In this document: piece after piece, positions 1-64,000 of the stretch
Numbering within the stretch: position 1 is the first letter of the stretch
Layout: each line of letters starts with the position of its first letter
Source: Terebella lapidaria
Taxonomy: Eukaryota > Annelida > Polychaeta > Terebellida > Terebellidae
Direction of reading: 5' to 3'
Assembly (NCBI GenBank): GCA_949152475.1
Contig: OX424561.1
Location: 5,456,001 to 5,520,000, forward strand
Length of the DNA stretch: 64,000 bases
Position numbers and translations under genes: made by a program
Notes under the pieces: generated by a model
What the model was told of the DNA's origin: nothing
Database searches by the model: none
What the model saw: the letters and a program-made list of their open reading frames with translations, nothing else

Positions 1-393
1 AACATAACTAGTCAGGAATATAACTCCAAAAAATTCATCTATTTTTAGTATTTTGATTGAATCAGATGATGGTATAATGTTGCAAGTTTAAATCATGCAC
101 ACTTACAAAGATGATTCGTGTTTTAAATTAAAATTGAGAATCGTTAATCAGAGACACCATCTTGTTCACGCTCTTGCTATAGTATTCAAGTAATGGACGC
201 TTCACAAATCAATTTATTAATCAAATAATATCTATCAGTATGTTTTTTCATAGGTGAAATATGTCACTGAATGTTGCACCGTTAATCCTTTGGTTGAAAA
301 AAGTCAGCATTCGTTTATGTACTATTGATTTTCGAAGCTTTTATGAAAACAAGGGCCCATGGGGCGCCGTACTCACCGAAGATGGGTACATAT
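1..393. other. AT-rich stretch, nothing recognised
   Basis: No open frame longer than about 60 codons, no RNA gene and no repeat structure was recognised. It is ordinary AT-rich intergenic or intronic-type sequence. Confidence 0.6.
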
Positions 394-467
394 GGGTACA
401 TTATGACGGACTCCAGCATGTATTAATGTACCCATTATGACGTGATGCAGCTTATCATAATGTACCC
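394..467. repeat. Short inverted repeat (13-bp arms)
   Basis: GGGTACATTATGA at 394-406 is the exact reverse complement of TCATAATGTACCC at 455-467. A further related piece (TGTACCCATTATGAC) lies between them. The block can fold on itself and looks like the core of a tiny foldback repeat. No target-site duplication was identified. Confidence 0.6.
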
Positions 468-599
468 CTATGCAAGCTTACAAAAATACAAATTACAAAA
501 TAGGACCAAGTTTCCTGTAGCATACCAATAATCCTCCTAGGGACAAAATTCATGTTTCATACACCTGTGGCAGTTTTTTTACCGAATAAAATACAGTGT

Positions 600-1231
600 G
601 TCCTACAAGTTTACAGAAAATACCTATAGAGGCAAATATGGACATTTTTCGACCCCAAAATGGCTGTTTTGACCTTTCAAGGTCATCGAAGGTCAAATTC
701 AAGGTCACCACACAAGTCGCCATATATGACTTCCCATTTGAAAGTGCCAATTTCTAAGCTGTATCTTCAAGTGTTTTATGAGTACAGTCCTGACAGTTCC
801 CATTATATAGGGATTTGGGGCGAAAAAAATTTTTTCGCCGACCCGCCAAAAATTCAAAATGGCCGCTACACCAAGACTGGCGAATTCAAGGCCAACCAAA
901 CCTATACAAATCACAGATTTATATGAGGGGAATCTTTTGAAACCAAAAACTCAAAACTGATCAGACAGTTTTTGAGAAAATGGCCATCAAAGTCCAAAAT
1001 TGAGCATTTTTCGACAAAAACAGCCAACATTTCGAAAAAAAAATGCGAAAATCAAAAAACAAAAAAAAGTCCTCCTTCTCAAAATATTTTAAGGCATTTT
1101 TGTGCAAAATTTCAGAAAGATTCGATCGTAAATTTTAAAGATAAAAATGTTAACGCCGGACGGACGGACGGACGGACGACGGACGCAACGCCATGCCAAT
1201 AGGTTGTCGGACCAAAGGTCCGGTAACCTAA
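600..1231 (+). mobile_element. Hairpin-ended non-autonomous element, 5'-truncated copy
   Basis: This block shares its order of modules with the complete copy at 5178-6692: the AAAATGGCTGTTTTGACC stretch, the AGGTCAAATTCAAGGTCA motif, a TTTTTCGCCGACCCG stretch, AAAATGGCCGC, an (ACGG)n tract at about 1153-1189, and a closing palindrome at 1200-1230. The palindrome has 14-nt arms (TAGGTTGTCGGACC / GGTCCGGTAACCTA) and a 3-nt AAA loop. The 5' stem-loop of the family is absent, so the copy is 5'-truncated or the start has diverged. There is no coding capacity. Open frames over this block (for example 660-926 and 972-1202) are fortuitous. Confidence 0.8.
1200..1230 (+). repeat. 3'-terminal palindrome of hairpin-ended element
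   Basis: Fourteen-nt arms with a 3-nt loop. The G-T pair in the stem (TTGTCGG against CCGGTAA) keeps the fold. It is the same structure as at 6662-6691, 50057-50087 and 59952-59982. Confidence 0.8.
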
Positions 1232-2009
1232 AAACTGGTCGATCAAAGGCAAGGATTCCTGGAAAACACTACCGGCAGTGTTCATGCGCTGGGAATGTCT
1301 CTAAATCTGACTCCATATTATCATGTTTTGGGCAGTTGGTTGCAGTGCCACAAATACTTCTTTCAGCGTTTCATAATCCTTGAATCCAGTGTAGAAATTT
1401 ATCATATCAGGATCCGAAGAAGATCTTTTCCGCCTCTTTGTTCAATAAACTCAGCAATGTTATCTCAGCTGACCTGCATCAGTCGTGACTGACAAGTTAC
1501 CTACACAATATTTCAGTCAATGAAATGCATGGTGTTGTTAATAACTTGTTATTGTACTCTAGATCCAAATTTCTTCCTTTCAATCATCAAATTATATTTT
1601 ATTCTGATATTAACAATAACACAGTACTGTACAGTATCGCTCCATAACCGGAAAACAGCAGCCACCGTATCTCGCCTATTTATTCGGCACGGGTTCGTTC
1701 GGTAGATGCGTTGCTATGCAACATCGTAAACATGCACACGATCTGAGAAACCCGCGCATGCTATTGGCTGACTTCGTAATTTGCATAATTTATGTACATA
1801 CAAAGTACTGATGTGTCATCCAGCACTCGGTAAATCAATGCGGTGGTGGATCAATCTTGACAGGTTGTGAGACAAAAACGAACACATTTTTTTTAATAAT
1901 ATGTCTTCGATGATTTGGCCGCAAATTTGTGGTTGCCCGTCGGGCGACTGCTTGTATTTTCTCACTCGCCCCCATTGTCCTTAGTGTGGAGCCCTGCGTT
2001 CGCCCATCT
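1232..2009. other. Unassigned stretch
   Basis: No gene or repeat recognised. It is slightly less AT-rich near 1640-1760. The short frames at 1295-1492 and 1520-1705 have no recognisable similarity and no flanking gene signals. Confidence 0.5.
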
Positions 2010-2048
2010 CAGAGCTATGGTGTACGATGGCGGCCACCTCGTGGCCTC

Positions 2049-2335
2049 GCCTTAGTTTATATGCGAGGCCTCGAAGCGAGGTCACGAGGCCACGAAGCGA
2101 GGCCACGAAGCGAGGCCACGAGGCCACGAAGCGAGTCCACGAGGCCACGAAGCGAGGCGACGAGGCCACGAAGCGAGGCAACGAGGCCACGAAGCGAGTG
2201 AAGACACAGACTCGCTTCGTGGCCTCGTGGCCTCGCTTCGTGGCCTCGCATATAAACTAAGGCGAGGCCACGAAGCGAGTCCACAAGGCCACGAAGCGAG
2301 GCCACGAAGCGAGTTCACGAGGCCACGGAGCAAGC
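2049..2335 (+). repeat. 21-bp minisatellite, left foldback arm
   Basis: Tandem units of 21 bp of the type GGCCACGAAGCGAG with CC-to-TC variants. Because 21 is a multiple of three and the unit lacks stops, all frames are open and mimic Arg/Pro/Ser-rich proteins. These are not genes. Part of the array (2212-2262) is flipped. Confidence 0.9.
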
Positions 2336-3265
2336 TCACGCATGAACCCATGAGGAATCATAACGCATTCGCAACAATATTCAGTGATCTTTCTTCATCT
2401 GACAAATGCCGAACGGTACTTATTTATATCAATAATATACTACAAATACAAATATGTATCAAAGACAGCTACCACAAGTACCGACATTTCATATGTGTAT
2501 ATGCAAAGCGTTTGCATATCTGTTATCAAGACGTTTTCGGTACTGGATAAGATCGTAAATATATGTAGACGATCATATTAAATGTACACTTTTCTATGGC
2601 ATCTATGTCTATTTTTTCAGTGTATATATCACTTACATTATACTACATATTGACTATAAGCTAACAAAAAAATGATTTGTGAAATATATAAACCACAACA
2701 ACAACACCCCACGTTCAAACCTATAACTTATCTGTACTCGAAGCCAGGTTCAATGACGCCGACAATGCTCTTTCCAATCGGTGTGACCTATAATCTTCGT
2801 ATCTGATGATGATTTAATGACATATTTGGAAAACTGTGTGAATGTGTGATTCGTAAAGTTTCCAGCAACCAATCAGTTTATTACAATATAATATATGTAA
2901 CCTTTTTTCAGGACTGTAATATTTACACCCTCCAATATAAGTTGTTTTGTTATTCGATCCTCTGAGTGCCAAGAACAAAAAGTGTTAGCTGTGATGAATA
3001 ATAGCAATTAGAAAACTCCTCAAGTTACTGGTCAGCTTTTAAGACGATGCAAACCCCTGCATTTGTATGACCTTAAAAGAAATATTAAGTTTAGTTCAGC
3101 TAATGCTTGATTGACATTAAACGGAATTCCCTAATAATTATTCACACATAAAAAGTAAATTTCTCTATATCCATGTTGAGGGAATGCCACTCACAATTTC
3201 CTGCATGAGTCTGTATGGACAAATGTTTTGTGACAGGGTTTTGGGTTTTGTTTTGTATCATCTTG

Positions 3266-3716
3266 GACTCGCTTGGTGCCCTCGCTTCGTGGCCTCGCTT
3301 CGTGCCCTCGCCTCGTGGCCTCGTAGCCTCGCTTCGTGGCCTCGTGGACTCGCTTCGTGGCCTCGCTTCGTGCCCTCGCTTCGTGCCCTCGCTTCGTGGC
3401 CTCGTGGACTCGCTTCGTGGCCTCGTAGCCTCGCTTCGTGGCCTCGCGGACTCGCTTCGTGGCCTCGTGGACTCGCTTCGTGGCCTCGTTGCCTCGCTTC
3501 GTGGCCTCGTGGCCTCGCTTCGTGGCCTCGTGGCCTCGCTTCGTGGCCTCGTGGACTCGCTTCGTGGCCTCGTGGACTCGCTTCGTGGCCTCGTGGACTC
3601 GCTTCGTGGCCTCGTGGCCTCGCTTCGTGGCCTCGTGGCGCTTCGTGGCCTCGTGGACTCGCTTCGTGGCCTCGTGGCCTCGCTTCGTGGCCTCGTGGCC
3701 TCGCTTCGTGGCCTCG
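3266..3716 (-). repeat. 21-bp minisatellite, right foldback arm
   Basis: About twenty copies of the same 21-bp unit in the orientation opposite to 2049-2335. It generates spurious frames of 96 to 325 codons on both strands. Confidence 0.9.
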
Positions 3717-3778
3717 CATATATACTAAGGCGAGCCCACGAGGCCACGAGGTGGCCGCCATCGTACACCATACAGAGC

Positions 3779-4254
3779 CCATCACCAGAGGTTAGGTTCT
3801 CTGCCATCACACACGGCTGTCACGTCTATCATCTCCCTCCCTCCGATCTTAGATACATGTTGGTGACTGGCGTTGTGTGCGGAATTTGTCCGACTCGACA
3901 ATTAAATTTGCAACTACGTCAACATGGATGCACAAATAAATTCCAAAGTTGGCATATCGATAGAGGGAGCAGAAAGGGCCAGAACGTGCCCCAAATGGAA
4001 AAAAATCCGTTCCCATACAACAAAACGTGCCACGTTTGTGACATACATACATCCAAACATACACACACGGTCGATCCCATATACTCACCTTTGGTGAGTA
4101 AAAAATGTATATCATACCCACAAGCATTTCCATACATCGCAAAAGCCACTAAGTATAGACCGCTACATTGGTTCAAGAAAGTAATGGAATGATAAACTGC
4201 CTTCGAAAATACTGTAATTTTTTTTCAAAATCATATTCTAGTGCAGCATATTTT
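3779..4254. other. Unassigned stretch
   Basis: No repeat or gene recognised. Frames on both strands here are extensions of the satellite frame or short chance frames. Confidence 0.4.
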
Positions 4255-4470
4255 TACAATAAGGCAAAACACAAGCACTATGATTTTGACGATTACAATC
4301 AGTCCGAGTGGTCTTTCCATCCGTTTAAAATACGTTTTGTGCGAGTTTCGTATATAAACAAACGAAGTGTATCCTTCAAACTTGAATCTACAAATGCCCA
4401 AATTGCCGTCAAAAGTTCACCTCAAGTACTTTTTCGAGATGGTTTCTACATATATGATGTATTTATACGA
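4255..4470 (+). repeat. Dispersed repeat, copy 1 (other copy at 42247-42437, minus)
   Basis: About 190 bp matches the reverse complement of 42247-42437 at roughly three quarters identity by eye. Shared stretches include GATTTTGACGATTACAAT-like sequence, GTATATAAACAAACGAA and AAAAGTTCACCTCAAGTAC-like sequence. A 102-codon frame (4168-4476) crosses it, but the other copy is not open in the same frame, so the frame is probably not a gene. Confidence 0.65.
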
Positions 4471-4479
4471 AAATAAGAA

Positions 4480-5177
4480 ACTTGTATGCTTTGTTCACAT
4501 CTGCGTGTGATCTATTCAGTTCATGTATTTACTAACAACACCCAAACAGAACCACGTAATTTTGAATCGTCGTTCTGGGTGAGGGCGCGCGCAGGAATTC
4601 CGTCTGGAACCATGCGTTACGATAATCATGACTCGTTTAAACGTGAAAGGAATTTTATTAGGCTACTTTTGACGTGATTTTGCGATTCAGTGCATAGGCA
4701 TTTCTAAATACAGCAGAAACCTGAGCCATTACAATCGACCCCTGCGTGTCGAGTGCCCTACGTTGTGATAATTATGCTCTAATCACTCTGTTCGAGAATA
4801 TTTTTACGACACATGTATCCTCATGAGATGAGATTTATGAACGACCACCGTAAAATATTCATGAGTGAGAGTACGCATCATGTCATCATTACCATTGATT
4901 ATCTCCACTCGGGGCCGTTATAGGATAGATTTTGTATTTCTTTTATCCCCACAAACTGTTTGCAACGTTCACCCACTATAAAATGTCCTTCAGTGTCCAT
5001 GGAATACATCATATAGGCATTGTTATCCATTTATGTTCACACGCACATTTACTTTGAAAAAGACATAATCGTCAGGTCCAATTTATGCACAATATTTTAA
5101 TTCTTACAAAAGATAATTGATATGCCAGTAACAGATAGGCACGCCAGAGAACTGTCTCTTTATGCTATATAAAAAAA
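4480..5177. other. Unassigned stretch
   Basis: AT-rich and free of recognised features. A short GC-rich patch (GGGCGCGCGCAGG at about 4583) has no partner in the window. Confidence 0.45.
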
Positions 5178-5193
5178 TTAGCCCAAGGGCTAA
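5178..5193 (+). repeat. 5' stem-loop of hairpin-ended element
   Basis: TTAGCCC-AA-GGGCTAA, a perfect 7-bp stem with a 2-nt loop. Homologous stem-loops at 56108-56123 (TTAGCC...GGCTAA), 58572-58588 and, reversed, 37926-37941 differ in sequence but keep most pairing. Confidence 0.75.
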
Positions 5194-6588
5194 GATAGGT
5201 TACCGGACAATTTTGGTTTCAAGCATTGTACGTGACATATGATTTTGAGATTTACCAGTCAAGGTCATCTTTGTGAATCTCAATGTCACCATCAGGTATG
5301 CTGCATATGACTTCGTATGTTCATAATACAAACATATAAGTTTTATCAACAAGTATTTCGTATGTAGAGGCCAATTTCAGATTTTGAGATTCGCCCTTCA
5401 AGGTCTTTAAGGTCAAGTTAAAAAAATGTGAAAAAAAAAATGTGCCATTTATACATGACTTTTTTACAGGCTTATACACAATCCTAACCTGTATGTGCAA
5501 AAGTTTATGCTTCAGAGGCCACTTTCAAGATTTCAAGTCAGACATTTAGCACTCAAGGTCATCCAAGGTCAAAATCAAGGTCATCATTAGTTGTTCCATA
5601 TATGACTTCCTATATGTTCATAATGCAAATTGAAGCTCTATCTACATGCATTTCATCTGTAGAGGCAAATTTGGGCATTTTTTCACCCAAAAATGGCTGT
5701 TTCGCCCTTTCAAGGTCATCAAAGGTCAAATTCAAGGTCCCCTCCCAACTCGCTATATATGACTTCCTATTTGAAAGTGCCAATATCTAAGCTCTATCTT
5801 CAAGCGTATTATGAGTACAGTCCTGGCAGCTCCCATTATGAGGGAAAAAAGTGCCGAAAATTTTCTAAGTCCAAATTTTTTTTCAAAGGGTGAAAATGTT
5901 TTTTTTGTCTAGAAATGACCCAAAATGAATAGTAACGCGATTTAGGGCAAACAAAATATTTTTCGCCGACCCGTCAAAAATTCAAAATGGCCGCCTTATA
6001 GACTTATAGACATCATAAAGGTACATAAGGGGAATATTTTGAAACAATAATCTCAAAACTGATCAGACAGTTTTCGAGAAAAGACAGGCCAGGTGCAAAT
6101 TTGAGCATTTCTCGACCCAAAAATGGCTGTTTTGACCTTTCAAGGCCATCCAAGGTCAAATTCAAGGTCACCACACAAGTCGGCATATATGACTTTCCAT
6201 TTGAAAGTGCCAATATCTAAGCTCTATCTTCAAGCGTTCTATGAGTACAGTCCCGGCAGCTCTCATTATGAAGGAAAAAAGTGCCGAAAATTTTCTAAGT
6301 CCAAAACTTTCTTCAGAGGGTGAAAAAAAAATTTTTGTCTAGAAATGACCCAAAATGGATAGTAACGCGATTTGGGACCGAAAAAATTTTTTTCGCCGAC
6401 CCGTCAAAAATTCTCAATGGCCGCCACACGGAGACCGGCGATCACGAAAAATCGTCAAAAATGGCCGCCATTTTGAGAAAAATGCGAAAATCAAAAAACT
6501 AAAAAATAACCCCCTCTTGAAATATTTTTAGGCAACTTTGTGCAAAATTTCAGGAAAATCCGCCTGTAAACTTTAAAGATAAAAATGT

Positions 6589-6655
6589 GGACGGACGACG
6601 GACGCCGGACGACGGACGACGGACGGACGACGGACGGACGACGGACGCAACGCGA
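6589..6655 (+). repeat. (ACGG/ACGACGG)n subterminal minisatellite
   Basis: Simple GC-rich tandem repeat lying 10-20 bp inside the 3' palindrome. Equivalent tracts occur at about 1153-1189, 50021-50043 and 59914-59938, so it is a constant part of the element family. Confidence 0.85.
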
Positions 6656-6661
6656 CGGCAA

Positions 6662-6691
6662 TAGGTATCGGACCATAGGTCCGGTAACCTA
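6662..6691 (+). repeat. 3'-terminal palindrome of hairpin-ended element
   Basis: Left arm TAGGTATCGGACC (one base shorter than in other copies), ATA loop, right arm GGTCCGGTAACCTA. It marks the 3' boundary of the element. Confidence 0.8.
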
Positions 6692-6692
6692 A

Positions 6693-8689
6693 AAAAAACT
6701 CCTAGTTGTCCAAATATAACTATAGCGATCAGAAACACCTAGTTCCATTACATTTACTACTAGCAGTATTTTCGGTCATAATTATATTTTGACTACTAGG
6801 ATATGAGCACTCGGCCCATGTCGCGCTCTGAAGTCCTCCAGCGAAATATTCCCCCATTCACTTTAAGCGTCTGTGTTTATGGAATATACTTATTATTTGT
6901 ATGCTATAAATAGTTCGACACGAAATATCAACAATGAGAGAATGAAAAAATATATGAATGATGAAAATGGTATATATATGAGAAATAGGCTTGCAAAATC
7001 ACTAGTCAATATACCGCTGAGCGGGTGCACCTCTCCTCGAGGGTATTATCAACTCTTAACCATTTGGCATGAGATTCGGTACATATGTACTTGTCATGCA
7101 TTCATTCTAGTGGCTCGTTTCGGATTTCTAAATTGTTTCAAGCTATTTGATAGTTTATTATAGTTTGGGAACTATGGTGTACATTAGGCTTTGGATTGTG
7201 GACATGAATATTGGGCTTCCAAAAGCGCTTGCTGTTAAGTTTCCATTGTCGTCAGCAAAATACAAGTGGTACTGGTACTATCAGTAATAGGTCAATGATA
7301 CATAGACCGTGAGTTTGTTATCGTTCCTTCAGAACGGAAAGAAGGAGTTATCTAATTGTATGAAATTAATCATCATACTATCATAAGAATGCATTTGTTC
7401 ATAACTGTCAGAATTAGAATCTTCACGCCGTGGTTTCAAATAAATAACATGATGGATGTATTTCTGATGTTGAATGTTTTATGAAGACTGAAATTGAGTA
7501 CTTTCAAAAGTATACATTTTTTTTATAATTTCAAGTGAATTTATGCTGAGTGACCAAATCGTTCGGAATATGTGCAGGTACTGTAGACATATAGAGAAAA
7601 ATTACAAATGATAAGTATAATTGTTCGTAATTTGTGTTCGGACTGAACTACTTTTGTAGTGTAAGACGGTAACGTCTCGTGTGAAATGGCAAATGAAATG
7701 AGGCCAGTTGTAACATGTTTCGGTGCTCTCCCCATGTACATCTACACAGCATTTTTCTTTGATGCTGCCAAAGTCGAAGTAGCCTTTCTGCACTAAGATG
7801 CAGGTACATTAGTGTTGAGTGTGTATTCAGTTGCAGTGGGTAAACACTCAATTGGACTAAAGTGCGATAACGAGATGTTATAAGGCATGTTCGATATTGC
7901 GATTCCCTGCAGTGTCGTGAAAGTGTCGACGTGAATAGTCTGCGTGGGGACAAGGACCAAACACAATTATATTTCCTGTTTCACCCATGGTACTATTGTA
8001 GATAAGATTCTTCAAAAGTAAGCAAACAAAAACGAGGAAATAAGTTATGGCAGGTGTGCTTACAAGTCTCATTTCTAAATCATACTTTACTTCAACATCC
8101 ATACAGTAACCTTCGGTAGTATACTTTCGTGGTATGAGGGTCGATAAACACATGTGTTCAGTACATCTACGTTTGTAATAGGTCTTTACTCACGCATTTG
8201 GTCGTTTGCACACAGGTAGGGAATACAATTGTATATCAATTGCGTTCGAGTTAAAGACCGGTGAATAGTTTCGAAGCAAGCGTTTTTCTACCTGAGGTGG
8301 ATTGAATTACAATGTGAGCATTCCATTGTAATGGCTTAGATTGCATTCCAATTTAAATAGTTGCATTGGATAGTGGGCAGGGACTCATGTCTCAAGATAA
8401 TGTTTCATGACGTAATTCTGTTCTCCCGATGACACGCACTGCCGCTTGGCAGGTCTTGCTGATTTTGCTTGACATTAGGAGTAGCTCACAAAAATATTAT
8501 AGGCATATATATTGGCAAAAAAATATTTCCACAAAGGAACATTTTACTGGAACATTTTTGCGCCATTCACCATAAGGCACTGAACGACATGAAATGTGTA
8601 GTAGGAAACAGGAGCTTGAATTGCTCGATAGGCTCGAAATGTAAGACCAAAAGACCCAAAATAGCATTTTTTAGCTCGTATAAGAATAT
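6693..8689. other. Unassigned 2-kb stretch
   Basis: No recognised gene. The 101-codon minus frame at 7648-7953 and its neighbours overlap each other on the same strand and show no domain. Around 7080-7130 there is weak similarity to 43095-43150 (GGTACATATGTACTTGTCAT-like), which suggests a diverged dispersed repeat. Confidence 0.45.
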
Positions 8690-9470
8690 AGGGCCTTGAA
8701 TCATTCAAGAAGCCTGAAATGTAGGTTGAAAAGCCTGACATGTAGGTTGAACTTTGCTTGAAACCTATCCAGTAACTTGCTCTCTAATTTTACATGTTCA
8801 TGACATTATATTCTGTTTCTTCTGTGTCTTATGATGGAATGCCATCACGCGAAGTGCCCAAAATATAACCCCAAAAAGCTCCAAGCGGCCTGATATGCCC
8901 TTGTAGATATAGCTTGAGCATGTATATGTACATATTGGAAGTCATATATGGCGGACCTTTGGATGGCCTTGAATTTAACCTCACATGATTTGAATAGTAA
9001 ATCTCCAAGCCACTCCCAAATTGAAATGTACAAGTTGACGTTCACATATTAGACGGCTGTAGCTTAAGTTTGGATTTTGAACGTATAGGAAGTCATATAT
9101 TGCGGATCATTTGGTTTACCTCAGATGACCTTGAGTTGGAAATCAGAAAGTCACATCTGGTCTGAATGTGTAAATTGAACTCTGTGTATGGAACGGCTGT
9201 GGATAGAGCTTAGGTTTGTATTATGAACATAAAGTCATCTATTCCGGATCTTTCGGTACTTTTAAGAGAATCTTGAGTAGTAAATCTGAAGGTCACATTT
9301 GACCTGACATGTGTGAATTGGACTCTGCATACAAAACCGTTGTAGATAGGTTTGTATTATGAACATCAGGAAGTGACATATGGCGAATCTTTTGGCGGTC
9401 TTGAAATTGACCTCATAGATCTCGAGTGGTAAATCCGAAGGTCATGTTTGGCTTAAATTTTGTACATTTG
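8690..9470 (-). mobile_element. Hairpin-ended element, internal fragment, reverse orientation
   Basis: Repeated phrases such as GACCTTGAGTGGTAAATC..GAAGGTCA and TTGTATTATGAACAT..GGAAGTCATATATGGCGGA match, in reverse complement, the 5' half of the family at 5260-5600 and the reversed copy at 37340-37740. Four to five diverged tandem units of roughly 130-140 bp are visible. Neither terminal hairpin was found, so it is a broken fragment. Confidence 0.65.
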
Positions 9471-9589
9471 ACTGTGCAACCACAACGGTTGTAGTTGGAG
9501 TTAGATTCTGATTGCGAGGAAGTCATAGATATATATATATAGAGGAAGCCATATACACAAATGTCGGTCTATGCCCTATGTTTTTAATG

Positions 9590-10060
9590 TTCAAGTTTCC
9601 CGTTCAACTGATATCAACAAGACGAACAAGATTATGAAATATAATATGCGCGAGGCCTGGGAAAAATCGTCAATTCATGGAATTTTTATTAGACTAATGG
9701 ATAATGTGATTACTTGTTAATTTTACAATGTATTCCACCACATTATCCCTCTGCCCATATGATATTTATGTCGACATTGCCTTTGCTTGCGATACTTAAA
9801 AAAAGGAGAGGGAAACAGTTCAAAACGGCGATGTTTTACGTGTCATGTGTTCTAGTAATGAACATCCTTGTATAAACAATCAAATAACTAACGTGCCGTG
9901 CTAGACAATTTTCATTAAGATGATTATATTGAACTTAACAGTTGAAACACTATTGACTATGAATATTATTCGTTTTACCACCTACAAATAACACGAAGAT
10001 TGAACATGTCACGTCGATGTGTTGCACGTGCAAATACAACAATCGATTATAGAAAAATGT
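9590..10060 (+). repeat. Diverged dispersed repeat, module 1 copy a
   Basis: Aligns collinearly by eye to 10858-11340: shared CAACTGAT..CA..A.GACG, TATAATAYGC, GACTAATGGATA, TATCCCTCT.CCCA, CACGTCGATGT-like and TTGCACGTGCAAATA-like stretches. The motif TTATCCCTCTGCCCA is also at about 53698 and, reversed, at about 44190. Function and ends are unknown. Confidence 0.6.
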
Positions 10061-10094
10061 GTATCGTATATCTAGGAGCCACACCCTGTCTCAC

Positions 10095-10400
10095 ATACAT
10101 GTACGACGTAGTGATATCCAATCAAAATGTCCAATTACATAATGTAAATTATATGACACTCAATGCATCGATCTCCAGTAGTGATGGAAATCTACTTCAG
10201 TTCTCGTTGTTATCCAATGCTATGATAGGGCAGGCACCGAATACCATTTATCGTCCCCTATGTTTCGGTTGAAGGGGATGAGAAAATAGCTGATAGATAT
10301 CTTTGCAAAATTGGTACTAGCGATGATAGACAGTAGGATGGATATGTCAAGATGCCTAAACTACAGTTCTTATTCCGCTATCTTTTTTCGTGATTGTTTT
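10095..10400 (+). repeat. Dispersed repeat, module 2 copy a
   Basis: Matches 12205-12560: AATTACATAATGTAAATTATATGA-like, AGTAGTGATGGAAATCTACTT-like and GAATACCATT..CG...TTTCGGTTG stretches. Modules 1 and 2 are adjacent here, so they probably belong to one larger multi-copy element. The 90-codon frame at 10000-10272 spans both modules and is unlikely to be a gene. Confidence 0.55.
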
Positions 10401-10857
10401 ATGGATGATGCATGTGATATATTTATTATATGTTAACCTACTATCATACTTTGTATCATTCAAAACAAAATTGTACAGTTTTCATCATGTGTTCAATAGA
10501 CACAACTACCTGTTACATACTGCCCCCGATCGTTTTGTAGTCATTCACTTATATCGTATTTTTATATTATCCTTGTTATATCATTCTAGGCTCTATTCAT
10601 TTTCGTGGAGTTCCTAGCTGCATTCAAACGAGTTATTCATGATATAAAACAAAAAAACTTGTTATGTTCCTAGATCGTGCATAATGCAAAGTTGTGAAAA
10701 TACCATATGGTTGAAGTATTATACACCGCGAATTGAATGCAGTTTTTCACTGGAGTTAACAATGTATAATGTATCAACCTATTACGACAAAGACCCTACG
10801 AATTCAATGATGACAACAAAAAATATAACTTATCGTTTTTATTAGAATAAAACACTA

Positions 10858-11340
10858 ACGTTTTTCACTCAACTGATTTCACCAGGACGTGCAAGATCAG
10901 GTCGATTAAATATAATACGCCCGTGACCTTGAACATTTGTCAATCATGGAGTATTCATTTGACTAATGGATACGGACCATTAAGGGAACTAGTAATTGAT
11001 TTTACAATTGTCGTCTACAACAATATCCCTCTACCCACACGATATTTTTATCGACCTTGACATTGATTCAACATAGAATATCGCAGAAAGAGAAACGAAA
11101 CCGGAGTATATCATGCGCCCCATTAATAAACACCTGAAACTTTCATACAACTGATATATCTTGCTGAAGACCATTATCATGTAGTCAATTATATTGAAAT
11201 TGATAGTTGTAACACTATCAACAAGGGGTCATATTTGTTTCATTAACTTCGAATAACACCACATTTGAACATGAAATTTTCACCTCGAGGTCGGTGTTCC
11301 ACGTGCAAATAGAATCTGAACACAAAAACACGTGTACATA
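10858..11340 (+). repeat. Diverged dispersed repeat, module 1 copy b
   Basis: Second copy of the sequence at 9590-10060, about 1.27 kb downstream in the same orientation. Divergence is high (roughly two thirds identity by eye), so the duplication is old. Confidence 0.6.
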
Positions 11341-11344
11341 TGTA

Positions 11345-11460
11345 TATCAGGTGTACAGTAGAAGCAACCACATTTCACGCGCTGTCTGCCCCTGATGACG
11401 CCAGTGTGTCGTTGGATGAATATTTGGTCGGATTTGATTTATATTCTAAAATGGTACACG
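11345..11460 (+). repeat. Conserved 100-bp dispersed module, copy 1
   Basis: AGGTGTACAGTAGAA...CTGTCTGCCCCTGATGACG...GTGTGTC.TTGGAT recurs at 43198-43300 (same strand) and, reversed, at 22940-23030. It sits directly upstream of a reverse transcriptase C-terminal fragment here, which hints that it belongs to a retroelement. Confidence 0.6.
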
Positions 11461-11570
11461 TATGTTTACTTCTGTATGGCGCCCTGTTCGTGCCACAAGG
11501 AGGGAAATTTCCTGAGATACTAAGTCATACGAATGGGATATTAAGTCATATTAAGTCATGGTCATATATT

Positions 11571-11696
11571 GTTTATCGAAGTGCCCAGCTAGTCTCTGAA
11601 CTGCTGCGACAAGGATATGTTTTACCAAGACTTATAGCTGCCTTTAAGAAATTCTATGTACGTCATCATACAACAAATCCTTCACTGCCATGCAAC
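11571..11696 (+). mobile_element. Reverse transcriptase C-terminal fragment (Penelope-like kin)
   Basis: The last 40 or so codons of a 119-codon frame (11340-11699) read YRSAQLVSELLRQGY, then LPRLIAAFKKFYVRHH. From memory this matches the segment after the RT core in the invertebrate Penelope-like/RT family whose core is at 44560-45505 (there typically Y.SR.L...LL.QGY....L...LKKFYGRH). The upstream part of the frame belongs to a different repeat, so this is an old fragment fused by chance to a neighbouring open stretch. No terminal repeats were seen. Confidence 0.5.
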
Positions 11697-11744
11697 TAGA
11701 TCTATTTTCATGTTAATTTTGGGGAAATAATGACGGGTGAGTCA

Positions 11745-11830
11745 CTAGTGAGGCAGGAAATGCTCACTCTTTCCGGAACACCTGATTTCACCTCCTAATG
11801 GTCATTTTCGGGGGTTCATGAGTTTCCCTG
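11745..11830 (+). repeat. Dispersed repeat with GCTCACTCTTTCCGGAACACC core
   Basis: The sequence GGCAGGAAATGCTCACTCTTTCC..AACACCTGATTTCACC recurs at 13370-13440 (plus), and reversed at 34850-34930 and 41875-41950. Four copies in the window. Confidence 0.6.
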
Positions 11831-11979
11831 TCTTTTTTGTTCTCTTTCAATTCGTATGCCTAATATGGCTTTCTGTCCTCGGATATGAGATTGGATAACG
11901 GACCCTGTTTTGTTCGCTCGGAATACCTAATACTGGGTATTGATTATACGTCCATTAATCATACATATTAGATATTAAC

Positions 11980-12044
11980 ACATACGTATGAGATACTACA
12001 TCTCATAGATATGATTTAGTATGACTTAGTATCTCATACATACG
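11980..12044. repeat. Inverted repeat around CATACGTATG palindromes
   Basis: ACGTATGAGATACTA and TAGTATCTCATACATACGT face each other across about 30 bp. A further CATACGTATG lies at about 12078. It is a small foldback structure, possibly a MITE remnant. Confidence 0.5.
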
Positions 12045-12204
12045 TTGTCGTAGCTCATACGTTTGTTTTATTATCCCATACGTATGAATGAAAAGAAAAA
12101 AAACTTAACTTTTTAGTGGCACGAACAGAGCGCCACACTTTTGATATCATTCTAATATAGTTGTATTCGTGGTAATAGATTGATTCTCACACCCCTACCG
12201 GGAT

Positions 12205-12560
12205 TGTATATCTCGGATTCAAATATTATCCCAAATGTTATGGAGTGATGCCCAGTTGAACCTTGAACTATGTGATACCCAATTACACAGTGTGAATGAT
12301 ATGATACCACTAAATTCATGGATTCCCAGAGGTGATCATGGTGATAGAAATCTACTTTCCTCCTTATTAACCAGCAATAACACAATGCAGGCATAATATT
12401 GAATACCATTATCTTATCGGACGTTTCGGTTGGGAGGAATTAGAACATTGATCTATCTAAATATAGCCTCACAAGATAGGCACTTGAGATCGTATCATTC
12501 AACTTTGCATATTCTGACACGACAGTGGGATAGTTTTGGTCAGATACCTAAATCATCGTT
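12205..12560 (+). repeat. Dispersed repeat, module 2 copy b
   Basis: Second copy of the sequence at 10095-10400. A short motif at its left edge, GTGGTAATAGATTGAT (about 12170), also occurs at 43352 and 45525, so the module borders are shared with other repeats. Confidence 0.55.
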
Positions 12561-13369
12561 CCTAATCAGCCATCAGACTGTTTTCATGAGCTCTTATCAG
12601 CATATTGTGAACCAAAAATGTGGTCAATATACAAATTACTGGATTTACATTGACCTTCAATATCACATATATCGATAATATCACAATCAGCAGTTTCGAT
12701 GCATTCAGATTATCTCATTCATTTCAGTTTATGTTCTTGAAAACATGCTTCTTGAAAGAACATACTCTGGTCAATGGCCTCCAGGGCCTGACATGTGTTA
12801 TATTTTGTAAGTATTATACACTATGAAACACTGTGTAACAACTACTACCTACTAAATGATTTCATAGTATTGACTGCACTTAACTTTTGGTTCTCCTGGT
12901 TCCGCAGGAAAACAACTCAAAAACAGAACATGCGTAAATTCACGCACGCAACAACATCTATCAAACGTATAGTATTGATTTTCGGTTTCGTTTCACCATA
13001 AGAAAGAGTTTACCAGTAAAAGATTTGGTCTTGTGAACATCGCGATGCTATCCTATTCATTAACGAATATGTCGGTGGTTGTTTGGTAGCAATATTCTAA
13101 AAAGTAAATCTATCATGGCTTGGTACTATTTCATCAGAAACCTCGCTCACTGATATAGTAGGCTAGTAAAACAATAAAAAAAAATAAGGTGAGCATTCGT
13201 TTTTATAGTTGACTATGGCGCCACCTCTAAACTGGCGTTATGTTTGGATGATGACTGCTCTCGAGAGTTTTCATAGTCATGATCTCGTTGATAATCCATA
13301 AATATACATCTAAACTTATTTTCATTTTTTAAGAACATAATTGCATAAATTCATGACAAATACCATATC
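12561..13369. other. Unassigned stretch
   Basis: Several frames of 65-85 codons on the plus strand (12430-13001) overlap each other and have no recognisable domain. Nothing else seen. Confidence 0.4.
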
Positions 13370-13440
13370 ATGGTAAAAAAATGCTCAGTCTTTCCGGGAC
13401 ATCTGATTCCCCCTCCTTATGTGGTCATATATGGGATTCA
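13370..13440 (+). repeat. Dispersed repeat, further copy of the 11745 family
   Basis: AATGCTCAGTCTTTCCGGGACATCTGATTCCCCCTCC is a diverged copy of 11745-11830. Confidence 0.55.
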
Positions 13441-13724
13441 CAAGGTTTCTTGAATTTTAGAGATGGGAAAACGTACTTTGTTTTGATGGCTTGGGATATC
13501 CCATACTTTTGGTTCGTGTCTATCAGTTGAATTGTTTTGTATGGCTCGATTTGGAACACGACAGGATATTACAAGTCAATAATGCATTATACATAACATA
13601 CATTCATAGCAACAGAAATAAGAAAGGCAAACTGTCTGTTTACAATCGCTGTTTCATGAAAGGCACACGCAGTTCAGACGTCCTTACAAACACAATTGAC
13701 CTTTTCAGTATCAGTGTATTGTAG

Positions 13725-13880
13725 CCAAGTTTGCATGAAGCATCCGATGCTTCAAACTAACGATTCGTTAGTTGTACGAATTATTCATTGAACTCCCCAC
13801 GCTAGGCTACTGGGGGACAATAAATGACCTTGTGCTGCTCGCAGAAAACTCGGGGGTAGTGACTGATGAGGCTAATTTAA
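13725..13880 (+). repeat. Dispersed repeat (partner at 36725-36880)
   Basis: Shared order: GCATGAAGCATC, TTAGTTG..CGAATTATTCATTGA, a CTCCCC...CT.GG block, AATGACCTTGT-CT--T-GCA-AAAA and GTGACTGATGA-GCTAAT. Same orientation in both places. Confidence 0.6.
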
Positions 13881-14070
13881 AGTGGAATAATCGGTTTTTG
13901 GTTTTCTGTTTGAAAGTGATCAGCATCTGTACTGTGCAAAAGTTCCCATGCGCACACGAACTTGTTCAAATTTGACATTGAAAATCGGATTTTAAAAATA
14001 GTTTCGCACGGAACGGTTCCCATGCAGTGATTTAAAATTAACAAAAACAGCTGAAAATATAGAAAAATAT

Positions 14071-14500
14071 ACAGCCCTATTACTTGAGACTCGTAAATGT
14101 ATGGTATAGGGTAGTGACGGAACCCCAAATGTTCAGTTTGATTCCTGAACATTTGGTCGTTGTGTTGCATACAACGACAATATAGAGAAATTCATGTCTT
14201 TGCTTATGTTAGCGCAGATGTAAACAATTCGTTCACGTCATGCGTTTTTACGGTATGTTTAAAATCACTTGAAACTCGTACATGTATGGTATGTTACAGT
14301 GATGGATTATAGTGTGATTATTTTGCGTTGCAAATAACGACAATATAGGGAATTTCGTGCCTTTATTTATGTTATCGCAGATGTCGGTAAATAGCCAGAT
14401 GGATGTTTTGTTGATCCGACGTTAAATAAATCTTATCTTATCTTATCTTATCTTAAACAGTTCGTTCACACCGTGCGTTTTTACGGTAAGTTCAAACTCC
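14071..14500 (+). repeat. Old tandem duplication of about 185 bp
   Basis: Unit 1 (about 14071-14255) and unit 2 (about 14256-14500) share ACTCGTAAATGTATGGTA-like, CGACAATATAG.GAA, TATGTTA.CGCAGATGT and TTCGTTCAC....GCGTTTTTACGGTA stretches. Unit 1 holds a perfect stem-loop at 14125-14156 (CCAAATGTTCAG / CTGAACATTTGG). Unit 2 is split by a SINE 3' fragment (14384-14453), and unit 1 shows the empty site. Confidence 0.7.
14384..14453 (+). mobile_element. SINE 3' fragment with (CTTAT)n tail
   Basis: The segment ...GTTGATCCGACGTTAAATAAAT followed by four to five TCTTA units is the typical 3' end of a tRNA-derived SINE (a GTTAAATAAA tail followed by a short tandem repeat). It splits GCAGATG from TAAACAG, which are contiguous in the first tandem unit at about 14214-14226. 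The empty site therefore defines a 5'-truncated, 70-bp insertion. Confidence 0.7.
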
Positions 14501-14984
14501 TTTACAGGGTCGTGCGGACGTATTTTGGGGGTTGTAAAGGTGCCATCTCATATAATATATGCTAGCCAAATTATTGATAACGAATTTCAGAAACCGATTC
14601 TTCCACTTTAAGGACCACGATGTAACCGTATGAACATGATGAAGTTTGTACTTTTACGGTGTTGTTTACTTTCAGATTTACAAATTCATATTTTATATTT
14701 GAACAACACAATAATGTCACCGCAAAAAAAAAGAATACATGGTGTTTAGGCCACTGTTGTGCACTGTATAGGTTACATCGGGTCGAGGAAACCGCGAGGG
14801 ACAAAGAAATGAAAGATGGAATGTGAATTATGGCTACATGTTGTACACATTGACTATGTACCCCGGGAGCGTAGCAAATTGTTTCGGGTCGGTCGGTCCC
14901 CGTGAGGCGTGCGCTATGGAATTATGTCCGATAAAAAGTCTTTGACATATCGTCATGAAATTGCTAGAGAGCAGAATATGGGAA

Positions 14985-15345
14985 TAGGAAAGCTAGTATT
15001 GATAATTCAGCGATTTCTTAAAAATCAAAATGGCCACCGTAATGATTCCGACAATTTTACTGCATTGGCACCAAGTCGGATAGATAACCTTGAAACTTTT
15101 CGACCGATCGTCTCCAAGCTTAATAGGCCGCTTGGATTGGTATTGATTTTCACCTATTTTGAACACGATGGCCGCCACGATGTGACTGAACACATCTTTC
15201 ACACTTTCCTAGATTGTACAATGTCCAATCGATAACTTGCAACTTTTTACCTATCGTCACCAAACTTGATTAGCAGCTAGAATACGGTATTGTGAAGGCT
15301 GGTATTGATTTTCAGCTAATTTGCTAAAACAAAAGATCGCCGCCA
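14985..15345 (+). repeat. Three diverged tandem units of about 130-150 bp
   Basis: The phrase (G/T)GTATTGAT.(T/A)TTCA followed by AAAATGGCC(G/A)CC recurs at about 14994, 15138 and 15301, with ATCGTC.CCAA.CTT between. The 108-codon frame at 14909-15235 crosses two units and is not supported as a gene. Confidence 0.55.
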
Positions 15346-15473
15346 CAATAATTCTTGAATTTTTAAAAGATAGAAATATAGAATATTTTCACTTTTCTAT
15401 CAAATAATTATGCAAGCCCATAAGTGAAATGTGCGGGGGGAAAATTTGGTGTTTCTTTCTATTAAATACCTTG

Positions 15474-16030
15474 CACGTTCGAACGTAGAAAGTTCAAAAG
15501 TACCACGTTCGCATGTGGAAGCATTTAGCGCTCTCACGTTCTCACGTGGTAACATTAAAACTTATCACGTTCGCACGTAGAAAGGTTTTAGGCTTCCACG
15601 TTCACACGTAGAAAGTCCAAAGCTACCACGTCCACACGTGGAAACATTATATGCTTTCACGTTCGCACGTAGAAACTTTGAAACCTTCCACGTTCGAACG
15701 TAGAAAGATGTAGGTTTCCACGTTCACACGTAGAAAGTTTCAAAGCTACCAGGTTCACACGTGGAAACATTTATACCTTTCCACGTTCGCACGTAGAAAG
15801 ATTTAGGTTTCTACGTTCACACGTAGATAGATTCAAAGCTACCACATTCACACGTGAAAGCATTTGATGCTACCACACCCAAATCTTTGCACGTGCAAAT
15901 GTGGTAGCTGTTAAATGCTTCCACGTGTGAACGTGGTAACCTCGAACTTTCCACGTGTGAACGCAGTAGCCTTAACTGTTTCCACGTGTGAACGTGATAG
16001 TGTTAAATGCTTCCACGTTCGAACGTGCTA
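15474..16030. repeat. Foldback array of CACGTTC/GAACGTG palindromic units
   Basis: Thirteen or so units of 30-31 bp beginning CACGTTCGCACGTAGAAAG or CACGTTCACACGTGG run from 15474 to about 15880. The array then reverses orientation and continues as CACGTGTGAACGTGG units to about 16030. The turning point is a perfect 14-bp palindrome, TTTGCACGTGCAAA (15886-15899). Many units contain CACGTG or ACGTTCGAACGT, that is E-box or XRE-like cores. The layout, arrays in opposite orientation around a centre, resembles the satellite arms of the foldback elements at 2016-3772 and 56350-58417, but no TATGG ends or target duplication were found. Confidence 0.75.
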
Positions 16031-16039
16031 GCTTTTTGC

Positions 16040-16860
16040 TGGAAAAGACATAGACAATTTTTACGTGCATGTCACCTCTGGGCTTCCGTAATTAATATAT
16101 TGGACAAGGACAAACAGTTCAATCATTTTTTGTTATATACTTTGTATCACCAAGTACAATACACGATACAATATCACACACCTAGATACATTATTAATAA
16201 AGATAATATTTAATGAATGCCACAAGTCTCTTCAGTTTCAGTCACTGTAGAATTATTCACTCCCGTTCTCCGAGTAGGGTAGTCACTCACACACACTTAG
16301 AAATGCGTGCACAGGAATGGACGAGTGGTTATCTGTAGAGATTGGCGAGAAGTCGCCAACAGATTTCGCCCACATAGCTTTTCTGTGAAAACGGTGCAAC
16401 GAGGGGCGGGTCCTTGCCTGCAGAACTCGCCCATGGACCTCCTATGAGGATTTGGCGAGCTTTCGCTCATGGATTTCTCTTGTACAGTAGCAACCCTGAG
16501 GGTCGCCCTTGGCCAGGGAGAGATGGTGCACGAATTCCAACAAAGCACCAAAACTCAATGTGTTGGTGAGACACCCAGCTTTATCGGCATCTCGCTCATG
16601 GTGGTAAACTCACCCATCAGTAAACACAAGGTCTGAACTCGGTCACCAGTAATGATCGAACAAGCCCATCGATGAGATGGCGAGGTTCCCCCCATCAAAG
16701 ATTTTATATAGAGATCTATAGAAAATCTCTGCCCACATGTATGACGTCACCTTATTACAGTTACCTCATTACAATTATTACGTCACGTGACAATAGCTGA
16801 AATTCCATCGGGGACAAATAGTCTAGGCACGTTTTCTATAAAGGGCCTTAGAAATGACGA
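16040..16860. other. Unassigned stretch with loose GGCGAG/CTCGCC repeats
   Basis: Between 16330 and 16700 the words TTGGCGAG, TTCGCCCA and CTCGCCCATGGA recur at irregular spacing, possibly a decayed minisatellite. No gene recognised. Confidence 0.4.
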
Positions 16861-16862
16861 TA

Positions 16863-17640
16863 GGGGGGATGGAATGTTACTGCCTGTCACCCATGCTGAG
16901 GTCAAAGTAGGGTCCTTACTGGTTAATATTAGCCTGGATGACAATCAAAATTTTAATTTTTTAATAAAATTCTAACAATTTTATATACGGACGAAGCCGC
17001 GGTTATTTTTTTCGTTTTGAAATTCACATAAAAGACTGTTGAATCGTGAATAATGAAGATAGAGTTATCATTTTGGTGTCAAAATGTCTGAAATTACACG
17101 GCTAATCAAGAAAAATACCATCTAGAGCAGTTCATGGTGTAAGTTTTGTATTATAACATGAAAACACATAATAATATGTCCGAAATTACCTTCGATTTCA
17201 CAATCTGAGACCTGCGAAAATGGGTGTTTCAGTTCACAAATCTATTTTATCTTTACGAAAACTTCACTAAAATTACCCCAGATTATATACCATACTGCCA
17301 AAATAAACCATTCAGAGGTCTTAACTAAGTTTACTGCTAGTAATCAAATGAACCTAACAATACCCCCTAGTGAACTCCGTGATCGCATGATATTCTCAAA
17401 TTTGACAAAACTAGTTATACTCTCACATAAAACTCTGCTAGAATAATTATTTTGAAGTCAAATGATACGAATCATCGTTTCAAATATATCATGCAATAAT
17501 CAGGTCGAGATGTAATTTTTTTCCTATCAAAACAAGAAAAAAAATTCCAAAATTGGACCATAATGATTTACTGGTTGTATACGAAATGTAGGCATCTTAG
17601 AAAGTTCACCATTTGTGGTTTATTAAATGTTTATGTGGTT
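16863..17640 (+). repeat. Left terminal inverted repeat of the 4.8-kb transposon
   Basis: Near-identical over most of its length to the reverse complement of about 20780-21700. It includes the words CTGCCTGTCACC, CGGACGAAGCCGCGG and CCCCCTAGTGAAC. It has no open frame. Confidence 0.85.
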
Positions 17641-18359
17641 AAGTGATATACCATTGATACTTTGTAGAATCAGTCACCAAGTGTACCAGCAGTAGTTTGC
17701 CAAAATCACCAGAGTGACCAGTGGTATTCTGTCCGAGTCACACCACAGAGTAACATGCAGACTGCACAAAGGGGGATTCTATGTTCGGCGATGTTAGGAA
17801 ACTGTTTTCACACAAGCAGTTGTTACCAAACCATCGAACATACAATATCCTGGACTCCAATTAATCAGGGCGTATAGTTGGCATCAGTCAACCGTGGTGC
17901 TGCACAACGTTGGATAATCATAACCCATGACAGAACAATGATCCTGCAGATTTGCGAGAAAAATGACAGGCGTTCATATAAGAAATCCACAGAAAGATGT
18001 CAGTTGTACAGTCAATCAGAAGGATGAAGGAGATATACACAAAGTGTTGGGCATCATTGTAGGCTGGGTCTGCCCATTGAGTACTCGGAGATGAACATAA
18101 GACTCTCGTCAACACAGCATCTGGAATCACAGTCAATGACACATATTACATGATCTACCTACTGCAGGAGACAAATGAAGCAGTTTTTTTTACAAACGAA
18201 GCTTCATGGTGAATCTTATTTTGTTGAACAAAGTCAACTTGATTGCCACACTGCCAGAATTATCTTTGAAGACATTCAGCATCATCGTGCAAACAAAGAC
18301 AACAAAGGTGGTTGCAACATATAATTTACAATAGGTTATAAGCTGATCGGAGTCTATTT

Positions 18360-19995
18360 GCAAAATGCTAGTTATTGCTCGGAATTGTCAACTGAACATG
18401 AAAGATGTAGTCCCATTATGGTCACTGCTATGCAGTGTTTGCGAAAAACACCATTTACATCAGACATGTCTGATGTAAATTCCTAATGTCCGATGTTTCG
18501 TGACCAAACAACAGTCAAAATGTCTGATGATTGCTCCAGATGGCATCATTGCATATCGCGGTTAAAAATCGATCAGATTTTTTGTTCCCGTAAATTTTCA
18601 ACTGCCCCATTCATGGTCTGATGTAAAAGGAAAATGTCTGATGTTAGGCAGTTTCACATCAGACATTTTGTCTGATGTGGTTAAATGTTTTTCGCGAACA
18701 CTGCTGCTATGGACATTGGCCAACACAGCTGGAGTTCCTGCTTAAACAACCAAGGTGCCTCTGTTACACATCCTCGAAGACTACCATGAACCAGTTGAAG
18801 ATGTTCCACAATCGGCAGTTCTCACCGATGGTATGGAAGTACTGCACTTTGTCAAGATTGCTCTCAAGACACTTGGAGTTCAGGCTCAGTACATCTTTCA
18901 ACTGGTGCCTACATACCTACATGCTCACTCACAAAAGAGTCAACTATGTCATGGATCCTTAATCCATTGTATACATCAAAAACTCGGAGCATGCAAAGCG
19001 TGCCAAACGGGGAAGCTCTCAAGTCATGATCCAAGGAAAATCAAAATTGTCCAACACGGTCGAAGAAATTTATGTGACGTGAGTAACTAGACAAGTCTGT
19101 CTCAATTCCGCTTTGAATGGCAGCAGACTGAGTATGTAGTCTTGTACACTTGTTGTAATTACTAACACATAGTAAAGAGTACTACGTACAACCTCGTTGT
19201 TGGGCACAGCACCATTCTGACTACTGGTTCGATCAGTTGAGCATCAAACAGGAGGAAGCTGCCAGTCATGCAGCATCAAAAGCAAATAGCTGCTTCATCC
19301 TCAGGTCACCAGCACCTAAGTTGCTGTGTTGGCATGTGCGAGAGTTCTATCCTGCCCTGAAAACAAACAATGTACAAGGTACATGTACATCGACACCACA
19401 GCCATAGGCATCTCACTTGGCATGGTCGTATGCAGTGATTTTGTTGCCAAAGGAAAGACACAGCCATTTCAGTCGACAATGGCTGATCAAAACATGTGTG
19501 ATGTCAGGAAAAAGATTGGTAAATCATTCTCCAACAGAGAAGAACTTCTCGATGGCTCTGAATGTGTTTCATACTTCTCCAAGAAATTTCTCACGAAGAA
19601 TATTTCTAAACAGACATAAATTCTGTCAGGTACAAACCATTCTGCAGCAGGAATGAGCAAACATTTCATCTTGTACCAAAAAAAGGAAGCTCTCAAACAC
19701 CACGTTGCATGAGTCAGTTAGGGTTGCATCTGGAGAACCTCGCTACAGAAGGCTGTCAAAGCTTCAAGCCCAAATGATCATGGCTCGAGTGTGGTTGCTG
19801 AGAGCATCTCGATTCACCATACAGATCAGATGTTAACACCAAAAGCCATGCGATTCAAATGTTAGAAGGACCATTGCACAGGAACATGTTCTCCAAAGAA
19901 TGCAATGTCTTATATTGAAGGTTATGTCTGTACAGACTGATCAAACAATCCCGACTTGAGCAACAATAATACGACCTTGGGCATGAACTACTGTT
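18360..19995 (+). pseudogene. Decayed gene of a large uncharacterised invertebrate protein family (candidate transposase or nuclease)
   Basis: No long frame survives, but blocks in shifting plus-strand frames occur in the order I remember for a widespread invertebrate family. They are KMLVIARNCQLNMKDV (about 18366); KVPLLHILEDY and LTDGMEVLHFVK (about 18753-18860); SIVYIKNSEHAKRAKRGSSQ (about 18962), the family's SIKNAERxxRG motif; QEEA...HAASKA...ILRSPAP (about 19245-19315), the degenerate EEADTR...SPDTDV block; VAVLACARVLSCP, YIDTTAI and DFVAKGKTQPF (about 19325-19470); and FHLVPKKEALKHHV (about 19660). Several frameshifts and stops separate them. The GCD-containing segment expected just before AGKGK is missing, and a 271-bp MITE interrupts the gene. 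The intact family's EEAD...SPDTDV...GCD pattern resembles FEN/XPG-type PIN nucleases; that reading is inference. A host-gene fragment captured by the transposon is the alternative. Confidence 0.55.
18433..18703 (+). mobile_element. hAT-type MITE (271 bp, 8-bp target duplication)
   Basis: Inverted ends CAGTGTTTGCGAAAAACA (18433) and TGTTTTTCGCGAACACTG (to 18703) differ at one base. CTGCTATG is duplicated exactly at 18425-18432 and 18704-18711. An 8-bp duplication and CAG...CTG ends are the hallmarks of hAT elements. Inside, ACATCAGACATGTCTGATGT and further TGTCTGATG copies extend the inverted arms. Without the insertion the host text reads continuously through CTGCTATGGACATTGG, so the MITE landed inside the older transposon's gene. 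Confidence 0.92.
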
Positions 19996-20779
19996 TGACA
20001 GGAAATGAGAATGACATGGAATACATTTCATTGTCAAATTAATCTGTGTTGAGCTTTCCCATGTCTATGTTTATGCTGGCCATACCCCTTGAATATGCAC
20101 ATGTCATGACATGTACAATTAAAGAGGCTGGAAGATAAATATTTTGTTGATCCGAAGCTTAGAAGAACATGTTGCTAATATTATTTGCAGAAGGTAAAAC
20201 ATGGGTTTGTTTATTGTCATAAATTTTAGACTACATACAAGTTCATACATGTATCAATAGTGTTTTGCTCTGAAACAAACTCTTCATTTTAGGCCGTATG
20301 TTTCAATTAGAACGGGTTTTGTATGATCTCATGATCAAGGAGTCAAGAAGGGGAAAAGATCCAACATAGGAAGTAAAACTGAATGTTGCAACATTTTAGT
20401 CAAATGACAAGTGATCTTATGAAGTTATATGAACTCTTATTAGTGGTACGATTTTGGACCACAACTCACATTTTGTGGTGGCATGAATCTCCACCCACAT
20501 GAACCAATTATACAATGTATCCATCGAAATGGTACCGGTAATTAATTATTTCGTTTTGATCGTATATAAAATGTTAAGATTTCTTCGAATACTCGATCAC
20601 AAAACACTATGACATACATATATCCCCTCCTCTCAAAACCCTGTAAAACATTCACAGAGTGAATATTATATTTAGTTGGCGAATATTATGGATTCAAATA
20701 TGTTAAAATTGTGATGAATTAAGCTACTGGTCGCTATGTCGACTAAGTAACACTAGCAGAACACTTGACAACTTTAGCA

Positions 20780-21700
20780 GCGAATAACCACAAACGATCA
20801 ACTTTCTAAGATGCCGACACAGTAAATAAATTATTGTGGTCAAATTTTGGTGTGTTTTTGTAGTTTTCATAAAAAAAAAAACACATCTGGACTTGGAGTT
20901 TATACTTTGGGTTTGAACTAATGATTCCTATCATTTGATATCAAAATAATTTGTCCATCATAGTTATTGGTAAGATTAATCATTAACCAATCAATGGTTA
21001 TGGTCAAATTTTGGTGGATATTTCTTATGTTTTGATGAGAAGAAATTTCACATCTCTAACTGATTACTGTATTGTATGTTTGAAATGATGATTCGTATCA
21101 TTTGACATCAAAATAATCATTCTAGCATAGTAATATGTGAGAGTATAACTAGTTTTGTCAAATTCGAGAATATCATACGATCACGGGGTTCACTAGGGGG
21201 TAGTGTTAGGTTCATTTGATTTCTAGCTGTAAATTTGGTTAAGACCTTGGGATGGTTTATTTTGGCAGTATGGTATATAATCTAGGGTAATTTTAGTGAA
21301 GTTTCCGTAAAGATAAAATAGATTTGTGAGCTGGAACACCCATTTTCGCAGATCTCAGATTGTGAAATCGAAGGCAATTTCGGACTTATTATTATGTGTT
21401 TTCATGTTATAATACAAAACTTACACCATGAACTGCTGTAGATGGTATTTTTCTTGATTTGCCATGTAATTCCAGACATTTTGACACCAAAATGATACCT
21501 CTAGCTTCATTATTCACGATTCAACAGTCTTTTATGTGAATTTCAAAACGAAAAAAATAACCGCGGCTTCGTCCGTATATAAAATTGTTAGAATTTTATG
21601 AAAAAATTAAAATTTTGAATGTCATCCGGGCTAATATTGACCAGTAGGGACCCTACTTTGACCCCAGCATAGGTGACAGGCAGTAACATTCCATCCCCCC
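20780..21700 (-). repeat. Right terminal inverted repeat of the 4.8-kb transposon
   Basis: Reverse complement of the left arm. It contains an internal tandem duplication: the ATTGTGGTCAAATTTTGGTG / GTTATGGTCAAATTTTGGTG phrases about 160 bp apart mark the two units. Confidence 0.85.
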
Positions 21701-21702
21701 TA

Positions 21703-22188
21703 AAGTGTTATTTTGAGATTTTGTACCTAGTCTAAAACCCTGCCAATGTGTGACACTGACGCGCAGGGAGACGCCGAACCCCTGCCCGGCCAGCCTGATG
21801 ATCCCAGGTTTCAGACCAACGACTCCTCACGGCGACTCCTTCGTGCCTGTACGCCTGTACACAATAACCGTGTGAATCCACTGCTTTTCCATTCTCCTGT
21901 CGGTGATATGTCTCCTGGTATGGCGTAACGGAAGCCGTGTTCAAAGTCCCTTTTTGCTTCACAAACCGGCCGCTAAATCAAGGCCGGAAACAGCAGCAGA
22001 CGCTTTTGAGGGGTAACGCTTTACCTGTTTTCTTCTGCTAAAGTTTGGGATTTATCTGCAGTTAATATGTATTTCTGCAAGATTTTGAGATTATAGGTTA
22101 GTCACAATAGGTTGTGAGCTAGGGATATACGTATCAATCTACAAGCTACAGAATAGTAGGAATGGAAAGTGTTAAGAATATGTCCGGA
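21703..22188. other. Unassigned stretch with a GC-rich patch
   Basis: 21740-22000 is clearly GC-richer than its surroundings. Opposing frames of 60 and 76 codons overlap there (21746-21928 plus, 21732-21962 minus) with no recognisable domain. It could be a decayed exon or a repeat fragment. Confidence 0.4.
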
Positions 22189-22541
22189 AGAAATGTTTTG
22201 CTGTTTTTTTTCTATTGATGAATTAAATTAATATCTCGCCTATTATTCCCCAGTGCTCGAGTTTTCACTGCAGGTTTTTCTTATGCGCATATGCCTATTC
22301 TAATATGATTCTATTACATCAGCGTTATATCAGCGCGTGCAAAAAATCACTGCCTGGGCGAACAGGGTATATGCATATGGCATTGTTTCGAGTGCTAGAT
22401 CGGTTTATCTAGCACTCTGTCACCGAATCTAGGCCGAGCCTTTAGGCTAAAAAAAACCTGGAGTGAAGACTCGAGCACTGGGGAATAATAGGCGAGATAT
22501 TAATTTAATTCATCAATAAAAAAAAACAGCAAAACATTTCT
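22189..22541. mobile_element. MITE with near-perfect 90-bp inverted ends
   Basis: AGAAATGTTTTGCTG (22189) through about 22280 matches the reverse complement of about 22453-22541 with very few mismatches, including the TTAATATCTCGCCTATTATT and CCCCAGTGCTCGAGT stretches. The centre has a second stem-loop, GTGCTAGAT...TATCTAGCAC (about 22391-22414). No unambiguous target duplication. High arm identity suggests it is young, or conserved by pairing. Confidence 0.85.
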
Positions 22542-22846
22542 AGCACTCAAACCCCTACTCTTTCTACATACTCTTTCTCGCACGATCGAAATATCTTGGA
22601 ACTGCTCTCACCATTGGACGGAAACGGTGGAGTGCGAGAATGACAATATTTGCGACCCCCGCTGTACCACACAAACATCCCTGACATCTGACATGAGACA
22701 TTGTGAACTACAGTTCACAGCATAGTAAACAGGCGAAGCCCGCACAATAGCGCGCAACGTATGTCCACCGTGGAAGCACTCCCTGCCCGTCACTGCGGGA
22801 GACCTCGCAAAACGGAACCAGCTAAAATTATTGCGTTTTTAGTATA
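22542..22846. other. Unassigned stretch
   Basis: Contains a 16-bp palindrome GTGAACTACAGTTCAC (about 22706). The minus frame at 22608-22793 is not supported by similarity. Confidence 0.4.
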
Positions 22847-22865
22847 TCCGGGCCCGGGGCCCGGA
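22847..22865. repeat. Perfect 19-nt GC-only palindrome
   Basis: TCCGGGCCC-G-GGGCCCGGA. It is isolated in AT-rich sequence and lies immediately before the dispersed module at 22868. Confidence 0.8.
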
Positions 22866-22867
22866 CA

Positions 22868-23070
22868 ATTACCACCAAAACAGTCAGATTTTGATGATGC
22901 CAATAACAAACGTGAAATACAACATTTTGCAATAGAAACAAAGCCCGACCAAATAGTTTATCCGGACACTCTGGCGTCATCAGGGGCAGACAGTGTGTTA
23001 AATTTAGTTGTGTGTTATATGTAGTTTCACCTGATGGAATGTGTATACAACTACCCAACAATCTATGAAA
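22868..23070 (-). repeat. Conserved dispersed module, copy 2 (reverse of 43165-43358)
   Basis: Nearly 190 bp matches the reverse complement of 43165-43358 well. In the orientation opposite to the 11345 copy, both encode the peptide NNKR..QHFAIETKPDQIVY (plus here within 22761-23024, minus at 43223-43429), preceded by DFDD. Two copies keep this peptide with mostly conservative changes, so this orientation may once have been coding. No family recognised. Confidence 0.65.
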
Positions 23071-23767
23071 AATTATTTAAACCTGATTGGATATTATCAT
23101 ACCCAACCATTCCTCATGTATCTAGAATTCGTATGTACACCAAGCTTGATTAGGCATAGTATATTTTATTGGATTGCGTTGTTAGTGTCACCACTGAAGT
23201 GACACTGAAGGGAATTACTTATTTAGTTAAAGAGAGTCCAACGATATGGATGTCAAAAATACTTTGATGTTCATGGTCTTTGGCCGTTATTTCTTGGCAT
23301 TCGTCTCTCGCAGAAATTAATGGATATGTCTAGACACGAGAAAACATGATATTGTTCAGCAAACGTAATTTCAATACAATCGGTCAGTTTGAACAATACT
23401 GACTCTCTGGTATTCTTCCTAATGACTTCAGAGGTCTTTTCTGGCTTTCCATAGCGAACGTTCAAGAGTGTTTCGTTTGGTTAAAAATAACTGCCCCTGC
23501 AGGGGCCTGGATGAGCCAAGGTTATGAATCGCGAATTTTGAAGTGTGCTTGGAGTTCCTTTGAGTGAAGTATTAAAGTCATAGTAGCAAGGTACCATTAT
23601 ATGGTTTTATTCCTGTTCACATAAAGACATTGTGGACATTTGGTGATAAAAAAGATATTCGCGTTAATTGGTAATTAATAACAGCGACATATAATGGAGT
23701 ATATTGGGCCAGTTTTACGATCGCCTTCTCCAGCCGATGAAAGAAATTGCTTCGGCAATTTCCGTAA
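23071..23767. other. Unassigned stretch
   Basis: No recognised gene, repeat or RNA. The word GTGTCACCACTGAAGTGACAC (about 23187) forms a short stem-loop. Confidence 0.4.
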
Positions 23768-24112
23768 TCGTGACGTCAGTTGAGGCAGAATGTGCTTTGA
23801 TGGCTCATCGAAAACGTAAAATACGTAATTTCGTGGCCTGCTCAAAGAAGGGAAAATCACTTCAAAATGCACGCGATTCAACAGAAAACACGCAAATACC
23901 AGCAAATACTGGACATCTTGCAGTTCAACAAACCTCCGTTCTGGGTGATTAATAGTGCTGATTCTGAATGTCAAGACAAGAAATACCGTATTTCTGCCAT
24001 CTCACCCCTTCACTTGAATTGTCAAACATACATCAGGGGAATGAATATGCGACATGCAGTTTATCTTGCTGGCTACATGTACTTTCAGGTCTGCCTCAAC
24101 TGACGTTACCAA
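23768..24112. repeat. Inverted repeat (about 20-bp arms) 345 bp apart
   Basis: GTGACGTCAGTTGAGGCAGA (about 23770) and TCTGCCTCAACTGACGTTAC (about 24090) face each other. Just outside, CTTCGGCAATTTCCGTAA and CTTCGGCAATTTACGGAA appear as direct copies. It is possibly a MITE with poorly kept ends. Overlapping frames of 78-99 codons on both strands are not supported. Confidence 0.55.
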
Positions 24113-24654
24113 CCACGTGACCCACACTAAAATCAGGATCAAAATCTTCGGCAATTTACGGAAGTGCCTATTTGGTTCAATATCTCGAAATCCATTGATT
24201 GTATTTGTAAAATTCGTTCGAATTTATTGAAAACTATTGATAGTAGACTAGATGAAAAACATGAATGTTTCATACGCGTGAATGTTTCATACAATATGTG
24301 TATGTTTCATGTTGAATGACTATTTCCACACAATCGTAAAAAAATACAAACAATATCTGGAACAGTCTTGTCCTCTGGTGGAACTCACGTTTTTGTTTGA
24401 TAACGATCTGTATTTTGATACCAGCCTCACGGGCTGAGTGTCCTATAGGTGTCGACAAACTATCATTCCATTCGTACAAACCAGGTCGATTTTTTCTAGT
24501 TTGTCAAATTCGTATAATTGATAGGATACAATAGAAACCCATTTATCCAAACAACTTTTTATTACCCTGTTTACCAAGTGCTGCATCTTTACATTCAGCA
24601 GAAGTTTTTATGGAGATGAGCGTATGGTGATGAGGACATTGGCTTTTCTCTGGA
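24113..24654. other. Unassigned stretch
   Basis: Contains a local tandem GAATGTTTCATAC-type repeat at 24250-24320. Nothing else recognised. Confidence 0.4.
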
Positions 24655-24935
24655 GTATTAATTAGCAAATCCGAGTGTCACTGTTTGTCTCAATAATTGG
24701 AAGAAATGTTGCGAATAACACGTGATAAAGTGCTGTAAAGAATACAATATTCCTCAGGGCGTAATTATGTCGAGCGAACGTCTTGTCCGATCTGACCTTG
24801 TCCTGGATATCGAACAAAAGAACTCTGATCTTGCTGTGTTGATCCAAGTGTGCTGCAAGATTTATGTCATGTAATCGGCATGTCTCATGTCATGTTGCAT
24901 ATCTTCTATGGTCCTTTGGTGACTTGTGGAAAAAT
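24655..24935 (+). repeat. Dispersed repeat (partner at 40255-40515, partial at 51570-51640)
   Basis: Shared collinear words: TAATTGGAAGAAAT, GAATACAATATTC/GAATACGATGTTC, GGGTAATTATGTC, TCTGACCT, TTCATGTCATGTAAT and CATGTCTCATGTCATGTTG. Same orientation in both long copies. Confidence 0.6.
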
Positions 24936-26130
24936 GCTTGAACAATACTTACCATTTTGTACTAGGCATTCTGTTTCAAAACAATAAATGAAAAATGGAA
25001 TGTAAGAACAGGAGGATGATAGGAGAAATATGTAGAGCGAGTCACACCTTTGTACCTAATGCCAAGAGTTGGTAAACGTGACCAGATACACAATATGTCG
25101 TTTGGATTTATACATCCTTTGCAGTTATCTTTAGAAATATCACGCCTGGAACGGTCCATCTCCGATGACGGTATCAAAGATATTCCCGCCGCCTGAAGTG
25201 TCTGATGAGAAGCAGTCTAAAGTCATGTAGTAGTAGTTCTTTGGTTGATGCCAGACGTTAACGATTATATATGCAAGATATCACGTTCATTTTTTTTTTG
25301 TTTCATGAAAGTGTTTTCCTATCGGTAACGGTTCACTGTTATATATATATATTTACTGCATTAATTGGTATATTTCTATGGTGTAAATAAACATTGAACA
25401 ATGTGATTTGTTTGCCTTACTCTTGATGTTTTTTATACTCTTTCTGAAAACCATACTTCTGAAAAAAAAACTAACATCAGAGATATATTCTCCTGGTCAC
25501 TGCAGTCATACGTTCGAACATGTCATTCACTTTTGGTCCAATGTAGTCGGCATCTTGGAGCCCAGTTCCAATAGGACTTTGTATGTGTGTTTAGGTAAAT
25601 ACTACTTGAATGAAAATATAATCTGCCTTTGTTTACATAAGAAGCATATTTTTCAGCGGCAGGAGCAAAGCCTTGATACTTATCGAATGTCTACCAATGA
25701 ATCCTTGTTGACTAAAAGGGTAAAATCATGTTTTTCATATAAACAGTCCCCAGCAGTGTATGCTTTCCTGTTTTTAAGTCGGAAATATTAGTATTGACGT
25801 AATTGTCTGTGAGTGTTTATCCTACCTCCTCCGGACCAGAATGCCCCCAAGACAGTAGACAATTATCGAAGGCATCCAATAAGTCAGGCCTGTGGTTGTG
25901 GCTCGCAGGCGTCAGGTTTGTGTCCCTGGAGTAACATCGAACCTAGGAGACTAGATCACATTTTAGACTATGGTAATCTCTTCAATAAAATACGCTGGAT
26001 CGCATGGGTATAACCCATCTGTATTATGCGACAGGTCATATTCTGACCTAAACATTTATTCTTTCGCTCATGATACTCTGGGACATGTACTGCCAATCTC
26101 GACGTGCAGACTGCAATAGAAAAGCTGAAT
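24936..26130. other. Unassigned stretch with a 127-codon frame
   Basis: 25408-25791 is open on the plus strand for 127 codons with a hydrophobic first 20 residues. It has no recognisable domain, no copy elsewhere in the window and no clear promoter or splice context. I do not call it a gene. The rest is AT-rich and featureless. Confidence 0.35.
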
Positions 26131-26302
26131 ATCACTTTTTTGTCTCTAATTATCTCCCTAATTGGACATGGTTGTCGTCACACAATGAAGACATATTATT
26201 CCTTCTATACATTAATATCACGTTTTTGTCTCTAATTATCTCCCTAATTGGACATGGTTGTCGTCACACAATGAAGACATAGTATTCCTTCTATACATTA
26301 AT
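26131..26302 (+). repeat. Recent tandem duplication, 86-bp unit
   Basis: 26131-26216 and 26217-26302 are almost identical (for example CTCCCTAATTGGACATGGTT and GTCGTCACACAATGAAGAC are in both). Only a few substitutions separate them, so the duplication is young and probably polymorphic. Confidence 0.9.
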
Positions 26303-27609
26303 TATTTTTACGAAACATTCCCAGTAGGTATTCACAATATATATTCACGCAGTCATTTTCTTCCATTAATGTATCCATTATGTAACCTTTGGATAGTTTA
26401 TTGTTCGCAGTGACATATTATTATTTATCACGCACATAGTGTCTTATAGTGCATTGTTCTTGGGCAGAGAGAATACTTATTTCCAAACTGCATGCGAATG
26501 ATTTTCTATTTTTTCGCACATAGCAGATCAATTGTGAAACTCGTCTATATATCCTGATATACATAGATTAGTGGTGTTTTGTGTTGCAATATTTACATAA
26601 TAGATGCACAGATCTATTTGCGGCTAAAGTATGGTCACATACAAGCCGATACATGGATTTAGGGGATGCACTTCCGTGTACGTGTCAACCGTTCATCAGC
26701 CCAAAATTTAGGGATTTATATACAACTGGGTCTCGCAGCTAGATTGGCTATTATCAATCATCCAGATGAATTTCTGTCACAGCTCGATCTACACACTTTT
26801 GTAACTACTTTGATTATCAGATGAGTCCTATGGTATACTCCATATCGGCATGACACTGAAGGAAATTAGATATATTGTATAGTTTCATATTGTATATCAC
26901 ATTTATAATTTAAAAGTTAAATTTTAAAATATTTATAGTACATTGGATTAGAACTTGTGCAGAGAACTGGGCAAAAACATATGGCATATTCGTGTTAAAC
27001 TCGACACCTACCGACCCTAAAATTGTGATTCTGAAGTAATAGTACACATATAATGTGAGATGTCCAGAAAAAACACTGTGAAACCAATTTGCAGATTGTC
27101 GTTGTGTGCTTATCGTCATGTGGGATGAAATAAGGGCTACATATGAACACAACTGATGTGTAGCCATTTACGTCAGAGAATTGTTTTTTTTTTATTATTA
27201 TCATTTCCTAGTTATTATTGGACACAAATGCATAATTTGGAATTTTTTAAGAATCTGCAGTATGGAACGATGCTTATAAAGGCAAATCATCACCCTGACT
27301 GTTGAAATGTATTCCTGTTTCATCTTTCCGAGAAGGCATGGCTTGCATCAACAGTATTCAGCTTTTCCTCACATGTTTTCACGTTTTGCTTTTTGTGAAT
27401 TCCCTGTTTTCTTCACAGCAACATCGAACTATGGTGATTACTCTGTCGTTTCATGTGTCTAATGAATCTGCCTTGCATGACTTCCATGACTGAATAATAA
27501 CAATTCATGCAAAATCGATTTAAAAAGTATAATACAATCGGTGTGAAAAGTATAATACAATGATATACATTATTGGATAGTCACCAGCCACATAATACTT
27601 TTATGTATT

Positions 27610-27611
<2 letters not shown>
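26303..27611. other. Unassigned stretch
   Basis: AT-rich with no recognised gene or repeat. Overlapping minus frames at 26910-27204 have no domain. Confidence 0.4.

Positions 27612-27676
<65 letters not shown>
27612..27676. repeat. (TA)n microsatellite, about 65 bp
   Basis: Uninterrupted TA dinucleotide tract of roughly 32 repeats. It is the longest simple repeat in the window and likely to be length-variable. Confidence 0.95.
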
Positions 27677-27679
<3 letters not shown>

Positions 27680-27724
27680 GTCAAATGAATTTCAAAAAAA
27701 AAATTGTGCTCCTCTTGAAAAATG

Positions 27725-27995
27725 TGCCTTCATTTTTTTGTGTGTCACGCCATGTGAATTGAATTCGGACCATGGCTGATGAGCAGATATCTCCCCTCTT
27801 GCAGTTGATCAGGTGTTCTGTTGTTGATCAGGTGCTCTGAACAAACTGCGTGATGTCTTGCAAATAAGTGCTTACAAATTATGTTGTATCACATAAGGTG
27901 AATTGAATTTGGGTTTTGGTCAATGAGCTGATATCCTTCCTCTTGCTGTTTATCAGATGCTCTGATCGAACTGCCTGATACTGACATGCATATAT
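27725..27995 (+). repeat. Diverged tandem duplication, about 150-bp unit
   Basis: Both halves share CATGTGAATTGAATT/AAGGTGAATTGAATT, GATATC.CCCTCTTGC, GATCAGGTGCTCTGA/TATCAGATGCTCTGA and AACTGCGTGATG/AACTGCCTGATA in order. The first half contains an extra internal TGTTGTTGATCAGGTG duplication. Confidence 0.7.
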
Positions 27996-29500
27996 ATTCG
28001 GGTAGATACTGCTACCAGTTTTAAGGCCTCAGTATGAGAAAAGCATGAACTGGATATTTATGTTTATCGATAAGCATTTGATATAAACACTGCTTTGTAT
28101 ACATGTACATGAAAAACTTTTACAAATTATGGGATGATAAATTTACCTAACACACAAAAGTGACTGTGAGACAAACCTTGAATACAAAATGTTTTCAAAA
28201 ATAATTCCGGTACTTTAGGATTTCGAGGACATTTCTCACGATAATGGTGAAAACACAGTGATGCATTTCTATTTAGATTGTATCTCCACATCCGGATTGT
28301 TTTCTTTGTGACTTACAGCAAATTCCTGTTCAGAACCATAACCACATACATGTACAACGATTCCTCATTTTCTTATTTTACCATGGGCTTGGAATTTCAG
28401 CAGTACGTTTTGCCAAATCTCATTAACCTGTCAAGCACAACTTCGCGTGGTAATAGGGGACATGAAACAGAATCTCTGCAGACCGCAAATTACATTCCCA
28501 CAATTGGCCACAAGATTAATTCACCAAGTGCACACTGAAATCATGAGGTACTTGATTTGCGAACTCAGTGTCTGTGGAAGAAAACAACTGATGCAAAAAC
28601 AAAACTATCATGGTTGTTGAATAACTACAACCAATGAAGAGTCATCAGATGAATCCAACAATAGATTGGGGCGCACATTCCACACCATAGTAGCTGATCC
28701 ATGAGAGAACTAGATTATATGGCGCCTGTGTTGTCCTTGCTGTTATGTAATATTTTACATGATGAATAAATTATATATACAAAACATACCACGATATAAT
28801 AATACTCAAGCGCCCATTTGACAGCATAATTATACATCTTCATGAGCCTAATGATGGTCAAAATCATGGTATGAGGTGGTAAGTATGTCAGGTAATGACA
28901 CCTGAAGAACATCTAATAGAAGAGACAATCTACTTGAGACTATGTTTTGTCTTGACTGCAAGGACAACTGACAAAAACAACCTCTTTAATTGGCTATGAC
29001 ACGGCAGAAATTGGCTTTGGTGCCAAGGACAAGCAACTGTCAATTTGATGGCATACGTTGATTGTATCGTTAATTGAGTGGTGTAAACGGAATGCATAAT
29101 GAATAAACTGAACAAAGCCACTTTGTTCCAATGTTTCAGCAAGTCAAATATTGAATATCAATTTGGTGAAAGTCTTCCTTCAAATGTCCACATATTCTTT
29201 TGTGGTTACTGTAAATGGTTTATTGATAGAAATGGTAAGTATTCTCTATTACAATATTCGTGTAGACCGACTGATTATATACATGTATCTTAATATAATT
29301 CTCAATGTATAGCTGATAAGTTTCACATAAGAGTGTAATATCATCATCACGTCCATGAGACTACAGAAAACTTCATTGCAAGCATAATGGTCATTCATAG
29401 AACCCACATACAAACCTAGATTTCAGATACCAGTACATGGATCTAACAGAAATATGTGTATCCATACTGGCAACTGTCACTCACGTCAACCATATAAGTG
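27996..29500. other. Unassigned stretch
   Basis: No recognised gene. The frame at 28278-28538 (86 codons) and the frames around 28715-29142 have no domain or repeat support. Confidence 0.4.
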
Positions 29501-29955
29501 GCCGTGGCGCAACGCACTAAGTCGTTCGCCCGCTGCTGAAGGGAATTGAATGTTCGTCGTTGGCGGGTTCGAGCCCCGCTCTCGGCGATCAAAATTCACT
29601 CAGCGGATCAAGGGTTACCCTCACTTCTCAGTCCGTCGGCCTGAAGCGGACATTAATATGGTGACCAGGTGATACATTGTAGACTGCTGCACTCGGTGTA
29701 TCGGCGGTGTTGAAGGGGCAGAAACCTAGTTCACTAGGCGTACCCGGATCTGTCATGGGCCGCGCTACAAGTACCCATCAATGCAGTACACCAGAAAATC
29801 CCGTTCATACACTACATACATACACGGGAACCGAAAATATGCCAGGCGCTGCACTGCGGCGACGCGCCACCAATATATCGCGGACCAAAGTTGGTCGGAT
29901 GGTGGTAAGGCAAGTTCCCTTACAGGGTTACGTCATAATCTATCTATCTATCTAT
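29501..29955 (+). mobile_element. tRNA-derived SINE, full length
   Basis: The head (29501-29586) folds like a class II (Leu/Ser-type) tRNA. The acceptor strands GCCGTGG and TCTCGGC pair at six of seven positions, an A-box-like TGGCGCAACGCACTAAG lies near 29505, and a perfect T-arm GCGGG-TTCGAGC-CCCGC contains the B box GGTTCGAGCCCC (29564-29579). It lacks the length and anticodon layout of a working tRNA and continues into a roughly 350-bp body (with CGGCCTGAAGCGGAC) and a short 3' (TCTA)n tail at about 29938-29954. It would be transcribed by RNA polymerase III and rely on a LINE partner. Confidence 0.85.
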
Positions 29956-30064
29956 ATTCACCATGGACAAAAATTAAAGGTTTAATCTTCACTTTATGTC
30001 TCACTAGTATGCCGCTCAGATGAATAAGTTACTGATTCATGTTGTCTCGGCCTAGTGACATACA

Positions 30065-30262
30065 TGCGTGTTGGTGATGAAACATTTACTTTGTGCAGAA
30101 AACGTTTGTTCTGCAGAGGAAACATTCGCTATGTAGAAGAAACATTTGCTGCGTAAAAAAAATATATTTGCTTCGTCGAGCAAATTATTTGCGTTGTGTA
30201 GTAAATGTTTGCTACATGTAACAACTATTCTCTCCATGTAGCAAACATTTGCTACACATAAT
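30065..30262 (+). repeat. Degenerate AAACATTTGCT minisatellite
   Basis: About nine units of 20-25 bp built on AAACATTTGCT.(C/T)GTAGA. The array reverses at about 30210-30260, where GTAGCAAACATTTGCTACA forms a palindrome. Confidence 0.7.
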
Positions 30263-30555
30263 TTCCAACTGTAATTACAAAATTTATGTCGGAAATTATT
30301 TCTGACCAAAAATAAATAAATATGGCACAAAAAAAGCCAACGTAGATTCAGTCTTGGAATATGAATTTGTCTATTTGTCACTGTTTATTTGTGCTTCTCT
30401 ATAAATCAAAAATACAAACACTGGCCCATATAACTGGCCCGAGCAATTCGAGACGAGAATACCATCGTAAGACAATATTAACATAGTTGTTAACAATTCC
30501 CACTCTGAAAAGTACTTGTCAAATTACATGTACACATACAAGAGGATCTTACAAA
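30263..30555. other. Unassigned stretch
   Basis: Nothing recognised apart from the fringe of the AAACATTTGCT repeat. Confidence 0.4.
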
Positions 30556-30597
30556 ATAGATAGGCAGTCATCTTAGAAATTGTGGTGCACAATTGGA

Positions 30598-30778
30598 GAT
30601 GATTTCCAGTTATCAGCGATATTGTTGCTATTGTCTTTTTGGAATGCATCATTATGCTTACACAGGAAACACCCATTGCCACGCCAATGTCCATTTGTAC
30701 GCCAATGTCCATTTGTAATTTGTACGGTTTCCAGTTGTCAACGATATTGCTGGTGTTGCTTTTTAGAATGCATCAATG
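30598..30778 (+). repeat. Tandem duplication, about 125-bp unit
   Basis: TTTCCAGTTATCAGCGATATTG...GAATGCATCA (about 30603) recurs as TTTCCAGTTGTCAACGATATTG...GAATGCATCA (about 30728). CGCCAATGTCCATTTGTA is itself repeated at about 30682 and 30700. Confidence 0.75.
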
Positions 30779-30779
30779 G

Positions 30780-31420
30780 GCGCGTTTCATAATCACTAGT
30801 TGATATGAACTGGTCCATGTTTTTTTGGGTAAAACCAACTTTTCATATGAAACGCGCACAAAAGTTGAACCACTTCTCAAATGTTGGAACTTTTAAATGC
30901 ATTGCTAACTTTACTGAAATATCAAATATCCCCATGGCAACCATTCATGTGAACAATGGGCAATTGTCTAAATATTCCTACTCTCTGAGCAGTTCTAGGT
31001 CCAAGTGTCAACTGGTTCAACTTTCTGTGATTTGGTACAACATTCACTTGAACCAGTTCACATGAACTGACTATGGGTGTGTTTTTGTGTACGGATCACA
31101 AACCTGATCCCGGATCACAAAACCTGATCCCACAAGAAGCGTACGGATCTGGGATCAGAAACATCATAAAGATCGAAGAGATCTAATAAAAGTTCTCTCA
31201 TTATTTGCTGTTGAACTGTTCCCTCCATTTTGGAAATGATTTGTATTGCATTTGCTATGATTTTACCAAGCAACTATAATACATGTACCAGATGATCACA
31301 TTTTGGGGTTAGAAGTGTTTTTCCTGATCCGGGATCAAGTTTGTGATCCGTACACCAAAAACGCACCCTATGAAACGCGCAGTGACCCAGATCATATGAA
31401 CCAGTGCTTGTGAAACGCGC
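30780..31420. mobile_element. MITE with GCGCGTTTCA ends, interrupted by a second MITE
   Basis: The left end GCGCGTTTCATAATCACTAG (30780) matches the reverse complement of the right end (to 31420) over about 40 bp, including ATATGAACTGG/ATATGATCTGG. No target duplication is obvious. The 294-bp element at 31075-31368 lies inside it, so this one is older. Without the insert it is about 345 bp. Confidence 0.75.
31075..31368. mobile_element. MITE with 40-bp inverted ends and TAT flanks (Harbinger-like)
   Basis: Inverted ends GGGTGTGTTTTTGTGTACGG (31075) and the reverse complement of the right end (to 31368) continue through GATCACAAACCTGATCCCGG-like sequence. TAT occurs on both sides (31072-31074, 31369-31371). 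A 3-bp duplication and GGG ends are most like PIF/Harbinger MITEs, although TAT is not the classic TWA target. Confidence 0.8.
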
Positions 31421-31548
31421 TCGTTATCCTTGAACACGATGCATCCACTGTCATACCGATGTCCATAATTTGTCTTGTCGCGGAATTATGTTATTTGCTG
31501 TGAGTGTTTTTCGATAGCAATGACGATAATGGTAACAATGATGCCGAG

Positions 31549-31794
31549 TCAATGACCCATAAAACCAGCTCCATAATGGAGGCAATCCACCAAAGACTGA
31601 AAATTGTCTTCGTTTGTCGTGATAAATTGGATCAATTGCGTGCAGCAGTCCTCTGGTGGCCAATAGATGGCAATATAATTATCCGTCGGTGGTGCTTTTG
31701 CGGAATAAGCGGATGTGTTGACACCAACGGGAATGGGAAAATAAAGCCTCAAATCAAGGACGCAAGTGATTGCGCAGTGCTTCATGTCAGGCAT
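31549..31794 (-). repeat. Dispersed exon-like sequence, 81 open codons (copies near 52380-52620 and 55815-56080)
   Basis: The minus frame starts MPDMKHCAITCVLD and includes WPPEDCC, then FITTNEDNFQSLVDCLHYGA. Two other loci on the plus strand keep similar peptides: MPDVKHSSITR near 55832, and WPEDYC plus ITTNEYNLRSLVDCPSVGA near 52490-52590. The protein-level match across three diverged copies suggests descent from a coding exon or a retroelement frame. No family recognised, no splice signals assigned, and only this copy is open along its length. Confidence 0.5.
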
Positions 31795-31799
31795 GCATA

Positions 31800-32572
31800 A
31801 TGATACGAATTGAGGAAAACATTATCCGTTGCAGTTTTGGTAACAATAGAAGATATTGCGAAATAGACAGAAGAGAACGTTACCTTTGTTGCAGTTTTGA
31901 GAAAAAACTTAGCCGGATAGGGAAAGAATGGCAACATTTATGCATCAACTTCTTACCGCTTGTAGCTCAGAAATGTTGAAAATTTGTCTTTCGGGGTTTA
32001 CTGAATCCAAATTTATTGGAGCTACGTCCTTCCTACTCTCGACACAGAATACCAAAAAAAAAATGTGTCATCAGCAAAATTTTATGATATTGGTGGTAAT
32101 ATGTGGATATATACACGTGCTATGACCGAAACCAGTCAGAAGCCAGTCATCCATCAGGTGTATACTGTCGAAATGCATACCATATGTATTAATTATATAT
32201 TCATGTATTTCTTTGATGTCCCCTAAAGGGAAACATGAGGTCTCCATTACCTAGTATTTATCAATTCCCATGTTCATATATTGTCATTTTATCTGAAACA
32301 CATATCTGGGCATAACGGAGCATGTTATGGCATGCTAAAATGAATACAGGACACACATTCACATCAATCAGACATCCAATGTACTGGAAATAGCGGGATT
32401 ATGTTGTATCTAGTCTGTCTGATATTGCATCGTTGTCGTCAGTTCATGTAATAGGGAGATTAAATATCACACGAGTAATTAGTGCAACGTGAAACCAATC
32501 ACATCCGTTTCTCAGAGGACCAGACCACAGTCAAGTCAGATCAGATGCAGATGGGACACGACCGAGTATATA
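31800..32572. other. Unassigned stretch
   Basis: No recognised gene, repeat or RNA. Confidence 0.4.
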
Positions 32573-32574
32573 TA

Positions 32575-32752
32575 CAGTGGTTCCTGTAAGATAAGACACC
32601 TCCGAAATAAGATTTCCCTGTCTGTAAAGATTTTTTTTTATATTCCCCAAAGATCAATTTAACATATAAATGAACCTGTGCAATAATACTTCCAGTAAGA
32701 TAAGACCTCATTTTCCCTGCAAAAGGTAGGTATTTTATTACATGGACCACTG
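32575..32752. mobile_element. Tc1/mariner-type MITE (178 bp, TA duplication)
   Basis: Ends CAGTGGTTCCTGTAA (32575) and TTACATGGACCACTG (to 32752) are imperfect inverted repeats, flanked by TA at 32573-32574 and 32753-32754. CAGTGG.CC ends with TA targets are typical of mariner-derived MITEs. GTAAGATAAGAC occurs twice inside. Confidence 0.85.
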
Positions 32753-32754
32753 TA

Positions 32755-34299
32755 CTACTAACCCTCTAGGCTCCGTCTGTTTTATCTAGGTTGGATTGGA
32801 TTGGATTTATTCAGTGGGTAAGCCCTGAGGAGAACCCACGAAAGTACACGCACCTATTTCCAGTGGGGTCAATATTACGCATGCGCTCTTGTAATGCTGA
32901 ACTGGCCTGTTGGTGTATCACAAATCGAAATAAGTATTGTATGCTGCAAAGACGCACACATACAAACGAATATACAACAGCTAAACATGGGAATTAATAC
33001 ACATTTATACTAACGAAGTGACAGTATTCAGAAGGACATCAATATTACACTTTTAAGTACTCTTTCATCTGGGTGGGTATTTATCTGGTATATTTGATTG
33101 TACCGAACACTGCACACGTGTCAATACCAGGCAAGCAGAATAATAATTATGCTATTTTCAGTAAATCGATACAAAGTTCAAAACTACAGATATAAAGCTG
33201 TAAAGCAACCCTGACAGGAAATGAACACAAATAGAATTGTGTCAAAACTAGTCAATCAAAAAGGAAACTGGAAATGAGCAAATACTGATTTCCTGTTTCG
33301 AATCGAAATAACAAACGTGATGCGAGTATTTAAACATAGCACCAAGGGTGCTGTACTTTACCGGCAATTTGTTTGTTCGGCCTATCAAACCATAAATCAT
33401 CAAAACAACATGATTCCATGTCAACAGATTATCTGGCCACAGCTGCCGTAAAAACTAAGACTCATTCAAAGGCCCCCACATGTTTTGGGAAAGAGGACGC
33501 ACACATGCATAAGAGAGTCCTAAACAGTAGGCGTGGGGTCTGGGGCCGGCCTAGGGCCCCAGAAGCTGAAGGGGTCTAGATGCTCTCTGGGTGAATCTAG
33601 GCGTTTCTAGGCCTAACACAGTCTTAGATCCGATTTGTTTTTCTGTGATGAAAATTAAAGTTTCAAAGAAACAACATAACGTTAGCCTATTGAAGGAAAT
33701 ACATGTAGAGTAATACTACCCGGTATATAGTATTTAGCGTCATTGCGGTTGTGCATCAAAGTTTCTATCCAGCCTGAAATTTGAGGATGCGGAGAACACC
33801 ATTGGAAAATATAATCTAATGTACAATTGTCCTAACAGACAAACAATACGACTACCAGTGCGATGGATTTGGGGGGTGGGGGGAGTGGGATGGGGGTCAT
33901 CCGAATTTTTTGTATACGCACGTGCGTACCCCTGTGGGCGCCACTGGACTCCTCATTCCTCATAGTATAAATCAACAAAATAATAGAAAATAACCGAGAA
34001 TGAAGATTGCATTTCAATATTTTGCCCATAGATCTGTTAACCTACAAGACGATTAACGTGGAGTATCATACTGTCAATAAAGAGAGCACTTTCCATAAAC
34101 TTGAATCATACATACAACTTGACACAAACCACTCGAATGTACATGTATTTTTATTCGTTTATTTTCAACAAGAAGTTCAAGTGCTTCCTTATGATTATTA
34201 CACCAAAATCATAATTCTTGAGGATGAAGCTATAGCTGTATCAATTTTTCCAACCTAATGCTAATTTTCATGCCTTCTACAAGATGGGGGCATCTTTGA
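32755..34299. other. Unassigned stretch
   Basis: No recognised gene. Short frames (32791-32997, 33373-33579, 34007-34258) lack domains. A GGATTGGATTGGATTTATTCA stretch at about 32794 resembles the edge of a simple repeat. Confidence 0.4.
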
Positions 34300-34930
34300 G
34301 AGTTCGTGCTTGCAGTCATATAATGCAATTGCCCACAATATTCATTGTAGACACAATGATTCAGCGCTAAATAATTCATGCCAGCAAATATCCTCGACAA
34401 TCGAATTTCTCGTCACAATACCGCTACAGACACGCTCATGATAACACATTCATTTGTAGTCCAATTCTTGGAATTTCGTATTTCAGGGGTCCGTGTACGT
34501 TTGTATAAGTATCTACATAATATGTATAAGAATAAATTGATTGTGTGTGTTCATATATACAGCTCCTCACATCCTGGTATTTATAATCTCTTGTTACAAT
34601 GTAGTGGATATTCTGAAGTCCAGTCCTAGTCGCGCATCTGTAATTGTTTATCGAGACATATCAGATGTGTGCAAATATACATGTATATATATATATATAT
34701 AAATATATATGTGTGTGTGTTTTATTAAATGTTGAAACGTGTTTTCTTAGTCCAGAGAATCAGCAGATGCTAGACATGAAATAAAGTATCATTGTTCAAT
34801 CTCCAAATCTAATATCAAATAAAATCGGAAAATTGAGACTTGACACCCATATGAGATCATAAAGCAGTGAAATCAGGTGTTCGGACAGAGTGAGATTTTC
34901 CTGCCCCACATGTGGTACTTGCACTAGCAA
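34300..34930 (+). repeat. Dispersed repeat, uninterrupted copy (partner 40800-41960)
   Basis: Collinear with 40830-41960 in the same orientation: ATATTCATTGTAGACACA, CTAAATAATTCATG, GACAATCGAATTTCTCG, CACAATACCGCTA, AGCTCCTCACATCCTGGT, ATGTGTGCAAATAT and AATCAGCAGATGC. This copy shows the empty site (GTTTTCTTAGTCC) for the TTAA element at 41177-41777. A mixed AT/GT microsatellite lies at 34684-34722. Confidence 0.75.
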
Positions 34931-36724
34931 AACAAAAAAGACTATATGAACAAGTCCCTGCATATTTTGATATATTTAACCAAATTATTAAACAGATCGG
35001 GTAACGTCGTGGTGATATACTTCTGATGAGATGGGATTCTGCAGGGAGGGGAGGGGGAGGTCAGTTTGATAAGACTGTCTACCAGTGATGTGATAACACC
35101 TCATTGGAGCTAACTAAAGCTATTTACACAAGATTATCGTGTTGTGATTCTAAGATGCCGTCATTGTCTGACGTACAAGTGTGTCATTTTGTGTGGATCC
35201 TGACAAACTTGAAAGGGGTTATCCATCTGTAAGCTGCTGTCTGAAGTATTGTCCAGTCTGAGTGCTGCAACAACTCCCACGACTTTTCTTCCAATATGTA
35301 TGGGTTCACTAAACACAGACCTAACAGAGAGAAACATGCCCATTTTGTTTTGCGAATGGGTGCAGTGCACATGCTTGTGTCAGATTGTCATAATTTATGT
35401 TATAAACTGAAATGTATTATGTTTGTATCCAAACTGAATAAAGTATTCAGTATTGATTAGTCACAAAAAAGACTCACAAAAACTTTTGGTTGAGCCTGGC
35501 AAGCATATTGTTGTTAATCTATAAACAGTTGATCGTGATGATATTTGCTTCATATTAAACCATGGAAAACGTGTTCATTAAAAAGCCAGACATTCCGGCG
35601 AATCACTGATGTTTTTATGTATAACCCGCCCATGATGTTAGCGACCTATGCATATGATGCTATTAAGATGGGTACAAAAAAATAATAAGAAAATAACTGT
35701 GTGATTGAAGTAGGTCAATTTGAAAGTGAAGTTTGGTTTGAAACAATGCCAAGCACTGTACATTAGATATGTACAATGACTTGTTGATTCTTGTTAATTT
35801 TGTCATGTCTTGTTGATTCTTAGTAAGCATTCGCATATTCCCGTCTTGAAACATGGTATCTTACAAGAAAAGGTGGGAAAACCCAAAAAGGTTGCACAGT
35901 TTGAGGATCTGATATACTTTGCATGACTCCGAAAAAAATTCAGTAGGTTGCCCAATATTGCTTCCTCGTAAAAGGTGGTCTATCCAGATCTGCAGAAAAA
36001 ACGATGTAGAAATTCACATGCATATTCACATGTATGAATATATGCATAAACCAGCATCTACTAAACGTGGAAATAAGCTTGATACTTGGTATGATTTGCT
36101 TCGTTTTTTTTAATTAAAAGTGTATTACCGGCCACAGTTTTTGATCACAGTCAGTGACTCTGGGGACAGATAAAGAGATACACATGTTTTCAATAAGAAC
36201 CACATGAAATGAAATAACCATATAAATTCCTGTTACACACTATTTCTATCAAATTATTATTGGAATGCTTTTGCATCTTATCATCGGTTCACTATCATTC
36301 AAACTTCGATACAAAGGTGGTGTACCATTATAATAGGAATTATGTGGAGTCGCTGGACCATAGTCTCTTTGAACCCAAATTTTCAGTTTCGAAACTTGGG
36401 GAACTTGTGGACTTGTACCGATATCACATATAAGAGGAGAATTTGTTCATGCTTTCGTGCTTTTCCCATCTATCCACATGAAATGTCACAAGTTCTTGTA
36501 AAGATTTGACTATTTTGCCTGGCATTGATTTGAACGCTTTGCTTACGGAAAGCCTGATATACGTACATGATCGTGACAACAGTTAGTTCAAATCTCTTTT
36601 TACGACCAATTTAGGTAACAAAACATGCCTTTCTAGAAGCAGAGATCATAAGAAACGATTTAGTTGTACACATTCGCCGTTCCAATAAATGCAAAAGCAG
36701 TCCACAAACAATGAAATTGTTTAG
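34931..36724. other. Unassigned stretch
   Basis: No recognised gene. A G-rich patch GGAGGGGAGGGGGAGG lies at about 35045. Minus frames at 35161-35372 overlap each other and show no domain. CTTGTTGATTCTTGTTAATTTTGTCATGT has a small direct repeat at about 35780-35822. Confidence 0.4.
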
Positions 36725-36880
36725 TGTAAGTGTATTGAGGCAAGGCCGGCATGAAGCATCATTAGTTGAGTAAATTATTCATTGATTCCCCCGTCAAGCC
36801 TCTGGAGGATACAACATGACCTTGTACTTCTTGCAAAAAAAACGAAGGAGGCAATGACTGATGAAGCTAATATTGGGGAC
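36725..36880 (+). repeat. Dispersed repeat (partner at 13725-13880)
   Basis: GCATGAAGCATC, GAGTAAATTATTCATTGA, ACATGACCTTGTACTTCTTGC and AATGACTGATGAAGCTAAT match the other copy in order. Confidence 0.6.
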
Positions 36881-37039
36881 CACGATGCCACACATGGCAC
36901 AATAGAAAACATTTAGTTTCCATCTTACTTGCTAGACATTCAGACGTCAGTGCTTGGTCACCTTGTGATGCGGGCAGCATGTGTCGGGCGGGGCTGGGGG
37001 CGGCCGTGGCCTCCGCGACGAGCAGTGTGTGGTTGATTT

Positions 37040-37069
37040 TATGTTATCAAAACAAAGGTTGATAACATA
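37040..37069 (-). repeat. Variant 3' palindrome with compensatory changes
   Basis: Perfect 11-bp stem TATGTTATCAA / TTGATAACATA with an 8-nt loop. It occupies the position of the family's 3' palindrome. Both arms have changed together. Confidence 0.7.
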
Positions 37070-37941
37070 TTGGCATGGCTTGGCGTTTGTCGTGGTCGTC
37101 CATCGTAGTTTTTTTTTCAAAATGGCAGCCGTTTTTTGACAAAAAGTGGCCATCTGTAAGATGCAGGAAGATGGTAAGCCTTGAATCAGTCGACAAGTAG
37201 GCATAAAAGGCCCAAAATTGCCAAAATTCCACTTGTCGGCACTTTCCTCGAAATTTATTCAGTATTATTCTCTTTAATTTAACACATGAATGGCATTTAG
37301 GACTGTTCAGCTTGTGTGCATAAATAGTAGGCATTTAATTGCCTATAAGGCCCTAAATATTGACCAACAATAAGCAAAATCTTTTGGTAGTCTTGAAGTT
37401 GACCTCAGATGACCTTGAATGGTAAATCCGAAGGTCACATCCGAACTGAAATGTGTAAATTGGACTTTGCATACAAAACGACTGTAGATAGAGTTTATGT
37501 TTGTATTATGAACACATAGGGAACAATATATTGCGGATCTTTTTGTAGTTTTGAAGCTGATTGGTAAATCCAAAAGTGACACCTGACCCGAAATGTGTAA
37601 ATTGGACTCCACATACAAACCGATTTTGTATTATGAACAAATTGAACATATGGCAGATCTTTTGGCGGTTTTAACGTTGACTTCATATGATCTTGAGTGG
37701 TAAATCCATAGGTCATGTCTGACCTATACACAGAACGGTTGTAGTTATATAGAGCTAGATTTGAGTTGTTAGTCTAATAGATAAGTGTAAGGAGGATGTT
37801 TTGGTGAGCCTGAAATTGGTCTCAGATGCCCTGAGTGGTCATTATCGGATAGTGGATATTGATTGATACATCTCAAGGTCAATGTTTCGCTTGTAATTAA
37901 AACCAAAATTGCCCGGTAACCTATGTTAGCCCTTGGACTAA
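37040..37941 (-). mobile_element. Hairpin-ended element, reverse copy with both ends
   Basis: Read on the minus strand it starts with a stem-loop (TTAGTCCAAGGGCTAA, 37941-37926) followed by a TAGGTTACCGGGC-like block. It then has 130-bp-type units with TCAAGGTCA half-sites and AAAATGGC.GCC, and ends at a palindrome (37069-37040). That 3' palindrome has arms TATGTTATCAA/TTGATAACATA instead of the usual TAGGTTATCGGACC/GGTCCGGTAACCTA: several bases differ on both arms, but pairing is kept. It has no coding capacity. Confidence 0.75.
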
Positions 37942-38109
37942 TTTTTAATTTATCCTTTTTTCAATAGTGTTTCGGACTAAAGAAAATAGTTTCAGTAACT
38001 GGTGAGTAGGTTTCTGTTTGGGTGACGGAGCTTAATAACATAATTAATGCTTAATAATGTTCTTTTGCAGGAGGGGTAGTTCATTTCATGCCAAACTAAG
38101 TACATATTT

Positions 38110-39800
38110 TAAATCTAAATACATGGAAATATAAGAATAAACCAAATTCTAGACCAAATATCGGTGAAGAGAGTACATTATCTTTGTTCAGTTATGCACA
38201 AATGTGGCCATCTTGGATTTTTCCTATGCTGAATGCTTTGCTTGTTGGAAATGGCTTTTGTAATGTACATGTACATGTGTATATTTCAGATAAATGAACT
38301 GACTTAATCACATTTAACGTCACGTTTATGCACATTACATGACTTTAACTGTTGATTGTGATCTAATTCAATATTGCTGCAATTGTGTTTATTGCCAAAT
38401 TCACTATATATTTTAGCAGTTGAGGCATTGGGGACATTGTTATTTTACCACTGATGTTATTAAGCACCATCAGCATGTACTTAAGGCACAAAATTGGTGA
38501 TAATGGCTACAGATTCGTTTTAATATATTAGAGTTTTAGAAAAAAATATGATAAAATATGCCATTCTGGTGGCTGCCATCTTGGATTTCATGCTAATGGA
38601 CAATGCTAAAGTAGTTGAAAACAATATTATTGCATTTCCTAAACTCTAACACATATGTTTAGGTACAAAGTTCGCACAATTAGGGTATAAAGATATACAT
38701 ATATGCAATTTTGTGCTTATTATTGATCAATTTCGGTCTTGTCGCGATTGTGTTTATTGCCATAGTCAACATATTCTTGAGCGATTAAGGCATAGGGGAC
38801 ATTGTTAGTTCTACCACTGATGTTTTTAAGTACCAGAAGCATGTATTGGAGCACATAATTGGTGATAATGACCACACATTTGTTTGAAAAATTAAAGTTT
38901 CATAAACAAAATATGAAAAAATATGCGATTATGATGGACGCCATCTTGGATTTCATGCCGAAGCGCTATGCTAAAGTAGTTGAAAACAATTTCATTGCAT
39001 TCCCTAACCTCTAAAACGTAAGTTTAGGTACCAAGTTTGTGTCTCTAGCACAATTAGTAGCAAAAATTTATGCAATTTTATTTGTTCTTGATTAAATTCG
39101 GTTCTGTCGCAATTGTGTTTATTGCCAATTCAAGATATTTTTTTAGCATTTAAGGCATTGAGGACATTGTTATCATTGCCACTGATGTTATCAAGTACCA
39201 ATAGCATGTATTAAGGCACGAAATTGTTGATAATCCCCACAGAGTTCCTTAAAATATTAAAGTTTTAGGAAAAAATATGACAAAATATGCGATTCTGATG
39301 GACGCCATCTTGGATTTCATGCAGAAGGGGTATGCTGAAGTAGTTGAAAATATTTTTATTGCATTCCTTGCCGTCTAAAACATATGTTTAGGTACTAACT
39401 TTGTGTCTCTAGCACAATTAGGGGCAAAGATATATACAACGTTTATTGTTGATCAAATTCGGTTTCGCCGCGATAGTGTTTTTTGCCAAACTCAACACAT
39501 TTTTCAGCAATTAGGGCATTGGGGACATTGTTATTTTTGCCACTGATGTTATCAAGTACCAATAGCATGTATTAGGGCACATAATTGTCAATTATGGCCA
39601 CACAGTTCCTCAAAATATAAAAGTTTTAGAAAAAATATGACAAAATATGCGATTCTGATGGACGCCATCTTGGATTTCATGCTGAAGGGATAGGCTGAAG
39701 TATTTGAAAATATTTTTATTGCATTCCCTGACCTCTAAAACATATGTTTAGGTACCAAATTCGTGTCTCTAGCACAATTAGGGGCGAAGAAAAATACAAA
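38110..39800 (+). repeat. 363-bp satellite, about 4.6 units
   Basis: CATCTTGGATTT occurs at about 38209, 38576, 38940, 39306 and 39666, and GCAT.GGGGACATTGTTA at about 38424, 38790, 39154 and 39515, giving spacings of 360-367 bp. Units differ at many positions, with the 3' units most alike. It has no open frame. It ends just before a GGCGGC...GCCGCC stem-loop at about 39831-39853. Confidence 0.9.
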
Positions 39801-40254
39801 TTTGTGTTTCAAGAAATGTCTCGGTTTTGATGGCGGCCATTTTGAAAAGCCGCCATATTGGATAGTTCATCCCAGGATATCGAGTGTTAACAAGTGGATT
39901 CTGAAGCTCAAGGGTCCCCTGAACAAAATGACACCCCTCGCGGAGAGTCCTGGGGGGTGCACAGTGGACCCCCTGGGCTCATGGACTATAACTGTACACA
40001 CTATTAGGAATCACAGCCTAAACGCCAAAAATGAACACGTTCCAGGGATTTGTTTATAACAATTTGTTACTCCAATTGCAATCCGTATCTCGCACATATT
40101 CTACTCTACTATATTTGATTGCACTAACAACCCATCCATACAACCTTGGCCGACTAATCTTGTTCGCCTTGTTGTTGAATTTACATCGTCACATTCTTCT
40201 CTGAGTCAGTGTTGTATGACGATAAGTGTTGGAAAAAGGACAGTGACTTGTATG
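39801..40254. other. Unassigned stretch
   Basis: Contains GGCGGCCATTTTGAAAAGCCGCC (about 39831) and a GC-rich patch at 39930-39990. No gene recognised, although a 98-codon frame (39763-40059) crosses from the satellite. Confidence 0.4.
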
Positions 40255-40515
40255 AGTTTTAATTACCGACTCCAAATGTCACTGAATGTCACAGTAATTG
40301 GAAGAAATATGACAAATAATGTACGATGAAGGATATACAAGAATACGATGTTCACTAGAGGGTAATTATGTCAAATGAAGGTTTCGTCTGACCTAACTTT
40401 GGCCTCATCTCGAACACAGAACACCGATATACCCTCTGTCCATCCAAGCGTCCTACACGATTCATGTCATGTAATTGGTATGTCTTATCATGTTGAGAAT
40501 CTGTTATAGCCAGAC
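40255..40515 (+). repeat. Dispersed repeat (partner at 24655-24935)
   Basis: Second copy. AATTGGAAGAAATATGAC, GGGTAATTATGTCAAATGAA and CATGTCATGTAATTGGTATG correspond to the first copy. Confidence 0.6.
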
Positions 40516-40829
40516 AGGTTTTTCATGTCTCTTGTTTATACACGTTTGGTTTAACTTTATTTAGGTTTTGTCTTACGTATTCTTTCATCAATATAGTGTA
40601 ATTATTAGAGTATGTGATTTATTAACCAATGACAAGGACGATACCGTAGAATCGCGCATTTGGATGTCAACAATTATATTCTTTTTCTTTCAAAAACACA
40701 TACCCGAGAAAATGTGAATGACTTCTGGGAACAAACAAATAAAATCATGAGATATACTGTTGCCAAGCCTTGACGCCTATGGTTGAGAGATTAAATATTT
40801 ATTGTATTTCAATGCCGCAACGCACTGGA

Positions 40830-41960
40830 ATGCATACAGTGCCCAGAATATTCATTGTGGACACATACTGGACTAAATAATTCATGGCTGCAAATACCCC
40901 CGACAATCAAATTCTTCGCCACAATACCACTATAAAAAGCTTCACAATAACTTATTCACTTCCAGTTCTTGGAAAATGTGACTTTGATGTCCATTTGCGT
41001 TTGCATAAGTATCTGTAATATGTACAGAATGTATATGTATAGCTCCTTACATCCTGGTTTTTGTATTATAGATACAATGTGATGGTCTTTGTAAAACCCA
41101 GTCCCAGTTGTAGATATATTTTACATGTGTGCAAATATGAGCTGACATCAATGGGCTTCGAATAGTGTTTTCTTAAGGGTGGTCATCGCCTAGCAATTTG
41201 TATTCTCCGACAAACCATACTGTTGTACGCTTTTGTCAATAACTAGATTAGTAATTTTGTCAAGTTACTTCTTTATGTAGTAGGCCTATGCATGGCGCCA
41301 AAAATCTGGACTATTTCAAATTTGTAAGCCGCATATGTTATTGCATTACAATGAAGACAGCGTGCCGTAACAATCAATGACCTGCTTGATAACTCTCCTG
41401 ATTTGAATGTATGACTCGATTTCCGTTGAGTTCAACACCTGAGGAATGTCAGATCGCTTATCCGCGTGAGTAGAGTCACGGGCACTGTAACGCATACTAC
41501 GTGATCCGGTCATGTGCACCGACCGCTGCAGCGAGTGAGATATTAAATAAAATGAATGGAAAATCGACCTCGTTATCTATCAGTGATGTTCAACTGTCTG
41601 TATTCATTGCGTATTTGAACAAACTATAACTTTGTTGCCACTGTCTTCATTGACCAGGATTTCAGCAGCTATGTGCGAAGTTTGGGACAAATTGGTGTTT
41701 ATATGGCGAAGTAATCAATACAAACATGGAACAGTAGAAAATTAAAGATATTCCCAAATGCCAGGCGATGCCCACCCTTAAGCCAGAAAATCAGCGGATG
41801 CCATACATGGAAGCGAGCACGAAGTATTCTGAGCAATCCCAATTGTTTAAAGCCCTGATATGACCGTCAGTAAGTGGCGAAATCAGGTTTTCCAGAAATA
41901 GTGAGCATTTCCTGCTCCCATACGTGGCACTGGCAAAAAGCGAAAAACTAAATATGTATG
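40830..41960 (+). repeat. Dispersed repeat, copy interrupted by a TTAA element
   Basis: Matches 34310-34930 on both sides of the insertion at 41177-41777: GAATATTCATTGTGGACACA to GTTTTC on the left, then CCAGAAAATCAGCGGATGCC onward on the right. Confidence 0.75.
41177..41777. mobile_element. TTAA-flanked MITE (601 bp, piggyBac-like target)
   Basis: Ends GGGTGGTCATCGCCTAGCA and TGCCAGGCGATGCCCACCC are inverted with two mismatches. TTAA lies on both sides (41173-41176, 41778-41781). The empty site is seen in the paralogous repeat at about 34741. TTAA targets are used by piggyBac and some other superfamilies. It has no coding capacity. Confidence 0.88.
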
Positions 41961-42246
41961 AACAAAATGTCCTGTTACATATTCGACGTATATTTGTACT
42001 GTTTGGTAATCGCTTTCGATTCAAGAATTATATCTACCAGTGGTGTTGTACTGGCCAATGGATACAATTTGACCTTTGTGGTACACATGTATGTCTTGTA
42101 AATTGTGCTCATTTGAACAGGCGGTTCTCGAGAAAATACAGGAACTGTATCCATCACACGCAGATGTAAACAAAGAATAGAAGTGCAAGATGCACTGACA
42201 AATTCACGTACATCATGGTTTATCACTGATTATTTTCTCATGACTA
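41961..42246. other. Unassigned stretch
   Basis: Opposing 81- and 83-codon frames overlap here with no domain. It is probably part of the same multi-copy repeat as its neighbours. Confidence 0.35.
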
Positions 42247-42437
42247 CACTATATATGCACATACGAACTGGAAAATGTACTCGATGTGGACTTTTGAGCG
42301 TGATTCGGGCATTTGTTCACATTCGGGTTTGATGGATACACTTTCGTTTGTTTATATACAAAACCGTACAAAATAAAAAGACAACTCGGACAATTGTAAT
42401 GGTCAAAATCATTGAGCACATCTTTTGTAATCATGCA
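42247..42437 (-). repeat. Dispersed repeat, copy 2 (partner at 4255-4470)
   Basis: Reverse complement matches the copy at 4255-4470. GTATATAAACAAACGAAAGTG and GAGCACATCTTTTG...AATCAT-like borders are visible. Confidence 0.65.
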
Positions 42438-42960
42438 TTAGATGTCTTGCAGAACAATTTCTTTTTGAAAAAAAAATTGCATACATTCGAAGGCAGTAGC
42501 TTTAAAAACAGGAACTTAGTGAGAACAAACGAATGTGTTGCATGGAATGGAAATGTGGTTCATATTTCCGTGTAGATGTTCAAACATGAAATTTGGTTAA
42601 TGATACAAGCTGTATTGAGGAATTTAATGTGAAATAAACCTGGAGATTAAAGCCTAGAGGCTTTGTGACACCCCCAAATTTGTTCTTGTTTTTTCAAAAG
42701 GTGAACTTGGGCCGAAAAAATGCTAGGACATTGAATATGCACATGCCATATCCGGTATCGTGATTCTAGGGACATTTCATTATTCTGGGGGCAGGTCCCG
42801 TCATTCTGAAAATGAGGCTTCGTGATTCTGGAGGGAAATCATGTCAACACAGGTGGGTTTTCCTGCATATTGAGTAAAAAACTATATATTTTCTGCTAGA
42901 ATGAAAACAAGTGTTTTTTCTATAAGTGGGCTCGATGATTGCAGAGTGTCTGCTGCATGT
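42438..42960. other. Unassigned stretch
   Basis: No recognised gene or repeat. G-rich and A-rich short tracts only. Confidence 0.4.
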
Positions 42961-42964
42961 TAAA

Positions 42965-43070
42965 ACCGAACATGGTGAAAACCCCGACATGGTCGGCATT
43001 ATCATTTGATAAAAGTGACTATGTCGGGCTTTTTTTCCACGTGAAATATCCGAACATGTCGGGGTTTTTT
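42965..43070. repeat. Inverted/tandem CCGACATG repeat
   Basis: AAAACCCCGACATGGTCGG (about 42978) faces CCGAACATGTCGGGGTTTTT (about 43050), with CTATGTCGGGC and CACGTGAAATAT repeated between and after. It is a small foldback structure with about 15-bp arms. Confidence 0.65.
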
Positions 43071-43164
43071 TCAACGTGAAATATTTTGGCTTGTGATTAG
43101 GTACTTATGTACTTGTCATAGATCTATTCCATGGGGTTCGTAACGGATTTTTTTTTTTTTTTCA

Positions 43165-43358
43165 TAGGTTGTTGGGCAGTTGTATACTAATTCCACCAGG
43201 TGTACAGTAGAAACAACTACATTTAACACACTGTCTGCCCCTGATGACGCCAGTGTGTCTTTGGATAAACTATTTGGTCGGGCTTTGTTTCTATTGCAAA
43301 ATGTTGTACTTTACGTTTGTTATTAACATCATCAAAATCTGGATGTATTGGTGGTAAT
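43165..43358 (+). repeat. Conserved dispersed module, copy 3
   Basis: Same strand as 11345-11460 and reverse of 22868-23070. Its right edge, ATTAACATCATCAAAATCTGG...GTATTGGTGGTAAT (43322-43358), recurs at 45495-45531 beside the RT fragment. Confidence 0.65.
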
Positions 43359-43379
43359 AGATTGATACTTACATTCGAC

Positions 43380-44520
43380 CATGTCGCTTTTGTCATGGTT
43401 GGTGCTTCCAGTATGAAAGAAAGTGACATGCCCGGGAAATACCTGACATCAAATGCAGGGCCATTGAAATAGCTTTTGTTCTAAAAATTCACGCCATGTA
43501 TCACCCTATTATCAAGAAGTGATTAAGCGCTACGGCCTCATGCAATATTGAATCAGCGCCTAGCGCTGGAATAGAGTGGGATCAGATAATCTGGCACAAC
43601 AGGGAGTTTTATGGTGTAATATTTTACCAATACATCGTAACGATGTTTTGAGGGCGTTATGATCTACAGATGTCCATCCTTTTTGAAAATCACAATCTTA
43701 CAACTAGCCAGCAAAACCAGATGCGTCTTTATGTTTACATTCCCTGATGCAATAAAGTTGCTAAGTTAAGAAGCACAGTCGAATAATCTATGATGTGGAT
43801 ATTGCAAGCAGACTGGAATAAAATATTCCACCATTCACATCAGCCGTGGAAAAGGCGACATGGGCGATAATGAGCATTTGGTTGTGAAAAACAAGACATG
43901 GACGATGGTGTTCGGTTCTCTCACATGTCGCGTTTGTCATGCTACATGAACACCAAAGGAGAGTTCGTGCAGGGTGCCTCCTATATTCGGGTATTGAGTT
44001 TCACTAATTCCTAGTAGACTGTAAAGGCAACAATAAGTACCCAGGAATCATACATTTCGAAGCAATCGGTCGTTTCAGAGGGATTTTCGATGAACAAGCA
44101 TCACTTCCTTTGGTGATGATGTAATGGCTAGAAAACACTCATATCGTGTTTCTTCCAATACCTCTCTATTCCTGGAATGTAACTGATCGTGTGGGCAGAG
44201 GGATAATGTGACAATAACATCAGTTACATTAGCCAGAGCTGTTTGACTTCCTGTCTTTTATATTAATATCACAATGTCTCGGGGATCAACGAGCTCGCCC
44301 ACCTGTGTAGATGACCTTGTACAAAATAACTGGAAACGAGATTAAAATCAGAAGAATGGAACTTGCTGGTGGTCCACCATTTTCTTTCGTAAAGATTATG
44401 CTTGTAAAATGATACTTATTTGTGAGTGGTATGGCTCAGCATACTTTTAACCATGAAACACAAAGACACACCTAACCTTCATTTGAGAACAAAAAAACAG
44501 AACTCTTACAAACGTTAAAC
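43380..44520. other. Mostly unassigned stretch
   Basis: Contains a reversed copy of the GGGCAGAGGGATAATGTG motif (about 44193) of the 9590 repeat family. No gene recognised. Confidence 0.4.
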
Positions 44521-44559
44521 GTGGATATATCCGATATATTGGGTATTGCCAACTGGGTA

Positions 44560-45179
44560 TTGCCAACGATACTAATTCCAATAGTACATACCAAGCCATC
44601 ACCTTGCCCAAACAGGATATCTTATCAAATCATTTGTCTGTATTGCATTCGTTTGGTATTACTACCTCATGTAAAGATTCTAATCTACCGAACTTATATT
44701 GGATCCCAAAGTTGCACAAAAATCCACACAAACAAAGATATATTTCAGGTTCAGCATCATGTTCTACCAAAGCCCTTTTTAAAATACTAACTATTATATT
44801 GTCTAAAATTAAACAGGGTCTCCAAAAGTACTCTGAAACCATCTATTCTAGAAGTGGTATAAACCAAATGTGGATATTAAAAAATTCCAAATCTTTATTG
44901 GAATATCTACATGCTCACACACTTTCAAAAGTAACGTCTATCAAAACATTTGATTTCTCCACTTTGTACACAACTATACCTCATTCTGAACTGAAAACTC
45001 AGCTTAAAAAACTAATCAATAAATCATTTTTCTCTAAAAAGGGACAACGTCGGTACCACTATATTGTAGTTAAATATAATACCGTTTATTTTGTTAAAGG
45101 CGACTCTGATGCCCCATACAAATATACTGAAATAGATGTGGTAAATATGGTTAATTTTCTGATTGATAATATTTTTTAA
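44560..45179 (+). mobile_element. Penelope-like reverse transcriptase, N-terminal half (broken)
   Basis: A 191-codon frame (44604-45179) reads KQDILSNHLSVLHSFGITT, LYWIPKLHKNPHKQRYISGS, YSRSGINQMWILKNSK, FDFSTLYTTIPHSELK and DVVNMVNFLIDNIF. LYWIPKLHK corresponds to the template-grip motif and FDFSTLYTTIP to RT motif A with its catalytic Asp. From memory these match invertebrate Penelope-like RTs. Codons upstream of the first Met are similar too, so the element extends left to about 44560. The downstream palm motifs are not on this strand; they lie on the minus strand immediately next door. A fossil, not a working gene. Confidence 0.75.
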
Positions 45180-45505
45180 TCATTATCAATCTCCAACCTC
45201 AGGTCTAGATAGTTGGAAAAATTAGCGGATTCTGTAGTATCCTTAATTCCAAGTTCCTTAGGATATATGACATCCAAATAATCACCAAACTTGGGATTAT
45301 TTAGCGACAGTACATCATCTATGTATTGGAAAGTGAAATTAAAATTACATGTTAGTTTCCTAGAACCACCTCTTTGTAAATGTTGGATAAAATCTGATTC
45401 GTATGAGTATAAAAACAGGTCTGCCAATAATGGTGCACAGTTTGTACCCATGGGAATACCAATAGTTTGTTGAAATATTGGAACACCAAATTCCATTGGC
45501 ATCAT
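45176..45505 (-). mobile_element. Penelope-like reverse transcriptase, C-terminal palm half, opposite strand (broken)
   Basis: The 109-codon minus frame contains FQQTIGIPMGTNCAPLLADL (RT motif B region), FTFQYIDDVLSLNNPKFGDY with the catalytic YIDD (codons at about 45314-45325), and YLDLRLEI. It belongs to the same RT type as 44560-45179 but runs the other way, with the two blocks meeting tail to tail at about 45177. This is not the usual twin-priming layout (which abuts 5' ends), so an inversion after or during insertion is likelier. Its outer edge joins the ATTACCACCAATACAG module shared with 22868 and 43358. Confidence 0.75.
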
Positions 45506-46645
45506 TAAAATCTCACTGTATTGGTGGTAATAGATCGATACTTACATTCAAGGTCATCAGAATATTCAGCATATATCATTTCCTATATGTCCACAATTGA
45601 TTCCTAAGTTGTAAAGTCAATAATAAGCGAGATATTAGCCATTTTGTGCTCTGACCTTGAAACTGAGGTCAGAAGTCAAATTCACGGTCACGAGAATATT
45701 CAGCATATATCATTTCCTATATGTCCACAATTGATCCCTAAGCTGTAAAATTGATAATAAGTGAGATATTAGCCATTTTGTCCTGTGACCTTGAAAATGA
45801 GGTCAAAGTTCAAATTCAAGGCCATCAAAATATTCGGCGTATATCATTTCCTATATGTCCACAATTGATTCCTAAGCTGTAAAGTCGATAATAAGCAAGA
45901 TATTAGACATTTTGTGCTCTGACCTTGAAACCGAGGTCAAAGGTCAAATTCAAGGTCCTGAGAATATTAAGCATATATCATTTCCTATATGTCCACAATT
46001 GATTCCTAGTCTCTAATCTCAATATTAAGTGAGATATTAGGCTTAATGTGTCCCATCATAAAGCATAGGATAATTTAACATGGGAAAGTCCCATAGTCTG
46101 TGGGCCATTCGAGAAAAAAATATTTCCGTCGCCAAATCAGGCATATTAGGTTTCTTGGTGTCATTCTGTAAGTTTTTATATCAGGAAAAATATTAGACCG
46201 GGTAATCTTCTCCAACAGTGTCCAAACAATGGAAAAAATGACTTTTTTCAAGATGGCCGCCGAGTCCGATCAAAAAGTTTGTTTTTGTTTTTTCTCTGCT
46301 TCTTGACGTGCTAGAAGTGTAATCTTAGTGTCCTTTCTTAGGTTTTGAGGGTTGAGGAATCCAATCAAACACATTCCAATAACAATTATGCATTATTTCA
46401 ATTGCAAAAATGCACTTCGCCTGGTATTTGAACGTCAGAAATAGCTACGTATTACCATTTTGGACAAAACAATCCCATGAATACAACATTAAGAGTTTAT
46501 TGTATCCCCTGAACAAAGTCAAGCAGATACTATGGATTTGCAATCATCGCACCCCTACAAGTGCCGTACAGACTTCCTTGTGAACGCTCCACAAGGTGCA
46601 AATCTGAACTGTTTCTGACAATATTCCATATGTATATGCCTTATA

Positions 46646-46682
46646 GCAGAAACCCATAAGAGATCCTCTTATGGGTTTCTGC
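46646..46682. repeat. Perfect 17-bp hairpin with a 3-nt loop
   Basis: GCAGAAACCCATAAGAG and CTCTTATGGGTTTCTGC separated by ATC, just inside the left arm of the long-TIR transposon. The stem is perfect, unlike most structures here. Confidence 0.9.
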
Positions 46683-46689
46683 TTAAAGT

Positions 46690-47654
46690 AGCATCCCAAA
46701 ACCTATCGATTTGGTTGCCATGGCGACCAAGATGGCTGATTGGCGACACATTTCGTGACAAAATTAGCTGTTTCGACAAACATGGCTTGTGAAGGCTCCA
46801 GGGGTGGTATTTTACAGGTATCACTAAAATATTGAAGAGGCATATTGAACAGTGACCAGACACAAAAATATCAAATAACTATAATAATAGTTAATGAAAA
46901 GACTTATTAAAACAAAGTTAATATCCAGCTCGAGGTCAGCGATAATTCCTTTTGGTTGCAATTAGGAAACATATCACACTGAATGTGTGTACAAGTATAG
47001 AGCTGATGTATTTGTTCAAAATATATACTATTATCGAATACATTAACTTGACATTAACAGTTCAGTCTATTATTGCCCACAATAAAATTAGTGAAGATGA
47101 GAACATTTTATTATATGACTAAATGAAGTAAGTCTTTTTTCCAGTATATATTTTATAACTGCAGTAATAATAGTAATTAGTTAACATCACTAACTTATTA
47201 CAACAGTTGAATCATATTCATTTTCAGTGAATGTAGATAGAGAAATCACTTGTATTGTTGGGAATTAGATAAGCTAAATTATCTGGTAAGAAATAATTTG
47301 GTGAATATTTCAGTAGTTGAAAGTATTACTGCATGGCATAGAATTAGTTAAGGCTTGGAACTTTTATTGCTGACATTGATGAAAGACACTGGGGCAGCAG
47401 TGCTATTTTGATAAAAGATATTTTGTCTGAATCAACATAATATATTTTGGGCAGCAGAAATGACAGGGCATCATGGGGATACACCCATGTGGTCGTAGGC
47501 GACTGGAAAGCGTCCAGTTTTATGAACATCAAATACATATATTGTAACGGTTCTAGGGTTGATATAGTAGTAGCATATGTTCGTTGGGTTGAGGTTCGCT
47601 CCCCAACCTTGTATCGGATGCCTATGAGTTTGGGTCTTTGCCACATCTCAGACT
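46690..47654. other. Interior of the long-TIR transposon, no gene recognised
   Basis: AT-rich. Opposing frames of about 100 codons at 47344-47658 and 47447-47743 have no domain. No DDE-type motif could be picked out. Confidence 0.45.
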
Positions 47655-48265
47655 GCACAGGTCGCTCAGTTGACTCTGGTTCTCAGGCTGGAATGGCCGC
47701 TTGGCTGACTCTGGTTCTCCTTCTGGAATGGTCACTCGGCTGACTCTGGTTTTCCGACTGCAGGGGTCGTTCATCTGACTCTGGTTCTCCAGCTAGAATG
47801 GGCGCTCGGCTGACTCTGGTTCTCCATCTGGAATGGTCACTCGGCTGACTCTGGTTCTCCTGGTGCAAGGGTCATTGGGCCGCTCGACTGACTCTGTTTC
47901 TCCATCTGGAATGGTCACTCGGCTGACTCTGGTTCTCTGGCTGCAGGGGTCGTTCAGCTTACTGTGGTTTTCCGGCTGGAATGGTTGCTCGGCTGACTAT
48001 AGTTCTGCAGATGCAGGGGTGGCTTGGCTGATTCTGGTTCTCCGGGTGCAGGGGTCACTCGGCTGACTCTGGTTCTCCATTAGATCTGGAATAGTCACTT
48101 GGCCGACTCTGGTTCTCTGGCTGTAGAGGTCGTTTGGCTGACTCTGGTTCTCCAGCTGGAATCCTCACTCGTCTGACTCTGATTCTCCAGCTGGAATGCT
48201 CACTCATCTGACTCTGATTCTCCAGCTGGAATGCTCACTCGGCAGACTCTTGTTCTCCCGCTGTA
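47655..48265 (+). repeat. Degenerate 48-bp (24-bp sub-unit) minisatellite
   Basis: About a dozen units built on CTCGGCTGACTCTGGTTCTCC and AGCTGGAATGGTCACT. The sub-unit is about 24 bp, a multiple of three, which keeps several frames open on both strands. It lies in the centre of the long-TIR transposon. Confidence 0.85.
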
Positions 48266-50056
48266 GTCCGGCTGCAGTTTGTCTCGAATGACTTCGGCAC
48301 TCTGGCTTTGGGTTGTTTCGGGTGACGTCGGTTCCCTGGCTGCACGCCGTCTCGGGTGGTAGCGGGTTTGGTCTGCAGTCACTCCTCGCCTGCGCCAAGT
48401 AAGTAAGGATCGTCAATCATTCGGGTTTTAGTTTGCTTTCCTCATCGACCTCTTCCTTTTTGTCTGGTTGTTCAGTTGATAGCTTGGGTTCTGAGCTATC
48501 TCTGTCTTTATTAGCTTTATTTTACTCAACTGGTCTTCCCATCAATTCTACGTTCAACTTTGGTTGACTTTACTTCTTGAAATTCTCTTAAGTTCGGTTT
48601 CATTCCATCTGTTTACCCGAACACGGAGTCGGCTGGGCCGACTCAAAGATCAACTCTCGGCTTGATTTCAAGGTTTCGTGACGAATCACACATTCGGATG
48701 AAATTGTTGCAGATACATCTAGAGAGGAAGTTGACTATGATTGAACTCAACCACATGTGTTATGTATGTTGTACAACAATTGCCAAACTTATTTGTTTCA
48801 CATATACAGTATTAAATATGAAGTAGAAAAAAACAAGACAACCTTAGAAAGGAACGTTCAGCAAGTAGATAGCATATAATCTATTTGGCCATTGTTCCAC
48901 TTTTCTTTATATAATTGGATGTGCATAAATTGATATGTTGATGAGTTATTCATGGAATTGTTTTGTTCAAAATGGTAATACCTGGTAATGAATAACGCAA
49001 TTACATTTAAAACAGTCTTCCTCCACAAATCGCTATTTCTGACGTTCAAATACCAGTCAAAGTGTAGTTTTTCAATTGAAATAATGCATAAATGTTCTTG
49101 AAATGTATTTCATTGGATTCCTCAACCTTCAAAACCCAAGAAAGGACACCAAGATTACACCTCTAGCTTGTCTAGAAGCAGAGAAAAAACAAAAAAAGGT
49201 CATTTTTTCCATTGTTTGGACACTTTTTGAGAAGGTTACCCGGTCTAATATTTTTCCTGACATGAAAACCTACAGAATGATACCAAGAAACCTAATATGC
49301 CCGATTTGGCGACGAAAACCCATTTTAGAGGTCTCCTGAAAAATGGCCTAAGGACTATTTGGGCCGAGTTTGGGCCCAAAATGGCCCACTTCGAGCGATT
49401 CAAGGGCAACGAAATTTATACATGTCACAGGGGTACATATGAGGAGTGTTATGCCTTTTTTATATGGAAAAAAGTTATTGAACAGATTTTGAGAAAACGA
49501 CCGTCAAAGTCCAAAATTGGTCATTTTTCGACGAAAACGGCCGCTCTGACCTAGGTCAGAGGTCAAATTCAAGGTCACGAGAATATTCAGCATATATCAT
49601 TTCCTATATGTCCACAATTGATTCCTAATCTCTAATCTCAATATGAAGTGAGATAATAGGCTCAATGTGTCCCTTTATAAAGCATAGGAGAATTTAACAT
49701 GGAAAAGTCCCATTCGGGCTGAGTTTGGGCCCAAAATGGCCCATTTCGAGCGATTCAAGGGCGACGAAATTTATACATGTCACAGGGGTACATATGAAGA
49801 GTGTTATGCATCAATAAGAAAAAAAGTTACTGAACAGATTTTGAGAAAACGACTGTCAAATTCCAAAATTGGCCATTTTTTTTTACGAAAATGGCCGCCA
49901 TTTTGAAAAAAAATCGAAAATCAGAAAACTAAAAAAAAAACTTTCCTAGAAATATTTTTAGGTATTTTTGTGCAAAATTTAAGAAATATTCCATCGTAAA
50001 CTTTAAAGATGAAAATGTGAACGGACGGACGGACGACGGACGCAACTCCATGCCAA

Positions 50057-50087
50057 TAGGTTATCGGACCATAGGTCCGGTAACCTA
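50057..50087 (+). repeat. 3'-terminal palindrome of hairpin-ended element
   Basis: TAGGTTATCGGACC and GGTCCGGTAACCTA with an ATA loop, one G-T pair in a 14-bp stem. Confidence 0.85.
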
Positions 50088-50088
50088 A

Positions 50089-50740
50089 AAAACTGAAATG
50101 ACATATAGTACCAGCACAATATTTTGATGACAAAATACTTGAGAGAAAACCTGAATAAAGTTCAACTGAAAATGTTCATACAGCACATGCGACACAGCAT
50201 AAGAACAGATCATTGCCAATCTGTGACCGGGCAATCCCTGTCAGATACTGACTTGAGCATAATCCTGATATATTTTAGGAGGGAATAAAAACGAAGCCCG
50301 AGCAAACATTTCTATCCAAAGCAGTGTGTGAAATGTTTCTACTATAAACCTTTAGTAAGTGATACGTTTGGTAGTATAATTTATGACAAAGCACAAGTAA
50401 CCAATCACAAACCAAAAGGCTACTGAGCTCATGGTATGATCGTGGAGAGATTTATCATCGACCAGCAATGAACTGGCAATAACAAAGTGAAAAGTTGTTT
50501 ATGAAAATTCACAGTAACGTTATCAATAAAGGGCTTAGGCTTATGAATGGTTTGTTGTCTATTCTGCTCTTTAGCATGTTTGTACTCTGATATTTCAAAA
50601 CTTGTTCACATCGTATTTGTTCATATATTTGTGATGCTAAATGGTATCGTCTTAGAACTTGAAATGTTTTACCTAGGAGTCAAATTTTCTGCCCAATTTC
50701 AGATTCTATTGAAACACTGAAAAGGTGGCAATTCATGTTT
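50089..50740. other. Unassigned stretch
   Basis: No recognised gene or repeat. Confidence 0.4.
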
Positions 50741-50749
50741 ATGTTTTTG

Positions 50750-50880
50750 TTACAAAATCGCATTACCTATGTTATTTCCCTCAGAAGTCAACATTGTTCG
50801 TACTCCTGTCTGATTGGAAATCCCTGACATAGAAACACAATTATGTCCAAGTGCTGAAACTAAATATCTTCCCCTGCTTG
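50750..50880 (+). repeat. Dispersed repeat (partner at 55510-55650)
   Basis: ACAAAATCGCATTAC, TCTGATTGGAAATCCCTGACA.AG.AACA.AATTA and GAAAGT(T/G)A match the second copy in order. Together with 52260-52620 / 55725-56080 this suggests a repeat of more than 1 kb present at least twice. Confidence 0.6.
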
Positions 50881-52255
50881 CCTGTGAAAGTTACTTTCTT
50901 TCCATCATGTTTCTCTCTTTGTGATGTATATCTTCATCTGATGCTATAATAATTCACAATTTGTGCTAATGGTTTGAACATTGATATGGTGGTTAAATTC
51001 GAGATGATAGGAACATAAAGTTTACATCGTTCCAATAATAGTATATAGATCTAAGCGGATTTTCTGCCGTTGACTAAATTGACTATCTTCGCTGCACAAC
51101 CCTAGGCACTTCCGGTGGCTCTATATGGGCTCAAATCTCCTATTGACAATGTTTCGTGTATGGCCGACATCACTTAAGCTAATCCCACTCAAGTTCAGTT
51201 GAAGAGACCTTGAACAAGTCCAGTTTTCCCCGACATGATGGCGGATTATCAGCTTAGGGCACTAGTGTATTGATGCTGGTAGCTGTAGTTTTATTCCAGT
51301 CCGATAATTTACCTGATGATGCCATTAACTCACATTTTGCATAAAAAAATGTGCTATGGGTGCCCTCACGGATTCTTATTGAAGACATATACAATATCAA
51401 TATCGATACACATATTAGTTTGCATTTGTTACACGGCGCATACCACTCGTAGCACTTTAACCTGGAGTTATGCCGTTGTACCATGTTGTACTGCAGTTCG
51501 AGGAGTCCAGCGAAGACACTTCTTCAACCAAGGAAGAGCTGATATTTCTCATTCCTGACAAGTCTGATTCCTGTGGAGATGAGGGACGAGGAAAGGACAG
51601 TGACATGTATCCGAGGTATTAATTAAGGAGTATGAACGACGGATTGCCAGCGGTCGTCAGCACTGTGATGGAGCGGAAACATATTGAACCAAGGGGGTAA
51701 TAATATTTACATGCATGTGCATCCATTTGTTTTGATTGGACTCTGGTCTGGTTTCTAAGGCAACGATTTGATTAGTTCGCCGTTACATTAATTAGTACAT
51801 GTGTGTTGTTAATCCCTCAATTACGGGAACTGACAATAACATCGATACCATGGTGACAGATTAAATACCACACTGCTCACATTTTTTTCATAGCAGACTC
51901 TGTTCTGATCAGATAGAGTTCAGGCTATATCGTCATATATGAAAACACCATGGATATAAAACAGTGTAAACAATCAAAACTGAGGTAACAAATCAGACTG
52001 TTAAATATTAAGGAAAATTGGTAAATATTGAAGAAATGCATAAATATATTACTCTATAAGGTATACATTTCAGGGCTCTATGTTTGGCGTCATTCAGTTG
52101 TCCTCCATTGTAATGATGTGGAAACACATCACAACATTCAGTGTTTGACATGGATGATGAGACATCAGGAATACACCCTCACGTGACCAAACCATCAAGT
52201 TCTGATCGTAAAACACCCTTGGTTTCAATGAATTCAATTTCAAAAAAAAAAAACA
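50881..52255. other. Mostly unassigned stretch
   Basis: A partial copy of the 24655 repeat (GGACAGTGACATGTATCCGAGGTATTAATT) lies at about 51595. The remaining frames are short and undomained. Confidence 0.4.
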
Positions 52256-52625
52256 GACACACATTTATACAATTTCTGGATAGGCCTACGTCAGCACACC
52301 CGAATAACTAATTTTCTTGAAACTGCAACAATGAAGAAATGTTTTTTTCTATTTGCATCAGTGTGTATGTCTGACATAGAGCACAGCTCAATCACCTTGC
52401 GTCCTTGATTAAATGGTGCATTTTCTATTGTCATTGTCAACACAATCGCTGATACTGCCCACGTCACCACCGACGTATCAAACTATTTGTGTCAATTGGC
52501 CTGAAGATTATTGCAGACGATATATCACAACAAATGAATACAATTTGCGGTCTTTGGTAGATTGCCCCTCTGTCGGAGCCTGCGTTTATTGGTCATTTAC
52601 CCGGCATAATAATACAATTTGTCAC
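52240..52625 (+). repeat. Dispersed exon-like repeat, copy 2
   Basis: Matches 55720-56080 closely (ACAGACACACATTTATACAAT, CACAGCTCAATCACC, TACAATTTGCGGTCTTTGGT, AGATTGCCCCTCTGT) and, reversed, 31549-31794. The 72-codon frame 52413-52631 keeps ITTNEYNLRSLVDCPSVGA. Confidence 0.65.
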
Positions 52626-54200
52626 AACTGACCATTATAGCCCAAGTTGAAACAAAAAAGAACTGAAAAGTCATGACGTAGAGTATTTGAATAACAAAAG
52701 ATTTAATCCGCCTACTGGTTCTAAACAACTCAAATTCAATTGTAATTCAATTTCAATTTTTGTTGTTGGGTTTTTTTTCGCTCGTTGGTATATTATAATT
52801 AATAATACATGTATTGAATATTATAGATTATTAGGAGCATCACCATTACGTTTTCGTAAAAATATTTTTTTACAGAAAAAAAAAAGATTTTCCAGTCATG
52901 GTTATTGAGCCAGTTGTATGCAGAATGATATCAACTATACTCGTCTCACTTGCATGCAATGTTGATTCCAACTGGAATGAGCTGTCAGTTGTGTTCATTA
53001 TTTGAAAGGTTTCTCCTGAAAATAAATGTTGCTTCAGCGGATTTTATTTTTTTTTGCAATTTCAAGAATCTACACAAATCATAATTTTCACACGATTTTC
53101 CACAGAAACAATTCTTGTCAGACACATATACTCAATCACTGTTATTTGTTCTCACAAATTACCTGCTATATCAGCATGCACGTTTCTGGGTGATATTTGC
53201 CAAGTTGTAATGAGTAACGGGCTGTGTTAACTCGACAATTGCCACTGAATTAATACTTCCAACCGCATCCCATGTGGACCAACGTCCGAACCCCAAAGAG
53301 TATTTGCTAAATAGCTGTCTCTTTAGTATGAGGTTTTCAAACATTAAATATCTAGTAACGAATCGAATATTTCTCAATTATAATATGAATGACGTCCATA
53401 ATGCATATTAGCAATCAAAAGGGTGGTAGCTAATGTGATGCTGGGAATGAAATAAATTTGATTCATGTGCTGAAGAGATTATTTTCATTCTGCAGTGTGC
53501 TCAGTGATATATGGTCGCAAGTTTATGTGAGTACTGTCCGACCCACAATAACTAGAACACCACCGGAACTTCACAGCGATTATAATTGGTGTTTATAATT
53601 TATATGAACGTAATTGGTGTGCGAACTCGGTAATCCCCGGACTTTTTCAGACTAATGAAGAGTGGGTTGAACAGCTGTGAGTAATAAAAATGATTTTAAG
53701 GTCACATTATCCCTCTGCCCACATGATATTCCTGGCATACAGGACGACTGGAAGGAGGACAATTCCTGAGTGTTGGTTGCCTCAGGATATCATGTATGTA
53801 ACTAATCAACACCTGATTCTATGTAGACAAAAACTTAACTGTTTTTTTCCAAGTGCAGTGAGAAAAAACTTTAGTGAATTATCTGATGACAACTTGTTCT
53901 TACAGCTTGTGCTATTGACTAATCCAAATGTCTAAACCTCTATATGAAAATGTCAACCACATTTTCTAGTCTGAGAAAAACAGCTGGTTCGAAAAAAATA
54001 CAGCTGCTGGTAAAGTATTTCCCTACAGATATCAATATTTTTCTGTGATAAAATGACTATATTCCTGTCTATTACCAGTGTCCTGTGTGAATCATCAGCA
54101 ATGTCCAACAATAAGACCGAGTTTTCATGATGCATACATCACTTTGAACCTGTGCATTCTCCTGAATCTGTACATCCCTAAATCAAAAATCCAATACAAA
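52626..54200. other. Mostly unassigned stretch
   Basis: TTATCCCTCTGCCCACATGATATTCCTGG at about 53698 belongs to the 9590 repeat family. Other frames are undomained. Confidence 0.4.
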
Positions 54201-54202
54201 GT

Positions 54203-54240
54203 GTGGGTATCAATTTTGAAACGTCCTGAAGAGAAAGACG
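54203..54240 (+). repeat. 38-bp direct repeat, copy 1 (copy 2 at 54663-54700)
   Basis: GGTATCAATTTTGAAAC..CCTGAAGAGAAAG.CGA in both, 460 bp apart, in the same orientation. In one frame both read VSILK.PEEK, a possible trace of shared coding ancestry. Confidence 0.65.
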
Positions 54241-55505
54241 ACAGCGCAGAAAGACGACAATACCCAGGAACACGCATTTGTAACTCGTGTCTACATGGTA
54301 AAACGAACGTGGTGCATTTTCATCTCCCTGGTCATATATAGAAGTATATTTAAAGTTCGCCAGCTCCCCCGGACTATCGCAACTTGCCATTAGCGTGCAC
54401 TTATTATTCCATTCAAATGCTCTCTGCTACATGGCATATCTAGTTCCACGGGAGATTATAATTATGCAATAGTACCACCAAAACGAGGTCAAATCTTATT
54501 ATACCCCGACCATGAAAGAAAATATTTCCTTGCCTAATAAGGAACAAGTATTCCCTCTCCATTCATAATAACCCACAACAAATGTTCGCACTTGTTTGTT
54601 CGCTTATGTCATATTTTATTATGAACTCGATGTTTTCTTTCATAATTTAATGAACACTCAATGTTGGTATCAATTTTGAAACACCCTGAAGAGAAAGGCG
54701 ATACAGCAGCAGACCTACCCCACATCCGGCATCATCTCAGGAGAACATTTGGTATTTTCAGACACAAACAATCGGGGAAAATCCAAATACGAAGATACAT
54801 TCCAGTCAGGAATATAATGATATATGCTCTAGTAATTATTTACAGCGCTATGGGGTTATAAAAAAGGGCCCCGAAAACGATATGCATATACATAGTATAG
54901 ATATACAGATTTTCAAGAGTAAAAGTTTTATTGGAATTGAAAAATGTGATATTGTGGCTTAATACACCACCTATAACATTTTTTTTTAATTGTACACCAT
55001 GGAAACAGAACCTCAGAAATGTCAGAACTAGCAGTTTCCCTGTAATAATTTCATCATGGCAAACTTCAGTGTTCCAGAACAGACAAGGCTCATTGGAAGA
55101 AAGGAATCATTAACCAGCACTTGTCACAACACAACACCAGCTGAATATGAATAAAAAAAATTGTAAAAACAAATAAATGAAATGCATCCACGACCAGTCA
55201 GACACCGGTCATTCTGGTTGATGCAGAATTGTGAGGATCAGTCTGGTCATCTTATCAATCATTCGTCACTTCGGGATCATTGAATGTCTTTTTACGACAA
55301 AATGCACTGCTTTTCTATGTTCTTGTTTCGGTCAACTTTCGGGACCCTTTCTTAGCCCACCCTGTACTTGGAACCTCGGTTAGCCTCATTAAATTTACAA
55401 ATAATTCATGATAACTCGCAGACCACGGCGGAAAATTGAGTGGCTTCGTGTATCAAGTATTAGGATATACTGTACTACACCAGATTTTAGACCCCTTCAT
55501 ATTTG
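54241..55505. other. Unassigned stretch
   Basis: Contains the second copy of the 38-bp repeat (54663-54700). No gene recognised. Confidence 0.4.
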
Positions 55506-55509
55506 ATTT

Positions 55510-56085
55510 ACAAAATCGCATTACGTCTCCTGTTTCCATTCAAAACAGTATAAACCCCCTCTAGCTACATTTTTTGTCCTCAACCTTCCGTCAGATTGGA
55601 AACCTCTGACACAGGAACAAAATTACGTTTCGTTGTCGAAAGTGAACTCCTTCAGTTCTTTGCCCTTGTGAGTTCATCATGTTTCAGCCAAAAAAAGTTT
55701 CAGTTTCAGCCCAAAAAAAAAACAGACACACATTTATACAATATCTGGATACTTCAGCATACAAGATCAACTATTTTGTTTGAAAGTGCAACAAGAAGGA
55801 AATGTTTCCGTCCATTTGTACCATTGTGTATGCCTGACGTAAAGCACAGCTCAATCACCAGGTGTCCTTGATAAGAAGACGTATTTTCTATTGTCATTGT
55901 TGCCAATGCATCCGCCGACTACGCCCACGTCTCCACCGACGTATGAGACTATTTATGTCAATCGGCCTCTGAAGACTGTCACAGGCGATTATCGCGACAA
56001 CGAATACAATTTGCGGTCTTTGGTAGATTGCCCCTCTGTTGGAGCTCGTGTTCATGGGTAATTTACCCGGCATGATTGTCACAAT
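55510..56085 (+). repeat. Dispersed exon-like repeat, copy 3, with its upstream part
   Basis: Carries both the 50750-type upstream block (55510-55650) and the exon-like block (55725-56085) in one unit, ending GTAATTTACCCGGCATGATT. It shows that the two blocks belong to the same repeat. Confidence 0.65.
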
Positions 56086-56800
56086 TGACCATGAGTTGGT
56101 CGAAAAATTAGCCTGAAGGCTAAGGAAAGTTACCGGACAATATGTTTTACATTTTGATATTAGCCATTTTGTCCTGTGACCTTGAAAATGAGGTCACCGG
56201 TCAAATTCAAGGTCACAAAGGATATTCACCATATATATCATTTCTTGGCCACGATGGGTTCTCAAGTTGTAAAGTCGATAATGAGAAGGTTGAAGGTCAA
56301 GTGCGAGGTCATGATGACCTTGAGAATGACACCTTCAAAATGGGCATGTTATGGAGTTCCACAGGCGACATACGACATACTACATATGACATATGACATA
56401 CTACATATGACATACTACATATGACATACGACATATGACATACGACATACGACATACCATCCTATCCTTCCCATTGAAAGAAAAAACTTTCTCATGGCAG
56501 CCTCAGAAGGACTGAGGCACGATGTGCAATCACTACAATCACAAACAAAGAAAACCACCTCAGGGATGACAAAAATTGTTCATGTAGTCATGTAGTATGT
56601 CATATGTCGCAATAATTGTATGTAATATGTCATATGTAGTATGTGGTATGTCATATGTTATATGTAGTATGTCATATGTCGTATGTCATATGTAGTATGT
56701 CATATGTAGTATGTCGTATGTCGTATGTCATATGTCATATGTAGTATGTAGTATGTAGTATGTACCATGATGTCATACATTGGTAAGTCACTTTCACCCT

Positions 56801-56918
56801 ATAGCCCTGAAAACAAGGCAAAAGTAGGTTGTATTGTAATTTAAGTTTTTTTTTTTCGTTCACCTTCACGAAAAAAAAATCTTGAAATACACCCTGCTTT
56901 TGCCTTGTTTTCAGGGCT
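56801..56918. mobile_element. 118-bp MITE with an 11-bp target duplication
   Basis: The arms AGCCCTGAAAACAAGGCAAA (about 56803) and the reverse complement ending at 56918 pair over about 30 bp. ACTTTCACCCT is duplicated exactly at 56790-56800 and 56919-56929. A 9-11-bp duplication suggests a MuDR/MULE-type mechanism. The centre is a T-run plus A-run. Confidence 0.88.
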
Positions 56919-56974
56919 ACTTTCACCCTGGTAACTTTTAAAGTCATATGTCGTATGTAGTATGCCGAAAGTAG

Positions 56975-58362
56975 TGTAACGGGTTTGCACCCTTCTGTGA
57001 CGTCTTGATGAACCGGTTTTCTAGGGAGGTGGGTGAGTTGTTGTTTAACCGGAGCTGAAACGGTAAAACTCCGGGAAACTGCTACTGCTGTACGGTTGAA
57101 CTCCGGCTAGAAGTCTCTAAGGTTGGTAGCGTGGTCTGGAATGGACCTCTTAACCGTTGTCCGACTGCTAATCTGCAACTGCACCTGTAAAGTAAGGATC
57201 CGGAGGCGTTTCCGTCTCCGGGTACTGCAACTGCTCCGTCGGGAAACCGCTTTACTGCAACAGCTCCGTCGTTTTCCGTCTTACTGCAAACTGCGACTGC
57301 GCCTGGAATAAAGAATCCGGGAACGTTGCCGTTTCCGAATACTGCAACCGCTCTGTCAGGTTCCGCCGCACTGCAATCTGCTCCGGTTGGCTCCGCCTCA
57401 CCGCAACCTGCGACTGCACCTGAAATGGAGTATCTCGGAAGTGTTCCCACTTCCGGTTACCGCAACCGCTCCGTCAGGTACTGCCTCTGCAACTCCGTCG
57501 TCCGGTACCGCCTCTGCAACTGCTTCGTCGTTCCCGTCTCTGCAACTGTTCCGTCCGATACCGCCTCCGTAGTTGCTCCGTCGAATTCCACCTCCGTCTC
57601 CGTCTCCGTCTCCTTCCTCGGTGATCTGGGTTCTTGGATCACCCTAAGACGTCTTTACAACTTGGTCTTAACCGACTGTAGTCTTATCTCCCTTTACTCC
57701 GTATTACTGTCTCTTCCGGTGAACTAACTTTATTATAACTTCCAGTTCCCTAACGAACACGGAAAAACAACTTGGTTGAAGTTTTCATGTTTATTTTCCA
57801 AGTGCACAGTCGGAAGACTTAACTGCTATCATCTGGATGACTCTATCCGGAACAAGGGAGTACTCTGCTATGGGAGAAGGGGTCTGCACAGGTCGACGTC
57901 AGGACACCAACTCCGCCGTCCGCTGTGAAGCGGGGGCTTTTATAGACCTGAGACCCACGTCACGTGACCAACCTATTGTGACGTCATAGTCCGCCAAAAC
58001 ACTGATATTTTCCGGATTTCTAAAAACACTCTAGAACCAATCAGTGGCTGACACGTCACCTTTTAAACCGAAAACGAGGCTGATCACATGACCTTCCGGA
58101 AATAACGTCACTACGTTTTTGTACTCCATTGTTCCGGCTCCGTGTCCGGTTCCGTCTCCGGTTCCGGCTCCGTCTCCGGCTTTACCAACATCATAAATTA
58201 CTAAGTTCCGAGACGGAAAACCTTTAAAACATTAACAATACGGAACCGTATGAACCTTTAAACACATATACATTTTAATAAACGGTTATTTAACCATAAT
58301 ATCACAAAACACTAACAGAATTACCTAGGGGAAACTTTTGGGTACGCCCCAAAACCGTTACA
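56975..58362 (-). mobile_element. LTR-like element (probable solo LTR), 1.39 kb
   Basis: Bounded by TGTAACGG and CCGTTACA, with GTAG on both sides (56971-56974, 58363-58366); the flanking sequence is itself GTAG-rich, so this duplication is weaker evidence. Read on the minus strand, it has CCAAT-type and CGTCA motifs, then a TATAAAAG box at about 57937-57944 followed by poly(A) signals (AATAAA) near 57794 and 57733. That is the order expected of U3-R-U5. The rest is a GC-rich degenerate repeat of CTCCGTC and CTGCAACTG words (57230-57600). No internal coding region or second LTR is present. It is younger than the foldback element it sits in. Family not assignable. Confidence 0.6.
57230..57612 (+). 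repeat. GC-rich degenerate minisatellite inside the LTR-like element
   Basis: Recurring ACTGCAACTGCTCCGTC and GTACCGCCTCTG words at irregular spacing. The Ser/Ala/Thr-rich frames here (for example 57326-57727) are by-products. Confidence 0.75.
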
Positions 58363-58784
58363 GTAGTATGTCGTATGTGGTATGTAGTATGTCGTATGTC
58401 GCCTGTGGAACTCCATAGGCATGTGACCGTGAAATGAGGTCAAATGTCAAATTTAAGGTCATGACAATAATCAGCATATATCATTTTCTATATCGTCACA
58501 ATTGATTCCTAAGGTGCAAAGATGATATTAAACGAGATAGTAGCCATTTTGTGCTCTGACATTGAAAAAAATTAGGCCAATGGCCGAAGATAGGTTACCG
58601 GACAATGTTTAATATTTTAGATGTTAGCCAGGTCATTGGTTGAATTCAAGGTCAAGAGAATATTCAGCCTTTATAACATTAAGGAATAAGCATATATCAT
58701 GTCCACAGTTGATTGCTAAGCTGTAAATTCAATAATCAGAGAGATATTAGCAATTTTGTGCTGTGGCCTTGAAAATGAAGGGGC

Positions 58785-59545
58785 AAAGGTCAAATTCAAG
58801 ATCATCAAAATATTCAATGTATATCATTTTGTATATCATGTCCACAATTGATTCCCAAGCCATACAGTCAATAGAGGAGCTAGATATGAGCCAGTTTGTC
58901 CTTGGACCTTGAAAATGAGGTCAGAGGTCAAATTCAAGGTCACGAGAATATTCAGCATATATCATTTCCTATATGTCCACAATTGATTCCCAAGCTGTAA
59001 AATCGATAATAAGTGAGATATTAGCCATTTTGTCCTGTGACCTTGAAAATGAGGTCAAAGGTCAAATTCAAGGTCATGACAATAATCTGCATATATCATT
59101 TCCTATATGTTCATGATTGCTAAGCTGTAAAGTCGATAACAAGCGAGATATTAGCCATTTTGTCCTGTGACCTTGAAAATGAGTTTGAAGGTCAAATTCA
59201 AGGTCATCAGAATATTCAGCATATATCATTTCCTATATGTCCACAATTGATTCCTAAGCTGTAGAGTCGATAATAAGCGAGATATAAGCCATTTTGTGCT
59301 CTGACCTTGAAACTGAGGTCAGAGGTCAAATTCAAGGTCACGAGAATATTCAGCATATATTATTTCCTATATGTCCAAAATTGATTCCTAAGCTGTAGAG
59401 TCGATAATAAGCGAGATATAAGCCATTTTGTGCTCTGACCTTGAAACTGAGGTCAGAGGTCAAATTCAAGGTCACGAGAATATTCAGCATATATCATTTC
59501 CTATATGTCCACAATTGATTCCTAGTCTCTAATCTCAATATCAAG
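58785..59545 (+). repeat. 134-bp tandem array carrying nuclear-receptor-type half-sites
   Basis: Six units with 130-138-bp spacing. A typical unit (for example 59038-59076) contains TGACCTTGAA (inverted half-site), AGGTCAAAGGTCA (a perfect DR1, 59052-59064) and TTCAAGGTCA (an ERR/SF-1-type extended half-site, 59067-59076), then ATATTCAGCATATATCATTT and CCTATATGTCCACAATTGAT. The same unit recurs at 45540-46020, 49555-49640, 56150-56300, 58430-58560 and 60010-60560. Confidence 0.85.
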
Positions 59546-59951
59546 TGAGATATTAGGCATAATGTGTCCCATTATAAAGCATAGGAGAATTTAACATGGG
59601 AAAGTCCCATTTGGGCCGAGTTTGGGCCAAAATGGCCCACTTCGAGCGATTCAAGAGCAACAAAATTTATAGACATCATAGAAGTACATATGAGGAGACT
59701 TATGTATCAAAAAGAAAAAAAGTTACTGAACAGATTTTGAGAAAATGGCCGCCAAAGTCCAAAATCAGGCCTTTTCCGTCGAAAACGGCCGCCATTTTGA
59801 AGAAAAAGCGAAAATCAAAAAACTAAAAAATACCTCCTTCTTGAATTATTTTTAAGTATTTTTCTGCAAAATTTCAGAAAAATTCGCCCGTAAACAAAAA
59901 AGATAAAAATGTGGACGACGACGACGGACGACGGACGCAACGCCATGCCAA

Positions 59952-59982
59952 TAGGTTATCGGACCATAGGTCCGGTAACCTA
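59952..59982 (+). repeat. 3'-terminal palindrome of the nested hairpin-ended element
   Basis: 14-nt arms TAGGTTATCGGACC and GGTCCGGTAACCTA with an ATA loop, identical to 50057-50087. Confidence 0.85.
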
Positions 59983-60986
59983 ATAAAGTCAAAACTCAAG
60001 TCCAAAATAATGAGAATATTCAGTATATATCATATTCTATATGTACACAATTGATTCCTATTAAACCTGTAAAGTCAATAAAAAGTGCGATATAAGCTAT
60101 TTTGTGCTCTGACCTTGAAAATGAGGTCAAGGGTCAAATTCAAGGTCATCAAACTATTCGGCATACATCACTTCCTATATGTCCACAGTTTATTTCCAAG
60201 CTGTAAAGTCGATAATAAGCGAGCAATTAGCCATTTTGTGCTCAAAAAAAGTTCAAGGTCATGAGAATAAGCAGCATATATCATTTGATATTGTGCACAA
60301 CTGTTTCCTAAGCCGTAAAGTCGATAACAAGCAAGATATTAGCCATTATTTGCTCTGACCTTGAAAAGAAGGTCATAGGTCAAATTCATGGTCATCAAAG
60401 TAATCGGTATACACCATTTTTTATATGTTGACAATTGAGTCCCGAGCAGTAAACGAGATATTAGCCATTTTCTCCTGTGACCTTGAAAATGAGGTCCAAT
60501 TCAAGGTCATGACAATTTTCAGCATACTAGTATATCATTTCCTATATGTTGACATTTGGTTCCTTATCTCTGAACCAATATTAAGTGAGATATTAGGAAA
60601 AACGTGTTCCATTATAAAGCATACGAGAATTTAACATGGGAAAGTCAAATTTGGGACATGTCGCAAAAATCCAAATGGCCAACACACGCAGACCAGCAAT
60701 TCAATGGCAACGAAACTTATACACGTCAGAGTCTTAGGTATATGATGGGAATCTTTTGAATCCAAAATCTGCTCTGACCGTTTTTGAAACAATGATAGCC
60801 ACAGTCCAAAATTGGACGTTTTTCGACAAAACTGGCCACCATTTTGGAAAATTGCGAATATAACAAAACTAAAAAAACCCCCCCCTCTTGAAATATTTTT
60901 AGGCATTTTTGTGCAAAATTCCAGAAAGATTTAACTTTAAAGGTAAAAATGTAGACGGACGCCACGGCAAAGGTCCGTTAACCTAA

Positions 60987-63160
60987 GAACGAAATAAATG
61001 CTGTCGAAAAAAACATCACAAGAAATAACAATTCTAATTCTGCATATAAACATGATAATTGATGTATCTTGTGTATATTATATTATATCCATAACGTGAA
61101 CTGAATGTAGAATATTTAGCGACTGTTACGGACTGTCCATGACAACACGCCCATGCGATCAATACACATTACACGATCAATACTCACATAACCACACTAA
61201 ACCACGCGACACGATCAATATAGCTCACGTGCACATCACGGACACATGCACCAATTTAGGTACAAGGAAACTTGTAGAACACAATGCTCTCATCACGTGC
61301 AAAGACATGTCAGAACCATGACATCATCAAACACAGCCAATCACACGACCCTGATACACAAGACGGGAAAAATGTCCCCACATGTCCCTCGGCCTTGCGG
61401 ACTTGTCCAGAAGATTTTGTAATGAACGGACGTGATCATATACAAGTAGTGAGAAGTTTATGAAATATGTGATACATATTAGAAGAATTAGGACTATTAA
61501 ATAGAAACTATGCGACAAGGGAGATCATTGACTTAGAGGTGTGTTTCGACCTGAGTATAAGCGGTATTGGACTTTATCATCCAAATAAACAGTTAAAGTT
61601 GGAGTCAAATTTAAAATCAGACAAATTTAGCATTCTTGTTTGTCACGCAAACTTGAAAGTACATCTCGAGATAGTTGGGAATATATAGGAAATATGCACA
61701 GTTCGACAACAGATACTCAGAAAATTGCCGTTAATCGTGCATGAAAACAGTGGATACACAGTGCGCAATCATTTCTGCAAATTTCATGGAAAACAGGCAA
61801 GTCCAATTTTAGGCTGTTGAGTTTGGTGATGTAAATGCATACTAAATTCGGAGAATTACTCAATAGAACACTGTAGTTACGTTCAATACACCCAAAACTG
61901 ATTAATAGCGGCGATTGAACAACATGACAGCAGATATTTTTTATGCAGAGCGAGCACAATGTAAACATTCCCCATTTATCACCCATTTCACACCCAAACG
62001 TATCAATTGCTCCGTTATATTTGACTGTGTCACGCATCAAATTTGACATTAGATCAGCGATTCAACACTTTATCGTAAGCACACGCTAGAACCATAGGGG
62101 TTTCTCTGATTTTGACAAAATCTATTTGTTTTTGTGGTTTGCCGAGTCCAATATGAGATGCAGATCTGACCCACTAGGCGCTGCATAATTGACCCACAAG
62201 GGGCTGAAGAAATGTACCACCATTCCGGTTCATGAAATTCGTTTTTCTTTGTAGAAAATCCCCTATTTACTCATTTCATGTTATTTTTTCCTAATTCAAA
62301 ACCTTCAGAATGGATTAGTACACGAATGAACGTGTCATTAAATATGAATGTGTTATAATGCAATAAACTTGCGAGTGATGGTTATCATGGTGCATGGTTT
62401 GAGAAGTCTCATTAGGCCAGGAAATGAGCACCAAAGAAGACCATGTTGTCGAAGAACATACAACATCTCTGGTAACATTTCGACAATTGCCTGTAACTCT
62501 TCGTCCTGGGAGTGAAGGAAGTATGAGATTTGCCTGCATCATCATAACTGTTTCGGAATAAATTTTTCTTCTTCAATGATTTTGTTTCCTCATGAACTGT
62601 TTTTTTTTTTTGGCTGCTGGACTCTTCCCAAGAGTTATAGTCAATTCACTCACGTTTACGGAGAGGTCCTCCTCTACAGAATATATTTTGTTCTGTAATG
62701 TGACCCCCGAAACTCCGTATGTCTTTGAGTGCACCTTGCATGGCCCGTCCACTCTGTTCACACAACTGTGGTACTCTCATTTTATTCCAGTGTTCTGGTG
62801 ATGATTAAAGTCTAACTCAAGTCAGAATGAATTTCAAGTTATTATACTTTGTGCGATAGAAAATGCAAAAGGTAATATGCTGGCTTTTACAGAACCTTAA
62901 TATCTCTAACCGTTCTCGAGATATTACCAATTTTGTGTCATTTTTTTTTAAATATTTGTACTTGAATTATGAAGCCCATTAGTTATTATAATGAGTATTC
63001 GGGACGTCACACAGGTAACTCACTTTAATTAGCTATTTTCAAAGGCCTTTTCTGACTGATCCGTGCATAGTATTGCTGAATAATGCGAATATAACAATGA
63101 TGATAGAAAATATACCACACCCATAAGATGTGTCTGGTCACCATGCCAACCGTATTTAAC
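60987..63160. other. Unassigned 2.2-kb stretch
   Basis: No recognised gene. The 110-codon minus frame at 61717-62049 and the opposing 62-69-codon frames at 62573-62801 have no domain. TGACCCACTAGGCGCTG and TGACCCACAAGGGGCTG form a short direct repeat at about 62170 and 62192. Confidence 0.4.
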
Positions 63161-63170
63161 ATACGGCCCA

Positions 63171-63333
63171 TAGCAACGTGGTTGCTAGGGGACTTAACTC
63201 GGGACTGGTAAGCAAAATGACGTTTAAAATTATTCAATGGATTTCAGAAAAGGCTCTTATCCACATTTTCACCGGTTTTATGGTACCTAATTCAATATTC
63301 AGGGCGTTGGGCCCCTAGCAACCATGGTTGCTA
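63171..63333. repeat. Pair of TAGCAAC...GTTGCTA palindromes
   Basis: TAGCAACGTGGTTGCTA (63171-63187) and the perfect 18-bp palindrome TAGCAACCATGGTTGCTA (63316-63333). Their flanks (GGCCCATAGCAAC...CTAGGGGAC and GGCCCCTAGCAAC...CTATGGGTC) are inverted copies of each other. The half-sites resemble RFX-type RGCAAC but in the outward arrangement, so a regulatory role is only a possibility. Confidence 0.7.
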
Positions 63334-63624
63334 TGGGTCATATCTCGAGAATAGTTACCTTGGCAACCAATTATGGAAATTGAATACTGATTATATCTCA
63401 TGCCAAACAGAGCACATGCCAAATAAAGGTCATGTTATCATCGTACATATTTGAAAATAGACGTTTCATTACCTTGATTAACTTGTTTTACCCTTGTGAC
63501 GTCATGATTACTCATTATAATAGTTAATTAGGCACAAGAAATTGAGCCCAACATTTTCACTTAAACTGTCATATCTTCATAAATAATTGGGTATTGACAT
63601 ACTGTAAAATCTATAATAAGTATG

Positions 63625-63732
63625 GGATAGTGACCCAGGTTGAGTGATTCGCCCAGTTAGTAACCTCCCACGAGCGCGAAGCGCGAGGGGGGGTTACTAA
63701 CTGTGCGAATCACGAAACCGTGGTCACTATCC
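63625..63732. repeat. 108-nt long hairpin (MITE-like), 45-bp arms
   Basis: GGATAGTGACC...TGATTCGC..AGTTAGTAACC pairs with GGTTACTAACT..GCGAATCA...GGTCACTATCC around a CGCGAAGCGCG tip (about 63675). A few mismatches are spread along the arms. Its outer edges (TATGGGATAG / CTATCCTATATAG) hint at TA-rich flanks but no clear duplication. Confidence 0.85.
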
Positions 63733-64000
63733 TATATAGTGCATGATTTCACCCCCTGGCCATTACGACCCATAACGCTACAGTTCGACCAGACATGCAC
63801 ATAAATGGTCACACTTGAATGGACACAATAACTAAAATTAGCTACTGGTCCCATTGTTCTCCAGAGGTCGATAACTAACTTATACACCCGCTAGCAGGTA
63901 TGTAACTAACAACAATAGAGCCAGTAGCTAAGTCAGATATACACTTCGCGCTTCGGTGAATTAGAATATTATGAAACCTCGCGGCTTCGCCGCTCGGTCC
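63733..64000. other. Window end, short GC stem-loops
   Basis: Contains GCGCTTCGGTG- and GCGGCTTCGCCGC-type stem-loops (about 63945-63995) related in composition to the hairpin tip at 63675. It probably continues into the same repeat beyond the window. Confidence 0.45.

What the first reader, a model, noticed from the sequence alone, without database searches (positions are those of the whole stretch)
16863..21700. TIR transposon carrying remains of a large, uncharacterised invertebrate protein family
The 4.8-kb element has exact ends, TA flanks and 0.8-kb inverted arms. Its interior keeps, in order, at least six blocks that I recall from a widespread uncharacterised invertebrate family (SIKNxERxxRG, EEADTR...SPDTDV, AGKGK, LPPT-type C-terminal block). 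If the link holds, that family is the enzyme of a DNA transposon group. The EEAD...SPDTD...GCD pattern of the intact family looks like a FEN/XPG-type PIN nuclease rather than a DDE transposase, which would be an unusual way to move DNA. Seen: ends, arms and peptides. Recalled: family match. Inferred: nuclease fold and role.
Basis: partly seen in the sequence, partly recalled or inferred. Interest (0 to 1): 0.8.

Follow-up and report, generated by a model that had tools for sequence, protein, structure and literature searches.

The report
Dead transposon with two-enzyme gene remnant
This stretch is a broken invertebrate jumping gene that still carries the tail half of a large, little-studied protein, and the intact protein looks like a possible DNA-moving enzyme joined to a possible DNA-trimming enzyme.

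Summary
The element is real: 16863-21700 (4,838 bp), exact ends, TA on both sides, 714-bp arms 91.5% alike. It carries a decayed fragment of a real protein family. One scan found an intact relative, L001: an open frame of at least 1,466 codons on a probably eukaryotic contig binned as a planctomycete. Allowing frameshifts, two window pieces (about 17730-18424 and 18710-19940) align collinearly with its residues of about 763-985 and 993-1440; 0 of 134 and 0 of 86 other window pieces score as high. Its first ~760 residues were not detected here, a 271-bp MITE interrupts the gene, and three of five nuclease-like motifs are decayed or gone: a dead, internally deleted copy. The nuclease idea fits by motif order, but its statistics are weak and mixed. 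'Rather than DDE' is not supported: about 1,030 residues precede the first nuclease-like motif, with weak DUF6589 similarity and D, D, E kept in the one recalled member compared. No intact gene between inverted repeats could be shown. From recall, the Academ superfamily is the likeliest home, but its recalled 3-4-bp duplication does not match TA.

The parts
16863..17576 (+). Left terminal inverted repeat, starts GGGGGGATGG, TA at 16861-16862
20985..21700 (-). Right terminal inverted repeat, TA at 21701-21702
17418..17668 (+). Inner diverged extension of the inverted repeat (69% to 20739-20978)
17729..18424 (+). Gene remnant, first piece: matches L001 protein residues of about 763-985 with frameshifts and stops. 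The formal alignment begins wherever the searched piece begins (17581); the score rises steeply only from about 17730
   Evidence: piece 17579-18432: score 247; 40 shuffled proteins max 190; 134 other window pieces max 180
18433..18703 (.). Nested 271-bp MITE with CAGTG...CACTG ends inside the gene remnant; 8-bp duplication CTGCTATG at 18425-18432 and 18704-18711
18710..19937 (+). Gene remnant, second piece: matches L001 protein residues 993 to about 1432-1440 (formal alignment runs on weakly to 20033/1465)
   Evidence: piece 18704-20060: score 359; 40 shuffled proteins max 304; 86 other window pieces max 268
18827..18829 (+). Equivalent of first FEN/XPG-like Asp (AVLTDGMEVL), kept
   Evidence: frame translation, alignment; role inferred
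18954..19013 (+).
   Evidence: role inferred
19252..19323 (+). Decayed EEADTR...SPDTDV block (EEAAS...SPAPKL): the two Glu kept, the other candidate acidic residues lost
19434..19457 (+). SDFVAKGK: remains of the GCDxxSxFxGKGK block; the GCD part is missing

Best explanation
The locus is a dead, internally deleted copy of an animal TIR DNA transposon. An intact relative of its gene encodes one long protein: an N-terminal half that probably recognises and cuts the ends with an RNase-H-type (DDE) core, a C-terminal half that probably is a FEN/XPG-like nuclease, and an eight-cysteine tail that probably binds metal or DNA. I think it moved by cut-and-paste into TA sites, with the N-terminal half doing cutting and joining and the nuclease trimming branched or flap ends left by cutting, joining or copying of the long arms. 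Shown: element, arms, TA flanks, gene remnant, its relation to an intact frame of at least 1,466 codons, absence of most of the N-terminal half here. Inferred: both enzyme assignments, the division of labour, and that this protein family moved the element.
For: Arms and TA flanks. The gene remnant lies wholly between the arms, is collinear with L001 and far above two controls. L001 is one open frame of at least 1,466 codons. Nuclease half: D, D, ExD, DxD and GCDxxSxFxGxGK occur in FEN order with similar spacing; a pattern written from FEN/Exo1 and then relaxed passes in L001, 2 of 3 recalled relatives and 3 of 3 FENs, 0 of 1,021,040 shuffles and 0 of 43 background frames (post hoc); Exo1 is 4 of 4 PDB hits up to E 10 for one profile and 4 of 8 for another, in the expected register; hhalign picks the same GxD stretch, not significantly. 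N-terminal half: DUF6589 at E 0.0005-0.003, below its cut-off; D341 (FDNID), D552 (VVLDEAIY) and E799 (MAIEQ) are kept in a recalled relative 30% identical, E 7e-72. Eight invariant C-terminal cysteines besides the GCD cysteine.
Against: No XPG model of Pfam appeared for L001 or the recalled relatives at a limit of E 10 (HMMER's filters drop most matches above 0.1). An HMM of three archaeal FENs ranks the L001 C-terminus 351st of 852 reported among its own 2,000 shuffles. Profile A4 finds no PDB hit, L001 alone 3 hits, none FEN, and TDP2 ranks above Exo1. Both structure predictions were unusable (pLDDT 37 and 36). No PDB match for the N-terminal half; the recalled N-terminal relative does not hit DUF6589; the DUF6589 model also rang below cut-off in 1 of 14 control genomes at E up to 1. 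Only one element ties the family to inverted repeats; L001 shows no long inverted arms, but its contig begins inside the gene.
Confidence: 0.5

Rival explanations
1. A non-autonomous element moved by an unrelated TA-specific transposase (Tc1/mariner type) that picked up a piece of this gene by chance.
For: TA duplication is the general habit of the IS630-Tc1-mariner group (PMC10045372, passages). No transposase other than the remnant was recognised. The first ~760 residues were not detected in this copy.
Against: The remnant spans about 670 codons of the protein and reaches its cysteine-rich end, entirely between the arms, as expected of an element's own internally deleted gene. GGGGGG ends are not those I recall for mariner elements (recall only).
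Confidence: 0.2
2. The FEN/XPG-like part itself is the enzyme that cuts the element out and in, and the N-terminal half only binds DNA.
For: Motif order and spacing of a metal-dependent nuclease.
Against: FEN/XPG enzymes as known cut branched DNA and do not join strands (established knowledge). The N-terminal half has its own D, D, E candidates, conserved in one recalled relative. TA duplications fit a paired strand-transfer enzyme (established knowledge).
Confidence: 0.1
3. The gene family is a host gene family that duplicates by other means, and the arms around this copy are unrelated.
For: L001 shows no long inverted arms, with 2.1 kb of sequence downstream and none upstream of the frame. 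No second family copy with arms was available.
Against: The remnant begins about 60 bp past the inner end of the diverged left repeat and fills much of the interior. The L001 frame is uninterrupted for 1,466 codons, unusual for an animal host gene of this size (general knowledge).
Confidence: 0.12
4. The match of window peptides to the family is chance or wishful recall.
For: My three recalled C-terminal relatives were typed after reading the window; one block of recB may have been coloured by it. In one search their best matches were E 3e-6 to 6e-4, with the best of 50 shuffled queries at 0.014.
Against: L001 comes from a database scan, not from memory, and alone gives 247 and 359 against maxima of 180 and 268 in other window pieces. 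Ordinary tblastn with L001 is weak (E 0.078; 7e-4 with relaxed settings), as expected of a gene this decayed.
Confidence: 0.02

Closest known systems
Academ superfamily of DNA transposons (Kapitonov and Jurka 2010, Repbase Reports; cited in PMC4455052, passages)
   Same: From recall, Academ proteins carry an XPG-type nuclease and an eight-cysteine domain; this family has FEN/XPG-like motifs followed by eight invariant cysteines. Listed as encoding a DDD/E transposase (PMC9587614, passage).
   Different: From recall Academ makes 3-4-bp duplications; here only TA is duplicated. No Academ sequence was available to compare, and the papers that describe it which I tried are not held.
ISL2EU (PHIS superfamily)
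   Same: Animal transposons with a DDE transposase plus an accessory nuclease (YqaJ), 2-bp duplication, ends usually beginning GG, autonomous consensus about 4,840 bp on average (PMC4482050, passages).
   Different: Duplication is AT within A|AT|T, the nuclease is YqaJ in a separate frame, and arms are 6-259 bp; here TA, FEN/XPG-like motifs in one frame, 714-bp arms.
KolobokP
   Same: Animal DNA transposon pairing a DDD/E transposase with a nuclease (PMC9587614, title, abstract start and passages).
   Different: His-Me finger nuclease, LTR-like terminal repeats (LTDRs) rather than long inverted arms, and duplications of mainly 3-4 or 4-5 bp.
FEN-1 / Exo1 / XPG nucleases
   Same: Order and spacing of acidic motifs, S-x-K-x-x-E-R-S-x-R-like helix after the second Asp, GCDxxSxxxGxG stretch.
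   Different: No significant profile score.

Membership tests
TIR DNA transposon (cut-and-paste, class II) | Terminal inverted repeats with short target-site duplication | tested here: met
Academ | XPG-type nuclease domain (feature recalled) | tested here: inconclusive
   motif order met; Pfam and FEN HMM not met; weak Exo1 hits
Academ | Eight-cysteine domain after the nuclease (feature recalled) | tested here: met
   8 invariant C-terminal cysteines over 3 sequences, 2 of them recalled
Academ | 3-4-bp target-site duplication (feature recalled) | tested here: not met
   only TA matches at the single site seen: GATA / TAAA
Academ | Sequence similarity to a named Academ transposase | not testable with these tools
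   no Repbase or named Academ sequence at hand
ISL2EU | AT duplication within AATT | tested here: not met
   TA, flanks GA|TA and TA|AA
ISL2EU | YqaJ exonuclease frame | tested here: not met
   no Pfam YqaJ match in 10 window pieces or in L001; the window copy is degraded
Tc1/mariner (IS630) | TA duplication | tested here: met
   definition from PMC10045372 (passages)
Tc1/mariner (IS630) | IS630-type DDE/D transposase | tested here: not met
   no Pfam transposase in 10 window pieces or L001; window copy is degraded
FEN/XPG nucleases | Significant profile match to XPG models | tested here: not met
FEN/XPG nucleases | Ordered acidic motifs and GxD...GxG stretch | tested here: met
   (L001, recA, recB pass; recC fails on GxG; post hoc pattern)
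FEN/XPG nucleases | PIN-like fold | tested here: inconclusive
   two single-sequence predictions were unusable
DUF6589 (PF20231) | Score above Pfam cut-off 27 bits | tested here: not met
   16.8-19.5 bits, E 0.0005-0.003

The most novel reading that the evidence does not exclude
A widespread, unnamed animal protein family is the enzyme of a TA-inserting DNA transposon group in which one polypeptide joins a DDE-type core of a new lineage (DUF6589-like) to a flap-type nuclease that is needed for movement, for example to resolve hairpins or flaps of the very long arms.
Probability: 0.25. Interest if true: 0.72.

Novelty: new variant of a known kind. Interest (0 to 1): 0.42.

Why it matters
If the link holds, a large set of unnamed invertebrate (and, from recall, fish) gene models would be re-annotated as transposon proteins, and a testable question opens: why a DNA transposon would carry a flap-type nuclease fused to its transposase. 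If the family is Academ, this is mainly a new dead member, useful for showing that DUF6589-like sequence and the nuclease-like part belong to one protein and that a TA-flanked version may exist.

Tried and rejected
Direct family searches of window pieces: nothing useful in Pfam (10 pieces; one FAM76 match at 0.043 taken as chance) or NCBIfam (5 pieces; two matches at 0.089 and 0.19 taken as chance).

Relatives in viruses, phages and plasmids: viral contigs gave no match, 0 of 63 and 0 of 64 candidates confirmed, and 5 pattern matches that are unrelated. Phages none; plasmids 4 Sinorhizobium records at E 0.09-0.2, not followed.

Bacterial origin of L001: thought unlikely. It is a 6.5-kb contig of GC 0.38; in a sample of 392 genomes of the phylum (G001 itself included) 390 of the 391 others have no match, and the remaining match, G023 at E 7e-4, lies on a frame that I identified by eye as RdgB/HAM1-like and take as chance.

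Structure: two single-sequence predictions too poor to use (pLDDT 37, 36), so no fold search was made. An alignment with window fragments was misaligned and not used.

PHROGs on L001: one chance-level match at 0.025-0.081. Sub-threshold Pfam matches TcA_TcB_BD (0.014-0.079), DUF6657 (0.11-0.15), RbcX (0.083) and, for recD, DASH_Ask1 (0.18) were taken as chance. Rfam: nothing at gathering score in 16500-22000.

N-terminal 720 residues elsewhere in the element: not detected; best of 9 pieces 170 against a window maximum of 176 over 144 pieces.

First-draft claim withdrawn: that the remnant starts 5 bp inside the left arm. One search shows that the alignment start follows the start of the piece searched, because gap and frameshift costs are lenient; the steep rise begins near 17730. 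The equal-length comparisons are not affected.

Literature: 10 searches, of which I saw listings, and passages of a few papers. The listings showed no paper that links an XPG/FEN nuclease with a DNA transposon, and no paper naming DUF6589. This speaks only for the held open-licence library.
Full report
OBSERVATION. The element runs from 16863 to 21700. Its two 22-bp ends are identical and inverted, and no other place in the window matches them within 3 mismatches. TA lies outside each end, and no longer duplication is visible. The arms align with 658 identities, 57 mismatches and 4 gap columns; Kimura distance between arms is 0.085 over 713 columns. A further diverged block extends the repeat to about 0.8 kb. 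It is the longest inverted repeat in the window.

GENE REMNANT. Window translations alone match nothing useful in Pfam or NCBIfam. Recalled relatives, used as a lead, matched the window best inside this element (E 3e-6 to 6e-4; best of 50 shuffled queries 0.014). A scan of genome contigs with their alignment found 47 pattern matches, 1 of 47 confirmed: L001, contig JAJRVU010000273.1, 39% identical in its best segment to recA with residues 1-497 covered, E 5e-105. The other two recalled sequences match it at 33% and 35%. L001 is deposited in a planctomycete bin, but 390 of 391 other sampled genomes of that phylum have no match and the last looks like chance, GC is 0.38, and the relatives I recall are animal; I read it as contaminating eukaryote DNA (inference). 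L001 holds one open frame of 1,466 codons, open at the 5' contig end.

A frameshift-tolerant alignment of L001 with the window gives two collinear pieces. Piece 17579-18432 scores 247 (40 shuffled proteins 170.6 +/- 8.8, max 190), ending at residue 985; piece 18704-20060 scores 359 (264.0 +/- 10.2, max 304), residues 993-1465. In 134 and 86 other window pieces of the same lengths, both strands, the maxima are 180 and 268; the same pieces reversed give 143 and 224. The costs are lenient, so alignment edges drift: the score climbs steeply only from about 17730 (residue about 763) and flattens after about 19940 (residue about 1440), in keeping with tblastn matches at 17722-17961 and up to 19937. 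Between the pieces sits a 271-bp MITE with an exact 8-bp duplication. Residues 1-720 were not detected in the element. The alignment needs 19 frameshifts and 14 stops in all, weak edges included, so this copy is dead.

NUCLEASE HALF. In L001 the order is IFDAM (1034), VPDRYFPLSIKTAERENR (1078), EEADTR (1182), SPDTDV (1206), GCDSVSSFYGKGK (1264). This parallels FEN/Exo1: ID, VFDGxxxxSKKEVERSRR, ExE, DxD, GCDYLSSLRGIG. A pattern written from FEN/Exo1 and relaxed passes in L001, recA, recB and 3 of 3 FENs, fails in recC, and passes in 0 of 1,021,040 shuffles and 0 of 43 background frames; it was made after seeing the family. Profile A2 against PDB: 4 hits up to E 10, all Exo1, E 0.63-0.69. Profile A5: 8 hits, 4 TDP2 (best 0.33) and 4 Exo1 (0.63-0.94). 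Profile A4: none. L001 alone: 3, none FEN. hhalign to FENs: P 0.079, 0.61, 0.13. No Pfam XPG model appeared, PF00867 did not match G001 while it rang in 4 of 14 control genomes, and an HMM of three archaeal FENs ranked the L001 C-terminus 351st of 852 reported among its own 2,000 shuffles. So the fold is an inference from motifs. In the window copy the first two Asp equivalents survive; ExD and DxD are decayed and GCD is missing.

N-TERMINAL HALF. Residues 559-760 of L001 match DUF6589 weakly: 16.8-19.5 bits against a cut-off of 27, E 0.0005-0.003; the same model rang below cut-off in 1 of 14 control genomes at E up to 1. A recalled relative matches residues 273-828 at 30%, E 7e-72, keeping DNID, the D of LDEAIY/MDQQLY, and DMxxE; that relative itself does not hit DUF6589. 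I propose D341, D552 and E799 as a DDE triad; nothing in PDB by sequence supports or denies it. In the window copy only the E region (QTIEHT) falls within the part that is left. Hence 'nuclease rather than DDE' is not supported.

TAIL. Eight cysteines after the nuclease part are invariant over L001, recA and recB, with sub-threshold TCR/CXC similarity, E 0.34-1.1.

WHAT IT IS. Most likely a dead, internally deleted copy of a TIR transposon whose full protein combines a candidate DDE core, a candidate flap-type nuclease and a cysteine-rich tail. From recall, Academ is described with XPG nuclease and an eight-cysteine domain; a paper lists Academ among DDD/E superfamilies (PMC9587614, passage). 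The papers on it that I tried are not held. The recalled 3-4-bp duplication is not met here, so I do not file it as Academ, though I think that home likelier than not.

LIMITS. One element, one database relative, recalled helpers.

Noticed in passing
18433-18703: Nested 271-bp MITE with CAGTG...CACTG ends and exact 8-bp duplication CTGCTATG, hAT-like by its features; no second copy in the window.
   Followed up: partly
46123-46445 and 49032-49318: A second long inverted-repeat pair, about 80% alike over 323 columns, with about 2.6 kb between the arms; interior not studied.
   Followed up: no
44487-45179: A 230-residue open frame that by eye resembles a Penelope-like reverse transcriptase piece; no Pfam match up to E 1.
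   Followed up: no
15501-16036: Tandem array of about 31-bp units (93-bp higher order) built on CACGT palindromes.
   Followed up: no
2056-3795: Minisatellite with copies about 21 bp apart, open in several frames, in both orientations.
   Followed up: no
22205-22283 and 22448-22526: 79-nt inverted pair, 95% complementary, 164 nt apart, close to the right end of the element.
   Followed up: no
L001 1-6512: A contig deposited as a planctomycete MAG carries an animal-type transposon-like gene of at least 1,466 codons: probable eukaryote contamination of the bin.
   Followed up: partly
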